DNA of 55,299 bases. It comes from a virus. Below, piece by piece: positions 1-55,299 of this stretch. The notes under the pieces are model-generated. The model made no database searches. It saw only the letters and a list, made by a program, of their open reading frames with translations, and had not been told where the DNA came from. The number at the start of each line of letters is the position of its first letter. Positions within the stretch are counted from its first letter, which is position 1. Both the position numbers and the translations under genes were made by a program. The stretch lies in the IMG/VR virus record IMGVR_UViG_3300025138_010082, positions 1 to 55,299 of that record. The stretch is one strand, 5' to 3'.

Positions 1-951
1 ATAACCTACATCCTTACGTAACATAAATCCTTCCCAATTGTTGTCAGTTGCCATTTGATTCCATATGTCAAAATGTCTACCATCTGAAACAACTGCTTGA
101 TCTAAATAACGTAACGTGTCTTTAGCCATCTGGCTAGCCATAGCATGTCTAGGTCCTAACCATGATCTTAATGTGTGTAATCTGTCTGATAGTATTTCTG
201 TTGACTTATTGTTTTCAAAGTCAGTTTTGTGAATCATATCGAACAACATAAATGTAGGGTTTTCAATTTGATGGTCTTTACGTCTAAGTTCTTTCATTAC
301 TGATTGAAAATCTTCATTACCATCTTTATCTATAATACAAATTTCACCATCAAATACAGTGTTAATAATGCCTGTTGCTTCAATAGCATATTTAATTTTA
401 TTTAATGTGGTAAATTCTTTACCCATTCTACTATACAATGTACATTTACCTTCAACGTCTACAACTGCTAAACAACGTACACCATCTAATTTTCTACTAG
501 CATACCATGTGTTATTCCAATCACATTTGCCTTCATAACTTTGTGCTAATGCAACGTTGAATGTTGGAATTAAATTAGGAAATGCTTTGTTAATTACTTT
601 AGCACCTGTTCTAGTTTTAAGATCTTTATCAATTATGTTATAAATTAAATTTTCGTATTGTTTATTTTCTAAAATAAATCTATTAATGTTAGCAATTGAA
701 TTATGTCCTGTAGTAACTCTATTAGTTAAATCATCTAATAATGTAAATATACTACCATAAGTGTTAGAATGACCAAGTAAGTCGTTATTTTTCTTACATG
801 CCTTACTAGTAACATAATATTGTTTGTAAGGGTTGTAAGTGTACTCAAGTACCTTTTGTATAAAGTCTGATTGTTTTTTTAGTATTTCTACTTTATCTAA
901 GCTACTGGATGTAGCTCTCATTTGTTCAACAAATTCCTTTAGTTCTTGCAT
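1..951 (-). CDS. ATP-dependent DNA ligase (T4 gp30-like), C-terminus cut by window edge
   Basis: Seals nicks in phage DNA during replication and recombination. I translated the frame from the ATG at 951; it stays open for 317 codons to the window edge, so the C-terminal part lies outside. Motif I of nucleotidyltransferases is present as RKLDGVR, with the AMP-accepting lysine at about residue 154, after a long N-terminal DNA-binding-type region. Motif III-like FDGEICIID and motif IV-like EGFMLRKD follow. The order and spacing fit T4-type NTP-dependent ligases. A strong flavobacterial-type promoter sits just upstream (974-1003), leaving a leader of roughly 16 bases, so this gene probably has its own transcript. 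T4 gp30 is 487 residues, so about a third may be missing here. Confidence 0.9.
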   Translation of the reverse strand, partial: MQELKEFVEQMRATSSSLDKVEILKKQSDFIQKVLEYTYNPYKQYYVTSKACKKNNDLLGHSNTYGSIFTLLDDLTNRVTTGHNSIANINRFILENKQYENLIYNIIDKDLKTRTGAKVINKAFPNLIPTFNVALAQSYEGKCDWNNTWYASRKLDGVRCLAVVDVEGKCTLYSRMGKEFTTLNKIKYAIEATGIINTVFDGEICIIDKDGNEDFQSVMKELRRKDHQIENPTFMLFDMIHKTDFENNKSTEILSDRLHTLRSWLGPRHAMASQMAKDTLRYLDQAVVSDGRHFDIWNQMATDNNWEGFMLRKDVGY

Positions 952-973
952 ATTCGTATTTTATATTATACGT

Positions 974-1003
974 CAAGATACGAAGAAAATGTTGCTTCTC
1001 CAA
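974..1003 (-). promoter_or_regulatory. Promoter for DNA ligase, TTG-N20-TATCTTG
   Basis: On the minus strand TTG (1003-1001) and TATCTTG (980-974) are separated by exactly 20 bases, ending in TTTTCTTCG. This resembles the Bacteroidota -33/-7 promoter (TTG, 17-23 bases, TAnnTTTG). Three near-identical elements occur at 6452, 33825 and 42346, each just upstream of a start codon. The expected transcription start is near 967, ahead of the ATG at 951. Confidence 0.7.
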
Positions 1004-1033
1004 GTTTGTTTGTAGAAGTCTTTAATTTTTATT

Positions 1034-1531
1034 TTATATGTCTTTATACATTTCAGGATCAATTGGTTCTGTATCTAAAGCTACTTTTAAATTACGTTTT
1101 TGCCAATCATATGAAACCTCATCTTTATTTATGGGCCCACCTGCTGCCCAAGTATTACAACTTCTAGCTGAATGACATTTAAAATGATGCATCCAACAAT
1201 ATCCTAAAACACCATCTTTATCTTCTACAGGCTCTGAAGCAATAGCAGGTATACATTTTTCTACCATTCTCGGAGAAACGTCAAATGCTACACAATTACC
1301 ACATCTAGATTTTTTAGCAGCTTCAACTGATGTGTCCCATTTTTTAGCTATTTGCATCCAATAATCACCTGGTTCTTCTACATTTAGAGGACCATATTTA
1401 ATAAAATCAGCTTGTATTGCTCTGTCACGGTTAGCAGTGTTTAAACCTACATTTTGTGTGGGAGCAGGACATTCTTTGACTTTATCCTCTAATGCTTCTC
1501 TAATAATTTGTCTTAATTCTGCTTTTTTCAT
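1034..1531 (-). CDS. Unknown cysteine-rich phage protein with amphipathic N-terminal peptide
   Basis: A 165-residue protein of unknown function. It opens with an amphipathic peptide, MKKAELRQIIREALED, of a type that recurs in neighbouring proteins and resembles short head-targeting leaders of T4 internal proteins. The body carries several cysteines and histidines (RCGNCVAFDV, CWMHHFKCHSARSCNTW), suggesting a bound metal ion. It is the last gene of the run 4839-1034, whose members are basic or coiled-coil and look like virion contents. Packaging is inference; an iron-sulfur or zinc protein made inside the cell is an alternative. Confidence 0.55.
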   Translation of the reverse strand: MKKAELRQIIREALEDKVKECPAPTQNVGLNTANRDRAIQADFIKYGPLNVEEPGDYWMQIAKKWDTSVEAAKKSRCGNCVAFDVSPRMVEKCIPAIASEPVEDKDGVLGYCWMHHFKCHSARSCNTWAAGGPINKDEVSYDWQKRNLKVALDTEPIDPEMYKDI

Positions 1532-1537
1532 AAGTTT

Positions 1538-1816
1538 CTATTTTACAATAACATTAACTACTATGCCATTTTTACCTTGTGCATATGAAATATGTACAGT
1601 GTTTACTCTTAAAGCCATTTGGCACGTGTCACCTTCTTCTATATAATAAGAATATTTAGTAATTCTAGAATTTGCAAAATAATCTAAAAGTTCAGGAGTA
1701 TGTTTAGTTGTTTCAAAGTTGTGATTAATTGTTGAAGTTGCATTTTTAGTTTGTTTACATGAATTTATACATAAAGATAATCCACATAACATTAATATAA
1801 GATTTAGTCGTTTCAT
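1538..1816 (-). CDS. Small predicted lipoprotein
   Basis: A 92-residue protein with a typical bacterial lipoprotein signal: basic MKR start, hydrophobic core LILMLCGLSLC, and a lipobox-like INSC with the acceptor cysteine at about residue 20. The remaining ~70 residues would lie outside the inner membrane. I do not recognise the domain. A phage lipoprotein may act in superinfection exclusion or lysis timing, but nothing in the sequence decides this. It is followed six bases later by the 165-residue gene. Confidence 0.6.
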   Translation of the reverse strand: MKRLNLILMLCGLSLCINSCKQTKNATSTINHNFETTKHTPELLDYFANSRITKYSYYIEEGDTCQMALRVNTVHISYAQGKNGIVVNVIVK

Positions 1817-1821
1817 TTTAT

Positions 1822-2433
1822 TTATTTTACTGATCTACTACCTTGACATTTCCATTTTTTTCTAGATAATGTGTTTGCACAAGGTGGGTTTTTACATTTT
1901 TTAATCTTAGCTGAACGAGCACAATATGCATTGCCTTTAGCTGTTCCTGGTCTTATACGATCGCCTCCTTTTTTAGCTTTACCTGCTTGACCATAAGACA
2001 CAGTTCTAGTTCTACCTGTCTTTGGGTTTTTTACTTTTTTAGCAAAACGTTTACCTTTAGCAGGTTTTGTTTTTGCTTCTTTAGCTATTTTTTCAACTTC
2101 TTCTTTAATAATTTCTTCTATTTTAGCAGCACATTTAGGACAGTATTCTTCATTTTCATGTAATGCATCTATTTCTTCATATACTTCATCTACCTTACCA
2201 CCTTTAGTAACATGTTTTTTAAGTAAATGTTTTAAACTTACTGTAAATTCTGTGTCGTCTTCTGATTCTACTTCGTCTATTTCTTCACCTTCACCTTGCA
2301 TTTGACCTTTACACACTTTAACTGCTCTACCCGACAAGTAAGCTGATGATTTTTCACCCGCCGCCATACGTTTAGCACGGTATGCTTTGCCTTTTTTACA
2401 AAGTTCTTCAAATAAATGATCTTCTCTTTCCAT
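1822..2433 (-). CDS. Lysine/arginine-rich phage protein, possible packaged DNA-binding protein
   Basis: A 203-residue protein. The N-terminal half is acidic (EGEEIDEVESEDDTEF) with a CPKC pair. The C-terminal half is very basic, with KKVKNPKTGRTRTVSYG, RPGTAKGNAYCARSAKI and a cysteine-rich end. I recall this basic tail type from marine T4-like phages, where it has no assigned function. The charge split and location beside another basic protein suggest DNA contact inside the capsid or during packaging; this is inference. Its ATG overlaps the upstream stop by one base. Confidence 0.6.
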   Translation of the reverse strand: MEREDHLFEELCKKGKAYRAKRMAAGEKSSAYLSGRAVKVCKGQMQGEGEEIDEVESEDDTEFTVSLKHLLKKHVTKGGKVDEVYEEIDALHENEEYCPKCAAKIEEIIKEEVEKIAKEAKTKPAKGKRFAKKVKNPKTGRTRTVSYGQAGKAKKGGDRIRPGTAKGNAYCARSAKIKKCKNPPCANTLSRKKWKCQGSRSVK

Positions 2434-2876
2434 TATTTCTTTAATTTTACTTTTGCTGCTTTTGTGTTTGAAACAAATTGTTTATTACTTTTAGTCTTTT
2501 TCCTTGATGTAGCTGCTCGTTGTTTCTTTGTAAGTGATTTAGCTTTAGCTGCAGGTAAACATCGTTGTGTCTTTTTACCTTTGGGCATTGTACCACAATC
2601 ACCTTTAATGTTTCCTTGTGTGTCTATACGCTTCCATTTTTCTTTTTTAAACCAGTTACGTAGATTTTCTCTAACATACTCTCTAATTTTTTTATCTTTA
2701 GAGTATCCATTTGTGTTTAACCATTCTTCTACTTCTTTATCTTTATTTTGAGAAAGTAATGTTTGAAGATCTCTATATTGTTGGTGTCCAAAATTATTTT
2801 GGATTGCATCCTTAAATTGTGTTAGATAATCATGTACACCATATTCTACCTCTAAAAGACTTTTTAGTTTTGTCAT
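2433..2876 (-). CDS. Basic phage protein of unknown function
   Basis: A 147-residue protein. The first half is helical and mixed in charge, starting MTKLKSLLEVEYGVHDYL. The second half has the motif KGKKTQRCLPAAKAKSLTKK followed by a lysine-rich tail. The RCLPAAKAKSLTK segment is familiar from cyanophage and other marine phage proteins of unknown role. It is co-directional with, and touches, both neighbours. A virion-internal or DNA-binding role is likely but not shown. Confidence 0.6.
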   Translation of the reverse strand: MTKLKSLLEVEYGVHDYLTQFKDAIQNNFGHQQYRDLQTLLSQNKDKEVEEWLNTNGYSKDKKIREYVRENLRNWFKKEKWKRIDTQGNIKGDCGTMPKGKKTQRCLPAAKAKSLTKKQRAATSRKKTKSNKQFVSNTKAAKVKLKK

Positions 2877-4309
2877 TATCCTAAAGTTGAATCTAAAGCG
2901 TTTTTTAGTTCTTTTATAAATGGTTCATAGTTTTGAACACCATAATCATCTATTAATACTTGTGCTACCCCTTTAGCAAATTCTCTGTATGACATGTTAG
3001 GGTCAATAGACATAATAGCTGTGTTAATTAATTTAGCTAATTTAGGGTTAGTTGCTTTATTAAAAGCATCATTACCCATCATTGATTTTAGTCTATAATC
3101 AAAATTATCATTTTCACTTAATTTTGCTATTTCTTTTTGAATTAATTTTCTAAACATACCTCTTGTACGATCATCTGCGGACATACCTCTAGTTCCACCT
3201 GGTGTGTTACCTGGTTTTCCGTTAGGACCATACCCACAAGAACCTTCATTTACTTTAAACTGTCGTGATAATTTTTCCCAAGAATAATTTTGATCAACCC
3301 AACCTTGTAATCTTTCTTCATCAAAATCTTTTTTAAATTTACCCGCTTTATTAAGAGCTATTAACATATCTAATTTCTTAGTAGTACGCTCATTCCATTC
3401 TTTATTTCCAATTTCTTTTTCTGCTTTTCTACTTACGTCTATAGCATTCCATTTGTCTTCTGATTCATTCATCATTTTTTCTAGTGATTCTCCAAAATTT
3501 GATGATTGAGTACCACCTTGAGGTTTAATTAAATCACCAGCATAAGCCATAAGATGTTTTATTTTTCCAAATACAGGTGTACCTTTAAGTTCTCCAGTTT
3601 CAATGTCAATTACTCTATATTTAGCTCTTCCGGGTTTGTCTTGGTAAGTTGGGGTTATTTTTTCTAATTCAAATCTATATCCATTACTGTGTCTAGATGT
3701 AAGTTCTTTAGGCCATTCACCCATTTCTTCATTTAATGATTCATCAACTGCTTGATAGTATCCTTCTTTTGAGTATAAATCCTCGTAGTAGAAATGCATA
3801 GTCATTCCACTTTTACCAATTGTTGGGAAATTAACTCTAACACCATCATACTCAGTTTTTAATACTTTTCCTTTATGACCTTTGTATCTAACTTCATCTC
3901 CTACGGAAATTTTAACTGAAATAATGTTTCCATCACGCTCAATTTCTATTTCATCTTCATCACCTCCTTCGCCTTCAGAAGAGTATTCATTCATATCATA
4001 ATCATCTAATTTACTTTGCATGTCAGCTAATTTGGCTTCTGCTTTGTTAAGTAAATCACCATACATATCAGCTATGGGACCGCCCTCTGGCTCAGCTTCT
4101 TGTTCCATATCAATGTATATTTGTTTAATTTCATCTTTTAAATCAGCTATTTCACCTCTAAGATACATGGCTTCATTACCATCTATTCTGTTTGCTTTTC
4201 TTTTAGCTTCTTTATCCGCTTTCATTTGAGATGCTCTTGCTCTCATCATAACTGGATCATTCATGTCCATTTCTTCTAAAGGAACTAAATTTATTAATGA
4301 TAACTTCAT
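2876..4309 (-). CDS. Large multi-segment phage protein, probably virion-associated
   Basis: A 477-residue protein of unknown function, largest of the 4839-1034 group. Visible segments are an N-terminal MKLSLINLVPLEEM peptide, a charged coiled coil (residues ~20-105), a small beta domain around GDEVRYKGHKGKVLKTEYDG resembling an SH3-like fold, two further mixed domains, a glycine/proline-rich linker near residue 365, and a C-terminal helical domain starting MFRKLIQKEIAKLSE. The mosaic of separable modules and repeated LI..E peptides suggests a structural or scaffold-type protein that may be processed by a prohead protease. That is inference. Confidence 0.55.
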   Translation of the reverse strand: MKLSLINLVPLEEMDMNDPVMMRARASQMKADKEAKRKANRIDGNEAMYLRGEIADLKDEIKQIYIDMEQEAEPEGGPIADMYGDLLNKAEAKLADMQSKLDDYDMNEYSSEGEGGDEDEIEIERDGNIISVKISVGDEVRYKGHKGKVLKTEYDGVRVNFPTIGKSGMTMHFYYEDLYSKEGYYQAVDESLNEEMGEWPKELTSRHSNGYRFELEKITPTYQDKPGRAKYRVIDIETGELKGTPVFGKIKHLMAYAGDLIKPQGGTQSSNFGESLEKMMNESEDKWNAIDVSRKAEKEIGNKEWNERTTKKLDMLIALNKAGKFKKDFDEERLQGWVDQNYSWEKLSRQFKVNEGSCGYGPNGKPGNTPGGTRGMSADDRTRGMFRKLIQKEIAKLSENDNFDYRLKSMMGNDAFNKATNPKLAKLINTAIMSIDPNMSYREFAKGVAQVLIDDYGVQNYEPFIKELKNALDSTLG

Positions 4310-4311
4310 AA

Positions 4312-4839
4312 TTATTTTTTTAAAGTTTTTCTAATTAAAGATCTTAATTTTTGCTCATCTAGTGATGCAACAACTCCTTCTTCTCTTTCTTCTCTTTCCT
4401 TTTTTTCTTCATTTGTTTTATCCTCCCAATGTTCTATAAAGTCTTTAATGTCATCATTAAACATTTCCCACTTATTTTTATCGTCTTGATATTTTTTACT
4501 TTGCCAACTATCATAAGTACGTTGTAATTGAATTAACCATTTAGGTGTGTCTATTTCTTGTTGTGTTGGAGCTTCTGTTATTAAGTCTGCTAATTTCATG
4601 ATTTTTCTTTCTGTTAATGCTTCATCCGCACCTATAGCTCGGACTCCCTCTTTATCTAGTAATTTTGCTATATCGCTAAAGGCTTTTTCATCTGTGTCAG
4701 GAAAACTAAATATGTAAAAATCATCATCTTGTTTTTTTACTTCAAATTCTATAGATTGGCCATCTTTAGCTTGTGCTTCATACCCTAAAACTTGGGTAGC
4801 TCGTCTATAGTCTCTTTTTGGTATTCCTAATGTAAACAT
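4312..4839 (-). CDS. Unknown phage protein with LI-x-E peptide motifs
   Basis: A 175-residue protein. Residues ~1-70 look like a small alpha/beta domain (RRATQVLGYEAQ, FEVKKQDDDFYIFSF). Then comes KLADLITEAPT, which fits the T4 prohead protease cleavage pattern (hydrophobic-x-Glu before Ala/Gly). A charged helical region and the amphipathic end KLRSLIRKTLKK follow. It is the first gene of the presumed virion-content group after the terminator at 4862-4891. Function unknown. Confidence 0.55.
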   Translation of the reverse strand: MFTLGIPKRDYRRATQVLGYEAQAKDGQSIEFEVKKQDDDFYIFSFPDTDEKAFSDIAKLLDKEGVRAIGADEALTERKIMKLADLITEAPTQQEIDTPKWLIQLQRTYDSWQSKKYQDDKNKWEMFNDDIKDFIEHWEDKTNEEKKEREEREEGVVASLDEQKLRSLIRKTLKK

Positions 4840-4861
4840 TTTGTTTATTTGTTATAAATAT

Positions 4862-4891
4862 AAAAAAGGATTGGTTCCTCAAACCAACCCT
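4862..4891 (-). terminator. Rho-independent terminator after hsp20
   Basis: Read on the minus strand, GGGTTGGTT (4890-4882) pairs with AACCAATCC (4876-4868) through a five-base loop, with one G-T pair, and is followed by six T residues (4867-4862). It lies about 65 bases after the hsp20 stop and just before the gene starting at 4839, so it separates the two transcription units. Confidence 0.75.
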
Positions 4892-4956
4892 TAATTACTT
4901 AAGTGGACATAACCTATTTATTTAACGAGGATATAATTGACTGATCTTATTAAAAC

Positions 4957-5382
4957 TTACTTGATTGAAACTGATTTTGGTTTGCTTTCAGGTTGAAGGG
5001 GGATAAAAAGTTTTAATAACCCATCCTTCATTGAAGCCTCAATTTTTGGCAATTCAAATCGTCTAGCGATTTTCCATCCTAAATTAAAACTACGTTTTGC
5101 AATACCTGAATGATGAATGTGACGATTTTCATCGTTTTTATTATCTTTTTTAGTATATGATACTAGTAAAACATCATCTTCGACTTTAATATCGATTTGT
5201 TTTTTAGTTAAGCCAGTGCAGGCTATGTCAAAATACAAACCATCAGGGTCTTCGTAGACGTCTAAGGGGTGATTTAAAATTCTATTTGTTGGTGTTTGAA
5301 ATTGTTCTTCTGCTTGGAAGAAATTTTTGACTAGTATGTCAAAAGGTGAAAATTGTTTGTTTTCTAAAAATAATGTTCCCAT
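4957..5382 (-). CDS. hsp20: Hsp20-family small heat shock protein
   Basis: A 141-residue alpha-crystallin/Hsp20 protein, an ATP-independent holdase for unfolding proteins. The core runs from about residue 40 (NHPLDVYEDPDGLYFDIACTG) through the beta-strand region VEDDVLLVSYTKKD to RRFELPKIEASMKDGLLKLF, the usual A-x-x-x-D-G-L-L signature near the end. It finishes in a short tail ending in KSVSIK, in place of the usual IxI motif. Hsp20 genes are common in T4-like marine phages, where they are thought to aid virion assembly. A terminator follows. The 85-base leader contains a small hairpin at 5426-5446. Confidence 0.9.
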   Translation of the reverse strand: MGTLFLENKQFSPFDILVKNFFQAEEQFQTPTNRILNHPLDVYEDPDGLYFDIACTGLTKKQIDIKVEDDVLLVSYTKKDNKNDENRHIHHSGIAKRSFNLGWKIARRFELPKIEASMKDGLLKLFIPLQPESKPKSVSIK

Positions 5383-5425
5383 TGGTAAACTGTTTTTAAT
5401 TAATAATTCTAAAATTTATTGTTGT

Positions 5426-5446
5426 TGATCGTCCTAAGATCGATCA
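5426..5446 (-). promoter_or_regulatory. Small hairpin in the hsp20 leader
   Basis: TGATCG (5426-5431) and CGATCA (5441-5446) form a six-base-pair stem with a nine-base loop, about 45 bases before the hsp20 ATG. It has no U-run, so it is not an obvious terminator. It could be an RNA thermosensor or processing site, or chance. Confidence 0.3.
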
Positions 5447-5467
5447 GTCAATCAGATATACATATAA

Positions 5468-5812
5468 TTACTTCCAAAAAACCTGAATACAAACTAAGGC
5501 AATTGCTAATACTAAACTTACTAGCACTTTAGGTGTAATACCTTCACCCATATAATAGTTGGTTAGTACAGTAAAGGAAATAATACCTAATGCAAATCCT
5601 AATAACCTACCAGGCCAAAGTAATTCGTCAAAAGCTACAAATGCATATCTAGAAGCATAAATGTAACCTAAACTAATAGGTACACCTGCTAAACTTAATA
5701 TAAAAGGGTTATTTTTACACCACTCCCAAACAAATTGTCCATTAGTTTGAAACCAAACTGCTGTTTGTGTTATTAAAAATATTAACACACTGTATAATAA
5801 TGCTCTACTCAA
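5468..5812 (-). CDS. Small integral membrane protein, TTG start
   Basis: A 114-residue protein with about four hydrophobic stretches (YSVLIFLITQTAVWF, PFILSLAGVPISLGYIYA, LLGFALGIISFTVL, VLVSLVLAIALVCIQVF). The only workable start is TTG at 5812, overlapping the upstream stop in the octamer TTGAGTAG; no ATG occurs before the last third of the frame. I have met this protein type in phages of Bacteroidota but know no function. It may sit in the host inner membrane. Confidence 0.65.
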   Translation of the reverse strand: MSRALLYSVLIFLITQTAVWFQTNGQFVWEWCKNNPFILSLAGVPISLGYIYASRYAFVAFDELLWPGRLLGFALGIISFTVLTNYYMGEGITPKVLVSLVLAIALVCIQVFWK

Positions 5813-6173
5813 AATCTTTTGTCATTTTTTTCATGACTTTATCGTCACTAAATTTATTACTATTTCTGTCTACAACGTGGTATGATTTAATTGCTATCTC
5901 CGTTTTAAGCCAAGCTTCTACCACTGTACTTGAATGGGGTATTGTTGTAACTTTATTTAGGGCTGCATTAAAACCATATAAATCGCTTTCATCTTCAAAA
6001 TCATAAGCCTTTATAGCTTGGCTAATTTGTAAATTATTTATGTCACGGCCATTTTTAGTGGCAACAAAATATTTACCATTTGAGTCTATTACAGTGTGGG
6101 CACCTGGATATTTTTTAATAATCCCTTTTTTAGCTTTTTCAAAGCGCTCTTGTGATATATTTTCTACATTCAT
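5805..6173 (-). CDS. Hypothetical phage protein
   Basis: A 122-residue soluble alpha/beta protein, starting MNVENISQERFEKAKKG and ending in a charged helix. I do not recognise a domain. It starts within an ATGA overlap with the upstream gene and overlaps the TTG start of the downstream membrane protein by eight bases, so the three genes 6427-5468 are translationally linked. Confidence 0.6.
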   Translation of the reverse strand: MNVENISQERFEKAKKGIIKKYPGAHTVIDSNGKYFVATKNGRDINNLQISQAIKAYDFEDESDLYGFNAALNKVTTIPHSSTVVEAWLKTEIAIKSYHVVDRNSNKFSDDKVMKKMTKDFE

Positions 6174-6427
6174 ATGAGGGGGTTGTTTTTAAAATGTTCT
6201 TCTGCATCTAATTGTTCTTTATACAATTGTTCTTTGTCAACATTAGTCAAACTATTCCACCAATCGTCCCACTCTTTACTTGTCTCTTCCATTGTAACTG
6301 GTTTAGAAGGTGGAGTTAATGATTTAAGATATTCATGATACTGCCAATCGTCATCAACAAAGGCATTAACTGCTTCATTAATTAAATGTTCTTGTTCTTC
6401 GATAAATTTGTTTTTCATTTTACCCAT
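6170..6427 (-). CDS. Hypothetical acidic phage protein
   Basis: An 85-residue acidic protein rich in tryptophan and glutamate (KEWDDWWNSLTNVDKEQL). No known domain seen. It is the first gene after the promoter at 6452-6481 and begins a three-gene overlapping set. An alternative ATG five codons in (MKNKFIEEQ) is possible. Confidence 0.6.
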   Translation of the reverse strand: MGKMKNKFIEEQEHLINEAVNAFVDDDWQYHEYLKSLTPPSKPVTMEETSKEWDDWWNSLTNVDKEQLYKEQLDAEEHFKNNPLI

Positions 6428-6451
6428 AATTTTCCCTTTTTGATTATGGTA

Positions 6452-6481
6452 TAATATACGAAGATTATTTTAAATAACCAA
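6452..6481 (-). promoter_or_regulatory. Promoter TTG-N20-TATATTA
   Basis: Minus-strand TTG (6481-6479) and TATATTA (6458-6452) flank a 20-base spacer ending AATCTTCG, the same ending and spacing as the elements at 974, 33825 and 42346. The predicted start of transcription is about 20 bases before the ATG at 6427. Confidence 0.65.
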
Positions 6482-6486
6482 ATTTT

Positions 6487-7122
6487 TTACGTAAAGTCTA
6501 TAAATTCTTCTCCATCTTCCTTTTCGTCCCACAATCCGAGACCTTTAAGATGTTCAATGTGTGATGCGTCCATTTCCCAATCTGGTTCTGGATCGTTGTT
6601 GAATTTATTCTTTTGATTGTAATCTTCCATTTGTTGTAGTTGATTATCGCTCCACACGTTACCAACATTTAAAAAATAACAGTTGTAACATAACAATTCA
6701 AGATTTTCTAACTTCCAATTTTTTGCGTTTCCGTCAATAAAATTTAGTATTAACGGTACCTTATAGTCAACCACTCTACGTTCGTTAAATCCACAGCTAT
6801 TGCATTCTTCTGCGATTAAAGATTCGTGTATAAGTCGCTCTTTTATGTCTTTAGGGCTATAATTTGACACATCAACTCTACCTTCTAAGATGTCCATTAT
6901 AGGTGTAAGGTCTTTCTTTTTATATAAATGTTTTGAAATGCCTCTACCCTGTCTGTTTAAATGTGCGTCAAACAATGTTTGACCTTCCTCGTTTTTGTAT
7001 AATTTAGCGTATTGTTTATAATGGGGATATGAACAACCTAAATAACGAGCAGCAGACATGTTTGACTTAGTGTGCTTCATAGCACGTTCAACCATGTCCT
7101 TACTTATTATCTTTTTTTTCAT
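6487..7122 (-). CDS. HNH-nuclease-like protein with helix-turn-helix start, catalytic histidines replaced
   Basis: A 211-residue protein. Residues ~10-45 look like a helix-turn-helix (MSAARYLGCSYPHYKQY). Residues ~105-150 match the HNH zinc-knuckle fold: CNSCG, then LILNFIDGNAKNWKLENLELL, then CYNC. In active members the segment reads D-H-I-D-G-N and ends N-C-H. Here the first histidine is F in NFIDGN and the last is Y in NCYF. The zinc cysteines are kept. The protein may therefore bind DNA without cutting. The start overlaps the upstream gene by 23 bases; an internal ATG at 7095 is an alternative. Confidence 0.7.
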   Translation of the reverse strand: MKKKIISKDMVERAMKHTKSNMSAARYLGCSYPHYKQYAKLYKNEEGQTLFDAHLNRQGRGISKHLYKKKDLTPIMDILEGRVDVSNYSPKDIKERLIHESLIAEECNSCGFNERRVVDYKVPLILNFIDGNAKNWKLENLELLCYNCYFLNVGNVWSDNQLQQMEDYNQKNKFNNDPEPDWEMDASHIEHLKGLGLWDEKEDGEEFIDFT

Positions 7123-7522
7123 CTTTATGGATTTGGATTAAATCCCAAACATCTTCTGGTGTGTCACTAGGTATTTCTTCTTCAGTGTCTTTATCAGTTA
7201 AAATTAAGATTTCGCCTGTGGGGAGGAATTTATCATACAACCACCAATTTACTATATTTTGTTGTTCTTGGGTATAATGTAATTTAAGTAGATTTTCTAT
7301 GGTTACATAAAAGGGATCATCATAAGTCATCATATCAATTTTATAATCATGTTTCATACCCATAGTTCTACCATTTACAAATTGTAAATTTTGAAGTATT
7401 TCACAAAATAATTGTTTTTCTTTTGATATTTTAGAAGGTAGTTTTTTTCTTAAACTGCTTTTAGTGCCTAAAACTTCATCAATGTATGATTTTATTTTAT
7501 CAACGTTTTCTTCTTTTGACAT
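7100..7522 (-). CDS. Hypothetical phage protein
   Basis: A 140-residue, mostly helical protein. It starts MSKEENVDKIKSYIDEVLG and has a conserved-looking centre (LFCEILQNLQFVNGRTMGM, NIVNWWLYDKFL). The acidic end EEIPSDTPEDVWDLI may mediate protein contacts. No domain recognised; the neighbourhood gives no clear role. Confidence 0.55.
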   Translation of the reverse strand: MSKEENVDKIKSYIDEVLGTKSSLRKKLPSKISKEKQLFCEILQNLQFVNGRTMGMKHDYKIDMMTYDDPFYVTIENLLKLHYTQEQQNIVNWWLYDKFLPTGEILILTDKDTEEEIPSDTPEDVWDLIQIHKDEKKDNK

Positions 7523-7534
7523 AACCTTTTATTT

Positions 7535-8155
7535 TTAAGCTATATCATTACTTTCAAGTAAAGTATAACTAAATGAATTACCATGAATTTCTCTTGCTGA
7601 CTGACAAATGTCTAAAAATGTGTGCCAATCATCATTGTCAGCAATTACTTGACAACCTGCAGACCATTTGTCTACTCTTGTAGATTTACCACCTGCTCTG
7701 CCAGTTGCTCTGTGAATGTTAATTCCAAATAAGCCTGTGTCTGTTTTTGATTCATTTAAATCATATTTGTTATCACGATTATTGTCTCTATAAACTGTAA
7801 CTTCTTTCTTTTGACCTAAAGCTAAGTATTTACCTGCGTGTAATCTTAATTTATGTGAACCTCTATATTGATTTGGTTTTAATATAGCAACACCTTTTTT
7901 ATTTAATACATTTTTCACCCAATGTGAACCAGGGTCTGTAGTACAAGGAAAACAATGAAATTGCCATTCACCATCTGTTTTATAAGACACAGTAATACAA
8001 TCATCAAATGCATTAGTTACTCTACCTTTTGTTTCTGAATTTCTAACTCCTATAATATTAACATCATATCCTTTATCATTGTTGTCTTCAAACCATTTGT
8101 ATCCTTTTTCTTTAACAGTAGTTTCTATCTGTTCTCTTGTATAACATGTTTTCAT
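7535..8155 (-). CDS. L,D-transpeptidase-like protein, candidate endolysin
   Basis: A 206-residue protein whose C-terminal half holds NIHRATGRAGG (His148) and KWSAGCQVI (Ser165, Cys168). This His...S-x-G-C arrangement is that of the YkuD/L,D-transpeptidase catalytic site, where cysteine attacks peptidoglycan stem peptides. Related phage proteins act as wall-degrading or wall-binding lysins. No signal peptide is visible. A holin-like two-segment membrane protein is encoded about 1 kb upstream in the same run (9411-9175), which supports a lysis role. Exact chemistry (hydrolysis or transpeptidation) cannot be told from the sequence. Confidence 0.6.
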   Translation of the reverse strand: MKTCYTREQIETTVKEKGYKWFEDNNDKGYDVNIIGVRNSETKGRVTNAFDDCITVSYKTDGEWQFHCFPCTTDPGSHWVKNVLNKKGVAILKPNQYRGSHKLRLHAGKYLALGQKKEVTVYRDNNRDNKYDLNESKTDTGLFGINIHRATGRAGGKSTRVDKWSAGCQVIADNDDWHTFLDICQSAREIHGNSFSYTLLESNDIA

Positions 8156-8159
8156 TTAT

Positions 8160-8318
8160 TTATTTTTTTATTTCAGTTACTATAAATATATTTTTAAATT
8201 TCTTTATAGGCATTTGTTTTACACTTGCAAAATATTTTGTTGCCATTTCTAGTGTTTCTTGGTGGGTTAAATGGATTAAATCTTTTCCATTTTTAAGAAA
8301 CATTCCATATTTTGTCAT
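8160..8318 (-). CDS. Small hypothetical protein (52 aa)
   Basis: Translated by hand: 52 residues, starting MTKYGMFLKNGKDLIHLTHQ and ending in a lysine-rich tail. The ATG at 8318 overlaps the upstream TGA as ATGA, and the TAA lies five bases before the next gene. The tight fit and absence of any other coding in this gap support a real gene. Function unknown. Confidence 0.6.
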   Translation of the reverse strand: MTKYGMFLKNGKDLIHLTHQETLEMATKYFASVKQMPIKKFKNIFIVTEIKK

Positions 8319-8587
8319 AACTTGTTTATTAAATCTCTTATTTTAGAGCATTGTTCATATTCTTCTTTTTCAATGTAATATTCTATAGCTTTTTCTAAAC
8401 CAACCTTCCATTCAGATTTAGGGACATTTAATATTATGTCTGTGTGTTCTATTTCTGCTATATTTACTGATTCTAAATTGTCTTTTACCCCTTCAGCTAT
8501 GTTTGCCACTAATGTTTTCATCATTAATGGTTTTTTAGCTTTTGTTTCAAAATCTTCAAGTGATATGATTGGGATTTTTTTAGGCAT
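8315..8587 (-). CDS. Hypothetical protein with UVR-like C-terminal helix pair
   Basis: A 90-residue protein. The C-terminal 30 residues (LEKAIEYYIEKEEYEQCSKI, then RDLINKL) resemble the UVR/UvrB-C interaction motif, a short helical hairpin for protein binding. The N-terminal part (IPIISLEDFETKAKKP) is unrecognised. Short proteins of this type occur in Bacteroidota phages. No repair enzyme is adjacent, so a UvrABC link is only a hint. Confidence 0.55.
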   Translation of the reverse strand: MPKKIPIISLEDFETKAKKPLMMKTLVANIAEGVKDNLESVNIAEIEHTDIILNVPKSEWKVGLEKAIEYYIEKEEYEQCSKIRDLINKL

Positions 8588-8588
8588 A

Positions 8589-9170
8589 TTACATTATATT
8601 GTGTTTAGTTAAATAGCTTAAATATTTTTTAGCTTCTGGTTTAGATTTACCTGCTGTTTCCATATCTCTTATAATATTATTACCTGCATTGATAAAAGCA
8701 TAAAAATCATCTTTATTTACTATTTTAGAAGCTTCATTTAAATCACGAACTTTCATCTCATTAAGAATCATTTCATTAATTTCTTCTTCTTCTGGTTCAG
8801 GTGCTAGGGGGGCGTCAGGTGATGATGCTTCTCCTTGACCTAAACCTTCAATGATTAAAGCTTTTAATTGAGCTAGAGGAATAAAAAATCCTATTACTTC
8901 ATCTCTAGGTACATCAGTGTCTTTACTTACTTGAATTTTATATTTACTTAATCCCTCATTTAACTTTTCTTGTAAAGCAACTTCTAATTTAGCTTTAACA
9001 TCAGGATTCATTTGCATTCCTTCTTTAGGTTCAAATTGAATTTTAATACCCAATTTAGTTGGATTTTTGTTTACACCTGTTCTTAATGTAAATTTAGAAC
9101 CACCTGCGCTTACTTCTGTAGCTTCTTTAAGTTCTTCTTTAATTATATCTTTTATATCTTTCCAATTCAT
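8589..9170 (-). CDS. Hypothetical phage protein with amphipathic N-terminal peptide
   Basis: I choose the ATG at 9170 (193 residues) rather than the longer frame from 9206, because it avoids overlap with the gene upstream and starts the clear peptide MNWKDIKDIIKEELKEATE. The middle (KFTLRTGVNKNPTKLGIKIQ) looks beta-rich. A proline/glutamate linker precedes a helical C-terminal domain. The leader resembles those in the 1034-4839 group. Function unknown; virion association is possible. Confidence 0.55.
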   Translation of the reverse strand: MNWKDIKDIIKEELKEATEVSAGGSKFTLRTGVNKNPTKLGIKIQFEPKEGMQMNPDVKAKLEVALQEKLNEGLSKYKIQVSKDTDVPRDEVIGFFIPLAQLKALIIEGLGQGEASSPDAPLAPEPEEEEINEMILNEMKVRDLNEASKIVNKDDFYAFINAGNNIIRDMETAGKSKPEAKKYLSYLTKHNIM

Positions 9171-9174
9171 ATTA

Positions 9175-9411
9175 TTATTTTTTTGCGAATTTTTCTGCTC
9201 CCGCAATACCGAAACATCCTATTACAATCCATGTAAATGAATCATATATATTTTCGTTTATTACTAAATCTTTACCTACATACCCAGTTACTAAATCTAA
9301 TGAGGCAAAAGCTACCATAACTAAGAATGCTATAAAACCAACTACTGTTTTTTCATTCCATTCGTTGTCATTTTTAAAAATGTTCCACATGTTTTTAATT
9401 TTTTTTATCAT
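9175..9411 (-). CDS. Holin-like membrane protein
   Basis: A 78-residue protein with a basic/amphipathic start, a first membrane segment (VVGFIAFLVMVAFASLDLVTGY) near residues 23-45, a short loop, and a second (SFTWIVIGCFGIAGA) near 58-72, ending KFAKK. Size, topology and position about 1 kb from an L,D-transpeptidase-like protein fit a class II-like phage holin that opens the inner membrane at lysis. There is no sequence proof of function. Confidence 0.55.
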   Translation of the reverse strand: MIKKIKNMWNIFKNDNEWNEKTVVGFIAFLVMVAFASLDLVTGYVGKDLVINENIYDSFTWIVIGCFGIAGAEKFAKK

Positions 9412-9450
9412 GATTAAGTGACCTTTATTTATTATACATATGGAAAAAAT

Positions 9451-9840
9451 TTACGAGGTGAACACTTTTTTCTTACCTCCGTCATAAACGTAAGCATGTC
9501 CTTCAGCTATTAATGTTTCATTAACATTCCACTGTTTACCATCTACATCCATAACAAATAATTCACCTAACACTCTACCATATTTTCCTAAACCATGTGA
9601 TTTAAGTCTAAAGTAACCCGATTTAGCTGACACTTCCTCTAATAATTGTTTTGTACGAGCTGAAGCTAATTTACCTAATTTTTTTTCTTCAAGGTCTCTT
9701 GTTCTTGATTCCCAAGTGTCTACACCCATGAAACGAATTCGTTTTTTAAACCAAATGTCGAATCCAACGTCAATTAAGGCGTCTACTGTGTCACCGTCAA
9801 CTACTCTGTCTAATTTTGCTCTGTAAATGTACTTTTCCAT
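9451..9840 (-). CDS. Staphylococcal-nuclease-like (thermonuclease) protein
   Basis: A 129-residue SNase-fold nuclease, a calcium-dependent phosphodiesterase acting on DNA or RNA. The signature opens VVDGDTVDALID, continues with RIRFMGVDTWESR (metal and catalytic Asp/Arg region), then KYGRVLGELFV and LIAEGHAYVYDGG. No signal peptide is visible, so it probably acts in the cytoplasm. It may help degrade host DNA or process nucleic acid. It lies at the downstream end of the glycan cluster, eight bases after a glycosyltransferase. Confidence 0.85.
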   Translation of the reverse strand: MEKYIYRAKLDRVVDGDTVDALIDVGFDIWFKKRIRFMGVDTWESRTRDLEEKKLGKLASARTKQLLEEVSAKSGYFRLKSHGLGKYGRVLGELFVMDVDGKQWNVNETLIAEGHAYVYDGGKKKVFTS

Positions 9841-9848
9841 GTTTTATA

Positions 9849-11096
9849 TTAATTAATTAAATTTGTGCGAACACATATTAAGTCTTTTTCGTATGTGTTT
9901 AAGTTTGTTATTGTTATTTGTAAATTTTCTATTGTAAATTGGGTGGGTTCAACAAAGAAATCTTCATGTAATTGTTTATCATTAGCAAGTATTTCAGATA
10001 GTTGTTGGATAATTTGAAAATCTTGCTGTGTGAATTTACTACCATCTATTGTAACTAAAATATCATTTTGTTTTTTGTTATCATAAGGTTTTATTTTTTC
10101 TTGTAAATCAAATGATGTATTAGGTTGTTCTAAATTAATATAATTTTTAATTATTGTAGGGGTATTTCCTTCATCTACATAAATTGTACTACACCAAGGT
10201 TCAAGTGTCTCTAATAACTGAGGAGTACAATTTTTAAGTATAAAACCTATATTATACTTTGGTGGAACAATTGGTTTCATTAGAGTATCATGTTTACAGA
10301 AATGGCCCCATTTACGTAAGAATTCTTTAGTTGATTTTTGATTTTGTTTTAACCATTCATCTGTTTCTCTATTCTTCATAAACACTTCGCCATTTGGGTT
10401 TCGTGTTGCCCCATCTGCAAATCTTGAGCCTCTACAAGTCATATGATAAACAAATCCTTCCCAGGTTTGAATAAACTTACAACCATTTAAATGAAAACGA
10501 TTAAATATGTCTGTGTCTTCTTTTGATTGAGGGGCAAATATAGGATCATGCCCACCTATTTCTTGAAAATCTGATTTATAAAATGCCCAAGGTGCAAATA
10601 TACCTTCTGTTGTTTTATCTTTTGTCTTTAATCTTTCTACTTGAGTAAGTAACATGTCTTCATCAAACTCTTCAGGTTCAATACCACAGTCTAATAATAT
10701 TTTTTCGGGTCCATCTGGATGTAATGGTGGTTCAATTCTAGTAAGTGATACAATTGTTTTTTCTTTAATGTGTTTTTCAATTTCATCTAACGCATTAGGA
10801 CACAAATACATGTCTGCATGGTAAATCATACAAATGTCACTTGTAGCAACTTCATTAATTAATCTGTCGTATAAAATTGTATGGCCTAATCTTTTACCTG
10901 ATTGGTTTGTGATAAACTTAAAATTTACATCTATTTCAGCCATTTGGATACACCATTCAAGTGTTCCATCGTTTGAAAAGTCATCAGCAACACAAATTTC
11001 GACTTCATGTTTGCCTTGATTTTTTCTTATTGAATTGTAAGACCATTTAAGGTACTTAAGATTATTTCTGCCTGGTTGTATTAAACTTATTTTCAT
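9849..11096 (-). CDS. Family 2 glycosyltransferase with C-terminal extension
   Basis: A 415-residue protein. Residues ~1-260 form a GT-A glycosyltransferase of the family 2 type: ISLIQPGRNNLKYLKWSYNS, the ICVADDFSNDGT nucleotide site, and the HADMY metal motif. Residues ~280-415 form a second domain of unknown role. It would transfer a sugar from a nucleotide donor in the cytoplasm. It is the last gene of the glycan cluster and starts in an ATGA overlap with the upstream gene. Confidence 0.8.
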   Translation of the reverse strand: MKISLIQPGRNNLKYLKWSYNSIRKNQGKHEVEICVADDFSNDGTLEWCIQMAEIDVNFKFITNQSGKRLGHTILYDRLINEVATSDICMIYHADMYLCPNALDEIEKHIKEKTIVSLTRIEPPLHPDGPEKILLDCGIEPEEFDEDMLLTQVERLKTKDKTTEGIFAPWAFYKSDFQEIGGHDPIFAPQSKEDTDIFNRFHLNGCKFIQTWEGFVYHMTCRGSRFADGATRNPNGEVFMKNRETDEWLKQNQKSTKEFLRKWGHFCKHDTLMKPIVPPKYNIGFILKNCTPQLLETLEPWCSTIYVDEGNTPTIIKNYINLEQPNTSFDLQEKIKPYDNKKQNDILVTIDGSKFTQQDFQIIQQLSEILANDKQLHEDFFVEPTQFTIENLQITITNLNTYEKDLICVRTNLIN

Positions 11097-11812
11097 CTAT
11101 TTTGTTTTACATTTTCAATTTCTAGCATAATAATCTCATCAGGTATATAACATTTTAGATCTGAAAATCTAGCCATTCCGTTATTAAAATCATAATATCC
11201 TTCATAAAAATTAGGCTTTCTTATATCTCTAATAGGAATATCATGGGTACATTTATGGTGGTTTAAAATAAATTCAGAAAGTCTTTCTTTCCACCATTCT
11301 GTTTTATATAAAGCATCTAAGCTAAGTCTTTTATGGGGGGCATGTTTACCCAAATAAAAATAACCATTATTTAATTTTTTATATCCAGGTGATTTATTTT
11401 GATTATAAGGAGTATATCCATTAATAAATTGGGGTTCTAAATATTTATGTAATTTACATAATAACATATAATCAAAATCACTGCCAATAAATTCTTTAAT
11501 ACATGCATCTACTTTTTTCTTAGTACTCTTTACAACCATATCTTCACATAAACATATTAAATAAGGAGTTTTTACTTCATTACTTAATGATAAAGTTACA
11601 TTAGCCCATTCTGGTTCTAAATTATTATAAAATTTTAAATTTTTTATATTATTTTTATATATTGAATATACCTTATCTAAATTTATTGTTGAATTATAGT
11701 TTATAATAAATTCAGAATTTGGAAAAGTATTAGCTAATGATATAACACTATGTTCAAGAACTTTTAATCTTTCATCTTTAGTACATATAAAATTTTGAAC
11801 TATACTAATCAT
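11093..11812 (-). CDS. Putative glycosyltransferase, paralogue of the 12354-13034 gene
   Basis: A 239-residue protein. Its N-terminus (MISIVQNFICTKDERLKVLE) is identical over about 20 residues to the gene at 12354-13034, matching the 65-base direct repeat at 11751-11815 and 12973-13037. Similar sequences continue (LKFYNNLEPEWANVTLSLSN; TPYLICLCEDMVV; SLDALYKTEWW). The CED triad could be a DxD-like metal motif of a GT-A fold. It is likely a glycosyltransferase because it sits among them; the family is not one I can name. Confidence 0.5.
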   Translation of the reverse strand: MISIVQNFICTKDERLKVLEHSVISLANTFPNSEFIINYNSTINLDKVYSIYKNNIKNLKFYNNLEPEWANVTLSLSNEVKTPYLICLCEDMVVKSTKKKVDACIKEFIGSDFDYMLLCKLHKYLEPQFINGYTPYNQNKSPGYKKLNNGYFYLGKHAPHKRLSLDALYKTEWWKERLSEFILNHHKCTHDIPIRDIRKPNFYEGYYDFNNGMARFSDLKCYIPDEIIMLEIENVKQNR

Positions 11813-11815
11813 TTT
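11751..11815 (-). repeat. 65-bp direct repeat, copy 1
   Basis: Identical base for base to 12973-13037. It covers the start codon and first ~20 codons of the gene at 11093-11812. The identity extends to silent positions, so the copies are recent or kept alike by recombination. Confidence 0.9.
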
Positions 11816-12348
11816 ATTGCTTTTATATTTAAACTAATTAGCGTTCCTTTTTCTTTATTCATATGGGGGATATATGCTTGTGAATGGTCATCAAAATCAC
11901 TATGTTCTGTTTCTCTCCAGTCATAGTAACCTATATCTGAAAAACCACACTTATTTAATATTGACTTTAATTCTTTAAAATCATAAGTAGTTTTATGGTA
12001 TATTGTTTCGTTACTCATTTTCATTTTCCCATATAAAGGACCTAAAAAACTATCTAAAGGTATATTATCTTCTATATATAATTTAGCCATAGCTTGAAAA
12101 TTAGGCACAGCTAGTCTTAATACTCCCCCAGGTTTTAATTTAGCTTTCCATTTATTTAAAATATCTAATATTTCTTCTCTATCAAAATATTCAATAACAT
12201 GACTAGCATATATTAAATCAATAGAATTATCTTCATAAGGTAAAATAAGTATATCTTTTGAGTCTAAGTGGGAATAATTACCTCCATCTATATGGATCCA
12301 ATCTTTACCAAAATTTCTCCACCCACATCCTAAATTTATTTTTTTCAT
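11809..12348 (-). CDS. Class I SAM-dependent methyltransferase
   Basis: A 179-residue methyltransferase. Motif I is INLGCGWRNFGKDWIHIDGG (residues ~4-23); DLIYASHVIEYF is the post-II region typical of methyltransferases of surface-glycan clusters; and KLKPGGVLRLAVPNF follows. The substrate is unknown, but placement between two paralogous putative glycosyltransferases suggests O-methylation of a sugar. The ATG overlaps the downstream start by four bases. Confidence 0.85.
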   Translation of the reverse strand: MKKINLGCGWRNFGKDWIHIDGGNYSHLDSKDILILPYEDNSIDLIYASHVIEYFDREEILDILNKWKAKLKPGGVLRLAVPNFQAMAKLYIEDNIPLDSFLGPLYGKMKMSNETIYHKTTYDFKELKSILNKCGFSDIGYYDWRETEHSDFDDHSQAYIPHMNKEKGTLISLNIKAIK

Positions 12349-12353
12349 AATTT

Positions 12354-13034
12354 TTATTTATTTAAAAAGGTTTCAGTTTCAGTTTGTGTATGAATTAAAA
12401 TTTCTTTTTTAGGCACAGCACACATTATATTATCACCCCATGATAATACACCATTAGGTTCAAGGAATATATCTTCATAATGGTGTGGGAGGTTTAAAGG
12501 AAATCTTCTAGGATAATAATTCATCAATTTTTCTAACTTTTGTATTAATAAATCTGTTTTGTATAATGCATCTACAGATAAAGAGGAACCTGGGGAATTA
12601 GATGCTTTATATTTCCATAATAAATCCCCATTTTCATACCCCCTCCAATATTCTTTTTTAGTATATTTCCATAATCTACCTATGGGCATGTATGATATAT
12701 CATTTTGGATTACTTCTTTTACTATATCTTGCCAATAATTATAATCCATATTATAAGTAAAATCTTCACAAAAAATAAGGGTATATGGGGTTTTTACCTC
12801 TTTTAATAATGATAAAGTTATTAAACCCCAGTTGGGTTCCAAATTATTATAAAAATTTAATTTACTAATATTATCTTTATATATAGAATGTACATTATCT
12901 AAATTTATTTTAGAACCATAATTAATAATAAATTCATGATCCTTAAATATTTTACCCATTTTAGGTGTTTCTTGTTCAAGAACTTTTAATCTTTCATCTT
13001 TAGTACATATAAAATTTTGAACTATACTAATCAT
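12354..13034 (-). CDS. Putative glycosyltransferase, paralogue of the 11093-11812 gene
   Basis: A 226-residue protein sharing its first ~20 residues exactly with the gene at 11093-11812 and clear but weaker similarity beyond (LNFYNNLEPNWGLITLSLLK; TPYTLIFCEDFTYNM; SLSVDALYKTDLL). The two flank a methyltransferase. The pattern is duplication followed by divergence of the acceptor-binding half while the N-terminal nucleotide-binding half stayed constant. Glycosyltransferase activity is inferred from context. Confidence 0.5.
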   Translation of the reverse strand: MISIVQNFICTKDERLKVLEQETPKMGKIFKDHEFIINYGSKINLDNVHSIYKDNISKLNFYNNLEPNWGLITLSLLKEVKTPYTLIFCEDFTYNMDYNYWQDIVKEVIQNDISYMPIGRLWKYTKKEYWRGYENGDLLWKYKASNSPGSSLSVDALYKTDLLIQKLEKLMNYYPRRFPLNLPHHYEDIFLEPNGVLSWGDNIMCAVPKKEILIHTQTETETFLNK

Positions 13035-13037
13035 TTT
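12973..13037 (-). repeat. 65-bp direct repeat, copy 2
   Basis: Perfect copy of 11751-11815, covering the start of the gene at 12354-13034. Recombination between the two copies would delete the methyltransferase and one paralogue and leave an intact hybrid gene. Confidence 0.9.
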
Positions 13038-14004
13038 TATAAATTTTTAACCAATGGTCTACCATCTCTTCCATCATATCTTTAAATGTATATGTTGGTT
13101 TCCATCCTAATTCTGTTCTAATTTTAGTTGAATCCCCCCTTAAATAAGGTAGTTCTTCAGGTCTCATAAATTTAGGGTTTTGTGTAATATAGTCCTTATA
13201 ATTTAAACCTAAATGACTAAATACTACATCACACATTTCTCTTACTGAGTGTGTTTCCATAGTTGATACTACCCAATCACCAGGTTTATCGTGTTGCATC
13301 ATTAAATGCATTGCTCTTACATAATCATATGAATGACCCCAATCCCTATAAGAATCCATATTACCTAATTCTAATTTATCTTGTAAACCTAATTTTATTT
13401 TAGCAGCTGCTTTAGCTACTTTATTTGTTACAAAATTAGATCCTCTTCTAGGTGATTCATGATTAAATAATATACCGTTTGTAGCATGTAATTTATATGC
13501 ACGTCTGTAATTCCTTACAATGTTATAACCAAATACTTTAGAACAACCATAAGGTGATACTGGATTCATTACTGTAGTTTCTCTTTGAAAATTATCATCT
13601 TCAACAGATAAACCAAACATTTCAGAACTACTTGCTTGGTAAAATTTAGCTTTAGGACAAGCCCTTCTATAAGCTTCTAGCATATTGAGAACACCTAATG
13701 CATTTGTTTGTACTGTGAATTGAGGTATATCAAAACTAATCCTTACGTGGGACTGTGCCGCCATATTATAAATTTCATCTGGTTGAATTGTATCTAGTAA
13801 TTTTTCAATTCCCCCTTGATCTAATAAATCACCATAATAAGTTGTAATTTTATCTTCTACATTAGATAGTCTTTGATCTTGGTTTTCAGGAGTTGAATTT
13901 CTTCTAACTATACCATGTACTTCGTACCCTAGTTCTACTAAATATTCAGCTAGATAACTACCATCTTGCCCTCCTATGCCTGTTATAAATGCTTTTTTCT
14001 TCAT
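13027..14004 (-). CDS. gmd: GDP-mannose 4,6-dehydratase
   Basis: A 325-residue short-chain dehydrogenase-fold enzyme converting GDP-mannose to GDP-4-keto-6-deoxymannose. Evidence: NADP-binding ITGIGGQDGSYLAEYL at residues ~8-23, HGIVRRNSTPEN, NMAAQSHVRISFDIP, SSSEMFG, catalytic YGCSK, and the family signature NHESPRRG. Length is close to the usual 340-370. No GDP-fucose synthase is seen in the window. The next gene downstream is an aminotransferase, so a 4-amino sugar such as perosamine is a likely product. GDP-mannose may come from the host, with help from the mannose-phosphate-isomerase-type cupin at 18203. Confidence 0.93.
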   Translation of the reverse strand: MKKKAFITGIGGQDGSYLAEYLVELGYEVHGIVRRNSTPENQDQRLSNVEDKITTYYGDLLDQGGIEKLLDTIQPDEIYNMAAQSHVRISFDIPQFTVQTNALGVLNMLEAYRRACPKAKFYQASSSEMFGLSVEDDNFQRETTVMNPVSPYGCSKVFGYNIVRNYRRAYKLHATNGILFNHESPRRGSNFVTNKVAKAAAKIKLGLQDKLELGNMDSYRDWGHSYDYVRAMHLMMQHDKPGDWVVSTMETHSVREMCDVVFSHLGLNYKDYITQNPKFMRPEELPYLRGDSTKIRTELGWKPTYTFKDMMEEMVDHWLKIYKND

Positions 14005-14007
14005 AAG

Positions 14008-14640
14008 TTATTTTGTTTGTAAATAAGGATCTATTCCTTCACTTTTATTAAATACTTTCATCTTTGATACATCAGGCCAATCATTAATTGTCCATTGTAC
14101 TGGTTTTTCTTTTATTGCATTGGGTAATTTTTTTAAACCTAACTCAGCAGTTTCGGGTGTCATATAATAATGGTAACCTACAGTTTCAATATCTTGTTCT
14201 CTCCAAGGTATGTAGGGATGTCTACCATCATAGCTCATTTTTTTAAGTTCGAAGGCATCATCTTTATTATCACATAATATAATACCTCCTCTACCTAAAG
14301 CCAAATGTTTTCTAAATTGAAAACTTAAACACATAAAGGTTCCAGGTATATAACTATTTTTTTTCCATAAAACAGCTGCATCTATAATAGGTGTTAAATG
14401 TTTAGTTAAATAATAATAATCTTTCCAATTTTCATTTTTCCAATTTAACTGTATATTTAATTTTTTAGCCAAAAAAGGGATAGAAATATATGTCCTTTTA
14501 GGTACATTAATATAAGAAATATTTTGATGCCTTAAACATAATTCAACTCCGTGTGTGCAACAATCTACTGCTACTGCATATGGTGCACCAAAAAATTCTG
14601 CTATTTTATTTTCAAATTCTGTTACTTTACTAAAACTCAT
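14008..14640 (-). CDS. Short DegT/DnrJ-type PLP aminotransferase
   Basis: I set the start at 14640 (210 residues, ATGA overlap with the upstream stop) rather than the longer frame. The sequence shows AEFFGAPYAVAVDCCTHGVE (phosphate-binding loop of sugar aminotransferases), PIIDAA, and SFQFRKHLALGRGG with the likely PLP lysine. Members are normally ~370 residues, so parts of the large domain and the C-terminal domain are missing. Gmd directly downstream suggests the substrate GDP-4-keto-6-deoxymannose. Whether the short form is active is unknown. Confidence 0.7.
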   Translation of the reverse strand: MSFSKVTEFENKIAEFFGAPYAVAVDCCTHGVELCLRHQNISYINVPKRTYISIPFLAKKLNIQLNWKNENWKDYYYLTKHLTPIIDAAVLWKKNSYIPGTFMCLSFQFRKHLALGRGGIILCDNKDDAFELKKMSYDGRHPYIPWREQDIETVGYHYYMTPETAELGLKKLPNAIKEKPVQWTINDWPDVSKMKVFNKSEGIDPYLQTK

Positions 14641-15395
14641 TTTTTTGTTCTTTTGGCATAACCTTCTCCCCATTTAAAAGTTTTTAAGTTATTAATATTT
14701 AAATCTATACTAGGATTATAATGACAGTTAATAAATTGGGTTCTTATAGGGTAATGATCATACCTTTCATAAAAAACATGTTTTAATTTTTGTTGTAATC
14801 CTGTTTTTTGGATATGGTGTTTAAGTTCTTTATGGGGGTTATTTATTCCATATTCGCCCCATTGTTCATATAGGGATCCAAAAGTATTTATATCTTTAGA
14901 ATTTCCAAATGCCCAAAGATCAGAATACATATCTCCTATATTACATTTACATGGTTTATTATAACATTCATTTACATGAGAAATATAGAAATTATTTTTA
15001 TTAAAATGAGAAAATATTATATCCTTATTAAACATACAATCAAATCTTCCTACCATTACAAAATCATATTCTATATTATTTTCCTTTTCATAAGAACTTT
15101 TTAAATTAATGCTAGTTGCTGTAGAATACCACCTACTAGCCACACTATTTGTTCTTACATCATTTTGATTAAAATTGATTTGTTTTTCTATTAAATATTT
15201 TTTTGGGTTATATAATTCTATAAATTCTTTTTCAAAATCAGTACTCCAACTATGAATAAAAACATCAACATCATTACAATCAAATATGTGTTTTTTATAA
15301 AAGTAATGTCCTATTCTAGGATCTATAGGATGTCCCACTCCATATTTCTTTTCTGCAGCACCTACTACCCCCATTAAACATAACGCTATCTTCAT
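14637..15395 (-). CDS. Putative glycosyltransferase of a phage/surface-glycan type
   Basis: A 252-residue protein beginning KIALCLMGVVG, with NDVDVFIHSWS, LYNPKKYLIE and YDFVMVGRFDCMF, the R-x-D segment being a common metal/donor site in this class. Such proteins (K-I-A-L-C-x-x-G start, DVFIH, RxD) recur in viral and capsule clusters and are annotated as glycosyltransferases. Both ends overlap neighbours in ATGA steps. Confidence 0.55.
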   Translation of the reverse strand: MKIALCLMGVVGAAEKKYGVGHPIDPRIGHYFYKKHIFDCNDVDVFIHSWSTDFEKEFIELYNPKKYLIEKQINFNQNDVRTNSVASRWYSTATSINLKSSYEKENNIEYDFVMVGRFDCMFNKDIIFSHFNKNNFYISHVNECYNKPCKCNIGDMYSDLWAFGNSKDINTFGSLYEQWGEYGINNPHKELKHHIQKTGLQQKLKHVFYERYDHYPIRTQFINCHYNPSIDLNINNLKTFKWGEGYAKRTKK

Positions 15396-15763
15396 ATTTG
15401 TAATAGTTTTATTCCTTCGTTTCTTATTAGATTAATGGCAATAGCATAATCTTCAGATCCATTAGGTTTTCTATCGTTAATTAAATAGCGTTTTCCCCCT
15501 CCTATTCCCATAATAAGTTGATCATAAATAATTCCAACTTGGGATAATTGGATTTCTGTAATATTTCTAAGGCTTTCTTTTCTACCTGTAGTAAGGATAA
15601 TATTATATCCTAATCTATCCCATTCTAGAATTTTATCTGTTGTGCCTTCTAATAAATCTAATTTATGAGTGGGTAATTGAGCATCTGTAGGTTTAGTATG
15701 TGTTACTAATGTACCATCAATATCACAGAATATAGTAATGGGTCTTTTATCTATATAGTTCAT
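15392..15763 (-). CDS. HAD-family phosphatase
   Basis: A 123-residue minimal HAD hydrolase: FCDIDGTLV with nucleophile Asp14 and Asp16, TTGRKES as motif II, and the lysine/acid region near KRYLINDRK. It has little or no cap domain, like phosphatases acting on large or sugar-phosphate substrates in capsule loci. It lies next to a nucleotidyltransferase-kinase fusion and an aldolase-like barrel, suggesting the three make an activated sugar. Confidence 0.8.
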   Translation of the reverse strand: MNYIDKRPITIFCDIDGTLVTHTKPTDAQLPTHKLDLLEGTTDKILEWDRLGYNIILTTGRKESLRNITEIQLSQVGIIYDQLIMGIGGGKRYLINDRKPNGSEDYAIAINLIRNEGIKLLQI

Positions 15764-16691
15764 TTAATTTATTTTTGATGTTTAACTTAATAATACCATT
15801 AATATTAGGTTTAATTTTTAAAAAATCAGGATGTGATAAAACATAATGACCACAAATTTTAATTAGATCTAGTTTTTGGGTATAAGGATCAAAATCAGAA
15901 TTTACCCACTTTTCCCATCTTTTAGAATCATAACATATTTTCCAAAATTTATCTATATTAATCCCCTCCTTTATGTATGAAAGGGTTTCTATAAGGCCAA
16001 ACTCCGGTGCTATATTTATTGCATCTAAACCTAAATTCATTTTTTCTTTTATAAGACCCACAGGTATATAATCACCATTATGTTCTTTTGATAATAAATT
16101 GTGGTTTTTAACTACTTGAATCATTGATGTGAGTCTGTCTCTATCATATTCCCCCGTGTTTGTGGTTTCTTTAAGGGATGTGCCTGATTGAATCACAGCA
16201 TACTTAATTTGAGCGAATATCTTTTCTTCTAATCTAACATGAAGATCATTTAACAACATATCTAATTCTTCAGGTTCAAATTTTCTTATAGCTTCTTCAG
16301 TTCCTACTTCAAATTCAATATTAGGATTTTCAGTATAACAAAATTGAATCATATCAATAGTCCATTTTAACCCATCTTCGTATAGTGAGTATTTTTTCCA
16401 TGGATCTATGTGGATCATATCTAGATATTTACAATCTTCTTTTAAAGACTTATATCCATCATCGTCTGTGTAGCCTTGTCTAGGTCCCGAATGGTCTCTT
16501 ACTAAAAATAACTTATTAGCATATTTGCTAAAGGTTTCTGTTGTCCATTTGTTAACATAACCCCCATCCCACTCTACTTGTCTTCTAGAAGGGATTAAGC
16601 CTATTTTGTTGTTAGTTTCATTACAAAACTCAATAATAGAATCTACTATGTTTTGAGACATAGGTCCTATGTAATATTTAGGATATATCAT
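15747..16691 (-). CDS. TIM-barrel protein resembling GatZ/KbaZ-type aldolase subunits
   Basis: A 314-residue protein. IGLIPSRRQVEWDGGYVN, LVRDHSGPRQG, MIHIDPWKK and IEFEVGTEEAIRKF follow the order of the GatZ/KbaZ barrel (GDHLGP, KIHLD, GTE). Those proteins are the non-catalytic partners of tagatose-bisphosphate aldolase, but homologues also sit in capsule clusters with unknown chemistry. Overlap with the phosphatase and nucleotidyltransferase genes on each side implies one pathway. The function remains a guess. Confidence 0.5.
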   Translation of the reverse strand: MIYPKYYIGPMSQNIVDSIIEFCNETNNKIGLIPSRRQVEWDGGYVNKWTTETFSKYANKLFLVRDHSGPRQGYTDDDGYKSLKEDCKYLDMIHIDPWKKYSLYEDGLKWTIDMIQFCYTENPNIEFEVGTEEAIRKFEPEELDMLLNDLHVRLEEKIFAQIKYAVIQSGTSLKETTNTGEYDRDRLTSMIQVVKNHNLLSKEHNGDYIPVGLIKEKMNLGLDAINIAPEFGLIETLSYIKEGINIDKFWKICYDSKRWEKWVNSDFDPYTQKLDLIKICGHYVLSHPDFLKIKPNINGIIKLNIKNKLNELYR

Positions 16692-18216
16692 TTAGTGTTT
16701 TATATAAGTTATATTTTCCAAAATTAAATAAAAATTTATTAAAGGGATATTCATGTAGAGGAGCCATATTAATCCAAATAATTGAACTTAATACTTTTAC
16801 CTTTTTAAGGTCATACCCATTTTCTATAATAAAATTATGTAATAAATCTTTACACCTAAGCAAAGTACTATTACATAATATATGACAATTTTTAGGTGAT
16901 GAATCATATAATTTTTTATCTACTATATCATGGTTAACCATTAAATTATGGTTTAATTTAGCTAAATCATAATATATGTCTCCAACTTCTAAATCACCAG
17001 CAAAATCTTGCCTCCAATCTATTAAACAAAAATTATCTTGTGTTTCAATTACATTATCCAAAATAAAATCACCATGGAACTGTACGGGTACACCATCACA
17101 TAACCATTCCCTATCTATTTGAGATAATATATCTTTTATAGGTGGTATTAACTCACCATTTATAATTTCAGATGTATCTGGTTTTTCTTTTAAGTATTGA
17201 TTTATTCTTTTATCTGTTTTTGTTACATAAAAGTTAAAACATTTTTTAGAAAAATTATCTACGGGTTTATGTTTCCATAAATTATCTTTAGTCCATTTTA
17301 AAAAGGAATTAAATGTATTTTCATTTACAGATTTTGCAAACAAATCACCTTCTGCTTTTTTATATTTATAAAAATTAGGAGTATATGCTAGCATATCGGG
17401 GACTAATCCCTTTAACATTGAAGCTCTTTTTACTCTATTTTTATTTATGTTTTTATCTGCAAAGAATTTTACTACAAAATTATCAAAAAAGTATATAGAT
17501 TCATTACTTTTATCTAATACTTTTATACTACTACCAAAATATTCTCTTGTTTTATTTAATTCTGTGGTATTTCCTATGTCTAACCAGTTATTTATCTTGT
17601 GAAAATTAAAAGTAACCTTATTTAGCATTTCATTTATTACGTGAACATCTGAAAGTGAATTGTTGTGTGGTAATGTTTCTAATTTGCCCCAAAACAATTT
17701 ATAGTCTTTTATCCCACATAATCCTATATAAGGATAATCAAAATTGATTTCTCCCTTTTCTGTGATAGTATCTACCCAACCATTGTTTGTCCTTATAGTT
17801 CTATATTGTGATGTTTCTTCTTTATAGGCCCCAGCACACCAATTATGTTCTAAATTAGGTATTATATCTTCTTTAGTTAAAATAGTATCACTAGCATGAA
17901 ATATAAAGGGACATTGTAGTTCATTTTTAGCTTGTAATATAGAATGTCCTAAACTACTACCTTGATCTTTAAAGTTGTCTACCTTAATAAAGGTAAAATG
18001 TTTATGGGGATATGTTAACTTTAAAAATTCTTTTACATAAGATCCAAAATGTCCTAATGTAATTACAAATGAAGTATCTTCAGGATAATATTCTATAATA
18101 TGGGAGATAGCAGGTTTATCGCCTATTCTTACTAAAGACTTATTAGTAAAATCAGTTAATTTACCTAATCTACTTCCTATACCACTTGTTGTTATTAATA
18201 CCTTATAATCTACCAT
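16678..18216 (-). CDS. Sugar nucleotidyltransferase fused to small-molecule kinase
   Basis: A 512-residue two-domain enzyme. Residues ~1-225 form a nucleotidyltransferase (ITTSGIGSRLGKLTDFTNKS; HASDTILT as the metal site; NNWLDIGNTTEL near its end). Residues ~235-512 form an aminoglycoside/choline-kinase-like phosphotransferase with QFHGDFILDNVI (catalytic HGD...N) and FCLIDWRQDF (metal site). Together they could phosphorylate a sugar or alcohol and then activate it with a nucleotide. The next genes are a barrel protein and a phosphatase, consistent with a heptose-like or other unusual donor. The substrate is not known. Confidence 0.8.
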   Translation of the reverse strand: MVDYKVLITTSGIGSRLGKLTDFTNKSLVRIGDKPAISHIIEYYPEDTSFVITLGHFGSYVKEFLKLTYPHKHFTFIKVDNFKDQGSSLGHSILQAKNELQCPFIFHASDTILTKEDIIPNLEHNWCAGAYKEETSQYRTIRTNNGWVDTITEKGEINFDYPYIGLCGIKDYKLFWGKLETLPHNNSLSDVHVINEMLNKVTFNFHKINNWLDIGNTTELNKTREYFGSSIKVLDKSNESIYFFDNFVVKFFADKNINKNRVKRASMLKGLVPDMLAYTPNFYKYKKAEGDLFAKSVNENTFNSFLKWTKDNLWKHKPVDNFSKKCFNFYVTKTDKRINQYLKEKPDTSEIINGELIPPIKDILSQIDREWLCDGVPVQFHGDFILDNVIETQDNFCLIDWRQDFAGDLEVGDIYYDLAKLNHNLMVNHDIVDKKLYDSSPKNCHILCNSTLLRCKDLLHNFIIENGYDLKKVKVLSSIIWINMAPLHEYPFNKFLFNFGKYNLYKTLNDIS

Positions 18217-18550
18217 ATTTATCTTCTAATCTTACAATGTCATCTTCACCAAAATACTCACCCATTTGAACTTCAATAAAAATTAAATCTTTTTCTGTAT
18301 TGTTTGTTATTTGGTGTTTTGCTTCAGTAGGTACATGTATAATTTGTCCTTTAGATACTTGTGTTTTGTCTCCATTTAGATTTAATTCTCCTGCGCCTTG
18401 TACTACAACCCACACTTCTTCTCTTTTAAAATGGTATTGGTAACTTGGTGCTTGACCTGGTTTAATGATAATTTGTTTTACTTTACAGTAATCAGTGTCT
18501 AATAAATTTTCAAATGTACCCCAAGGGCGTGTTTCTTTATAATTCGTCAT
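18203..18550 (-). CDS. Cupin, C-terminal domain of type II mannose-6-phosphate isomerase
   Basis: A 115-residue single cupin almost colinear with the isomerase domain of bifunctional ManC: RPWGTFENL, KQIIIKPGQAPSYQYH, EEVWVVVQGAGEL, HVPTEAKHQITN, IEVQMGEYFGEDDIVR, EDKYGR. It probably interconverts fructose-6-phosphate and mannose-6-phosphate, feeding the GDP-mannose used by Gmd. No separate GMP domain is attached; the nucleotidyltransferase fusion downstream could be a partner but is not a clear ManC. Confidence 0.85.
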   Translation of the reverse strand: MTNYKETRPWGTFENLLDTDYCKVKQIIIKPGQAPSYQYHFKREEVWVVVQGAGELNLNGDKTQVSKGQIIHVPTEAKHQITNNTEKDLIFIEVQMGEYFGEDDIVRLEDKYGRL

Positions 18551-18551
18551 G

Positions 18552-19187
18552 TTAGTTAAATTTATAATTAAAAATTTGTAGATCTTTTTTATACCATTCG
18601 GATACTATATCTATAGTTTCATTATCATAATATGTAGTATATTTATTGTAAGAATTTTTAGTATAGTGGCCTAATTTTTGATGGGGTATATTAATTTTAT
18701 TGCATAAAATTTCCCAATCATTATCTATATTTTCAACTTTTCCTATAAAATCTAAATTTAAAATATTATCTTTGGGGGTACTAAATAAACCTGATTGAGT
18801 TTGAAAATGTAATTTTTTAGGATTTCCGTTTTTATTAAAAATACCTTCTTTTACTAAATCTTTAAAATTAGGGTATACAGATAAAAATGTATCATACCAA
18901 TATGAAACTAATCTACTAAAAGGATTTCTAACAAATATAAATTTGAAATATAAATTTAATTCTTTATCAGTTATATTTTGTAACCAATTATTAAATTCTT
19001 TTGGGTTATCTTTTTGAATAATCCATCCTCCCAGGGGTTGTAAATTTCTTCTAAAAATAGATGTTCCTGCTGCTTTTCCAGGTTTAAAATAAATTAATTT
19101 TGATGTTGGGTTGACACAAATACTCCTTAATATATCATAATTATAATCTCTTTTTAATCTTAAATAATCTGTATATCTATTGTCCAT
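18552..19187 (-). CDS. Sulfotransferase (PAPS-dependent)
   Basis: A 211-residue sulfotransferase of the carbohydrate/heparan type. The 5'-phosphosulfate loop is FKPGKAAGTSI (residues ~34-44) and the 3'-phosphate site is FVRNPFSRLVSYW with Arg87 and Ser91. It would move sulfate from PAPS to a sugar hydroxyl. An APS kinase that makes PAPS is encoded about 550 bases upstream in the same operon, which strengthens the call. Cytoplasmic, no signal peptide. Confidence 0.85.
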   Translation of the reverse strand: MDNRYTDYLRLKRDYNYDILRSICVNPTSKLIYFKPGKAAGTSIFRRNLQPLGGWIIQKDNPKEFNNWLQNITDKELNLYFKFIFVRNPFSRLVSYWYDTFLSVYPNFKDLVKEGIFNKNGNPKKLHFQTQSGLFSTPKDNILNLDFIGKVENIDNDWEILCNKINIPHQKLGHYTKNSYNKYTTYYDNETIDIVSEWYKKDLQIFNYKFN

Positions 19188-19198
19188 TTTTTAATTTT

Positions 19199-19723
19199 TT
19201 ATGATGAAAAAACAACTCCATATAACTCAAGTAATTCAACTTTATATTCTTCACATATCCTTCTTACTCTATCTTTTAAATTAATAAATAATTCTACATC
19301 ATTTTGAATATTAGTATAAAGATCTTCAGCGTCAAGCATTATATGTTTAATTTTACCTGTATCAAATAATTTACTTAAATTAAGTACACCTTTTAATGTT
19401 TCTATTTTAGGTACAAAACTTACTCCTTCTGGTAACATTTCACATATTAAATTTACTTCAGCTATTTCTTCAATGTTTGAAGTAGCAAAATACTTAATAT
19501 TATTATATTTTCTAGTAAACGCTATTGCTTCGTCAAGATTTGATGATGGTAAAGGTGGTTTACTTCTTCCTTTGGGATAATCTAAAAATACATCATAGGG
19601 AACATTTACAAATTCTTCTAGTTGTTTTGAATCTTTTACATGAGCCATGTTAATTCTAATGACTACACCTTTTAGTTTTTTAAATTGATCTAATTGTGTT
19701 AAGTGGTTTGAAATTAAAAGCAT
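19199..19723 (-). CDS. Barrel protein resembling HpcH/citrate-lyase or pyruvate-kinase folds
   Basis: A 174-residue protein with VVIRINMAHV, FLDYPKGRSKPP, FVPKIETLKGVLNLSKL and IMLDAEDLYTNI. The KIE...GV...IMLDxEDL order matches phosphoenolpyruvate/pyruvate barrel enzymes. It is shorter than those families (~280 or more residues). It lies between APS kinase and sulfotransferase genes. Substrate unknown; it may be a lyase or aldolase acting on a keto-acid sugar. Confidence 0.5.
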   Translation of the reverse strand: MLLISNHLTQLDQFKKLKGVVIRINMAHVKDSKQLEEFVNVPYDVFLDYPKGRSKPPLPSSNLDEAIAFTRKYNNIKYFATSNIEEIAEVNLICEMLPEGVSFVPKIETLKGVLNLSKLFDTGKIKHIMLDAEDLYTNIQNDVELFINLKDRVRRICEEYKVELLELYGVVFSS

Positions 19724-19734
19724 AATTAATTGTT

Positions 19735-20160
19735 TTAAAAGTTAAATTTAATTTTATTTAAACATTGGTTTATTGTTAATTGAGTTGTGTCTATATCAAT
19801 AAAATCTTCAGTAGGGGGTTCATATTCATTGGTAAAGAAATTTTCTCTACCCCTAATTTTTGTTGTGTGGACATATATTTCAGTAACGTTATTTGTTTGT
19901 TTTAATGAGTTTCTTATATGTTTATAAGGAGCAACCACAGAAACTACGGGTGTAAAATCTTTATTATCTAAAAATCTACATAAATCTAAAACTGAGTTCA
20001 TGTTTTTTTCTCTACCTTTTATAGTATAATCATAATTTTGAAATATATCTCTAAGTTCGTCTCCATCAATATGGATACAATTATCACTACATTTTTTTAT
20101 CATTGCTTTGGCTAATGTAGTTTTACCTGCTCCCGGTTGTCCTGTAAACCAATATATCAT
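19735..20160 (-). CDS. cysC: Adenylylsulfate (APS) kinase-like
   Basis: A 141-residue P-loop kinase: WFTGQPGAGKTTLAKAM at the start, then IHIDGDELRDIF (the DGDxxR motif of CysC), KNMNSVLDLCRFLD, VVAPYKHIRNSL, and YEPPTEDFIDIDTT. It would phosphorylate APS to PAPS. It is ~50 residues shorter than bacterial CysC, mainly after the R-x-N region. The sulfotransferase two genes downstream gives it a partner. No ATP sulfurylase is recognised, so APS would be host-derived, unless the adjacent HxGH enzyme contributes. Confidence 0.75.
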   Translation of the reverse strand: MIYWFTGQPGAGKTTLAKAMIKKCSDNCIHIDGDELRDIFQNYDYTIKGREKNMNSVLDLCRFLDNKDFTPVVSVVAPYKHIRNSLKQTNNVTEIYVHTTKIRGRENFFTNEYEPPTEDFIDIDTTQLTINQCLNKIKFNF

Positions 20161-20507
20161 TTTTGTTTGTTTCGTATTTTCGTTGCTGAGATTTTTTTAA
20201 TATCTTGTGGTGGGGTGTGTTCAATAATATCATATCCTACTGTTCTACCATAATTTACAGACTCAATAGGGGGTATTATAATAGTTTTTACTGTGCCTTG
20301 ATCTATTAAATCTTTTAATTGATTATCTATATTTTGTTTAACTTCTTCTGTGGGATATGGATTTTTTTCTGGTTCTAAATCATGAATATCCATAATTGCT
20401 ATACAAACCTTTTTCCCTATATCCAATCTCTGTTGTATTAGCCATTTATGGCCTTTATGAAAAGGTTGATATCTTCCCACAAATAATGAATATCTACTAT
20501 TATACAT
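20157..20507 (-). CDS. HxGH nucleotidyltransferase (NMN/cytidylyl-type)
   Basis: A 116-residue nucleotidyltransferase with GRYQPFHKGHKWLI (HxGH) and the closing ISATKIR motif. GR-Y-QPFHKGH is closest to NadM-type NMN adenylyltransferases, though small cytidylyltransferases share both motifs. It lies between a small membrane protein and APS kinase with 4-8 base overlaps. Its role in the glycan operon is unclear: it could supply a nucleotide-activated alcohol or NAD. ATP sulfurylase activity is less likely since that family uses a QxRNPxHxGH motif. Confidence 0.7.
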   Translation of the reverse strand: MYNSRYSLFVGRYQPFHKGHKWLIQQRLDIGKKVCIAIMDIHDLEPEKNPYPTEEVKQNIDNQLKDLIDQGTVKTIIIPPIESVNYGRTVGYDIIEHTPPQDIKKISATKIRNKQK

Positions 20508-20652
20508 TTTTTCTATTTTTATACTGGTAAACTAATATTGATAAACCAACTGCTACTAATATATCTGCAATTGGTGGTACTGAAGGCCACCCAAAATTCC
20601 AAATACTAACTAGTAAAAGCCATATAAACCATATTGTGTTAAATTGTTTCAT
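20500..20652 (-). CDS. Small two-span membrane protein (50 aa)
   Basis: Translated by hand: 50 residues, starting MKQFNTIWFIWLLLVSIWNF, then GWPSVPPIADILVAVGLSIL and a basic end. Two hydrophobic spans are separated by a proline turn. The ATG at 20652 lies four bases after the upstream stop and the TAA overlaps the next ATG as ATGTATAA, supporting a real gene. Function unknown. Confidence 0.65.
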   Translation of the reverse strand: MKQFNTIWFIWLLLVSIWNFGWPSVPPIADILVAVGLSILVYQYKNRKNV

Positions 20653-20656
20653 ATTA

Positions 20657-22300
20657 TTATAATTTATTAGTTTTAGACACTAAAATATTATATTGGGGAA
20701 AATATAAATAATCAATATTAGTCCCAAGAAAACAATTAATAGCATGTTCTGGAGTTTCTACTATAGGTTCTCTATCATTAAAACTTGTATTTAATAAAAT
20801 AGGGACTCCTGTTTTTTTCTTCCATTTTTTAATGAAGTTATAATACCATTTATTACTTTTTTCTGTAACTGTTTGTAATCTACCAGTTCCATCTAAATGG
20901 ACTACTGCTGGGACTTTATCTTTTGCTTCTTCTTTAAAAGGTAATACAAAACTCATATAGGGACTTTCTATGTCTCTTACAAACCAATCTTTAACGTCTT
21001 CTTTTAAAATAGAGGGGGCAAAAGGTCTAAACCATTGTCTATGTTTAACTTTATCATTGATTAGATCTTTCATTTTAGGACTTCTTGGATCTGTAATGAT
21101 ACTCCTATTGCCTAATGCTCTTCTTCCTGATTCGGCCCCTTCATTAAATATAGATATTATATTTTGTTGATTTAATAAATCTAAAACTTGTTCATCTGTT
21201 GTTTTAGTATAGTTAATAGAGGGGTGTTTTAAGGCTTCTAAGACTTCTTCTTCATTATAGGATGTTCCTAAATAAGTAGGACTAACATCATCCCACTTTA
21301 CCCTAGGTTTATCAAGTATTTGGTGCCATACAAATTGGGCACTTCCTATTGAAAGACCACCATCATAAGGTACGGGACAAACATACATATTTTTAACCCC
21401 AAACCAATCATACATTTTACCCATCATTACAGAATTTAATACTACCCCGCCTGCAAAGCATATATTTTTGGGGTTATATTTATCTATAAAAGGTTTTATT
21501 ATTTTATAAGCTACCTTTTCAGTTGCTAGTTGAATAGATGCCGCTACATCAAATTTCTCTTTTTCACTTTTTTCTATTAAAGGTTTATATTTTTTAACAT
21601 TAGCATAAGTAGGGGCACTAGGTCCACCTCCCCCCTTTAAAAAGGCATCATAAAAGTCTTCCCAATATTTAGGGATTCCCGCAGAGGCCATAGCCATTAC
21701 TGTTCCCCCCGCAAAACCATGGGGATGACCATCTGATAGGCCAAATAAATCCCTAGTGTAAACCCTCCAAGGTGAACCCAAGGTTAATTCACCCATTGGG
21801 ATTCTTTTTATTGGTTTTATTTTATTTCCTTTACCTTCCCAAAAAGTAAATGCTGTTGAAAATGTATTTGAATTGTCTGGTTCATTAGTTATATCGTTAG
21901 GATCTGTTTTTTCAGTGCCACTACCATCTATAGTTATAATTAAAGCTTCATCATAATTACTAGAAAAGAAAGCATTAGCTGCATGAGCTTGGTGATGTCC
22001 TATAACAAAATACTCTCCACCATTTTCTTTTAAAATTGATTTCATTATGTCCTCAGCTTCTTTTTTTCCGCATTGGGGTTGATATTTCCCCCCTCTACCC
22101 CCTGGATTTCCGTGAGTAAAATACTTAATATTATTTAAGTCGGGTAATCTTTGCAAAGCCATTTCTAATCCATCTCCTAAGGGTTCTTTTTCCCTAATAA
22201 ATCTTTCTAATTCTTCATGTATAATAGGTATACCATTTTCTAATAAACAATAACTTACATCATGGCCTGATTGAAATCCTAAAATCTTGTCTGTTTTCAT
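20657..22300 (-). CDS. Carbamoyltransferase (NodU/CmcH family)
   Basis: A 547-residue enzyme that carbamoylates hydroxyl groups of sugars or antibiotics using carbamoyl phosphate and ATP. N-terminal Kae1-like domain: GFQSGHDVSYCLLENG, GHHQAHAANAFFSS (metal His), ITIDGSGTE, FAGGVVLNSVM. C-terminal YrdC-like carbamoylation domain: AESGRRALGNRSIITDPR, FRPFAPSIL, LLNTSFNDREPIVETPEHAI. Full length for the family. With the sulfotransferase and methyltransferase it forms a decorating set for the phage-made glycan. Confidence 0.93.
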   Translation of the reverse strand: MKTDKILGFQSGHDVSYCLLENGIPIIHEELERFIREKEPLGDGLEMALQRLPDLNNIKYFTHGNPGGRGGKYQPQCGKKEAEDIMKSILKENGGEYFVIGHHQAHAANAFFSSNYDEALIITIDGSGTEKTDPNDITNEPDNSNTFSTAFTFWEGKGNKIKPIKRIPMGELTLGSPWRVYTRDLFGLSDGHPHGFAGGTVMAMASAGIPKYWEDFYDAFLKGGGGPSAPTYANVKKYKPLIEKSEKEKFDVAASIQLATEKVAYKIIKPFIDKYNPKNICFAGGVVLNSVMMGKMYDWFGVKNMYVCPVPYDGGLSIGSAQFVWHQILDKPRVKWDDVSPTYLGTSYNEEEVLEALKHPSINYTKTTDEQVLDLLNQQNIISIFNEGAESGRRALGNRSIITDPRSPKMKDLINDKVKHRQWFRPFAPSILKEDVKDWFVRDIESPYMSFVLPFKEEAKDKVPAVVHLDGTGRLQTVTEKSNKWYYNFIKKWKKKTGVPILLNTSFNDREPIVETPEHAINCFLGTNIDYLYFPQYNILVSKTNKL

Positions 22301-22710
22301 TTTATAAAAGTTTTATCTAATTTTTGCCCCTCATAAGGACCAGTTTTATATTCATATACAATTGTATCTTCTTCTAATATTTCATACGTGTGTCCACCAT
22401 ATAATGTATAGCTTGCATCTCCTACTTCTAGTATAGGGGTTGCTATAATGTTATCATCTATATCATAAAATATACATTTAACTTTTCCTTTAATCACTAC
22501 CCAAGATTCTTGGGCTATTTGTTCAGGATAATGTCTATCTTTTGTAATATGTTTATGGGGAGGGAATGTCTTACCTTTTTCCATTTTTAAAGTAGCACAT
22601 TGTATAAAATTATCTTCAGGTATAACTTCCGTTCTGCTTTCTATTTCTGATAATCTATTTATAACATGTAATAACTTATTTGGTTTTATTTTTGAGTATA
22701 TTTTTTCCAT
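22297..22710 (-). CDS. Cupin-fold protein of surface-glycan clusters
   Basis: A 137-residue cupin: FPPHKHITKDRHYPEQ (metal-binding histidines), ESWVVIKGKVKCIFYD, LEVGDASYTLYGGHTYEIL, and EYKTGPYEGQKLDK. This subtype occurs beside glycosyltransferases in capsule loci and may be a sugar isomerase or epimerase; no activity is certain. ATGA overlap with the carbamoyltransferase gene links their translation. Confidence 0.7.
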   Translation of the reverse strand: MEKIYSKIKPNKLLHVINRLSEIESRTEVIPEDNFIQCATLKMEKGKTFPPHKHITKDRHYPEQIAQESWVVIKGKVKCIFYDIDDNIIATPILEVGDASYTLYGGHTYEILEEDTIVYEYKTGPYEGQKLDKTFIK

Positions 22711-23600
22711 CTATTTAAAAAGTTTTGTTCGTTATATTTTATATAATTGTCTTTTGCTATTTGGGAACATTCGGTATAAAAATTTGCATCTGTTTTCAAC
22801 ATTGTAAGTTTTTCTTTTGCAGTAGCCAAATCCCCTAACTTAACTGTTAAATCTGGATGGCATTTTTCTTGTGTGTCTAATCCCTCATAACCAATACAAG
22901 GAATGCCTAAATAAGCGCAATTTAAAGCGAATGTACCCGCAGCGTGTGTACGCATCATATGAACACCATACTTAAATTTATTAAGCGTTTTAATCCATTC
23001 TACCCAACTCATGTAAGATAAATGGTTTAAGTTAGGCATTTGTTCTTCACCTTCAATTTTTCTACCCATACTGGGAATATAAATAGGACAATCTGCTTCT
23101 TGTGCTGTTATATATGAATCAAAGCCACCATACCAGCTACAAAAATTACCTCCAATCATTATATTATTTCTTTCTACCCGGGGTAAATCTTTAATAGAAT
23201 CTTCAATTATTAAGCTAGGTAAAATTTTACATTCTTTACCTGTCAAACCTTCATAATATCTTTTATCTGACTCATTGTGTACAAACATAAAATCAGCTTC
23301 TTGTATAGTATTAAAATACCATATTTGTTGATTTAGGGGATAATCCTGCCAAAACCAATTAGGGCCCTCTTGCATTACAGCTGTTTTATTACAATATTGT
23401 TTTATTTTATTTAAATTAAATTGTGGGTTTTTCTTTGGTATAATAACAATTCCTAAATCATATTGTTGGTTGGGTGGTTGGTTTATATTCCAATGGTCTG
23501 CTTCTAGTGAACATACCCATGCTAAATCTGTTCGCATATTAGGGTTATCTCTAGATACTTTGCCTTGGTAATTTCCCTCTGTAAAAAATGCTATTTTCAT
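22686..23600 (-). CDS. Putative GT-B glycosyltransferase
   Basis: A 304-residue protein. It starts with MKIAFFTEGNYQGKVSRDNP, has a central region naming likely acceptor loops (MQEGPNWFWQDYPLNQQ), then NIMIGGNFCSWYGGFD. Its last third (HAAGTFALNCAYLGIPCIGY, LTVKLGD) looks like the donor-binding C-terminal Rossmann half of GT-B enzymes. I cannot name the family. Confidence 0.6.
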   Translation of the reverse strand: MKIAFFTEGNYQGKVSRDNPNMRTDLAWVCSLEADHWNINQPPNQQYDLGIVIIPKKNPQFNLNKIKQYCNKTAVMQEGPNWFWQDYPLNQQIWYFNTIQEADFMFVHNESDKRYYEGLTGKECKILPSLIIEDSIKDLPRVERNNIMIGGNFCSWYGGFDSYITAQEADCPIYIPSMGRKIEGEEQMPNLNHLSYMSWVEWIKTLNKFKYGVHMMRTHAAGTFALNCAYLGIPCIGYEGLDTQEKCHPDLTVKLGDLATAKEKLTMLKTDANFYTECSQIAKDNYIKYNEQNFLNRWKKYTQK

Positions 23601-24361
23601 TTATATAATTCTTTATATGTTCTTTCCATCCAATAATCTACATGTCTATTATTGGGGGGTATAGCATTAAAATGATAGATCCACCCTGCTTCTAAAAACC
23701 TTAATTCATCGGGGAACCAAGAATGTCCAGGAATATGTAGAAGATTTTTTCGAAATAAATCTTGAAGATTATAAGCCTCAGGCATATATATTGTATTAAC
23801 AGAATTTTGTTGAGTCAAATAATTTATAATAGTTTGGTCGGTTCCTGCCTTTATTTGTTCATTTAATTGGTTTATTTTGATTATATTAGCAGTATAATAT
23901 TCTTGAACTTTAGTGTAAAAGGGAATGTGTTTTTTACTTGTTATTTGAAAACCACCATTAAAATATTTCCATGGTTTAACTTGAGGTTCATTAGGAAATA
24001 AATTGTCTCCCCATTGTTTAATACTTCTAGTTGTCCACTCATAACACCCATTATTAACTACTACTCCAAATTTACCTTCTGTTTCATTAAAAAAATTAGG
24101 ACAATCTGGGTGTATAATAGTGTCAGCATCAACTATTAATACTTGTTCATATTCTACTTCATTATGTTTTAATATGTCATGAACCCAATAACGTTGTAAT
24201 GTTATTTTAAATTCATTGGGATCCATAATAGGTTCATCCCATTCTATAACTTTTACATCATCATATTGTTCTGACCATTTTTGCCAACTTTTAACAGAAT
24301 AATGGTAAGGGGTATTTCTGTCGTTTCCTGTGTTTATGTTTGGTATAAAAATTATATTCAT
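23597..24361 (-). CDS. Putative GT-A glycosyltransferase
   Basis: A 254-residue protein with VLIVDADTIIHPDCPNFF, a classic DxD metal site, and later KYFNGGFQITSKKH and AGTDQTIINYL, the pattern of GT8-like and related retaining enzymes where the second acid and donor-loop lie. It overlaps neighbours by four bases at both ends. Confidence 0.7.
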   Translation of the reverse strand: MNIIFIPNINTGNDRNTPYHYSVKSWQKWSEQYDDVKVIEWDEPIMDPNEFKITLQRYWVHDILKHNEVEYEQVLIVDADTIIHPDCPNFFNETEGKFGVVVNNGCYEWTTRSIKQWGDNLFPNEPQVKPWKYFNGGFQITSKKHIPFYTKVQEYYTANIIKINQLNEQIKAGTDQTIINYLTQQNSVNTIYMPEAYNLQDLFRKNLLHIPGHSWFPDELRFLEAGWIYHFNAIPPNNRHVDYWMERTYKELYK

Positions 24362-26502
24362 ATTCTATTAATTAATTCTAAAAGATTTGTAGGTTTAATT
24401 TGTGCATTATGTTTGGGTAATAAATCTAATTCATCTAAACCATAAACACTTTCTAAATCAATTAAACTGTATTCTCCATTAGGTAATTTAATTATATTTT
24501 GAGGTACTATATCATAATATATTTTATTCCATTTTTTACAGTTTCTTAATATTGTAGTTAAAAAATCTTGGGGGATACTTTGTGGGTGAGATCCTTCTTT
24601 ACAAATATATCCTACTAAATTTTTTCCATCATAAATTAAATCAGTTAGTGCTGGACATAAACCCACTAAAAATCCCGAATTTAAGGCTTCCTTAAAATTA
24701 CTCAATCTACAATATTTTGGATTAAATATTTTTATATAACTTTTGTGTTTTTCATCGTAAAAAACATTTCTTCCGTGGTTAATACCATCTACTATTCTAT
24801 CATATTTATTTATAATAGTTTTTAAATTATTAGTGCTTAAATCCTGTAGTTGTACTTTATTAACATAATTTACTCCCCATTTATAAAAATTAAAATTAAA
24901 AGGGTATCCTTTATGATTATTATTAAAAAATAATTCTATTGCTTTCCAATCTGATATATCTCTTTCGGTTGATCTGTTTTTTCGTGCAAAATAAAATCTA
25001 GGTTCTAAAAAATTATAACCATCAATTTTAATACAATAGTTTTTTAAAATATCATCATCTCCTTTAGCTCCAAAATAATTAAATTTTCCCCTATTAGCAT
25101 CAAATACATCTACACCTGGGGGGAATTGTATATTTTTATCTCTTAGTTTACTAGAAATAATGATATCTAAATCATCATTATCTCTGATACCCATTATACT
25201 TAAAATAGAACTTTGAGTTAAACAATAATCATCTCTATTTATTCCTATTTTATCCATTTTTTCTAATAATTTAATTTTATTAGTTAATGGTTTAATTCTA
25301 TGCTTACCATCACGTTTTCTAGGTTCAGAATATATTTGTGATGTTTTCATATAAAATGGTATATATGGCTTACCGCTAATCAGTCTACCAATCATAGCAC
25401 ACGCTCTATGGTAATTATGTCTAATATACCCATTATCAAATTCAACAGGATTATCTTTTAAGAATTTTTCTATATCAGAATCTGTCATAGGTTTAAGATC
25501 ATTATAATAATGTTCAGTCATATTTTCCCAACCTAAATCATGATGATCCCCCACATTATGTCTAAATTCAGCCATCATACAGTTATAATATTGCCAATTT
25601 TCTGGCTTTAATTGATTTTTAACATATTCTAAATTAGAAGGAGAGGAGAAATAATTAATTATATCCTTTATTGTTTTTAGGGAACCATCTTGTTTTATTA
25701 TTTCTTTACCACCACCACCTTCAGCTAATTCCATATTTAAAAAATATTCTAAATTAATTGGTTGGTATTTAGGAGTTTTTAATTTTTTACTTTGTTGTTG
25801 TCTCCATTTTTTCATTAATTTAAACCAAGGATTATTATCTATATCATATTCAATGTGTGTAAATTCAAAATTATTTTTCCACGCAGTATAATTAAAACTT
25901 AATTGATCTCTTTTACTACCATATTTTACCTCATTCCACCAATCTTCCATTGTTTTTATAACATCCGGTTCGTTATGTTTTCTTATAAGAATAGTATTTC
26001 GAGTTAATCCATTTTTAGAAGGATATCCATCTAGTTTATACCTTTTTATTTGATCATTTATTATATTTAAATTATCTTTATAATGTTTTTGAGGATGATT
26101 ATCCCCTAACCACTTAATAAAAGCTGCTTCATCGTAAACACAATTTCTTCTATTTAAATTTCCTGTAGATATACCACATAACTCATGGTTGAATGCTGCA
26201 TAGTTACTGGCTTTTAAATGATCATATATTAATGTAGTTATATCTGAGGTAATTTTTATATCTCCATCTATCCATATACTAACATCATAGTCTTTTAAGT
26301 ATCTATGAGGTAGTATTTTAGGTTTTTTAGAATCTCTAACCCCATCATATATTTTTGTAGTTAATTTAATATCCCACACATCTGATTTATAGGAGGGATT
26401 GTCTGTAAAACAAATAAAATCAAACCCTTCTAATTTTACTTCAGGATCATGTAAAAAATAATTATCTCCAAATACTGAAGTATATATAACTTTTTTATTC
26501 AT
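24358..26502 (-). CDS. Multidomain glycosyltransferase - nucleotidyltransferase-like - kinase-like fusion
   Basis: A 714-residue protein, largest in the glycan cluster. Residues ~1-230 resemble the DUF616/TOD1-type glycosyltransferase: KVIYTSVFGDNYFL, GFDFICFTDNP, KILPHRYLKDYDVSIWIDGD (DxD at 79-81). The middle (~280-430) is unrecognised, with GYIRHNYHRACAMIGRLISG. Around 445-480, LTQSSILSIMGIRDNDDLDI looks like a minimal nucleotidyltransferase or LicD-like site. The end (~600-690) has kinase-like features: YYDIVPQNIIKL and YSLIDLESVYG as catalytic-loop and metal-site analogues. Only the N-terminal call is firm; the others are by-eye motif matches. The fusion could activate and transfer one sugar in a single polypeptide. 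Confidence 0.6.
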   Translation of the reverse strand: MNKKVIYTSVFGDNYFLHDPEVKLEGFDFICFTDNPSYKSDVWDIKLTTKIYDGVRDSKKPKILPHRYLKDYDVSIWIDGDIKITSDITTLIYDHLKASNYAAFNHELCGISTGNLNRRNCVYDEAAFIKWLGDNHPQKHYKDNLNIINDQIKRYKLDGYPSKNGLTRNTILIRKHNEPDVIKTMEDWWNEVKYGSKRDQLSFNYTAWKNNFEFTHIEYDIDNNPWFKLMKKWRQQQSKKLKTPKYQPINLEYFLNMELAEGGGGKEIIKQDGSLKTIKDIINYFSSPSNLEYVKNQLKPENWQYYNCMMAEFRHNVGDHHDLGWENMTEHYYNDLKPMTDSDIEKFLKDNPVEFDNGYIRHNYHRACAMIGRLISGKPYIPFYMKTSQIYSEPRKRDGKHRIKPLTNKIKLLEKMDKIGINRDDYCLTQSSILSIMGIRDNDDLDIIISSKLRDKNIQFPPGVDVFDANRGKFNYFGAKGDDDILKNYCIKIDGYNFLEPRFYFARKNRSTERDISDWKAIELFFNNNHKGYPFNFNFYKWGVNYVNKVQLQDLSTNNLKTIINKYDRIVDGINHGRNVFYDEKHKSYIKIFNPKYCRLSNFKEALNSGFLVGLCPALTDLIYDGKNLVGYICKEGSHPQSIPQDFLTTILRNCKKWNKIYYDIVPQNIIKLPNGEYSLIDLESVYGLDELDLLPKHNAQIKPTNLLELINRI

Positions 26503-27394
26503 AGCTATTTAATTTATTATTTATATAATTAACATTTCTTATAAAGTTATGTTTGTGGGGGAATTGTCTTTGTAATACATGTGAAATTGAATATCTAGCT
26601 ATCATATCACTTACACCACATTGGTTACTTATGTTAATTTTAGCTTTAGATTTAATGTACAATTGAATTCTAATTGAAATGTGTCTTAAGTCTAAAGCTT
26701 TATTAATAAAACTAAAATTTGTTTTGTTTATTGGTTTTGGGGTAAAGTAAAAATAAGGTAGTGGGTTTTCTTTTAATAAATCACATATTAACTTATCTTG
26801 AGTAAAATCATATCTATTTGATATTAATAGTGAGCCAAATTCATTATCTCCTACATGTTCTTTAATAATTATGTTACCTAATTCTTCTTCTTCTTTAGAA
26901 AAATATAAATCAGGTTGAGAATCTTGATATTCATTTTTTTCAAATTGCCAGAATTTTAATATTTGTTCTACTAAGGGTACAGCTAAGTTGTTATCATCAT
27001 ATATTCTATAATGGTCATGAAATATTTCTCCTTCTATTTTATCTTTGTATCCATTTATGTAAGGGTTATTATTAAACACACTTAAACATGTTTCAAAGGG
27101 GGAATCCCAACTTTGTGGGGCATTAGATCCCCTTTGTATATTACCAAATAATTCTTCTAAAAGATTAACTGAAGGTAAATATATTTTACAATTAGGGTAT
27201 TTTTGTTTAAGTAAACGGGGCATTGCTGTTAAAATACCCCAATCACCTATACCAAAGCAGGTTCTCATTATTACAAATTCTTGTTGCTCTAAATATTCGT
27301 CGGGGATTCTTAACCCTTCAGATTCTTCAAAACCTAATTTATTTGTTTCATTTACTGCGTAAACTTTATTATCTACTATTCTCCAAAAAATCAT
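26495..27394 (-). CDS. Putative heptosyltransferase-like (GT9-type) glycosyltransferase
   Basis: A 299-residue protein. RTCFGIGDWGILTAMPRLLK followed by YPNCKIYLPS matches the start of ADP-heptose transferase-like GT-B enzymes (R...xGDxx..xP....). Near the end, ISNQCGVSDMIARYS fits the donor-site glycine-rich loop. Function in the glycan is unknown. Confidence 0.6.
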   Translation of the reverse strand: MIFWRIVDNKVYAVNETNKLGFEESEGLRIPDEYLEQQEFVIMRTCFGIGDWGILTAMPRLLKQKYPNCKIYLPSVNLLEELFGNIQRGSNAPQSWDSPFETCLSVFNNNPYINGYKDKIEGEIFHDHYRIYDDNNLAVPLVEQILKFWQFEKNEYQDSQPDLYFSKEEEELGNIIIKEHVGDNEFGSLLISNRYDFTQDKLICDLLKENPLPYFYFTPKPINKTNFSFINKALDLRHISIRIQLYIKSKAKINISNQCGVSDMIARYSISHVLQRQFPHKHNFIRNVNYINNKLNSYE

Positions 27395-28044
27395 AAAGTG
27401 TCATAAAAATTATTTTGTGTTTCTTGTCTTCCTATTGTTTTAGGATGATATAAACACCATTCTTCTTCCATTGGTAATGCCCCTTTTGTAGATATCCCAA
27501 CTATTTGCTCATGAACTTTATTTTGCCATTTAATTTTGGGTCCATTTTGTATAATTCTTGTTTGATAATCTGGCCAATTAACCCAACCCTTTTCATTTAC
27601 ATTCCAACGCCATTGGTTAATGTGTTTTTGTGTTAAACCTTCTACAGTGTTAACTCTGGGAACTAAAAACATTTCTGTTGTAGGGTTGACTTCTAACAGT
27701 GATTTTAAGTTTACAATTAAAGATTCGTGTGGTAATTCGTCTGCATCAATTTGAAATATCCAATCACCTGTGCAGTGTTCTTTTAAATTGTTTTTAAAAT
27801 TTGAAAAATGACCTTTTAATGGAAATTCTACAACTTTTAAGGGATCTTTTAACCCTACAGGTGCTTTAAATGTGTCAAGTACCCTATGTACTTCAGATGT
27901 AGTATTTCCTTGATCACACTGAACAACTATTTCGTCATCTTCATCTATATGTGTTGTTAAAAATAATAATAGTTTTTCTAGTTCAACGTGTTCATTACAA
28001 ACAGGAATTGCATAACTAATCTTCACTTGTAACTGGTTTAGCAA
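27391..28044 (-). CDS. Family 2 glycosyltransferase
   Basis: A 217-residue GT-A enzyme: ISYAIPVCNEHVELEKLL, IVVQCDQGNTT, and GDWIFQIDADELPHESL with the DxD-type metal site, then the KVHEQIVG region typical of WaaE/KdtX-like LPS transferases. The first ATG overlaps the upstream gene by 29 bases; a GTG at 28026 would give MKISYAIPVCNE, a more typical family start, so the true N-terminus is uncertain. Confidence 0.8.
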   Translation of the reverse strand: MLNQLQVKISYAIPVCNEHVELEKLLLFLTTHIDEDDEIVVQCDQGNTTSEVHRVLDTFKAPVGLKDPLKVVEFPLKGHFSNFKNNLKEHCTGDWIFQIDADELPHESLIVNLKSLLEVNPTTEMFLVPRVNTVEGLTQKHINQWRWNVNEKGWVNWPDYQTRIIQNGPKIKWQNKVHEQIVGISTKGALPMEEEWCLYHPKTIGRQETQNNFYDTL

Positions 28045-28528
28045 ACATACCTAATTCTTCAGCGGCATCCATAAAACATAATTTGTCATAACGTTTTAAA
28101 TTTTTCATATCCATTCTAAATTTATAATTAGTTCCTTGATTACGTGGATCAGGATATTTATCTTGTTCTTCTTCAGGTATGGGAACAGCTTTAACTACTG
28201 TCCACCCCCAATCATCTGTTCCTTTAATAGGTTCTGGAAAAACCATACCTTGTTCTGGCATTGTAATTGCTGTGGGGAACCATGCTAATACCTCTCCACC
28301 TCCTGGAGGTTCATGATCTTGTCTTAAATCTTTAATTAAATCTGCTGTAAGTTCTAGGGTTTGTTTTAATCCTTCACTGTCTAAAGTCATTGTAGTATTT
28401 GAAGTGTAACCACTAGTCATACAAAGCCATGTTTTTATTGGTCCCTCTGCCGTTTGAAATTCTGATTCATAACATGCGTCACTATCACAAATAGGGCTGT
28501 TTACTAATTTATCTTGTGTCATTTCCAT
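28016..28528 (-). CDS. Hypothetical phage protein
   Basis: A 170-residue protein with paired cysteines (SPICDSDACYESEF, TWLCMTSGYTSNT) that could bind a metal, an aromatic centre (VLAWFPTAITMPEQG; GTDDWGWTVVKAVPIP) and a helical end. I recall similar proteins in marine T4-like phages without a function. It sits inside the glycosyltransferase run but shows no enzyme motif. Confidence 0.55.
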   Translation of the reverse strand: MEMTQDKLVNSPICDSDACYESEFQTAEGPIKTWLCMTSGYTSNTTMTLDSEGLKQTLELTADLIKDLRQDHEPPGGGEVLAWFPTAITMPEQGMVFPEPIKGTDDWGWTVVKAVPIPEEEQDKYPDPRNQGTNYKFRMDMKNLKRYDKLCFMDAAEELGMFAKPVTSED

Positions 28529-29838
28529 TATGCTTCTATTTTTTTAAGTTTTGGTAATTTTAATTTAGGTAATTCTTGTTTTTTACTTCCTACTTTTTTA
28601 AGTTTGGGAAGTTGTAGTTGTTGCATTTGAGGTGCTACTTCTACTTTAGGTAAAATATTAGTTAATTTTTCGGTCATTTTATCAAATGTCCAGTTGTCTT
28701 TAATATATTGTGTTTGTTTACGTGATTTTTCCCAATATTGTTTATAATTTTTAAACACATCCTTCATAGCTCTACTTGCTATGTTTTTATCTATTGTAAA
28801 CCATTGTGAATTTTCAAGTAAAAAATCATTAGCAGATGATTTATGTACATTTTTTAATTCACCCCCAATTAAAACATTGTAATTTGGATGTATAAAATCA
28901 GTGTGTCCACTCCAATTAGATACAATTACAGGTTTACCTGTTATTGCTGCTTCTGCTAACGGTCTACCATAACCTTCACCTTTTGTAAATGACACAAATG
29001 ATTTTACTTTATTGTCATTATTTAATTGATTCATTTCATCATCAGTCATTTCACCATGTAAAAGGTATATGTTAGGAAGAGTTTCTGTAAATTTATCTCT
29101 TATATTATTTATGTTTTTTAATACTCCTTCTCTATCTAATAAAGAATAATTTATTTGATTACATTTTAATACTAATGCTGGTTTTTTCTTTCCAGGACCC
29201 TTAAATGTGTCTAAAAAAGTATGAATTAATGTTGCAACATCTTTTCTATCTTCACCAAAATTTCCAGGTAACCAATGTCCCGTGAATAAGAAACAAAAAT
29301 CTTCTTTTACATCTTTAAGTAATTCTGAATTTTGTGGTTTTTTATAATACTTATTTAAATCTAAACCTTCAAATAATATTTCAATTGGTTTTTCTAATTT
29401 AATAACACCTATTGTTTGGTTAGTTTGTTTGTCTTTTTTTTCAAATTGTGTTGCTAAAGCAATGTCTTTTGAATGTTTAGAACTAACTAAATTTAAATCC
29501 ATTTTATTACTACCTTCAATAAACTCAGAAGGATATATTGTTGTTTCAATACCCGCTGTTACTCCTATATTAAACTGCCCCACTGGTTGAAATTCATTTG
29601 GGACAGTAATTTGTACCCAAATGTCTGGTTTTTTATCTAACCCACCTATAAAACGTTGTCTTAAAGGATCATCTTGTGATAAAAAATTCCAAGGACAATC
29701 GCCCCACCTTTGTGGTAAGATTTTAATGTCCCATTCTTCTTCTTTTGATTTTATTAATGATTTCACAAAATCTCTTGATCTTGCTCCATAACCTGAAAAC
29801 GTGTCAATTGGACACGATACTACGCATAATGGCTTCAT
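28528..29838 (-). CDS. GT4-type glycosyltransferase
   Basis: A 436-residue GT-B enzyme. The N-terminal domain starts CVVSCPIDTFSGYGARSRDF (acceptor half, glycine-rich loop). The donor half includes FCFLFTGHWLPGNFGEDRKD, the loop FVSFTKGEGYGRPLAEAA with the E-x7-E-like donor site, and GKPVIVSNWSGHTDFI. The last ~40 residues are a repeated LPKLKK-type basic tail of low complexity, possibly for membrane or partner contact. Confidence 0.85.
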   Translation of the reverse strand: MKPLCVVSCPIDTFSGYGARSRDFVKSLIKSKEEEWDIKILPQRWGDCPWNFLSQDDPLRQRFIGGLDKKPDIWVQITVPNEFQPVGQFNIGVTAGIETTIYPSEFIEGSNKMDLNLVSSKHSKDIALATQFEKKDKQTNQTIGVIKLEKPIEILFEGLDLNKYYKKPQNSELLKDVKEDFCFLFTGHWLPGNFGEDRKDVATLIHTFLDTFKGPGKKKPALVLKCNQINYSLLDREGVLKNINNIRDKFTETLPNIYLLHGEMTDDEMNQLNNDNKVKSFVSFTKGEGYGRPLAEAAITGKPVIVSNWSGHTDFIHPNYNVLIGGELKNVHKSSANDFLLENSQWFTIDKNIASRAMKDVFKNYKQYWEKSRKQTQYIKDNWTFDKMTEKLTNILPKVEVAPQMQQLQLPKLKKVGSKKQELPKLKLPKLKKIEA

Positions 29839-31298
29839 ATTGATTGTATTTCTTTTAAAAATTCTGGTGTTAAACTAATTGGTGATGGATTATAGTTGTC
29901 TAATTTAGTAGAATCATCTACTTTAGTAACTGTAAATCGAGATTGTGGTTTCCACTCTGTAAGTAAATTATCTATATTGTCTATAAACCCTTGACCCATT
30001 CTTTTTGCTGTGAATCCTGACTCATCTGACAATACCCACTCTCTACCCGCAAGTCCTCTTTTTGTTCTTTCTTCGGGACCCATTTTATATGTTTTCATTA
30101 AAGCAATTGCTGCATCTTCAACCGAACATTGACTTGCAAAAATATAGGGTGTTGATGGTGAACCTTTTACTGAACGTGTTTTGGGAAATATAGGCATTGC
30201 CCATTTACCACATTTTTTATATTTACCATCTGCGTTTGATGGGTGTTCTGTTGAAAAATCAATCCAATCACCATTTTCATCTTCAAAACGCATTTGATCT
30301 TGCATACCACCCTGTACTGGTGCTATAATCATTCTACCTGCTGTTAAGGATTCGGTTAAACCTAATCCCCAACCTTCATTGTCTGTCATAAACATATGTG
30401 CGTCTGAACAATTGTATAGATAATTTAATTGTTTTTCATCAAAACGTTCATTAATAATTTTTACTTTATGGATTTCTGGATCACATAAACTGTCAATTAC
30501 AGCATGTAGGTCAGTTCCATGTTCAAATGATCCTTCTGTTTTCATTAATAATGTACATTTTTTAGCTTTTTCAACTGGTAGTTGATCTAAAAATGTTCTC
30601 CACGCTAAAATAATGTCTGATTGATTTTTTCTTCTAATATTTCTAGAAAGATGTAGTACTACAAAATCCTTATCTTCTTCTAAAATTCTTTCTTTAAAAG
30701 CTTCAAATTCAAAATCATTTACTACAGGGAAATATTTTTTCTCATCTATACCGTGGGGAACATACTGTACACGTCCATGTTTTGGGTGGTCTCTTAAAAC
30801 ATTTTTTACTAAGTTTTTAGTTTGTTTAGAAATACAAAGTAACATATCATCTGAACGATAAAATTCTCTGTTCCACATTGGGTAAGGTAAATCATCCCAA
30901 ATTGTATAAAAAATTAATGGACATTGTTGTCTTATTTCATTTTCCATTTGATACATCCATGTCCAATAACGAGGATCTGTAAAGTGTACTATTGCATCTG
31001 GTTTTTCTTGAGTTATTAAAGATCTTAATACATTTTGATCACCATAACCATTACATGCTATAACTTTAACATTTGCATCCTTTAAACCTGTCATTCCATT
31101 TACATCAGCGGATATGTCAAATCCTTTCCCGTGGTCGGGGTGTTTAACAGCTCCTCCTAAATTAACCCAATTAAAACGGTGTGCTGTGTTTAGTATGATT
31201 TCTTTTGCCATATTTCCTACACCCGAAGTTGTACGAATATCGTCAGAAAGCATAAAAATTGTTTTACGTTGATCCCTTGGGATGTAACCTTCTTTCAT
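29835..31298 (-). CDS. GT4-type glycosyltransferase
   Basis: A 487-residue GT-B enzyme, first gene of the glycan run in transcription order. IFMLSDDIRTTSGVGNMA is the N-terminal glycine loop; VLHLSRNIRRKNQSDIILAW begins the donor half; MTDNEGWGLGLTESLTAGR and IIAPVQGGMQDQM are the nucleotide-sugar site. It overlaps the following glycosyltransferase by four bases, suggesting the pair act in sequence. Confidence 0.88.
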   Translation of the reverse strand: MKEGYIPRDQRKTIFMLSDDIRTTSGVGNMAKEIILNTAHRFNWVNLGGAVKHPDHGKGFDISADVNGMTGLKDANVKVIACNGYGDQNVLRSLITQEKPDAIVHFTDPRYWTWMYQMENEIRQQCPLIFYTIWDDLPYPMWNREFYRSDDMLLCISKQTKNLVKNVLRDHPKHGRVQYVPHGIDEKKYFPVVNDFEFEAFKERILEEDKDFVVLHLSRNIRRKNQSDIILAWRTFLDQLPVEKAKKCTLLMKTEGSFEHGTDLHAVIDSLCDPEIHKVKIINERFDEKQLNYLYNCSDAHMFMTDNEGWGLGLTESLTAGRMIIAPVQGGMQDQMRFEDENGDWIDFSTEHPSNADGKYKKCGKWAMPIFPKTRSVKGSPSTPYIFASQCSVEDAAIALMKTYKMGPEERTKRGLAGREWVLSDESGFTAKRMGQGFIDNIDNLLTEWKPQSRFTVTKVDDSTKLDNYNPSPISLTPEFLKEIQSI

Positions 31299-31317
31299 AT
31301 AACCTTTTTTTTTAAAT

Positions 31318-31515
31318 TTATAAACTACCGCTAATTGTTAAGTCGGTGTGATTATGTAATTTCTTTCGAAATTCTTCGTCTATTAAATATAGATGTACTG
31401 CTCTGTTTGCTAACTTTTGTAAATTAAATTTATATCTAATTGATGAAACTTTAAAATCATCAAATAAGTGGTCTACTATTTTTACACTTGTTAACTTTAA
31501 ATTTTTGCTTGCCAT
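31318..31515 (-). CDS. Small protein, possible ribbon-helix-helix regulator
   Basis: A 65-residue protein: KLTSVKIVDHLFDDFKVSSI then YKFNLQKLANRAVHLYLIDE. A short strand followed by two helices of this size fits a ribbon-helix-helix DNA-binding domain, and I recall similar phage proteins. It directly precedes the glycan cluster, so it could regulate it; this is inference. Confidence 0.5.
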   Translation of the reverse strand: MASKNLKLTSVKIVDHLFDDFKVSSIRYKFNLQKLANRAVHLYLIDEEFRKKLHNHTDLTISGSL

Positions 31516-31550
31516 AATATTTTATTGTATATTCACATATACATATATAG

Positions 31551-32552
31551 CTATTCCCATTCCCCCGCTCTTTTTGCATGTTTTATTGCATCTTTTATTC
31601 TTGGATGGTTCATTCTAGGATCGTCTTTATATTTTATAACTTCTTTTTCTACTTCTATTATCTTTTCAACTTCAATTGGTACTTCTTTAATTATTTCTTT
31701 TGTAATAATTTTAGGTTGATAAACCTCGTAATCTTTAGGATCTCTTGAAACTCCTTTTACTTGTGCAAAAGCCATGTTAGCTGCAACAACCATTGCAATA
31801 GCTAAAGGGTCAAAAACAAATATAATTAATATCATAAACCAATTAACTATTGTAGCCATTGGTTGATTTGTTAATTCAGCCATATATTTAAGTGGTCCAA
31901 GTTCTCGCGCAGATTCGTTGTTTATTTGCGCGTCTAAAATTCTTTCATCGAGTACGGCGATTGAATCTGTTACTGCGTTTAATCGCAGATCTGCGCGATC
32001 TCGCTCTGTCGTTGATGTTTTTAATTCAGATTGGAGCGCGCGCCTTGCGGAGCTAGATGATGTTGTAATTAATTGTCCTGATTCTCTGTCTATGTACTGT
32101 ACTTGAGCAGGATTAGATAAAGCTATTCTTAAATCTGAAATTGACTTTACAAGTGCTGCTTTTTCAATTTTAAGGTCGCTTTTTTGTTCTTCAAATCTTA
32201 CTTGTTTTTGTTCAATGACAGCCACCTGTTTGTCTAAAAATTCAGATTGTGTGGATGTTTCTTGATAAGCACCTGACAAAAAACCATAAATACCTCCTGA
32301 TGTAATTACTATTAAAATAAAACAAGCTATTACAAAGTATGCTTTTAAAAATTTATTAATTGTGTCCCAATATTGATATAGTAAGGAAGCTACAACTAAT
32401 TTAGCTGCTTCTAAAGCTCCCGCCATTATTATTACTTCTGTGCTAGCTCCTGCAAATAATTTACTTAAACCAAATACAGAATAAAAAGCTGCTGACGCGG
32501 ACACAGATAGCGCTGAAAGCGCTATTATGAATGGAAATATACGTTCTTTCAT
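31551..32552 (-). CDS. Membrane protein with central coiled coil
   Basis: A 333-residue protein. The N-terminal third has about three membrane spans (FPFIIALSALSVSASAAFYS, IIMAGALEAAKLVVASLLY, FVIACFILIVITSGGIYGFL). Residues ~105-215 form a coiled coil with many charged residues, then a last span (TIVNWFMILIIFVFDPLAIA) and a basic/acidic tail with KEIIKEVPIEVEKIIEVEKE repeats. The layout resembles DUF4407-like proteins. The coiled-coil stretch is encoded by DNA unusually rich in CpG (31905-32050) compared with its surroundings. Role unknown. Confidence 0.65.
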   Translation of the reverse strand: MKERIFPFIIALSALSVSASAAFYSVFGLSKLFAGASTEVIIMAGALEAAKLVVASLLYQYWDTINKFLKAYFVIACFILIVITSGGIYGFLSGAYQETSTQSEFLDKQVAVIEQKQVRFEEQKSDLKIEKAALVKSISDLRIALSNPAQVQYIDRESGQLITTSSSSARRALQSELKTSTTERDRADLRLNAVTDSIAVLDERILDAQINNESARELGPLKYMAELTNQPMATIVNWFMILIIFVFDPLAIAMVVAANMAFAQVKGVSRDPKDYEVYQPKIITKEIIKEVPIEVEKIIEVEKEVIKYKDDPRMNHPRIKDAIKHAKRAGEWE

Positions 32553-32659
32553 ATTTGTTTTGGTTTAATGTTGACACCTATCTTGATTGGTTTTTTATCA
32601 TTGTTAGGGCAACTTAATTTATGATACCCTTTGCCTTTACAAACTTTACATTCACTCAT
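32549..32659 (-). CDS. Small zinc-finger-like protein (36 aa)
   Basis: Translated by hand: 36 residues starting MSECKVCKGKGYHKLSCPNN, with C-x2-C and a further H and C that could bind zinc, as in DnaJ-type or zinc-knuckle fragments. The TGA overlaps the next ATG as ATGA, which supports it as a gene. Function unknown. Confidence 0.6.
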   Translation of the reverse strand: MSECKVCKGKGYHKLSCPNNDKKPIKIGVNIKPKQI

Positions 32660-32674
32660 CTTCTTTGTTTTGGT

Positions 32675-32896
32675 TTATCTACGAGCTAAGCTGTAATTTT
32701 CACCCACAGGTCGTATTACGACTATGGAATTGTCCCCAATCTTACATTTCCCACCTTGTTTTAAGATTTTTCTTACTAATCCTTCTTCTTTTTCACTCCA
32801 TTCCTCACTTAAAACAATTAATTCTTCCTTAGTGGTTGGTTTATGATTTAAGGTTATATTTTCTAACCCTCGTATAGTTTGTTTTTTTAATGCCAT
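32675..32896 (-). CDS. Hypothetical protein
   Basis: A 73-residue protein starting MALKKQTIRGLENITLNHKP, with a charged helix and a beta-type end (CKIGDNSIVVIRPVGENYSL). No domain recognised. It lies four bases after the Cas4-like gene and probably shares its promoter at 33825. Confidence 0.5.
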   Translation of the reverse strand: MALKKQTIRGLENITLNHKPTTKEELIVLSEEWSEKEEGLVRKILKQGGKCKIGDNSIVVIRPVGENYSLARR

Positions 32897-32900
32897 TATA

Positions 32901-33818
32901 TTATTTACATGTTTGACACCATTTAGACTTACACTTATCGGTTTCGGCTAAAATTTTGTCAATATTATCTGTGTCATACATATGAGATCCGTCAATAAAA
33001 ACGTCTTCTATAAATGCTTTCATATTTTTTACCATTTTACTTTGAGTAGTTTTACCACTTGATGGTTCAAATTTCTGAATACGTGATTTCATTATTGCAT
33101 ATCGGGGATTAGCTGCTATTTTACGTTTAACAATAAAATATCTAACATCAATATTATCTACTGGAACACCATACTGTTCTGCAAAATATTTTTTATACAT
33201 CACCATTTGTGATGTTTTTATTTTATTTTCCTTATCATACTTAGTCCAACCACGAGTTGATGTTTTAATGTCCCAAATTACTACTCTGTGTAGTGTTTCA
33301 TCAAACATAACTAAATCTAACTTACCCATTAATTTAACATTTGGATAATCTTCATGTGGTGCTGTTAATATAGGCATTTCAATGCCTAACAACTTCCACC
33401 CATGCTTATGAAAGTGTTCTTGTCTGTGACGTAAGAAAAAATCAATAATTTCTAAGCCATCATTTGTAAATTCAATTAATTCTTTTTGAGTAGCAAAATG
33501 TACACCTCCTACTTTTTCAACATCACCTTTATATAAACCTATAAACCCTTCTTGAAAGTGGGTGTGTGCGTCAAATTGATCAGCATGTTGTTGACCTTTG
33601 TTGTACATTAACTCCATATACTCTTGAAGGGTTTCATGCATTGCAGTACCAAACGAAAAGTAAATGTTAGGAGGTGTTTTGATTTTATCAATGTACATTT
33701 CTGCCCACCTGTGGGGACATTCCATCCAAGCAGATAGTTGTGTGTAACTGATGTTTTTCTCTGTGTTCCAGTCCATTTCCGGAACTACAGTTTTCTGTAT
33801 GTTTTCTATTATATTCAT
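32901..33818 (-). CDS. PD-(D/E)XK nuclease, Cas4/RecB-like with Fe-S cysteines
   Basis: A 305-residue nuclease. YTQLSAWMECPHRWAEMYID carries the first cysteine (34); FSFGTAMHETLQEYM is the family's conserved helix with His; GKLDLVMFD and VVIWDIKTS are the D...(D/E)xK catalytic motif; the C-terminus has C296, C301 and C304. One early and three late cysteines is the Cas4/AddB iron-sulfur arrangement. Such phage enzymes are 5'-3' DNA exonucleases likely used in recombination or end processing. It is first in its operon after a clear promoter. Confidence 0.8.
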   Translation of the reverse strand: MNIIENIQKTVVPEMDWNTEKNISYTQLSAWMECPHRWAEMYIDKIKTPPNIYFSFGTAMHETLQEYMELMYNKGQQHADQFDAHTHFQEGFIGLYKGDVEKVGGVHFATQKELIEFTNDGLEIIDFFLRHRQEHFHKHGWKLLGIEMPILTAPHEDYPNVKLMGKLDLVMFDETLHRVVIWDIKTSTRGWTKYDKENKIKTSQMVMYKKYFAEQYGVPVDNIDVRYFIVKRKIAANPRYAIMKSRIQKFEPSSGKTTQSKMVKNMKAFIEDVFIDGSHMYDTDNIDKILAETDKCKSKWCQTCK

Positions 33819-33824
33819 ACAGGT

Positions 33825-33853
33825 AAGATACGAAAGATAATTAGCTTAGCCAA
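33825..33853 (-). promoter_or_regulatory. Promoter TTG-N20-TATCTT for the Cas4-like nuclease
   Basis: Minus-strand TTG (33853-33851) and TATCTT (33830-33825) with exactly 20 bases between, spacer ending in CTTTCG. It shares TTGG, the spacing and the TCG-TATCTT core with the elements at 974, 6452 and 42346. The ATG at 33818 begins only seven bases after the -7 box, so the transcript may be nearly leaderless. Confidence 0.65.
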
Positions 33854-33856
33854 GTT

Positions 33857-34219
33857 TTATTTGAATTTCTTTTGAGAAACTATTTGAGCTATAATACCAT
33901 AAACTGACAAGTCTTGGTATGTGTCTAATGATGATTCACCCACAGTGTCTGGTTCACCATTTACTACTAATTGTTTTAGACGTTGAATTTTATCATTCAT
34001 TCTAAACCATAAACCTGTTAATGCTAACTTTACATCACTATCTGTGTCTAAATTAGTGCCAACATTAATGTTACTAGTACCGTAATTACGATGTTTTTTA
34101 CAGAACAAAATATATTGTTCCATCATAATTTTTTTATATTCAGTAGTTATATCGGGATAATTATCCTCACACCATTTTACTGCTTCGTTGTCTTTTTCGG
34201 TAAATTTTAAATTATCCAT
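33857..34219 (-). CDS. DUF1599-like protein (nucleotide-modification-associated, MazG-like helical)
   Basis: A 120-residue protein. CKKHRNYGTSNINVGTN, then DVKLALTGLWFRMNDKIQRL, GESSLDTYQDLSVYGIIAQI follow the DUF1599 pattern (H-x-x-YG, K-x2-R-x-x-L, E-S-x2-D-x3-D). That family is an all-alpha protein often found near nucleotide-processing genes in phages and thought to act on nucleotides. The match is by eye. The start overlaps the upstream stop by eight bases. Confidence 0.6.
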   Translation of the reverse strand: MDNLKFTEKDNEAVKWCEDNYPDITTEYKKIMMEQYILFCKKHRNYGTSNINVGTNLDTDSDVKLALTGLWFRMNDKIQRLKQLVVNGEPDTVGESSLDTYQDLSVYGIIAQIVSQKKFK

Positions 34220-34460
34220 TTATTTGTTCTTTATTAAATAAGCTAGATCCATCATGATATTCATTTAAAACATCTAATCTGTCTCTTGATTCTGTTAGTT
34301 TGTCTAGTGCTTTGCTTGCTTCTTTTAAAAAATGTTCTGTTGTGTGTTCCCCTATAGCTACTGCTTTAGTAAAACACATGTCTAATGTTAACAGTGCTTC
34401 ATTAATTCTTGCTTCACATTCACTTTTAAGTGCGTTGTATAGTCTTTCTTGATGGTTCAT
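34212..34460 (-). CDS. Hypothetical helical protein
   Basis: An 82-residue, all-helical charged protein starting MNHQERLYNALKSECEARIN. No domain recognised. It overlaps the clamp-loader small subunit gene by 35 bases, with no better start inside the frame. Confidence 0.5.
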   Translation of the reverse strand: MNHQERLYNALKSECEARINEALLTLDMCFTKAVAIGEHTTEHFLKEASKALDKLTESRDRLDVLNEYHDGSSLFNKEQING

Positions 34461-34848
34461 TTTTATAATTTTTTATTATTGATTTTATTGTTTTTTTATC
34501 TAATATATTTAAATAATCGTATGCTTCTCTTATACTAACTTTAAAATGTATAGCCAAATATTCTGCTTTTTCTTTATCTTTTTTACTTTTTTCTCCCTTA
34601 ATCCACTTGTAAAATTTAAATTTAGTTGGTAAAAGGTTAAAGTATAAGTTGAATACCTCTTTTTGAGACAACACTTGGTTTAAACCTGTGTAATTTTGAA
34701 CCATATTAACTATGTTAAGATAATTTGGATTAAAACTCAAAGTCTTATTAATTATAAAAACATTAAATGACTTTTTCTCTTCATCATTAAAATCCTCCCA
34801 ACGTCGTTGTTTAGTATGTAAATTTTTAACGTGTTCAAATGGGTTCAT
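34426..34848 (-). CDS. gp62: Clamp loader small subunit (T4 gp62-like)
   Basis: A 140-residue protein that joins gp44 ATPase to load the sliding clamp. It resembles T4 gp62 in segments: FIINKTLSFNPNYLNIVNMV (T4 has ALSQFPECMP), FNLLPTKFKFYKWIKGE (T4 VPRGKRYGKWAK), and AIHFKVSIREAYDYLNIL (T4 AKRYQVNTNDAINYKSIL). Gene order gp45-gp44-gp62 is that of T4, with small genes inserted. T4 gp62 is 187 residues; this version is shorter at both ends. Confidence 0.75.
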   Translation of the reverse strand: MNPFEHVKNLHTKQRRWEDFNDEEKKSFNVFIINKTLSFNPNYLNIVNMVQNYTGLNQVLSQKEVFNLYFNLLPTKFKFYKWIKGEKSKKDKEKAEYLAIHFKVSIREAYDYLNILDKKTIKSIIKNYKNEPSRKTIQRT

Positions 34849-35069
34849 TAGTCATTTTTAGGTAAAAATCCCTCATTAATATGACCACATTCTACACAAG
34901 CAAAAGCTTGAATTGGTATCATAGTCTCTTGTCCTGTAGGTGATAGTAAAGCTGATAGTTTTCTCATTTTTAATATTTGGGTAAAAACATCATGCCCGCA
35001 CTTATCACAAGTGATTTCAGTTGTTTGACTAAAATCTATGTTCATTTGTTGTTGTTGTGGATTATTCAT
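34848..35069 (-). CDS. Small zinc-ribbon protein
   Basis: A 73-residue protein with ITCDKCGHDVF and FACVECGHINEGF, two C-x2-C-G-H knuckles that together form a zinc ribbon. Phage proteins of this type exist without a defined role; nucleic acid binding is likely. It ends one base into the gp62 start, so both are probably co-translated. Confidence 0.7.
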   Translation of the reverse strand: MNNPQQQQMNIDFSQTTEITCDKCGHDVFTQILKMRKLSALLSPTGQETMIPIQAFACVECGHINEGFLPKND

Positions 35070-35115
35070 CTTCTTTTATCTCTTTAAAATTATTTTCTGC
35101 TTCGATTTTTTAGGT

Positions 35116-35277
35116 TTAATGGTAAAAACCAAGATCTGAAGCTTCATGTTTGTTATTTTCTACTTCAATTTTATCGTAATGTATAAAATTTTTAATCATT
35201 TGGGGTAAGGATTCAAGAAGTTCTATTTGGTTTTCTTCTAATTCTTTAACTTTAACTATTAATTCTTCATTACTCAT
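35116..35277 (-). CDS. Hypothetical small helical protein
   Basis: I prefer the ATG at 35277 (53 residues, starting MSNEELIVKVKELEENQIEL), which overlaps the upstream stop in ATGAGTAA, over a longer frame that would overlap bS21 by 44 bases. One coiled-coil-like helix then FIHYDKIEVENN. No function seen. Confidence 0.5.
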   Translation of the reverse strand: MSNEELIVKVKELEENQIELLESLPQMIKNFIHYDKIEVENNKHEASDLGFYH

Positions 35278-35458
35278 TATCTTGTTGTTTTTTGAGTTTT
35301 CTAATTGCTTCATCTTTTTTTACTTTTCTTTTTGCTGAAGGTTTAGTGTAATTTTTACGTTCTCTAATTTCTTTTAAAACTTGTGTGTCTTTAAATTTAC
35401 TTTTAAAATGTTTTAGGGCTTTACTTATATTCCCCTTTATTACTGGTATTTTTAACAT
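35270..35458 (-). CDS. rpsU: Ribosomal protein bS21
   Basis: A 62-residue protein with the bS21 pattern: IPVIKGNISKALKHFKSKF, TQVLKEIRER, NYTKPSAKRKVKKDEAIRKL. bS21 sits on the 30S platform near the 3' end of 16S rRNA. Length equals bacterial bS21 (~60-70). In Bacteroidota it helps hide the anti-Shine-Dalgarno sequence. The 22 bases before its ATG contain no Shine-Dalgarno-like run. Its gene overlaps the gp44 stop by seven bases, so expression is tied to the clamp loader. The phage copy may replace host bS21 and shift translation; that role is inferred. Confidence 0.88.
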   Translation of the reverse strand: MLKIPVIKGNISKALKHFKSKFKDTQVLKEIRERKNYTKPSAKRKVKKDEAIRKLKKQQDNE

Positions 35459-36360
35459 AAATTTATTAGTTTATTTAACATTGCAGCTACACAAATTTCT
35501 TTTTCTAGCACAAATGTATATTCATATTGGTACTTAGCAATAATAAGTATTGCTTCACCTTCTTTATCACCAAACAATGTAGAGGATTTATCGTAAATAT
35601 ACTTAAATAAATCGTCAAATTCTCGTGAACCTGAATCTGCTAATATTTGTCTAATTTCTGACAATTTAGCTTTTCTAATTAATGCGTCAACTACCAAACC
35701 ACCTAATTGTGTGTTTTTTAGTGATGCATCGTCAATTTTAATTTGACCATCAACGATAGAACCCTGTATTGTATTAACTATTTTTCTAATGTCAGGGTAA
35801 TGTGTGTCTACAACAGAAAGTACATTATCCGTGTTGTTTTTAGTGTTGATTTTTAATTCCTCTTTTACTGATATTTCACAAATTAAATCTATTACTTCAT
35901 CTTTTGAAGGTGGTGTAATTTCAAAGGTTTGACATCTACTCTGTAGTGGTGAAATTATACGTTCAAGATAATTACAAGTAAATATAAAACGAGTTGTTTT
36001 ACTACAAGATTCAATTGTGTTACGTAATGTTGCTTGTGCTTGTGGTGTAATGTAATCTGCTTCATCTAATATAACAATTTTAACATCATTAAAACTCATA
36101 CTTGAAGCAAATGGTATAATTTTATCTCTAATTGTGTCTATACCCCTTTCATCACTAGCATTAATATACAACAAATCACAATTTAAATTTTTAGCAATTA
36201 ATTTAGCTAACGTTGTTTTACCTGTGCCTGCAACCCCATGGAATAGTAGGTTTTGAATTGATCCTTGTTTAAGATAATCTGCTATCTTATTTTTAATCGT
36301 TTCATTACCTACATACTCCTCTAAAGTTTGTGGTCTATATTTTTCTACCCAAAGTTCCAT
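35452..36360 (-). CDS. gp44: Clamp loader large subunit (T4 gp44-like AAA+ ATPase)
   Basis: A 302-residue RFC-type ATPase. LWVEKYRPQTLEEYVGNE is the family start; FHGVAGTGKTTLAKLIAK is Walker A (residues 41-58); ILDEADYI Walker B; RFIFTCNYLERIISPLQSRC holds sensor 1 and the SRC arginine finger. With gp62 it opens and loads the gp45 clamp. The order gp45-...-gp44-gp62 matches T4, interrupted by chaperonin genes. Confidence 0.92.
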   Translation of the reverse strand: MELWVEKYRPQTLEEYVGNETIKNKIADYLKQGSIQNLLFHGVAGTGKTTLAKLIAKNLNCDLLYINASDERGIDTIRDKIIPFASSMSFNDVKIVILDEADYITPQAQATLRNTIESCSKTTRFIFTCNYLERIISPLQSRCQTFEITPPSKDEVIDLICEISVKEELKINTKNNTDNVLSVVDTHYPDIRKIVNTIQGSIVDGQIKIDDASLKNTQLGGLVVDALIRKAKLSEIRQILADSGSREFDDLFKYIYDKSSTLFGDKEGEAILIIAKYQYEYTFVLEKEICVAAMLNKLINLC

Positions 36361-36564
36361 TTATTTTTTAAAAAATTGTTTACAAAATGATATACAAAAC
36401 CAAAGAAGTGCTATTGGCCAAATTACAACCGCTATTAATCTTTGGTCCCACCCCCAATCTACATTAGGGGTGAGATAATTTTTTTCTTTAAGCTTAGTCA
36501 TTACTATATCCATTATGAATATAAAAGCAAAACCTACAAATATATAATTTAATATCATATCCAT
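36361..36564 (-). CDS. Small membrane protein
   Basis: A 67-residue protein with two hydrophobic spans (ILNYIFVGFAFIFIMDIVM and LIAVVIWPIALLWFCISF) around a polar loop containing NVDWGWDQR. It lies between groEL and gp44 with single-base contacts on both sides. Function unknown. Confidence 0.6.
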   Translation of the reverse strand: MDMILNYIFVGFAFIFIMDIVMTKLKEKNYLTPNVDWGWDQRLIAVVIWPIALLWFCISFCKQFFKK

Positions 36565-38195
36565 TACATTCCTCCCATCATTGCCATAGGATCCGCTTCA
36601 TCTTTACTCTTAGGATCATCGACTATTGTACATTCTGTTATTAACATTGTTCCTGCAACTGACACTGCATTTTCTAATGCTGTTCTTGTTACTTTTGTTG
36701 GATCTATAATACCTTCTTTAATCATATCCACATATTCTTTAGTTTTAATATTATAACCTAAAAAATTACCTTCTACATTAGATAAAATACTATGATACTT
36801 GTCAATACCTGCGTTTTTAAGAATCTGAATGAATGGCTTTTCAATAGCATTCATTAATATTTCTGACCCAATTGCTTCATCACCTTCACAAATTAGTTGA
36901 TTAGCTGTTTGTAATCTGTTTTTAGCTTCTAACAAAGCAACTCCACCACCTGCAACAATACCTTCATCTAAGGCAGCTCTTGTAGCATGTAATGCATCGT
37001 CAACTCTATCTTTCTTTTCTTTCATTTCAGTTTCAGTAAATCCACCTACATTAATTACAGCAACACCACCAGCCATTTTAGCTAATCTTTGTTGTAATTG
37101 TTCTACTGCGTAATTACTGTCTGCTCTTTCGATTTGATCTTTAACTTCTTCTAAACGAGCTGTAATTGCTTCTTCAGTACCACTACCGTCTACAATAGTT
37201 GTTCTTTCTTTTTCAATTGTAATTCCCCTTGAAGTACCTAATTGGTCAAAGGTAATTTTATCTAAACGATGTCCTTTTTGTTTAGAAATAACTGTACCGC
37301 CTGTTAAGACAGCAATATCTTCCAAAATGTGGGTTCTTCTTTCTCCAAAGTCAGGTGCCTTAACAGCACAACATTTTAAGATACCTCTCATTTTATTTAC
37401 AATCATAGCTGCTAATGCTTCACCATCAATATCTTCTGCAATAATAAGCATTGATTTGTTTTGTTGTGAAACTCCTTCTAAAATTGGTAATAATTCTTTT
37501 ACTTGACTAATTCTACCATCATAAATTAAAATATACGGATCATCTAACTGTGCTTGCATTGTTGAGTTGTCAGTTACAAAATATGGTGATTTATAACCTC
37601 TGTCAAATTGCATACCTTCAACCGTTTCTAATGTTGTTTCATATGATTTACTTTCTTCAACTGTAACAACACCATCTAAACCTACTTTATCAATTGCAGC
37701 AGCAATTAAATTACCTACTTCTTCATCATTATTAGCTGAAATAGTAGCAACTTGTTTAATTTGTTCTTCTGATGCAATGTCAGTAGACATTTCTTTTAAA
37801 TGTTTAACAATTTCTTTAGCTGTTTTATCCATACCTCTCTTAATAGCAACTGCATTGTGTTTTTGAGATAAATTTGTATGGTTCATACCTTCTGCAATTA
37901 ATTCTTTAGCTAGTAATGTGGATGTTGTTGTACCATCACCTGCTGTGTCACCTGTTTGAATAGCTGCTTGTTTTACCATTTGTGCACCTAAATTTTCAAC
38001 TGGATCCTTTAATGTAACTGTTTTTGCAACTGTAACACCATCTTTAGTTGATTGGGGTAAATTGCCACCTTGTTGTGCAATTATTACGTTACGCCCATTT
38101 GGTCCTAAGGTTACAACAACTGCATTTGCTAATTGTTCAACACCACTTAATAATTTTGCTCTTGAATCAGAGCCTGTTTCGATAATTTTACTCAT
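36564..38195 (-). CDS. groEL: GroEL chaperonin
   Basis: A 543-residue full-length chaperonin. [16 protein letters not shown] (nucleotide P-loop), [20 protein letters not shown] (catalytic Asp region), [20 protein letters not shown], and the end [10 protein letters not shown] with the GGM tail are all as in bacterial GroEL. It folds proteins in the cytoplasm with GroES. The ATG overlaps the groES stop in ATGAGTAA. Having both parts of the chaperonin is uncommon in phages; T4 itself encodes only the co-chaperonin gp31. Probable use: folding the major capsid protein. Confidence 0.97.
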
Positions 38196-38502
38196 TGTCT
38201 TCTTTTTGTTTAATAATTCCTAATACATCACTTTCTCCTGCTATGAGATATGTTTCATTTTCTATTTCTACTTTTTGGGCACCAAATTTAGGTACCATAA
38301 CTGTAGCTCCTACTTCTAATCTGTTTGGTATTAAAGTACCATCAGTACTAATTCTACCAGGGCCTACAGCTAATACTGTTCCCATTTCTGGTCTTTCACC
38401 ACCTGCATCAGGTATAATGATATTTCCATACGTTTGTTCTCCTTCTTCTTGTGGGAGAATTACAATTTTGTCACCTAAAGGTATAATTGGACTTTCTGTC
38501 AT
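38188..38502 (-). CDS. groES: GroES co-chaperonin
   Basis: A 104-residue co-chaperonin: IPLGDKIVILPQEEGEQTYG, NIIIPDAGGERPEMGTVLAV (mobile loop and start of the core), VGATVMVPKFGA, YLIAGESDVLGII. Slightly longer than the bacterial average. It caps GroEL encoded by the next gene; eight-base overlap suggests balanced synthesis. Confidence 0.93.
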   Translation of the reverse strand: MTESPIIPLGDKIVILPQEEGEQTYGNIIIPDAGGERPEMGTVLAVGPGRISTDGTLIPNRLEVGATVMVPKFGAQKVEIENETYLIAGESDVLGIIKQKEDNE

Positions 38503-38503
38503 T

Positions 38504-38779
38504 TTAAATGTTTTTAAAAGGTTCTGTTAATTTATTTTTAATGTTATTAAAGCTTTCTATAAAGCCCGCTAATGTATAATTTTCTTTTCGATTAGCCAAA
38601 CTCATTCGTGATACTCTTAAAATAGCTGTGTCTAATTGTGCGTAATACCCTAATGGTTTGTTTTTATCTGTGTCTATTAAAACATATTGATCCTCTTCTA
38701 CTTGAATTTCATAGGGAGCGATAGCTGGATCTTTAATCATGCTCATTCTTTTAGTTTGTCCTTTTTGTCTTCCTTTCAT
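38504..38779 (-). CDS. Hypothetical phage protein
   Basis: A 91-residue protein: basic start MKGRQKGQTKRMSMI, then IAPYEIQVEEDQYVLIDTDK and a helical rest ending SFNNIKNKLTEPFKNI. I have a faint memory of similar small phage proteins near replication genes, with no function. It ends one base before groES. Confidence 0.55.
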   Translation of the reverse strand: MKGRQKGQTKRMSMIKDPAIAPYEIQVEEDQYVLIDTDKNKPLGYYAQLDTAILRVSRMSLANRKENYTLAGFIESFNNIKNKLTEPFKNI

Positions 38780-38789
38780 AACTTTTATT

Positions 38790-38954
38790 TTAATTATTTA
38801 TAATTCCTTTACCTAATATTAATGGAGAATCATCTTTGTGCATCAACACATGGATGCAGTTATTAAATTCCTTAATAATTAGTTGTTTATCTTTATATGA
38901 CTTATAATTTTTATAAACATATTCTGTAATTTGCTGTTTAATTTCTTTACTCAT
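38790..38954 (-). CDS. Small hypothetical protein (54 aa)
   Basis: Translated by hand: 54 residues starting MSKEIKQQITEYVYKNYKSY, with a helical first half and INNC-like polar end. It starts three bases after the gp45 stop and fills the whole gap before the next gene, so it is probably real. Function unknown. Confidence 0.55.
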   Translation of the reverse strand: MSKEIKQQITEYVYKNYKSYKDKQLIIKEFNNCIHVLMHKDDSPLILGKGIINN

Positions 38955-38957
38955 ACC

Positions 38958-39683
38958 TTAATTATTTTCTTGTTTTCTTACTAAATAATATCCTGTAAAT
39001 AAACTATCACCATGTTGTAAATGTGCGTCTAATAAACCTTTCTTATTAATACGAATTTCACCTGTATGGTAATCTTTATTTGCTTTTAATATTTCTTTCA
39101 TTAAATTAGAATCAAATGGTATAGCTCCAAATGATTCATTAATAGTTGCATTTTCTACTGTAAATTCAATTGTATTTGTAATATTTGTACCAACTGTAAA
39201 TACTAATTCTTCACCTGTAAAACCCTCTCGAGTTTCTACTGTAAATATGTCTAATTCACTTAATGCATCTTTTGACTTAACGAATCTAGTAATAAATTCA
39301 TCACTAATGCTAAAAGATACACTCCATTCATCTGAATTGCTACTTACATCTGGCACATTTGGTATTACAGCAGGATCTGCGAGATTAAATTTTATGTCAT
39401 AATTTGTATCTGCCATATTAAGCTTAGAGCTTGTAGCATCAACTAAAATGTCTCCATCTAAAATATTTAAACACTTAATAAGCTGTGATGTGTTAAAAAT
39501 ACCATAATCACCTGGTTTAAGACCAATTTCTTTTCTATAGTCTACATATCCTACTAGATTTTTAGAATCATTAATAAAATGAATAATTAATTTTTCATCT
39601 GTGATGATCCATTTAACTTTTTCAATATTATTACCTAATGAATATTTGGACACAATGTCCGATATAACCTTTTTATTTATCAT
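38958..39683 (-). CDS. gp45: Sliding clamp (T4 gp45-like)
   Basis: A 241-residue protein of clamp size (T4 gp45 is 228). It has the two-domain beta-rich pattern: LIIHFINDSKNLVGYVDY, LKPGDYGIFNTSQLIKCLNI, later AIPFDSNLMKEILKANKDY and LFTGYYLVRKQ at the end. Position directly upstream of gp44-type genes and downstream of DNA polymerase supports the call. It tethers the polymerase to DNA. Confidence 0.85.
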   Translation of the reverse strand: MINKKVISDIVSKYSLGNNIEKVKWIITDEKLIIHFINDSKNLVGYVDYRKEIGLKPGDYGIFNTSQLIKCLNILDGDILVDATSSKLNMADTNYDIKFNLADPAVIPNVPDVSSNSDEWSVSFSISDEFITRFVKSKDALSELDIFTVETREGFTGEELVFTVGTNITNTIEFTVENATINESFGAIPFDSNLMKEILKANKDYHTGEIRINKKGLLDAHLQHGDSLFTGYYLVRKQENN

Positions 39684-39692
39684 ATAACCTTT

Positions 39693-42341
39693 TTAAAACT
39701 TAAAAAATTGTTGAACATACGTATTTAGTGTTAAATTTCCCCAACCGAGATCTTGATAAAATGACTCTAATTTGTTCTTCAGTATCGTATCAAAAGATCT
39801 TGGTATATCCACATATTCTTCAATAAATTTACGAATAGGTAATGGCAAATCAAAATCTAAAAACCCCATAGTGTCAATTTTATATGGATTGTCTCTTAAA
39901 TAAACCCATTTAATTTTATCACCTTCTACAATTTGAGTGTGTTTTTTATCTAAATTTTTAAACTTAAGTAAGTCATTGTATCTTACAGCTGCTTTAACAC
40001 CTACAGGTGCTTTGTTTTCAAATTCACTAAATATACAATCTGCGCTAGCAGGGAGACCTGTGTATTTTTTTACATTTTTAACTCCTGTTGGTTTTGATAT
40101 TTTAACAAAGTCAATGTCTTTAAGTGATTCCTTAAATGCTAATATTTCTTTATCAATTTCTCCTCTTGTAGCACCAAATAGGATTTTATGTAATATTTCT
40201 TCAAAAAATGTTCTAAATAATGGTGGAAAATTAGACTTTTTAAAGTCAAGACCTTTTACGTCAATTTCATCACAAGGTACACCTTCTTTCTTTGTAATAT
40301 ACTGTGCATATCTACGTTTACCTGAAAAGAATGCAGAACGTATTGTACATTCCGTTTTCATTTCTAATCTGTGTTTGTCTACCGGGACATTGAATGCATC
40401 TAATGCAAGGTAATTATAATATTCGTTGATTTTCTTTTCATATTCTAATGACATTGCTTCAAGCTTGTCTGCTTTAACTGTTTCATCTAAATCATCAAAA
40501 TCCGGATTTAACTTACGTAATAATGGTTCAGCATTAACATAACATGAATCTGTGTCTTCATACACTACAACACTACTACATTCTTCATATCGTTGGCGAG
40601 GTGTGGTTCTAATTTCATAAACGTCTTTACCTGTTTCTAATGTTTCTTCAGCTGTCTTATTTATAAATGTACCTGAATCTTGAATGATTCTTTGTCCTGT
40701 AAGTGTAATACCTTCACTTAATAATACAGACCCATATCTAAACGTAGGTAATGCAGTAGCACCATACAATGAATTAAGTAAAATTTTCATTGTATATTGA
40801 CGTAAATGGTTTAAATCACCTTCTTCTTTATTACCTGCTTTGTATGCTTTTTTCATAGCATTTTTATATTCAACTCTTTCGTCAAACCATTTGCTAAGTA
40901 CAACTGACAATGTAGACGGTTTGTCTGTTCTAAACATTACACCATTAGCTGTAATTGCTAGATTATTTTGTTTGATTAATGCTAATATTTCACCAACAGA
41001 CAATATCTTTTTTCTTCGTTGTAAGTTTTCAACTTCAAATTCATCCTTAGGATCCATTTTTTTAAGATCATTAAGAGCTAAACGATTATTTCTATCATCT
41101 AATGTTACAAGTCGTCCTACTAATGTTTCTCTACCAATGTTAAGAGACATAATAATTGAGGGATACAGTGAAGTTAAATCTTCATCGAACATGTAATTAT
41201 AAATGCCCGTTTTGGGGCAAAATAAATAACCCCCAGCGTACGATAATTTATTTCCATCTGCATCTTCCTTTATAATTGGGTTAGGATCTTTATTAGGTGG
41301 GATAATTTCTTCACCTAACAAGTAAGCTGATATGGCTCCATCTTGTGTTCTAGATGATTGATAAACTTCCTCATACACACATTTTCCTTTGTGTGATATG
41401 TTTTTGGTTAAATCTAAATATTTAAACTTTTCATCTAATTTTTTAAGTATTAAAACATCAACAAAATTATAATCTATAAACTTTTGTTTGTCTTCAGCGA
41501 ATAATCTGTCTAATGATCCGTCATATTCAATTTTCTTTTGGTTAACATACTTTTCACCTAAAGAATCTAATTTCATTGATGGTTCTTGTTGAAACGAATA
41601 TTTTTTATGTAACCGCATATAATCGAGTGACGTTACACCTGCAATTCTAATTGGTTGATCTGGATACCATCTTTTATCTCGTTCTTCAACTATTCTAATT
41701 GGTGACAAACGTTTTGCTGTACGTTCACCTAAACGATTTTTTATTCTGTAATAAATGTAGGGAATGTCAAAATAATCACTGTTATAACCTACTAAAATGT
41801 CAGGTGCTATGGCTTCTAATCTAGTTAAAAATACTTCAATTAAATCATTTTCTCTACTTACAGGAATAATTTCTCTACCATCCTGAATGCCTGCTTTAAT
41901 TTCACCTGTTTTGTCTAATATAACAATTGCCCATTGGTCTGTTTGTTTGTCCCACCAAGCAATTGATGTAATAGGTTTGGGTGCTAACGCAATGTATTCA
42001 GGTGTTAATGCACCACCCATTTCGATTTCAATGTCGAAAAATACTTCTCTATGAGTTTTAGAAGTTTCATCATTAGTACCATACTTGTCAATTAGAAACT
42101 TTGTGTGTATGTTTCCTCTAGTATGGTCTGTGTAATGTAAACCTTCAGTTTCTCTATTCCAATTGTAAATTTTCTTTAATGGTTCGTCTTTAAGACCCCA
42201 ATTAGTAGCGTGATATTGATCACATTCTTGATAACCATAATTTCGAAATTCTTCAACAGAATAACCTTCATCTGTCCATAAATGAACATCATAAACGTTC
42301 CAAACGTCAGGTTTTTTTACTACATAACAATTTTTATACAT
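39693..42341 (-). CDS. gp43: Family B DNA polymerase (T4 gp43-like)
   Basis: An 882-residue replicative polymerase with 3'-5' exonuclease. Exo I: FFDIEIEMGG (Asp103, Glu105). Exo II: LVGYNSDYFDIPYIYYR. Polymerase motif A: DEDLTSLYPSIIMSLNIG. Motif B region: RQYTMKILLNSLYGAT. Motif C: YEDTDSCYVN. KKRYA-like: FFSGKRRYAQYI. The last residues TYVQQFFKF form the clamp-binding peptide. T4 gp43 is 898 residues, so this is full length. It has its own promoter at 42346-42375 of the TTG-N20-TATATTG type. Confidence 0.97.
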   Translation of the reverse strand: MYKNCYVVKKPDVWNVYDVHLWTDEGYSVEEFRNYGYQECDQYHATNWGLKDEPLKKIYNWNRETEGLHYTDHTRGNIHTKFLIDKYGTNDETSKTHREVFFDIEIEMGGALTPEYIALAPKPITSIAWWDKQTDQWAIVILDKTGEIKAGIQDGREIIPVSRENDLIEVFLTRLEAIAPDILVGYNSDYFDIPYIYYRIKNRLGERTAKRLSPIRIVEERDKRWYPDQPIRIAGVTSLDYMRLHKKYSFQQEPSMKLDSLGEKYVNQKKIEYDGSLDRLFAEDKQKFIDYNFVDVLILKKLDEKFKYLDLTKNISHKGKCVYEEVYQSSRTQDGAISAYLLGEEIIPPNKDPNPIIKEDADGNKLSYAGGYLFCPKTGIYNYMFDEDLTSLYPSIIMSLNIGRETLVGRLVTLDDRNNRLALNDLKKMDPKDEFEVENLQRRKKILSVGEILALIKQNNLAITANGVMFRTDKPSTLSVVLSKWFDERVEYKNAMKKAYKAGNKEEGDLNHLRQYTMKILLNSLYGATALPTFRYGSVLLSEGITLTGQRIIQDSGTFINKTAEETLETGKDVYEIRTTPRQRYEECSSVVVYEDTDSCYVNAEPLLRKLNPDFDDLDETVKADKLEAMSLEYEKKINEYYNYLALDAFNVPVDKHRLEMKTECTIRSAFFSGKRRYAQYITKKEGVPCDEIDVKGLDFKKSNFPPLFRTFFEEILHKILFGATRGEIDKEILAFKESLKDIDFVKISKPTGVKNVKKYTGLPASADCIFSEFENKAPVGVKAAVRYNDLLKFKNLDKKHTQIVEGDKIKWVYLRDNPYKIDTMGFLDFDLPLPIRKFIEEYVDIPRSFDTILKNKLESFYQDLGWGNLTLNTYVQQFFKF

Positions 42342-42345
42342 ACGC

Positions 42346-42375
42346 CAATATACGAAGAATATTTTACTTCTCCAA
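42346..42375 (-). promoter_or_regulatory. Promoter for DNA polymerase, TTG-N20-TATATTG
   Basis: Minus-strand TTG (42375-42373), spacer of exactly 20 bases with GAGAAGTAAAATATTCTTCG, then TATATTG (42352-42346). It is the closest match to the ligase promoter (974-1003); they share nearly the whole 34-base string. The -7 box lies only four bases before the ATG at 42341, so the transcript would be leaderless or start upstream of the box. Confidence 0.7.
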
Positions 42376-42380
42376 ATTTT

Positions 42381-42548
42381 TTACACAAGTTCTTCAATTA
42401 TTCCTACTACTTCACTTAAAATTAAAAATGTAGTAGCCCAAAGTAAATTAAATGGTATACATGCGTATCCTGCTATGCGAATACCTGATTTAACAAAGCT
42501 AATTTGTTGGTGTAATTTAGGATCTGGTAGTTTATCTAAGTTCTTCAT
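42381..42548 (-). CDS. Small membrane protein (55 aa)
   Basis: Translated by hand: 55 residues, starting MKNLDKLPDPKLHQQISFVK, then one hydrophobic region (YACIPFNLLWATTFLILSEV) and IIEEL at the end. It overlaps the MazG-like gene by 17 bases and precedes the polymerase promoter. Real by size, charge pattern and fit; function unknown. Confidence 0.6.
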   Translation of the reverse strand: MKNLDKLPDPKLHQQISFVKSGIRIAGYACIPFNLLWATTFLILSEVVGIIEELV

Positions 42549-43065
42549 CTGTAAAAAATTGTTTTAAATCTGGTGCAAAATAATTAATTGATTTCATTAC
42601 TTTTCTATCACTTGAACGATATACTACATAACGATCTCCTACTTGTTCCCAATGACATGGGTGTCCTTTTTCTAAAGCTCTTACTTTAACTGTTTCTTCA
42701 GCTATTTCTTGAGTTTCACATGATTTAGACATATTTGAAGCTTGTACCTCTTGATATGCTTTCCAAATTTTACCTTTTAAACCATGTAATAAAGTTCCGT
42801 TACCTAAAGAAACATAAGTAATATCACATAATGCATCTAATATTCCTACTATGTCTCCTTTTTCACAAGCTTCTTTATATTCTTCTAATTCTTCAAGAAT
42901 AAAATCATACACAAATTGCCATTCTTTCTTTTCACCAATTATTGGTTTATAATTGTTTGGTTTGCCGAATGTGTCATTAAATTCTTGTACTTCATCTACA
43001 AATGGTACTTCCCAATATTTAGGGCCTAATTCTGAATCTTTAAATAATTTTAATTGTTTACCCAT
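42532..43065 (-). CDS. MazG-like nucleotide pyrophosphohydrolase
   Basis: A 177-residue protein. EVQEFNDTFGKPNNY, FVYDFILEELEEYKEACEKG (the E-x2-E-x-x-E metal motif) and LDALCDITYVSLGN (D...) match all-alpha NTP pyrophosphohydrolases found in phages; EVQASNMSKSCE is a typical later block. It may clear non-canonical or excess nucleotides or adjust the alarmone pool. The C-terminal region (HWEQVGDRYVVYRS) is an added beta part. Confidence 0.8.
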   Translation of the reverse strand: MGKQLKLFKDSELGPKYWEVPFVDEVQEFNDTFGKPNNYKPIIGEKKEWQFVYDFILEELEEYKEACEKGDIVGILDALCDITYVSLGNGTLLHGLKGKIWKAYQEVQASNMSKSCETQEIAEETVKVRALEKGHPCHWEQVGDRYVVYRSSDRKVMKSINYFAPDLKQFFTDEELR

Positions 43066-43265
43066 TATTCTAAAATTTTAATAATTTTTGATTCTTTTAC
43101 TGATTTTACTTGGTAATCCATTGAATAACCTTCAAATTCTTTTACTACTTTAGCTTCCGCTTCTGTAACTGATTCTGCTTCAACACAATATGTTTCATTT
43201 GTGTTTGAAACTCTACCTCTTTCGTTCTCGTCTTGAACTTTTACTGTTGCAATGTAATATGACAT
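43065..43265 (-). CDS. DUF4494-like protein
   Basis: A 66-residue protein: YYIATVKVQDENERGRVSNT, then ETYCVEAESVTEAEAKVVKE, FEGYSMDYQVKSVKESKII. This order fits DUF4494, a small family known chiefly from Bacteroidota and their phages. No function is known. It is a useful host clue and overlaps the MazG-like start by one base. Confidence 0.7.
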   Translation of the reverse strand: MSYYIATVKVQDENERGRVSNTNETYCVEAESVTEAEAKVVKEFEGYSMDYQVKSVKESKIIKILE

Positions 43266-43266
43266 A

Positions 43267-43425
43267 TTATTTGTGATTTCTTTTAAAGTCAGCAGATAAA
43301 TTTTTAATTTTATTGGCTGCAGATCTACATCTTCCTTTTGCTGCGGCTGTTGTTTTATCTATTTCTGATTCAATTAATACTATTTGTTCTTTAATTGCGT
43401 TTACTAATTCTTGTGAGTTTTCCAT
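43267..43425 (-). CDS. Histone H1-like small DNA-binding protein (52 aa)
   Basis: Translated by hand: 52 residues, starting MENSQELVNAIKEQIVLIES. The second half, TTAAAKGRCRSAANKIKNLS then ADFKRNHK, resembles the Hc1/histone-H1-like family of Bacteroidota, where ...KAAGxRARKAxxxIxxL repeats bind DNA. It is a single basic helix pair of the right size. The ATG is 18 bases after the T9SS-tailed gene and the stop is one base before the DUF4494 start. A chromatin-like role on phage or host DNA is inferred. Confidence 0.65.
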   Translation of the reverse strand: MENSQELVNAIKEQIVLIESEIDKTTAAAKGRCRSAANKIKNLSADFKRNHK

Positions 43426-43442
43426 AATTTTTGTTTTTAATT

Positions 43443-43955
43443 TTAATTTAAATTTATATATAATTTTCGATTTCTAATATACATTCTACCTGTAGGGATT
43501 TTATTTAATTCTCTACCTTGTAGATCGTATATTTTATTGTTTTGGATATTATTAAATGTTAATTCTTCAATACCCATAGGTGAGTCTGTATTATTTACTC
43601 TTGCCCATCTTAGAGAGTCTACATCCCAAGCTAGATTAAAACAGCAATTTAACGTGTCAGGTTGATTAAACCATGTTATGTAACTTACACACGTTGTGAG
43701 TGTATCTGCTAATCCAGGGTTTAAAACAACATGGAGGCATGAGCTACCACTAAACTGTAAACAACTGTCTGAACCTAAAATTAAATTGTCAGCGAATGTG
43801 AGCATATACACAGGTGTATACATATCTGATATAGGTTCTACAGTTAAAATCTCCTGGTCCCAATACAGATCTATAATTATTGAATCACATATTGTGGTTT
43901 GTGCTTGTGTTTGTAGTCCAAGCGAAACTAATAATACTACTAATAATTTTTTCAT
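43443..43955 (-). CDS. Secreted protein with type IX secretion sorting tail
   Basis: A 170-residue protein. Signal peptide MKKLLVVLLVSLGLQTQAQ with cleavage near residue 19. The middle (residues ~25-125) is a beta-rich, cysteine-containing domain I cannot name (e.g. SCLQFSGSSCLHVVLNPGL). The last ~35 residues, QNNKIYDLQGRELNKIPTGR then MYIRNRKLYI, match the type A C-terminal sorting domain of the Bacteroidota T9SS (I/V-Y-D-x-x-G-R). The protein would pass the inner membrane by Sec and then the outer membrane by the host T9SS. It may alter the infected cell surface. Confidence 0.75.
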   Translation of the reverse strand: MKKLLVVLLVSLGLQTQAQTTICDSIIIDLYWDQEILTVEPISDMYTPVYMLTFADNLILGSDSCLQFSGSSCLHVVLNPGLADTLTTCVSYITWFNQPDTLNCCFNLAWDVDSLRWARVNNTDSPMGIEELTFNNIQNNKIYDLQGRELNKIPTGRMYIRNRKLYINLN

Positions 43956-43971
43956 CTTCTTTTTTTAGTTG

Positions 43972-44661
43972 TTATATATTATGTCCTCCGTTATTAATCT
44001 TCAGACTGTCAAAAAATTCTTTTCTTGATAAATTGTTGTTTTCTCTAAATACACCTGATGCTTTTGTTGTAACCATAGCAGCACCTTGGTGTTTTACACC
44101 TCTACAAGACACACAATTGTGAGTGCCTACAATAGTAACAATTACTCCTTTATTACCTTCGGTGATTTGTGATACAGCATTGTGAATTGCTGATGTTAAT
44201 TGTTCTTGAATGGCTCCTCTTCTACTAAATAGTTCTACAATTCTATTCAACTTAGATAAACCAATTACTTTACCTTCTTCTCCAGCAATATAACCAATAT
44301 GAACCACCCCACCAATTGTTTGGTGGTGGTGTGAACACATTGAAGTTAGTGGAATGTTTCTTTCGATTACAATTCCATCGTAACCATCGGAAGGGAAGGA
44401 AGTAACAGGTGACATTGCAGTGTATCTACCAGCCCACAAATCATTAACATAGGCCTTAGCTACACGTCTCGGTGTGTCAGATGAATTTGGATCATTTTTC
44501 CAATCACATTTTAATGCATCTAAAAAATTACCAAAGGCTACAGTGGCCTCTTCGATTATTTTTTCTTTTTCTTTATCTTTTAAGGGAAAACCAGGTGCTA
44601 CACCATTTGCAAAACCTTGTTGTACTACTTCTAAATTAAATGTTTTTTTCTCTTCTGCCAT
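43972..44661 (-). CDS. folE: GTP cyclohydrolase I
   Basis: A 229-residue FolE1 enzyme converting GTP to dihydroneopterin triphosphate, the first step of folate and 7-deazaguanine synthesis. IERNIPLTSMCSHHHQTIGG holds the zinc Cys109 and the catalytic histidines; HNCVSCRGVKHQGAAMVTT supplies the second zinc cysteine region. LSKLNRIVELFSRR and QEQLTSAI are as in the family. It lies in one operon with queD, queE and queC, so its product probably feeds queuosine-type base synthesis rather than folate. Confidence 0.93.
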   Translation of the reverse strand: MAEEKKTFNLEVVQQGFANGVAPGFPLKDKEKEKIIEEATVAFGNFLDALKCDWKNDPNSSDTPRRVAKAYVNDLWAGRYTAMSPVTSFPSDGYDGIVIERNIPLTSMCSHHHQTIGGVVHIGYIAGEEGKVIGLSKLNRIVELFSRRGAIQEQLTSAIHNAVSQITEGNKGVIVTIVGTHNCVSCRGVKHQGAAMVTTKASGVFRENNNLSRKEFFDSLKINNGGHNI

Positions 44662-45170
44662 TATAATACGTGTATTGTGTCTAAATTTCTACTATATCCT
44701 TTGGGGCCATCCATACCATATCCTATATACCATGGATTAACTCCCTCTGGTTGTTTATATATAAAAAAGTGGTTTGGGAAATCCAAATTTTCTTTATAAA
44801 CTGCTGAAACTGTTTCAATTTGTTTTGCTCCTAATTCTTTATAATGGTTTTTTAAAGCATTTAATGTGTTTCCACTGTCTAAAATATCATCTATAAGAAA
44901 TACTGTTTTGTTTTCTATATTTGTTTCAATATCATAATGAATTTCGAGTGATTTTTGTTCTTGACCACTATATGAACTACATTTAATAAAATCAACTTCA
45001 ATAGGATAATTTATGTGTTTTACTAAATCGCTAGAAAACATAAATCCACCTTTCATAACACAAACAAACACAATTCCACCTCCAATTTCATGACATTTGT
45101 CTGTTAATGTTGTTCCCAGATCTTTTACTTGATTTTCTAATTGTATTTTGGATATTAATTTTTTACTCAT
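44661..45170 (-). CDS. hpt: Hypoxanthine-guanine phosphoribosyltransferase
   Basis: A 169-residue purine phosphoribosyltransferase joining hypoxanthine or guanine to PRPP. VCVMKGGFMFSSDLVKHI, KCSSYSGQEQ (flexible loop) and VFLIDDILDSGNTLNALK (PRPP motif) match Hpt; the end ...VNPWYIGYGMD is typical. It lies between folE and queE, so it may salvage guanine from host DNA into GMP/GTP for the deazaguanine pathway. An unusual possibility is a modified-base salvage role. Confidence 0.9.
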   Translation of the reverse strand: MSKKLISKIQLENQVKDLGTTLTDKCHEIGGGIVFVCVMKGGFMFSSDLVKHINYPIEVDFIKCSSYSGQEQKSLEIHYDIETNIENKTVFLIDDILDSGNTLNALKNHYKELGAKQIETVSAVYKENLDFPNHFFIYKQPEGVNPWYIGYGMDGPKGYSRNLDTIHVL

Positions 45171-45300
45171 TTTCTTCTATAAACTTTTTTAATTTTTCAA
45201 TTAATGTTAATACTTCATCAGGTTCCATAGTTACAGCACAGCAAATATTTACATTTTCTGTAATTTCCTCTAATACTTCTAATGCTTCTTCTTTAGACAT
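45163..45300 (-). CDS. Small hypothetical protein (45 aa)
   Basis: Translated by hand: 45 residues starting MSKEEALEVLEEITENVNIC, with a CC pair and an acidic helix. The ATG follows the queE stop as TAATG and its stop overlaps the hpt ATG as ATGAGTAA. That double overlap makes a real gene likely. Function unknown. Confidence 0.6.
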   Translation of the reverse strand: MSKEEALEVLEEITENVNICCAVTMEPDEVLTLIEKLKKFIEENE

Positions 45301-46076
45301 TATACTTCACGTTGGTCTTCAAAGGCTATAATGTGGGGTCTCCAAGTCATTCTATAACCATTATCTCTAACCCAATCAAATACTAAAGGGTAGGATTTAA
45401 ATAATCCTTCTCTTGAATCTCCTGCTGGCATAAACCATACTTTTTCAGGTTTAACTTCTAATATTGCAATACATTCCATAATCTCAGCCAGCGCCTCCTG
45501 ATCTTTACCATCCCACACAGGTTTAATATGATAATCTGAGTGATATGCAATTGATTGCTTTATAGCATCATAATTAAGTCTTTTTCTATTGTGAATGTCT
45601 ACGAATTTTTGGTCAACCACTTTCCCAGCTGGAGTAACAGTCCCCACAACAGGCACGGAATTACTAAACTTAGGGCTAATAGACAACAAGTTAATAGGAT
45701 AATCGGTTTCAACAAAATGAGATCCTTCAGTTTCGATAGTGATAAAAATATTTTTTTCATGTGCAAAGTGTGTTAATTCATTAACTAATTTAGGATGCAT
45801 TGTTGGAGAACCCCCAGTTAACATCATTTCTTTAATGTGAGGATTTTTATCATACATTTTAATAATATCATTAAAATTAAATGTCCCTTTTTCTGGGTGT
45901 ATACTAGTATACCAACTATCACACCAACCACCTTCACCAAAGTAACATCTGTGAGTACATCCGGTTGTTCTAATTACTACTGTGGGGTAACCTGCTCTAG
46001 ATCCTTCTGATTGTACTGCGGTGTAAATTTCTACAATGGGTAGATTTTTATTATAATCTTCTATTCTTTTACGCAT
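45300..46076 (-). CDS. queE: 7-carboxy-7-deazaguanine synthase (QueE), variant cluster motif
   Basis: A 258-residue radical SAM enzyme that contracts 6-carboxytetrahydropterin to 7-carboxy-7-deazaguanine. IVEIYTAVQSEGSRAGYPTV is the family start; RTTGCTHRC begins the Fe-S site and MMLTGGSPTMHP plus TIETEGSHFVE follow as in QueE. The cluster motif is C40-x3-C44-x7-C52 instead of the usual C-x3-C-x2-C, five residues inserted before the third cysteine (YFGEGGWCDS). Overlaps queC by eight bases. Activity is likely but should be tested given the insertion. Confidence 0.85.
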   Translation of the reverse strand: MRKRIEDYNKNLPIVEIYTAVQSEGSRAGYPTVVIRTTGCTHRCYFGEGGWCDSWYTSIHPEKGTFNFNDIIKMYDKNPHIKEMMLTGGSPTMHPKLVNELTHFAHEKNIFITIETEGSHFVETDYPINLLSISPKFSNSVPVVGTVTPAGKVVDQKFVDIHNRKRLNYDAIKQSIAYHSDYHIKPVWDGKDQEALAEIMECIAILEVKPEKVWFMPAGDSREGLFKSYPLVFDWVRDNGYRMTWRPHIIAFEDQREV

Positions 46077-46929
46077 GTTTTGCTAATAATTCTGTTACAT
46101 GTTGTTTTGCTGTTTCCCATCCATCAATATATTCAACAGGGTCTTTTCTGTCTAATTTTAGAAATGCTTCTATTCTTTCTACAGATGAAGCTGATTTGTA
46201 ATCTGATCTTCCTTCTGCGTCTGGTTTGTATGAGGTGTTTGTTCTTTTATAAACTTCATCAAAATCTAAGTCTAATTTTTTACAACATCTTTCACCATCT
46301 TTTAAAATGTCAAATTTATCCCCATCTAAATAAGGTGTATAATATGTTACTTGTTCAGCATCCCAATTACCTTGTTTAAATGCTTCATAATCTGCATCTC
46401 TAAATTCTTGTCTACAGTCAGGGTAAATTGCATGGTCACCTGCATGAATACCCATTGCTATTTTTACTTCACATTCTTTTTGTTGAGCAACAGACAATGC
46501 TACTGCTTGGATAATAGATGAAAACATTTTATTTCTGTTAGGTACAACAGTGTCTTTCATATTATCTTCTTCATAATGACCTTCTGGAACATCATCACCT
46601 CCTTTTACTAAATTTGAATCTAAAAGAGAAACTAATCCTTGTAATGTAATTCTTTGATATTTTACTGGATAGCCAGCTTTATCAAGATATTCAATTAATT
46701 CTGCTGCTCTTTCTAATTCTACATTGTGTTTTTGACCATAATCAAAACTTAACGCTGTTACTTTATAATCGTTTGCTAACAGGTGTAATAATACTGTACT
46801 ACTATCCATTCCACCTGATAATGATAATACTGCTTGTTTTTTCATATTGTTATTTTTATACTCATACCAATTTGGGTTTGGTAATTCTGAGTAATGATCC
46901 CATAATTCTTTTTCTACTATTTCCGACAT
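46069..46929 (-). CDS. queC: 7-cyano-7-deazaguanine synthase (QueC) lacking the zinc cysteines
   Basis: A 286-residue PP-loop ATPase of the QueC family, which in standard form converts carboxy- to cyano-deazaguanine via an amide. LSLSGGMDSSTVLLHLLA (PP-loop, 35-52), SFDYGQKHNVELERA and VVPNRNKMFSSII are as in QueC. An extra ~28 residues precede the usual start. The C-terminal zinc site (C-x8-C-x2-C-x2-C) is replaced: residues ~229-256 read NTSYKPDAEGRSDYKSAS then SVERIEAF. The flanking residues still align (T...Y, VERIEAF), but serine, aspartate and other residues stand where cysteines are expected. The final product could be the amide rather than the nitrile; inference. Confidence 0.85.
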   Translation of the reverse strand: MSEIVEKELWDHYSELPNPNWYEYKNNNMKKQAVLSLSGGMDSSTVLLHLLANDYKVTALSFDYGQKHNVELERAAELIEYLDKAGYPVKYQRITLQGLVSLLDSNLVKGGDDVPEGHYEEDNMKDTVVPNRNKMFSSIIQAVALSVAQQKECEVKIAMGIHAGDHAIYPDCRQEFRDADYEAFKQGNWDAEQVTYYTPYLDGDKFDILKDGERCCKKLDLDFDEVYKRTNTSYKPDAEGRSDYKSASSVERIEAFLKLDRKDPVEYIDGWETAKQHVTELLAKHA

Positions 46930-47385
46930 TTATTTATTTAAATGTTGTTGTTTAGTTTCATGTTCCCAAATTCCATCTACTGTGTGTTCATGCCAATGTA
47001 TTCTACCTCCTAAAATAGCGTCTTTAATATTTTTCTGGTGGCCATTTAATTGTGAATTTCCACTTTTTACTTCAATAAAATGAACTGCACACTTTTTCTT
47101 GCTTCCTCTGTCTGAAAACGCTATATAATCAATTGGTTTTCCAAAAAATTGTACGTCTTTAGGGTTTACGGGGAAGCTTTTCATAAAGGGAACATAATGT
47201 TCAATTGTTTTTCCAAAACTTACTGCTCTTGATCTTGAATAAGCATCTTCTCGGATAGCTTTTTCTTCTTTAACTTTCCATTTTGCTAACATGGATTCTG
47301 CTTTTCTTTCTGCAATTTTATCGTGTGTAAAATAAACATATGCTGCGAAAGCTAAAGCACATATTGCGATTGTAATTGATATCAT
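46930..47385 (-). CDS. Holliday-junction-resolvase-like nuclease with membrane anchor
   Basis: A 151-residue protein. Residues ~1-20 form a hydrophobic segment (ISITIAICALAFAAYVYF). The rest resembles the Endonuc_Holl family, related to archaeal resolvase: GKTIEHYVPFM, NPKDVQFFGKPIDYIAFSD, HFIEVKSGNSQL (E-x-K catalytic motif), and Q-x-x-I...AIL later. It might resolve recombination intermediates or act near the membrane. It lies inside the deazaguanine operon, so a link to handling modified or unmodified DNA is possible but unproven. Confidence 0.65.
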   Translation of the reverse strand: MISITIAICALAFAAYVYFTHDKIAERKAESMLAKWKVKEEKAIREDAYSRSRAVSFGKTIEHYVPFMKSFPVNPKDVQFFGKPIDYIAFSDRGSKKKCAVHFIEVKSGNSQLNGHQKNIKDAILGGRIHWHEHTVDGIWEHETKQQHLNK

Positions 47386-48192
47386 TTAGTATAATTGAGT
47401 GTTACCATCCTGTATAAATTGTTTAAAACGGATGAGGTTGTGGTTAATGTTATATAATTTTTCTTGATCTAATGGTATTAGTCCTAATTTATCTATTTTA
47501 GTTGAAGATTTAGTAAATAAACCTACACTATTGTATTTTACTCCTTCTAACCCATGAATTATAGGGTTTGATGTGTCTACTGATTCAATAAAGGGAAAGT
47601 CAGCATAATAAGCAAATTCTTGTGGTAAAGCACACCCTAATAAATGTACTCTATCACTTTTGCTTATTAATCCTGATTTATACATTCTTGATATAGTCAT
47701 TATACGACCCATCATTTTACCAACCAAAGGATTTGGGTGAGGAAATTCATCACAATACCAATCAGCACCATAACTAAATGCTATTTTTTGGTATCCTTGC
47801 ATTTTTAAAACATTATAACATTCATAAGCTTCATGGTAACTTTGTGCTTGAACAACTGCTACTTTAGTTACTCCTTCTGGTAAATTTATTGATTGCCATT
47901 TTTTAGCATTAACTAATGTTGCTGTTTGATTTTGCCACACATCAGGTACTATAAATTCATCTGGTTCTAAACGTTCAATCCAATGTAGTAATCTTTTTGT
48001 GTCATATGCTTTACCTAATTCGTGAAGTGAATTGTCCATTATAATATAACTGCCTGCTTCTTTAGCATAAAGAAAATGATCTCTATACATTTCATTTTGA
48101 TCTAATAGATGAGGTAAACAGTACTCATAATCATTAATTTCAAAGCTCTTAGGGAGCATATTTACTGGTAACTCGTGTGATACTTTAAACAT
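47386..48192 (-). CDS. dpdA: DpdA-like 7-deazaguanine DNA transglycosylase
   Basis: A TGT-family protein; I start it at 48192 (268 residues), overlapping the queD stop in ATGTTTAA. IIMDNSLHELG (Asp53), EFIVPDVWQNQ (Asp84), VAVVQAQS, RVHLLGCALPQE (the TGT HLLG segment) and ESVDTSNPI (Asp206, nucleophile-type position) follow the order of the tRNA-guanine transglycosylase fold. Phage DpdA enzymes of this kind swap guanine in DNA for a deazaguanine base. Its place between queD and queC argues for DNA, not tRNA, as the target. It is much shorter than host TGT (~375 residues). Confidence 0.8.
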   Translation of the reverse strand: MFKVSHELPVNMLPKSFEINDYEYCLPHLLDQNEMYRDHFLYAKEAGSYIIMDNSLHELGKAYDTKRLLHWIERLEPDEFIVPDVWQNQTATLVNAKKWQSINLPEGVTKVAVVQAQSYHEAYECYNVLKMQGYQKIAFSYGADWYCDEFPHPNPLVGKMMGRIMTISRMYKSGLISKSDRVHLLGCALPQEFAYYADFPFIESVDTSNPIIHGLEGVKYNSVGLFTKSSTKIDKLGLIPLDQEKLYNINHNLIRFKQFIQDGNTQLY

Positions 48193-48652
48193 ATTTTTCT
48201 GAATAAATTGCTGTGTTTTTACCATGTTCCATAAATTCTACTGATTTAACTTGAACACGTTCATTAGTTTCATCTTTTACAAAATTATTTAATTTATGAA
48301 ATATAAATTCTGCAAATTTTTCTGCTCCTGTTGCTTTAACTGTTCTTAATTGAATTGTACCCTCTAAATCTAATGTTTGAAATGCGGGTAATTCAGGGTC
48401 ATCTATGGCTACTATAACTGTATGGTCAAACATCCAATCCATCCAATCTTTCGGCTGCATACCATCGATTAGTGTTTTTGCCCTCTTCATGCCACCAAAA
48501 TCCCAAACCCAATTGCGATCATCTAGTGTTCCTTCGAATGTTACTTTAAATGAAATACCATATCCATGTAAGAATCGGCAGTGTGTTGTGGTTGCTTTCC
48601 ATTGTCTAAAACAACAGGTAAAACCATCAAATATTTTTGTACTTTGAAACAT
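48185..48652 (-). CDS. queD: 6-carboxytetrahydropterin synthase (QueD), divergent metal site
   Basis: A 155-residue QueD/PTPS-family enzyme turning dihydroneopterin triphosphate into 6-carboxytetrahydropterin. THCRFLHGYGISFKV corresponds to the C...LHGHN block; VWDFGGMKRA to D-F-x-x-x-K; MFDHTVIV to the L-D-H block; VEFMEHGKNTAIY to the last acid. In E. coli QueD zinc is held by three histidines, two in LHGH. Here the second reads LHGY (Tyr31), and the early histidine position appears to be Cys14. I recall this divergent type from other phages, so it is likely functional. Confidence 0.8.
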   Translation of the reverse strand: MFQSTKIFDGFTCCFRQWKATTTHCRFLHGYGISFKVTFEGTLDDRNWVWDFGGMKRAKTLIDGMQPKDWMDWMFDHTVIVAIDDPELPAFQTLDLEGTIQLRTVKATGAEKFAEFIFHKLNNFVKDETNERVQVKSVEFMEHGKNTAIYSEKYV

Positions 48653-48679
48653 AACTTATTTTTATTTTTATATATAACT

Positions 48680-48874
48680 TTATTTTTCGGGATCCAAATT
48701 ATCTGTGGGGAAATATTTTTTATAAGGAAAGAGTTTATTTAATTTTTTCTTTCTTTCTTTACAATCACAATCTTTACCTAATAATTTATTTACTTTATCT
48801 ACAAAAGATTTTATACCTGTTGCTTTTGTGATTTTTTCAACATCATCTCCTAATCCTTTACTTTTAATACTCAC
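48680..48874 (-). CDS. Small phage protein with CxC motif
   Basis: A 64-residue protein: KSKGLGDDVEKITKATGIKS, then GKDCDCKERKKKLNKLFPYK. I recognise this small type, with its CxC and LNKLFPY block, from T4-like phages of Bacteroidota, without a function. A tail or structural role is possible. Confidence 0.6.
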   Translation of the reverse strand: MSIKSKGLGDDVEKITKATGIKSFVDKVNKLLGKDCDCKERKKKLNKLFPYKKYFPTDNLDPEK

Positions 48875-49082
48875 CCGAAATTTTATTTTTATTTTCTAAA
48901 TCATCTATTAAAGGTTCATATTTTTTACTTATACCCCCTAATTGATTATTAATATCTTTAGAAATCTTATCTATATTAGCATCTATACTTAAATTTGAAG
49001 TATCTAGTTCTTCTAACATTTTTAAAATTTGATCTAAATCTTTGTCAATATCTTCTACTGAAGGTGTAGAAACATTATTCAT
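48864..49082 (-). CDS. Hypothetical helical protein
   Basis: I choose the ATG at 49082 (72 residues, starting MNNVSTPSVEDIDKDLDQIL), which overlaps the upstream stop in ATGAATAA. The protein is acidic with long amphipathic helices typical of a coiled coil. No known domain. Confidence 0.5.
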   Translation of the reverse strand: MNNVSTPSVEDIDKDLDQILKMLEELDTSNLSIDANIDKISKDINNQLGGISKKYEPLIDDLENKNKISGEY

Positions 49083-49281
49083 TTTTGATTTCTTCATATT
49101 CTATATCTTTTATTTCATTACATAACCACAAGAAATCTTGTGCTTTAAACATTGTGTCACAGTGGTAATATTGTTTTAATACTTTTATTCCATCTTCCAC
49201 ATCTAAATTTATTCTTTTCTCTTTAAATTTTCTTTTTACTTGGAATAATTTCCCCTGTATATTTATAATTTCTTTACCCAT
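49075..49281 (-). CDS. Hypothetical small protein
   Basis: 68 residues from the ATG at 49281, which overlaps the nrdA stop in ATGGGTAA; a GTG one codon earlier is less likely. Sequence starts MGKEIINIQGKLFQVKRKFK and has DTMFKAQDFLWLCNEIKDI. No function recognised; probably coupled to nrdA. Confidence 0.5.
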   Translation of the reverse strand: MGKEIINIQGKLFQVKRKFKEKRINLDVEDGIKVLKQYYHCDTMFKAQDFLWLCNEIKDIEYEEIKNE

Positions 49282-50986
49282 CACAACTTACACATTCTGA
49301 TGTTCTAGAACCTAAATCTCCTTTAATTACTGAATCTGTTCTTAAATAATATAAGGTTTTAATTCCTAATTTCCAAGCTTCCATATGAACTTGATTAATC
49401 CATTTTGGAGAATCAGTAGGTGCGAATGCTAAATTAAGTGATTGGGTTTGATCAATGTATTTTTGTCTGATTGCTGCCTGTCTAACTAATTCTAATTGAT
49501 TTGTTTCAGCAAATGTTAAAAATACTTCTTTATCTTCTTCAGGTAAAATATCATTTGATAAATTTTGAACTGAACCTGCATCTGCTAATATTTGATCCCA
49601 AACTTTATTTGTATTATAACCTTTTTCTGTTAGTAGACTTTCTAACTCTGGATTTTTAACAATAAATGTTCCTTTAGCTCCATTAAAGGTATAAACATTT
49701 GCAGGTTGGGGTTCAATTCCTGCTGAACATCCCCCAATTCTTGAATTTGAAACTGTGGGAGCAATAGCTAAAACATGAGTATTTCTCATACCTGTTCCTT
49801 TACACCATAATGGTTCACCATATTCTTCAGCTAATTGTCTACTTGCTGCTTCAGCTTCATTTCTAATTTTAGACATTATTGTGTGAGTCCAAGCTGTAGA
49901 AGCAATACAGTTAAATGGTAAATTTTTCTTTTGTAAGAAAGTATGCCAACCCATTACACCTAAACCTAATGCTCTACCCTTTTTAGCATGTTTATGGGTA
50001 CGTTTCATTGCTTCTTTTCCGTTAGTTTTATCAATGAATTCCTGCATAACACCATCTAAGAAGTATGTAGCAATTTCAACAACATCTGTGTCTTTCCACT
50101 CATCATATTTTGCGAGATTTAACGAAGACAAACAACATATAAACGAGTGCTCTTCATCTGTGTGTAATGTTATTTCTGTACAAATATTTGTCATAGACAC
50201 ATTAAGATTATTCATCATGTAAGCTAAAGGATTGTCTTTATTTACATTGTCTTCAAACATAATGTAAGGTTCTCCTGTTTCCATTCGTGATTTTAGAATG
50301 CTTAACCAAATGTTCATAGCTTTTTCATCTCTGTCACTTAATTTTCTCATAAAGGCATCATCCACAACAGCACATTGATGTAAATTTAAACATTGTCTAT
50401 TTGGGTCTCCTTTTGGCCTTCTAATTTGTAAAAATTCTTCTATGTCGGGGTGGTTAATATTTAAATTAACTGAAGCTGCTCCTCTTCTTACATTACCTTG
50501 ATTAGTAGCAATAATGGTTGAATCATATATTTTACACCAAGGTACTACACCTTCAGATTTACCATTTCCCTTAATTTCAGTTCCTCTTGGTCGTATTCTA
50601 TTAACACTTATACCTACACCACCACCTGATGACGTTAATTTCATTAATTCGGCATTTGTTAATCCAATTCCCCTAACTGAGTCAGGAGTATCAACCCCAA
50701 AACATGAAATTGGTAAACCTCTGTCTGTGCCTGTGTTTGACAATACAGGACTAGCTAAACCAATCCAACCATTCCAAATGTATTTAAAGAATTTTAATTC
50801 TAAGTCTGGACGATTTAATCTCATTGCTACAGAGTGAGCTACTCTTTTATATGCTTTTTTAGGTGTTTCACCTGGTAGGAGATATCCTTTAGAAATTGTA
50901 GACAATGCTACCTCATCCATAAATTCAGGATAGTCTTTTCCTTTTTCCCATTGAGTGTAATCTGCTACTAAACTATTATTATCCAT
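49274..50986 (-). CDS. nrdA: Class I ribonucleotide reductase, large subunit
   Basis: A 570-residue catalytic subunit reducing ribonucleotides to deoxyribonucleotides. LPISCFGVD holds the first redox cysteine (Cys95); MTNICTEITL gives the N-x-C-x-E active site (N267, C269, E271); ICCLSSLNL the second redox cysteine (~285); and ECVSCDG the C-terminal C-x2-C that passes electrons. No ATP-cone domain is present, so it lacks the usual overall allosteric switch, fitting a phage that keeps dNTP supply on. It lies directly after nrdB. Confidence 0.95.
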   Translation of the reverse strand: MDNNSLVADYTQWEKGKDYPEFMDEVALSTISKGYLLPGETPKKAYKRVAHSVAMRLNRPDLELKFFKYIWNGWIGLASPVLSNTGTDRGLPISCFGVDTPDSVRGIGLTNAELMKLTSSGGGVGISVNRIRPRGTEIKGNGKSEGVVPWCKIYDSTIIATNQGNVRRGAASVNLNINHPDIEEFLQIRRPKGDPNRQCLNLHQCAVVDDAFMRKLSDRDEKAMNIWLSILKSRMETGEPYIMFEDNVNKDNPLAYMMNNLNVSMTNICTEITLHTDEEHSFICCLSSLNLAKYDEWKDTDVVEIATYFLDGVMQEFIDKTNGKEAMKRTHKHAKKGRALGLGVMGWHTFLQKKNLPFNCIASTAWTHTIMSKIRNEAEAASRQLAEEYGEPLWCKGTGMRNTHVLAIAPTVSNSRIGGCSAGIEPQPANVYTFNGAKGTFIVKNPELESLLTEKGYNTNKVWDQILADAGSVQNLSNDILPEEDKEVFLTFAETNQLELVRQAAIRQKYIDQTQSLNLAFAPTDSPKWINQVHMEAWKLGIKTLYYLRTDSVIKGDLGSRTSECVSCDG

Positions 50987-50997
50987 TAATTTTTATT

Positions 50998-51984
50998 TTA
51001 AAATATTGATTCTGCATCCCAATCCATTGTTCCTTTACTGTAGTTTGTTACTCTGCTTGCAAAGAAATCTGTGTGTTGTTTTCCTGCTGACAAATGATCG
51101 AACCATTTCATTCTTTCAATAGCTGTTACATCAATACCATTAACTATGGGTCTATAACCTAAATCTCCCATTTTTGTATTTACTCTATGTTTGATAAATG
51201 ATATTAAATCATCTTTACTGCAACCTTCTAAATCTCCTTGTTCATATACCTTTTCAATAAAATCTAATTCTAATTGTAAAGATAATAAAGCAGCTTCATT
51301 AATTGCTGTTTCTAATTCTGGTGTTTTTAATTCTGGTTTTTCTTCTAAAAGTGTTCTAAATAACCAACATCCTGCTTCTGAATGCATTGATTCATCTCTA
51401 ATTGACCATTCAACAATTTGTCCTACTCCTTTTAATTTATTTCTTAATTTAAATGATAATAAGACAGCAAAAGAACTAAATAAATTTACTCCCTCAGTAA
51501 AAGCTGAAAATATAGCTAATGATTTTGCTCTTTCATGCCAATTTACTTCATCACCAAAACTGTCTCTAACTTCAGTTAAAGCTTCAATTTTAGCCATTGT
51601 AGATTCATCTTCTAAAAATTCACTAAAATCATCTAATCCTAACTCTTCATTTAATAAAGAATAAGCTTCAGCGTGAACGGTTTCCATAGCACCAAAAACA
51701 GTTGCCATTGCTATAATTTCTGGTTTTCTAAACCATTTTGTAACTAAACCTGTCCAATAATCATTTACTACTGTTTCAGTTTGTGCAAAACCTTTTAAAA
51801 TAGAACCAATAATGTTTTTTTCTGTTTCTGTTAAGCTTTGTTTCCAATCATTAATATCACTCATCATAGGAACTTCTGTGTGAATCCAATGTGCCTGTTG
51901 TTGTTTTAACCAATAGTCAAATGCTTCTGGATATTCGAATGGTTTATAAACTACTCTTTCTTTTGTGATATCTTTTTCTGCCAT
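50998..51984 (-). CDS. nrdB: Class I ribonucleotide reductase, small (radical) subunit
   Basis: A 328-residue di-iron protein. The metal ligands appear complete: Glu70 (QTETVV), Glu101 and His104 (METVHAEAY), Glu164 (EGVNLF), Glu198 and His201 (ESMHSEAG). Tyr108 aligns with the radical tyrosine of standard class Ia enzymes, so no manganese or tyrosine-less variant is indicated. It forms the holoenzyme with NrdA encoded next. A terminator precedes it (52006-52029). Confidence 0.95.
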   Translation of the reverse strand: MAEKDITKERVVYKPFEYPEAFDYWLKQQQAHWIHTEVPMMSDINDWKQSLTETEKNIIGSILKGFAQTETVVNDYWTGLVTKWFRKPEIIAMATVFGAMETVHAEAYSLLNEELGLDDFSEFLEDESTMAKIEALTEVRDSFGDEVNWHERAKSLAIFSAFTEGVNLFSSFAVLLSFKLRNKLKGVGQIVEWSIRDESMHSEAGCWLFRTLLEEKPELKTPELETAINEAALLSLQLELDFIEKVYEQGDLEGCSKDDLISFIKHRVNTKMGDLGYRPIVNGIDVTAIERMKWFDHLSAGKQHTDFFASRVTNYSKGTMDWDAESIF

Positions 51985-52005
51985 TTTTTAAATTTTAAAT
52001 TAGAA

Positions 52006-52029
52006 ATAAAAAAAGGGATTTAACCCTTA
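52006..52029 (-). terminator. Rho-independent terminator after the helicase gene
   Basis: On the minus strand AAGGG (52028-52024) and CCCTT (52017-52013) form a five-base-pair stem with a six-base loop, followed by a run of T residues (52014-52006). It is short but the U-run is strong. It sits between gp41 and nrdB and would end or reduce transcription from the recombination/helicase genes. Confidence 0.55.
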
Positions 52030-52063
52030 ATGTGTTAATAAGTACAATATATATAAACAAAAC

Positions 52064-53407
52064 CTACGAAATCCCAAAAAACTCATTAGAAGCTCCTCGA
52101 AGTCTTCTTCGCTGTGCAGACGAAACTTCTCCTGGGGGAGTTTGTTCATTTCTATTGTTCCCTCTTATATTTATTGCAATTTTACCAATTGCGGTATCCA
52201 TAACAGAATCATAAGTTATGCCGTCAGCTCCATATCTATTTTTCATAATATGCCACCTTCCTGTTCCGTTTTCCTTATCTTCTGCATTTCTAGATAAAGA
52301 CATTGCAAAGTCAGTAATCATCATTTTACTGTAGCTTTCTGCCATTCTATCTCCTTGAATAATATCTTCTCTTGCTCCCGATCTATTTACTTGTGAAGCT
52401 GTCCAAATTGGGACTTTCATTTCAGTAGCTAAACCTCTTAAGTTAGTGTAAATGTCATCTAATTTGTCTCTTTTTTCCTTACTTGCTTTAGAAGTTAATA
52501 AATCAGCATAATCAATTATAATTAAATCTGGTTCTATATTTTGTTGGATACATTTTTCTAGATGGGCATGAATAGTGTTTACTGTTGCTTGCCCTGCTGG
52601 ATATTCTCTAATGTAAAGGCCTCCTCGTAAAGATTCTATTTTTTCTTTTACTTTGTCTTTATATTGAGTAATTTCACCAACGGGAAGTTCAGTAAGACAA
52701 GCATCATACCTTCTACCTACATATTTTTCACTTAATTCTAATGTATAGTGAATTACAGTGTAACCTAATTTGACTGCTGTTGCACCTAATGCAACTAAAG
52801 CCCATGATTTACCTCCTCCAGGGCCACCTGCTATCATTCCTAAATCACCATCTCCTAATCCACCTCCAAGTAAATTGTTAATTAGAGGCCAAGGTGTTGG
52901 AACTGTGTTTCTAGCTTCTTCTCTAAATCGGTCTTCTAATTCAGTCATATATTCATGACCAATGTCTCTTTCAGTTCCCGCTTTTAATGCTCTGTCAATT
53001 AAGTTTCTAATGTCATCATAATCACCTAATTCTAATAGGTCAACTGACTTCATTAATGCATTTTTTAATGTTTGATTTTTACAAAAATCTAAAAATGTGT
53101 CCTTAACATAATTTAAATCTAATGATTTAGACGCTTTATATGCCTGTTTAAGTAAATCTTTTACAGCTACACTTTGTAATTCTTGATTTATACCTTCTAT
53201 TTCAACTTTAAACACTTCCATTGTTGGAACAGACTTATATTCATTAAAATATTTGAGTGTTTTTCTCATAATCCATTTACCTGCATCATTGTCAAAATAA
53301 TCAGGAGACACTATGTCTGCAATTTGTTGCAGAAAATCTCGATCAGTAATTAAGATAGAAAGTGCCTTAATCTGAAACGCGTGTCCATATTGGGTTAATT
53401 TACTCAT
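52064..53407 (-). CDS. gp41: Replicative DNA helicase (T4 gp41-like, DnaB family)
   Basis: A 447-residue hexameric helicase. An N-terminal helical domain (~1-165) is followed by the RecA-like motor: LGMIAGGPGGGKSWALVALG with Walker A at 194-201, DLIIIDYADLLTSKASKE (Walker B and the DnaB loop), and WTASQVNRSGA. No separate primase gene (gp61) is recognised in the window. It unwinds the replication fork ahead of gp43. Overlaps the exonuclease gene by eight bases. Confidence 0.92.
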   Translation of the reverse strand: MSKLTQYGHAFQIKALSILITDRDFLQQIADIVSPDYFDNDAGKWIMRKTLKYFNEYKSVPTMEVFKVEIEGINQELQSVAVKDLLKQAYKASKSLDLNYVKDTFLDFCKNQTLKNALMKSVDLLELGDYDDIRNLIDRALKAGTERDIGHEYMTELEDRFREEARNTVPTPWPLINNLLGGGLGDGDLGMIAGGPGGGKSWALVALGATAVKLGYTVIHYTLELSEKYVGRRYDACLTELPVGEITQYKDKVKEKIESLRGGLYIREYPAGQATVNTIHAHLEKCIQQNIEPDLIIIDYADLLTSKASKEKRDKLDDIYTNLRGLATEMKVPIWTASQVNRSGAREDIIQGDRMAESYSKMMITDFAMSLSRNAEDKENGTGRWHIMKNRYGADGITYDSVMDTAIGKIAINIRGNNRNEQTPPGEVSSAQRRRLRGASNEFFGIS

Positions 53408-54428
53408 GTGTTTGTTTTGCTAGTGTATTTAATTTTACAAAATGTTCTCTTAACCATAAATCAGGTGTTTTAATAGCATTACCTAATTGATCGTCTGAAT
53501 ACATCATAATAAAATCATTTCGGGAAAGCAAATTTATTGGTGCTTCTATTAATCTAGCTATTTGTAATTTTAATTCGCCCGAAATTGGTGGATTTTTTAA
53601 GTCCATTAATTCTTCATTTAGTCGGAGTTGAGTTGCCGACTCACTGATTTTTTTATGCATTGGTTCTTCTCCTTTACCCGCATGTTCCAAAATGAAATCA
53701 AGATCAAGGGTAGTTTGGGTAAGTAAATCTGGAACTATTTTAGGTAATTTTTTGGGTCCTAATCCTTTAACACCTTCGATGTTGTCGGACTTGTCACCCA
53801 TTAAAACCTTATACATTAAAAAATTGTGAGCCGGTACTCCATAATCAGCTTTTACCATTCGTGGGGTATAAAACTTCTTTTTTGTTGGACTCCAAACTGT
53901 GATTCTTTCATCTACTAATTGTAAGAAATCTTGATCTGCAGATAGTATGGTAACATCTTCATCTAACAAAGTGTGAGCTATGTATGCTATTGTGTCGTCA
54001 GCTTCAATTTTGTCTATTGAAATAACATTGATGGGAAGGAAATCTAAATATTCTATTAAACGAGAAAATTGAATTTTCATTGCATCCTTCTCTTCTGTAG
54101 CATTTTTAAATGCATCCCATCTAGTAATTCGTTTACCAGGTTTTCTGTTAGCTTTATATTCAGGGTGTATTTTCCTTCTACGTTGACTGCCTCCTTGACC
54201 ATCGTAAACTACAATTACTCTAGTGGGGTTTACTTCTCTAATAGCATAAGCTAATGATCTTAAAAAACCAGTTAGTCCTCCTACAGGTACACCATTGTCA
54301 TTTAGAGCTCCATTTACTGCGAATGCCCTTAAGTAGAGGTTTAAACCATCTACTATTAACACCCTATTATTTACCCCTAAATCGCCCGGTTTTTGAACGT
54401 TATCTAATAAACTGAATATGTCCTCCAT
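53400..54428 (-). CDS. 5'-3' exonuclease / flap nuclease (T4 RNase H-like)
   Basis: A 342-residue PIN/FEN-type nuclease that removes RNA primers and flaps. LIVDGLNLYLRAF (Asp27), VYDGQGGSQRRRKIHPEYKA, DKIEADDTIAYIA, ILSADQDFLQL and LMGDKSDNIEGVKGLG (the helix-hairpin-helix DNA site) mark the acid metal cluster. The order matches T4 rnh and bacterial polymerase I 5'-nuclease domains. It sits in the cluster with helicase and UvsX. Confidence 0.92.
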   Translation of the reverse strand: MEDIFSLLDNVQKPGDLGVNNRVLIVDGLNLYLRAFAVNGALNDNGVPVGGLTGFLRSLAYAIREVNPTRVIVVYDGQGGSQRRRKIHPEYKANRKPGKRITRWDAFKNATEEKDAMKIQFSRLIEYLDFLPINVISIDKIEADDTIAYIAHTLLDEDVTILSADQDFLQLVDERITVWSPTKKKFYTPRMVKADYGVPAHNFLMYKVLMGDKSDNIEGVKGLGPKKLPKIVPDLLTQTTLDLDFILEHAGKGEEPMHKKISESATQLRLNEELMDLKNPPISGELKLQIARLIEAPINLLSRNDFIMMYSDDQLGNAIKTPDLWLREHFVKLNTLAKQTHE

Positions 54429-55299
54429 TATGAAAGGTTTTCATCAATTTCAATGTCTGGATCTAATTCTTGTGGATCTTCATGTTGGTATTTCATAACA
54501 TAAGCATCACAGGTGTCTCTATACATAGCTTCTTTAATTTCAGGTCTTTCTTTACATAATTTTTCTAATTCTTTACCTGAAAAAGTTATTATTTCACCTG
54601 TTTTAGTGTCTGTGTATTTACAAATTGGGCCTGATTGTTTGCAAACTTTGTAGTTTTTCATTAGTTTAAGCCAACCACCATAATTGTCTATACCTTGTCT
54701 GTAAAAAACATTGTATCGAACTTTTCTGTTTGGTGGGCCCATTCTATTTTTAACTACAATAGCTTCAACTTCGGAACCTACAACTTCATCCACCCCATTG
54801 ATTTTCTCTTTAAGTTTCCCAACTTGTTTGAGTCTTAATCTAACTGATGCGTGGAATTGTAATGCTTTACCACCGGAAGTAGTATATTGGTCAGCAAACG
54901 GCATTGCGCCTAATTTTTGTCTTAATTGGTTTGTGAATACTAAAAGTATTTTTTCTTTTCCAATTAAATTAGTAATTTTACGCATTGCTTTGGATAAAAT
55001 GATTGCCTTTTGAGTGGCATAACCATCTTTTTCAAAGTCAGCGGCTGACTCAATTTTAGTAGTAGCTGCGGCTACTGAATCTACAACAATAGTTACAAGT
55101 TTATTAGGATTCTTTTCTCGGACTTTAAGGATAACATCTTCAATTGCTTCCATAATGTCTTCAACTGTCTCTAATGGTAAATAAACCATTTTTTCGACGT
55201 CAACTCCAATTGCTTGTAAAAACTGTGCGTTTAACGATGATTCAGTGTCAATGTACACCGCAATACCATCTTTTTTCTGTGTGTTTGCTATAACATGAG
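54428..55299 (-). CDS. uvsX: UvsX recombinase (RecA-like), N-terminus outside the window
   Basis: The frame is open to the window edge, so the gene is cut: the first GTG at 55258 is not its start, since codons before it read IANTQKKDGIAV then YIDTES, the RecA motif after Walker A. Walker B is TIVVDSVAAATTK; then SKAMRKITNLI and FTNQLRQKLGAMPFADQYTT (L2-region), GGKALQFHAS. The tail DPQELDPDIEIDENLS is acidic, as in UvsX. It drives strand exchange in recombination-dependent replication. About 290 residues are visible of an expected ~390. Confidence 0.93.
   Translation of the reverse strand, partial: HVIANTQKKDGIAVYIDTESSLNAQFLQAIGVDVEKMVYLPLETVEDIMEAIEDVILKVREKNPNKLVTIVVDSVAAATTKIESAADFEKDGYATQKAIILSKAMRKITNLIGKEKILLVFTNQLRQKLGAMPFADQYTTSGGKALQFHASVRLRLKQVGKLKEKINGVDEVVGSEVEAIVVKNRMGPPNRKVRYNVFYRQGIDNYGGWLKLMKNYKVCKQSGPICKYTDTKTGEIITFSGKELEKLCKERPEIKEAMYRDTCDAYVMKYQHEDPQELDPDIEIDENLS

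Follow-up and report, generated by a model that had tools for sequence, protein, structure and literature searches.

A Shine-Dalgarno-free bS21 gene with arginine at the latch position in the replication operon of a likely Bacteroidia phage

The viral DNA analysed here, hereafter the window (an IMG/VR record taken whole, 55,299 bases, GC 30%, and probably a fragment of a larger genome), carries among its replication genes an open reading frame for ribosomal protein bS21. The locus raises the question of how a bS21 made by a phage would act on the ribosomes of its host, and on their choice of mRNAs.

The bS21 gene and the replication module

The reading frame, translated as MLKIPVIKGNISKALKHFKSKFKDTQVLKEIRERKNYTKPSAKRKVKKDEAIRKLKKQQDNE, was confirmed as a genuine phage-encoded bS21, as it had been annotated at first pass, by Pfam, PHROG and PDB matches that were all to bS21. 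The match to Pfam Ribosomal_S21 (PF01165; 1.3e-14, 54 bits, cut-off 27) was full length, with protein residues 4-55 on model positions 2-54 of 55, and PHROG 21469 ('ribosomal protein S21') was matched at 1.1e-9. The best solved-structure matches were bS21 chains, among them that of F. johnsoniae (PDB 7jil), a protein of the same family whose N-terminal MLxIPV...ALKxFKxKF is conserved in the phage protein. Pairwise dN/dS within the phage family was mostly 0.1-0.5, and the gene is under purifying selection.

The gene stands in a T4-like replication module in the order gp43, gp45, GroES, GroEL, gp44, bS21, short ORF, Zn-ribbon and gp62. The following features were annotated:

34426-34848, minus strand: clamp-loader A subunit, T4 gp62-like (phrog_225, 1e-14)
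34848-35069, minus strand: small Zn-ribbon-like protein, which in relatives comes after bS21 or gp44
35116-35313, minus strand: short ORF 3' of bS21, without a family match
35270-35458, minus strand: phage bS21, 62 aa, in which Arg53 corresponds to F. johnsoniae Tyr54
35452-35458, minus strand: overlap of the bS21 start and the gp44 stop, 7 nt (ATGTTAA), the same in intact family members
35452-36360, minus strand: clamp-loader small subunit, T4 gp44-like (phrog_168, 7.4e-78)
36361-36564, minus strand: small membrane-like ORF in the groEL/gp44 interval
36564-38195, minus strand: phage GroEL
38188-38502, minus strand: phage GroES
38958-39683, minus strand: sliding clamp, T4 gp45-like
39693-42341, minus strand: DNA polymerase B, T4 gp43-like
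49274-51984, minus strand: ribonucleotide reductase alpha and beta

The short ORF was not seen in one relative (L002), where the Zn-ribbon gene lies directly 3' of bS21. In Pfam scans of about 50 proteins of this fragment, bS21 was the only ribosomal protein detected, and a protease able to remove host bS21 was not found. Elsewhere in the window, a FolE-like GTP cyclohydrolase, a radical SAM protein, QueC and a PTPS (QueD-like) protein are encoded at 43972-48652 (minus strand); they form a preQ0-type 7-deazaguanine pathway, common to Flavobacterium phage immuto, and probably serve DNA modification. An HSP20 is encoded at 4957-5382 in addition to the chaperonin pair GroEL/GroES (36564-38502, minus strand), and a big block of glycan genes occupies 9849-31298 (minus strand), with glycosyltransferases, a GDP-mannose dehydratase, a DegT aminotransferase, a sulfotransferase and a Nol-like carbamoyltransferase.

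Phage bS21 genes have likewise been described from large, low-GC phages with predicted Bacteroidota hosts (Chen et al. 2022, PMC9723584). There the gene has terminase, portal, protease and capsid genes as neighbours, is encoded on the strand opposite to them and is expressed late, whereas in the window it lies on the same strand as its neighbours, between the overlapping gp44 and the Zn-ribbon gene, in a replication operon. The bS21 of pelagiphage HTVC008M (PMC6375957) is also phage-encoded, but of alphaproteobacterial origin.

Translation of the gene outside host control

No Shine-Dalgarno (SD) sequence precedes the phage bS21 gene, in agreement with the first-pass annotation; its upstream sequence, CAATGTTAAATAAACTAATAAATTT-ATG, gave a pairing energy with the 16S tail of +1.8 kcal/mol. 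The annotation had further stated that only A and T stand before the ATG, which holds for the last 10 nt and not beyond, where C is found at -11 and G at -21. The missing SD is not readable as an adaptation of bS21 in particular, because essentially every gene of the phage is without one. The core motif was absent from 80 of 81 window genes, the single GGAGG being coding sequence in the 3' end of groEL, and not one of the 71 different phage bS21 genes in the survey had a strong SD; the idea of a gene-specific adaptation was therefore rejected. The strong SD-like site before 36361-36564 was also ruled out as a real SD, as it is that same groEL coding sequence.

The rpsU gene of the host is autoregulated through an extended SD (McNutt 2023, PMC9976891), for which pairing below -13 kcal/mol is the criterion in Bacteroidota; the phage gene lies on the other side of this threshold. 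A very strong SD (-17.6 to -23.5 kcal/mol) was found in all 80 host-type rpsU loci, almost all of them from Flavobacteriaceae, and Tyr54 was encoded in every one. The F. johnsoniae gene has both the extended SD and Tyr54 (PMC9976891), and the phage gene has neither. The SD was absent from rpsU in a few Bacteroidota genomes of the set (L122, L124-L126), which agrees with the published finding that Bacteroidales fall outside the criteria for rpsU autoregulation (PMC9976891). The proposal that phage bS21 is supplied outside the SD feedback of the host was thus supported by the difference between host loci and phage genes, as a general property of phage bS21.

The start codon of bS21 lies within the end of gp44, and the 7-nt overlap is kept in intact family members. 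Judged from this conserved arrangement, translation of bS21 is probably coupled to that of gp44, and termination-reinitiation likely stands in for the SD.

Position 54 in the syntenic family

In F. johnsoniae, Tyr54 of bS21 stacks on A1534 and guides the 16S tail into the pocket formed by bS21, bS18 and bS6 (PMC9976891). The phage protein has Arg53 in its place, spaced from the KPS motif as the Tyr is and lying two residues past the conserved Ala, and its C-terminal helix is without an aromatic residue (none after Tyr37, and no F, W, Y or H past residue 41). A four-sequence alignment placed a gap opposite the Tyr of one relative (L155) and larger alignments placed the Arg there, the helix being non-aromatic either way. 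The window protein therefore differs from the Bacteroidia bS21 that latches the anti-SD and from the Bacteroidetes-phage proteins of Chen et al. (2022, PMC9723584), in which position 54 was aromatic in 61 of 61. An aromatic residue was also found there in most of the SD-less phages surveyed.

A syntenic family was gathered by searches with gp44, gp62 and bS21. Arginine occupied position 54 in six members (the window, L002, L003, L235, L238 and L239), alanine in L237, leucine in L241 and tyrosine in L155 and L316. No bS21 was found at this locus in L234 or L242. In L234, whose gp62 is 95% identical to that of the window, the Zn-ribbon gene follows immediately 3' of gp44 (126-983), a natural empty site for bS21, and the gene is therefore dispensable in that lineage. 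In L242 a different, lysine-rich ORF of 41 aa (3686-3811) fills the gp44/Zn-ribbon interval, where relatives carry bS21. The gp44 of L316 is 93% identical to that of the window, while its bS21, Zn-ribbon protein and gp62 are far more diverged, which points to recombination at the locus, with a breakpoint near the bS21 gene (L316, 7595-9296). L316 is thus a close relative that does have Tyr at position 54.

The C-terminal motif AIRKLKKQQ[DE][DN]E was identical in five of the six arginine members, L238 having AIRRHKKQQDDE, and in the tested pairs the C-terminal part had a dN/dS far below 1; the end of the protein is therefore under selection. A separate phage family (L004, L269, L308, L271 and loci like them) also has Arg at position 54, with a C-terminus like ETIRKNKLF. 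Its use of SD sequences is weak, and its host may therefore differ.

Action on the ribosome and the host

Ribosomes of F. johnsoniae with the Y54A substitution gave, in a protein-yield assay, about wild-type yield from the SD-less tuf mRNA and about 3-fold more from a strong-SD mRNA (PMC9976891), so that the latch is loosened and not tightened. By analogy, the phage bS21 should loosen the latch on the 16S tail. The earlier suggestion that it keeps the anti-SD occluded was not supported at this locus, given the change from Tyr54 to Arg, the helix without aromatic residues and the behaviour of Y54A. Since arginine, too, can stack on adenine, the latch may still hold. The pocket partners bS18 and bS6 remain host-made, which counts against a loosened latch.

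The most likely interpretation is that the phage protein replaces or tops up bS21 during replication, with the grip on the 16S tail loosened or altered. In its specific form, which we hold with moderate confidence, the replication operon delivers an SD-free bS21, outside rpsU feedback, that replaces the host protein and leaves the 16S tail held less tightly. This account builds on the observed gene identity, SD absence, overlap, operon context, residue change and purifying selection, and from them we infer coupling, ribosome incorporation and, from the Y54A analogy, the loosened latch. In the host loop, ribosomes lacking bS21, with their anti-SD free, over-translate rpsU. The phage protein, made without SD-anti-SD pairing and through coupling to gp44 at the 7-nt overlap, would escape this loop. 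It would most likely take the place of host bS21 in the 30S subunit and provide the essential N-terminal function, and its arginine-bearing C-terminal helix would grip the 16S 3' tail less. The hybrid ribosome would still be competent for SD-less phage mRNAs, with a loosened anti-SD latch. Incorporation has a precedent in the pelagiphage bS21, which enters E. coli ribosomes (Mizuno 2019, PMC6375957); those hybrids were about 5% active when assayed in E. coli extract, and replacement can thus harm.

It is also possible, at a lower level of confidence, that the phage bS21 merely tops up a loosely bound, exchangeable protein during the shutdown of host synthesis, residue 54 being free to drift because the latch would be of no consequence in infection. 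The variety of that residue in the family (R, A, L and Y) and the loss of bS21 in L234 fit this explanation, as does the report that exchangeable ribosomal proteins, bS21 included, are found in phages more often than the rest (PMC6375957). The C-terminal motif shared by five of six arginine members and the low C-terminal dN/dS argue against drift.

The first-pass model, in which a bS21 free of host feedback keeps the anti-SD occluded and so favours SD-less phage mRNAs, now appears doubtful. It fits phage mRNAs without SD, the aromatic residue at 54 in most SD-less phages surveyed and in all those of Chen et al. (PMC9723584), and the advantage in SD-less initiation of bS21-replete F. johnsoniae ribosomes over those lacking the bS21 C-terminus (PMC9976891). 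Against it stand the arginine of the window phage and five relatives and the Ala or Leu of two more. Occlusion would also give phage mRNA no advantage over host mRNA, which is SD-less as well.

A stronger version of the loosened latch, which we consider unlikely, is that the phage protein replaces host bS21 and frees the 16S 3' tail, making ribosomes partly SD-responsive and uncoupling the rpsU feedback circuit. Were this true, the SD-less phage genes would continue to be translated, and related phages would be of latching (Tyr) and unlatching (Arg, Ala or Leu) kinds at one locus.

The preferred reading, a replacing bS21 with a loosened grip, concerns ribosomes of a Bacteroidia host. The nearest cultured-phage match of gp43 and gp44 was a Microcystis phage, at only 35-39% identity, and Microcystis phage Mel-JY01 has the gp44-Zn-ribbon-gp62 order of the window family, without bS21. 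SD motifs were however found in 42% of Mel-JY01 genes, as compared to 3% in the window (p=5e-6). The window share equals that of shuffled sequence (3%), and the same was nearly so for its relatives (5% vs 6%) and exactly so for genomes of the phylum Bacteroidota with Tyr at 54 (7% vs 7%). In the window A also peaks upstream of the genes, at -11/-12, as it does in Flavobacterium phage immuto and in Bacteroidota genomes of the Tyr54 type; A enrichment before genes that lack an SD is the pattern expected of a phage with a Bacteroidia host. NrdA and NrdB (72% identity) and GroEL (61%) are closest to those of immuto. From this indirect evidence, the host is likely a member of Bacteroidia.

That the host is instead a Bacteroidota outside class Bacteroidia, or of another phylum, with an arginine in its own bS21 that the phage protein matches, is distinctly improbable: A[IV]R does occur at the latch place in nine Bacteroidota-phylum genomes, and a grouping of non-Tyr phages with Arg-type hosts was not rejected in a smaller bS21 tree (p_AU 0.446), but Arg-type genomes make use of SD motifs (27%, against 10% in shuffled sequence; p=7e-5 for the difference from the window), their sampled stretches have a GC of 38-62%, a 100/100 branch in a larger tree, with long-branch warnings, splits Arg-type hosts from the phage family, the syntenic relatives L155 and L316 bear the Bacteroidia-type Tyr, and ribonucleotide reductase and GroEL are nearest to a Flavobacterium phage. 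Inheritance of Arg54 from such hosts was not favoured on the grounds of SD use, GC, synteny and the larger tree.

No ribosomal protein is found in phages more often than bS21. Bacteroidia ribosomes are the clearest example of mRNA choice under the control of bS21, and the published view is that Bacteroidetes-phage bS21 retains the anti-SD latch; the window protein is without the latch residue. One locus with the latch residue present or absent, together with a close relative that has no bS21 gene, forms a natural allelic series, suited to asking whether a phage bS21 changes how ribosomes initiate or only replenishes them.

What the first reader, a model, noticed from the sequence alone, without database searches (positions are those of the whole stretch)
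43972..48652. Compact phage module for 7-deazaguanine DNA modification
folE, queE, queC and queD plus a TGT-like DpdA lie in one overlapping run on one strand. Seen: the family motifs of each. Known: FolE-QueD-QueE-QueC make preQ0, and phage DpdA proteins insert such bases in DNA to escape restriction. Inferred: this phage replaces part of its guanine with a deazaguanine. No QueF or amidotransferase is seen in the window, so preQ0 or an earlier intermediate is the likely base.
Basis: partly seen in the sequence, partly recalled or inferred. Interest (0 to 1): 0.8.

Follow-up and report, generated by a model that had tools for sequence, protein, structure and literature searches.

The report
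Phage guanine-replacement module with guanine-salvage enzyme
This fragment of an uncultivated phage carries the genes to make a 7-deazaguanine base and swap it for guanine in DNA, together with a purine salvage enzyme in the same operon that probably recycles the guanine thrown out by the swap.

Summary
The five genes are there, at the stated coordinates. They form one tight minus-strand operon, and the DpdA is real: a confident model matches tRNA-guanine transglycosylases and the solved bacterial DpdA. Its closest measured relatives are Campylobacter phages CP220 and CPt10, whose guanine is reported fully replaced by dADG, so extensive replacement is likelier than "part". The base (dADG or dPreQ0) cannot be settled from a 55-kb fragment. 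The PRTase is the new part. In dpdA-seeded viral contigs holding both queE and folE, 29 of 30 distinct modules carry a purine PRTase, HPRT-type or Gpt-type, never both. The two types swapped at least 8 times on the dpdA tree. In other phages (VpKK5, MMDA13) a Gpt-like domain is fused to FolE and annotated only as FolE. Best explanation: DpdA releases one guanine per exchange, and the PRTase returns it to GMP and so to GTP, FolE's substrate. CP220 lacks such a gene, so it is not obligatory. The module is a known kind; the recycling component is undescribed in the held literature, but the key 2023 paper on phage DpdA subfamilies was not available.

The parts
48185..48652 (-). queD (6-carboxytetrahydropterin synthase), 155 aa
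   Evidence: PF01242 1.5e-14; phrog_2389 6.8e-41
47386..48192 (-). dpdA (DNA guanine transglycosylase), 268 aa from the conserved start; the longest ORF begins at 48225
   Evidence: 36% to immuto DpdA, 34% to CP220 gp056; AlphaFold pLDDT 94.5; Foldseek best PDB hits TGT and bacterial DpdA 7ui4, probability 1.00; Asp53 and Asp206 invariant in 46 homologues
46930..47385 (-). PF10107 Endonuc_Holl-like nuclease with an N-terminal hydrophobic segment, 151 aa
   Evidence: PF10107 4.2e-31; in 16 of 86 loci, directly beside dpdA; EVK signature kept
46069..46929 (-). queC, 286 aa, lacking the four zinc cysteines
   Evidence: PF06508 1.5e-38; SGGMDS, YGQKH, VPNRN, YPDC read directly; zinc columns not Cys
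45300..46076 (-). queE (radical SAM), 258 aa, cysteines spaced Cx3Cx7C
   Evidence: phrog_2076 6.6e-54; spacing shared by 133 sequences
45163..45300 (-). 45-aa ORF of unknown function overlapping the queE stop and the PRTase start
   Evidence: read directly from the sequence
44661..45170 (-).
   Evidence: PF00156 9.7e-19; best NCBIfam HGPRTase 6.5e-31, below its curated cut-off; best PDB hits HPRT/HGXPRT, 1.4e-21; catalytic motif conserved
43972..44661 (-). folE (GTP cyclohydrolase I), 229 aa
   Evidence: PF01227 4.5e-43
43065..43265 (-). DUF4494 protein, frequent downstream neighbour of the module
   Evidence: PF14902 2.9e-9; neighbours
42532..43065 (-). MazG-like nucleotide pyrophosphohydrolase, frequent downstream neighbour of folE
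   Evidence: PF01503 2.7e-9; 46 of 57 HPRT-seeded loci, 52 of 80 Gpt-seeded loci

Best explanation
This is a DpdA-dependent 7-deazaguanine DNA modification module of a T4-like phage, probably of a Bacteroidota host. FolE, QueD, QueE and QueC turn GTP into ADG/preQ0; DpdA then exchanges guanine in phage DNA for that base, probably at most or all guanines. Each exchange frees one guanine. The embedded purine PRTase (HPRT-type here, Gpt-type or a Gpt-FolE fusion elsewhere) joins that guanine to PRPP, giving GMP, which kinases return to GTP for FolE. This recycles the purine and removes the product that could reverse the exchange. Shown here: the genes, the DpdA fold, catalytic residues, operon conservation, the HPRT/Gpt exclusivity and the fusion. 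Inferred: the DNA base, the extent of replacement, and the recycling role. Separate confidences: DNA modification 0.92; extensive replacement 0.7; PRTase functionally part of the module 0.9; role is guanine recycling 0.6.
For: DpdA: 46-sequence AlphaFold model pLDDT 94.5; Foldseek top hits TGT and 7ui4 DpdA; homologues in CP220 and CPt10, reported to carry 100% dADG (PMC8306585). Module: order conserved across viral contigs. PRTase: dpdA-seeded distinct loci holding both queE and folE carry HPRT 22, Gpt 7, none 1, both 0. An HPRT-only query returned 57 viral contigs, 56 with folE/que/dpdA genes nearby; four checked contigs whose held stretch lacked dpdA encode it elsewhere. A Gpt-type alignment query gave 71 of 80. 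HPRT stop to folE start lies within -20 to +80 bases in 68 of 74. HPRT/Gpt type changes 11 times on the dpdA tree, at least 8 forced by starred branches. A Gpt-like domain is fused to FolE in VpKK5, MMDA13 and Stenotrophomonas phage ply2008005c with motifs intact, and the same domain lies under FolE annotations in Pseudomonas and Xanthomonas phages. The Asp that by my alignment corresponds to human HPRT Asp137, known generally to contact purine N7, is invariant, which favours true purines over 7-deazapurines. At 30% G+C a 170-kb genome holds about 51,000 guanines.
Against: CP220, with reported full replacement, has no PF00156 gene, nor do MA9V-3 or Youna2; partly modified phages 9g, CAjan, nt-1 and HVTV-1 lack one too, so phage-encoded salvage is not obligatory. 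Hosts normally have their own purine PRTases. GMP is two phosphorylations from FolE's substrate, so the fusion cannot channel directly. In 9 of 80 Gpt-seeded loci no core gene lay in the held DNA. The PRTase scores below the HGPRTase equivalog cut-off. No biochemical test exists.
Confidence: 0.65

Rival explanations
1. The PRTase acts on the 7-deazaguanine base itself, making a nucleotide that is reduced and polymerised as a modified dNTP, so modification happens before replication.
For: A modified-dGTP route was proposed for the Campylobacter phages (PMC6884629 discussion). RNR genes lie directly upstream in the window.
Against: A full transglycosylase with invariant Asp residues is present, making a nucleotide route unnecessary. 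The PRTase keeps the Asp that in HPRT binds purine N7, which 7-deazapurines lack.
Confidence: 0.1
2. The PRTase is a general purine-salvage gene for phage nucleotide supply, with no mechanistic tie to base exchange.
For: The neighbourhood also holds RNR and a MazG-like gene.
Against: These PRTases are tied to deazaguanine genes (56 of 57; 71 of 80), the HPRT-type is rare in 50,697 phage records, the type is repeatedly replaced in the same slot, and a Gpt-like domain is fused to FolE.
Confidence: 0.2
3. The genes raise queuosine in host tRNA rather than modifying DNA.
For: FolE/QueD/QueE/QueC feed the Q pathway too; such a role was suggested for phages lacking DpdA (PMC6884629).
Against: A DpdA homologous to a protein of fully dADG-substituted phages is in the operon, and the small protein shows no CxCxxC zinc site of tRNA TGTs (sequence).
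Confidence: 0.04

Closest known systems
DpdA-type protein of Campylobacter Firehammervirus phages (CP220, CPt10); from memory the 'DpdA3' subfamily of Cui et al. 2023, NAR 51:9214
   Same: Homologous transglycosylase (34% over 82-85%) of similar short length; shares QueD and QueC
   Different: CP220 genes are scattered, it has no PF00156 PRTase, and its QueC keeps the zinc motif
Flavobacterium phage vB_FspM_immuto (Immutovirus)
   Same: queD, queE, PRTase, folE, DUF4494, MazG-like, dpdA in one block; zinc-less QueC
   Different: PRTase is Gpt-type, and it carries QueF and a formyltransferase-like gene
Phage modules with longer DpdA (CAjan, 9g, VpKK5, MMDA13)
   Same: Same base pathway plus a DpdA; VpKK5 and MMDA13 also have a Gpt-like domain, fused to FolE
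   Different: DpdA of VpKK5, MMDA13 and CAjan is not matched by the profile of this family; 9g and CAjan modify about 27-32% of G (PMC6884629) and have no PF00156 gene
Hypoxanthine-guanine phosphoribosyltransferase (cellular HPRT)
   Same: PRPP motif, catalytic Asp and C-terminal WYIGYGMD region kept
   Different: Separate phage group, below the TIGR01203 cut-off, tied to folE

Membership tests
DpdA (DNA guanine transglycosylase) | TGT-like fold | tested here: met
   pLDDT 94.5 model; Foldseek probability 1.00 to TGTs and to DpdA 7ui4
DpdA (DNA guanine transglycosylase) | Conserved catalytic aspartates | tested here: met
   Asp53 and Asp206 invariant in 46 sequences; the HLLG...SxD region aligns with 7ui4, weakly (E 0.24)
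DpdA (DNA guanine transglycosylase) | Base exchange in DNA | not testable with these tools
   Needs LC-MS of virion DNA or an in vitro assay
DpdA3 subfamily (complete replacement) | Homology to the CP220/CPt10 protein | tested here: met
   33.7-34.9% identity, E to 3e-34; that this protein is the published DpdA3 is assumed from memory, not read
DpdA3 subfamily (complete replacement) | 100% replacement of dG | not testable with these tools
   Reported for CP220/CPt10 (PMC8306585), unknown here
QueC (PF06508 cluster 1) | SGGxDS, YxQxH, VPxRN and YPDC motifs | tested here: met
   Read in window QueC, motifs as listed in PMC13329287
QueC (PF06508 cluster 1) | C(x)8CxxCxxC zinc motif | tested here: not met
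   All four columns non-Cys in the window; only 3 of 145 sequences have CCCC. A QueC variant, not a canonical QueC
HPRT (TIGR01203) | Score above curated cut-off (150 bits) | tested here: not met
   107 bits, though it is the best-scoring family
HPRT (TIGR01203) | PRPP motif, catalytic Asp and purine-binding C-terminal region | tested here: met
   87 of 87 long relatives keep the PRPP motif; alignment
HPRT (TIGR01203) | Guanine/hypoxanthine phosphoribosylation | not testable with these tools
   Enzyme assay needed

The most novel reading that the evidence does not exclude
Phages that replace guanine by base exchange carry a dedicated guanine-recycling enzyme, recruited repeatedly from two different PRTase branches and sometimes fused to FolE, so that modification runs as a closed loop: GTP to deazaguanine, guanine out, guanine back to GTP.
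Probability: 0.55. Interest if true: 0.75.

Novelty: new variant of a known kind. Interest (0 to 1): 0.6.

Why it matters
If right, it answers a simple problem that the held literature does not raise: a phage that swaps tens of thousands of guanines per genome must also deal with as much free guanine, and with a GTP drain of the same size. It predicts a defined enzyme activity, suggests a genomic marker for heavily modified phages, and exposes a Gpt-FolE fusion hidden under the label "GTP cyclohydrolase" in cultivated phages where it can be tested.

Tried and rejected
Megablast of the central 12 kb against phage records: no match. Single-sequence DpdA search of bacterial genomes: no relative, so no cellular source was found. 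PDB sequence search with the DpdA profile gave only a weak 7ui4 hit (E 0.24), so structure was used. I considered the zinc-less QueC as a sign that synthesis stops at ADG and rejected it as diagnostic: CP220, which has dADG, keeps the zinc motif, while immuto, which has QueF and so presumably needs preQ0, lacks it. The QueF hit in Youna2 lies on its annotated folE, and hits in two viral contigs are below the cut-off and near folE, so they were discounted as same-superfamily signal. A single-sequence search with one Gpt protein found only itself; the alignment search worked. The NAR 2023 paper was not held, and no held paper found links a PRTase to this pathway in phages. The suspected T9SS tail of the 43443-43955 protein was not confirmed by NCBIfam.

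Full report
Observation. The window is a 55,299-base virus record, probably a fragment, at 30% G+C, with T4-like replication genes (PHROG: replicative helicase, UvsX-like recombinase, sliding clamp). Neighbouring genes abut or overlap by up to 8 bases. Within the run are also a PF10107 nuclease (46930-47385), a 45-aa ORF (45163-45300) and a PF00156 phosphoribosyltransferase (44661-45170), none of which was reported.

DpdA. Pfam has no match. Sequence relatives are the annotated DpdA of Flavobacterium phage immuto (36%) and hypothetical proteins of Campylobacter phages CP220, CPt10 and others (34%). The alignment puts the true start at 48192. A 46-row alignment gave a model with pLDDT 94.5; its best PDB matches are tRNA-guanine transglycosylases and the bacterial DpdA structure 7ui4. 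PMC8306585 states that 100% of dG is replaced by dADG in CP220 and CPt10, so extensive replacement is the better default for this branch. [quoted passage not shown] The base is thus most likely dADG or dPreQ0. QueF (PF14489) is clearly present only in immuto among the 23 records searched.

The PRTase. Its best PDB matches are HPRT/HGXPRT; its best NCBIfam family is HGPRTase, below the curated cut-off. Among 80 dpdA-seeded viral loci the order queD/dpdA/(nuclease)/queC/queE/PRTase/folE/mazG, or a shuffled form, recurs. Most loci without the HPRT-type have nearby a different PRTase, which immuto also has and whose PDB matches are Gpt/xanthine-guanine PRTases. After reduction to distinct dpdA groups, loci holding both queE and folE carry HPRT 22, Gpt 7, none 1, both 0; over all loci in hand none had both. 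Searches seeded with the PRTases alone returned contigs with deazaguanine genes in 56 of 57 and 71 of 80 cases; these lists are best matches only and share ancestry, so they are not independent counts. On the dpdA tree the PRTase type changes 11 times, at least 8 forced by starred branches (a quick tree with some long rows, so the number is approximate).

Fusion. A search with the immuto Gpt protein matched genes annotated as GTP cyclohydrolase in Vibrio, Sphingomonas, Stenotrophomonas and Pseudomonas phages. In VpKK5 (300 aa), MMDA13 (295 aa) and ply2008005c (297 aa) PF01227 covers only about residues 116-296, and the first 115 or so residues align with the Gpt proteins, keeping RGG, DDxxDSG/DTG and a WVVFPWE-like motif. 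Pfam does not call that N-terminal domain above its cut-off, so the assignment rests on the alignment and the tblastn match. The same domain lies under FolE annotations in further Pseudomonas and Xanthomonas phages and in unannotated Variovorax phage records. Brevundimonas phage MaInes has the PRTase next to folE, and Pseudomonas phage MIJ3 has gpt next to queE. In 50,697 phage records the HPRT-type appears in only 18, mostly unannotated records.

Mechanism. Base exchange by TGT-type enzymes releases one guanine per base inserted (established for the family). At this G+C a 170-kb genome has about 51,000 guanines; the genome size is assumed from relatives such as immuto (160 kb) and CP220 (178 kb). 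FolE consumes one GTP per deazaguanine made. A guanine PRTase would close the loop and remove the leaving base. The Asp that in HPRT contacts purine N7 (general knowledge) is invariant, which speaks against a 7-deazapurine substrate. The role is inferred, not shown. It is not universal: CP220, MA9V-3, Youna2, 9g, CAjan, nt-1, HVTV-1 and EC151 have no PF00156 match; as the fusions show, that model can miss Gpt-like domains.

Other features. QueC of this clade lacks the C(x)8CxxCxxC zinc cysteines in all but 3 of 145 sequences; the window copy keeps SGGxDS, YxQxH, VPxRN, YPDC and the tyrosine of the zinc region that PMC13329287 reports as essential. QueE has Cx3Cx7C spacing. The QueC change does not predict the base.

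Verdict. Observation confirmed. The module is of a known kind; it is a variant through its conserved purine PRTase, with recycling as the favoured role. Main limit: the 2023 NAR paper that, from memory, defines the phage DpdA subfamilies could not be read, so novelty of the PRTase link is judged on the held literature only.

Noticed in passing
L229:5998-6900 (VpKK5 orf32), L230:5989-6876, L231:5754-6647: Gpt-like PRTase domain fused to the N-terminus of FolE, annotated only as GTP cyclohydrolase in cultivated phages
   Followed up: yes
window 46069-46929 and 142 of 145 QueC sequences in hand: QueC without the four zinc-binding cysteines; 135 of 145 have a TSYKP...SDYKSASSVER-type motif instead
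   Followed up: partly
window 45300-46076: QueE with radical-SAM cysteines spaced Cx3Cx7C rather than the usual Cx3Cx2C, in 133 sequences
   Followed up: no
window 46930-47385: PF10107 nuclease with an N-terminal hydrophobic segment, directly after dpdA; could act on unmodified DNA, untested
   Followed up: no
L107:9033-9686 and relatives: A conserved protein of about 170 aa with no Pfam match lies near dpdA, usually just upstream, in 59 of 86 loci (not in the window)
   Followed up: no
window 43443-43955: Secreted-looking protein whose C-terminus resembles a type IX secretion tail, hinting at a Bacteroidota host; not confirmed by NCBIfam
   Followed up: partly
window 20657-22300, 24358-26502, 28528-31298, 36564-38195: Nol-like carbamoyltransferase, three glycosyltransferases and a GroEL in the phage
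   Followed up: no
L104: The one distinct locus with queE and folE but no PRTase found in its 13 kb
   Followed up: no
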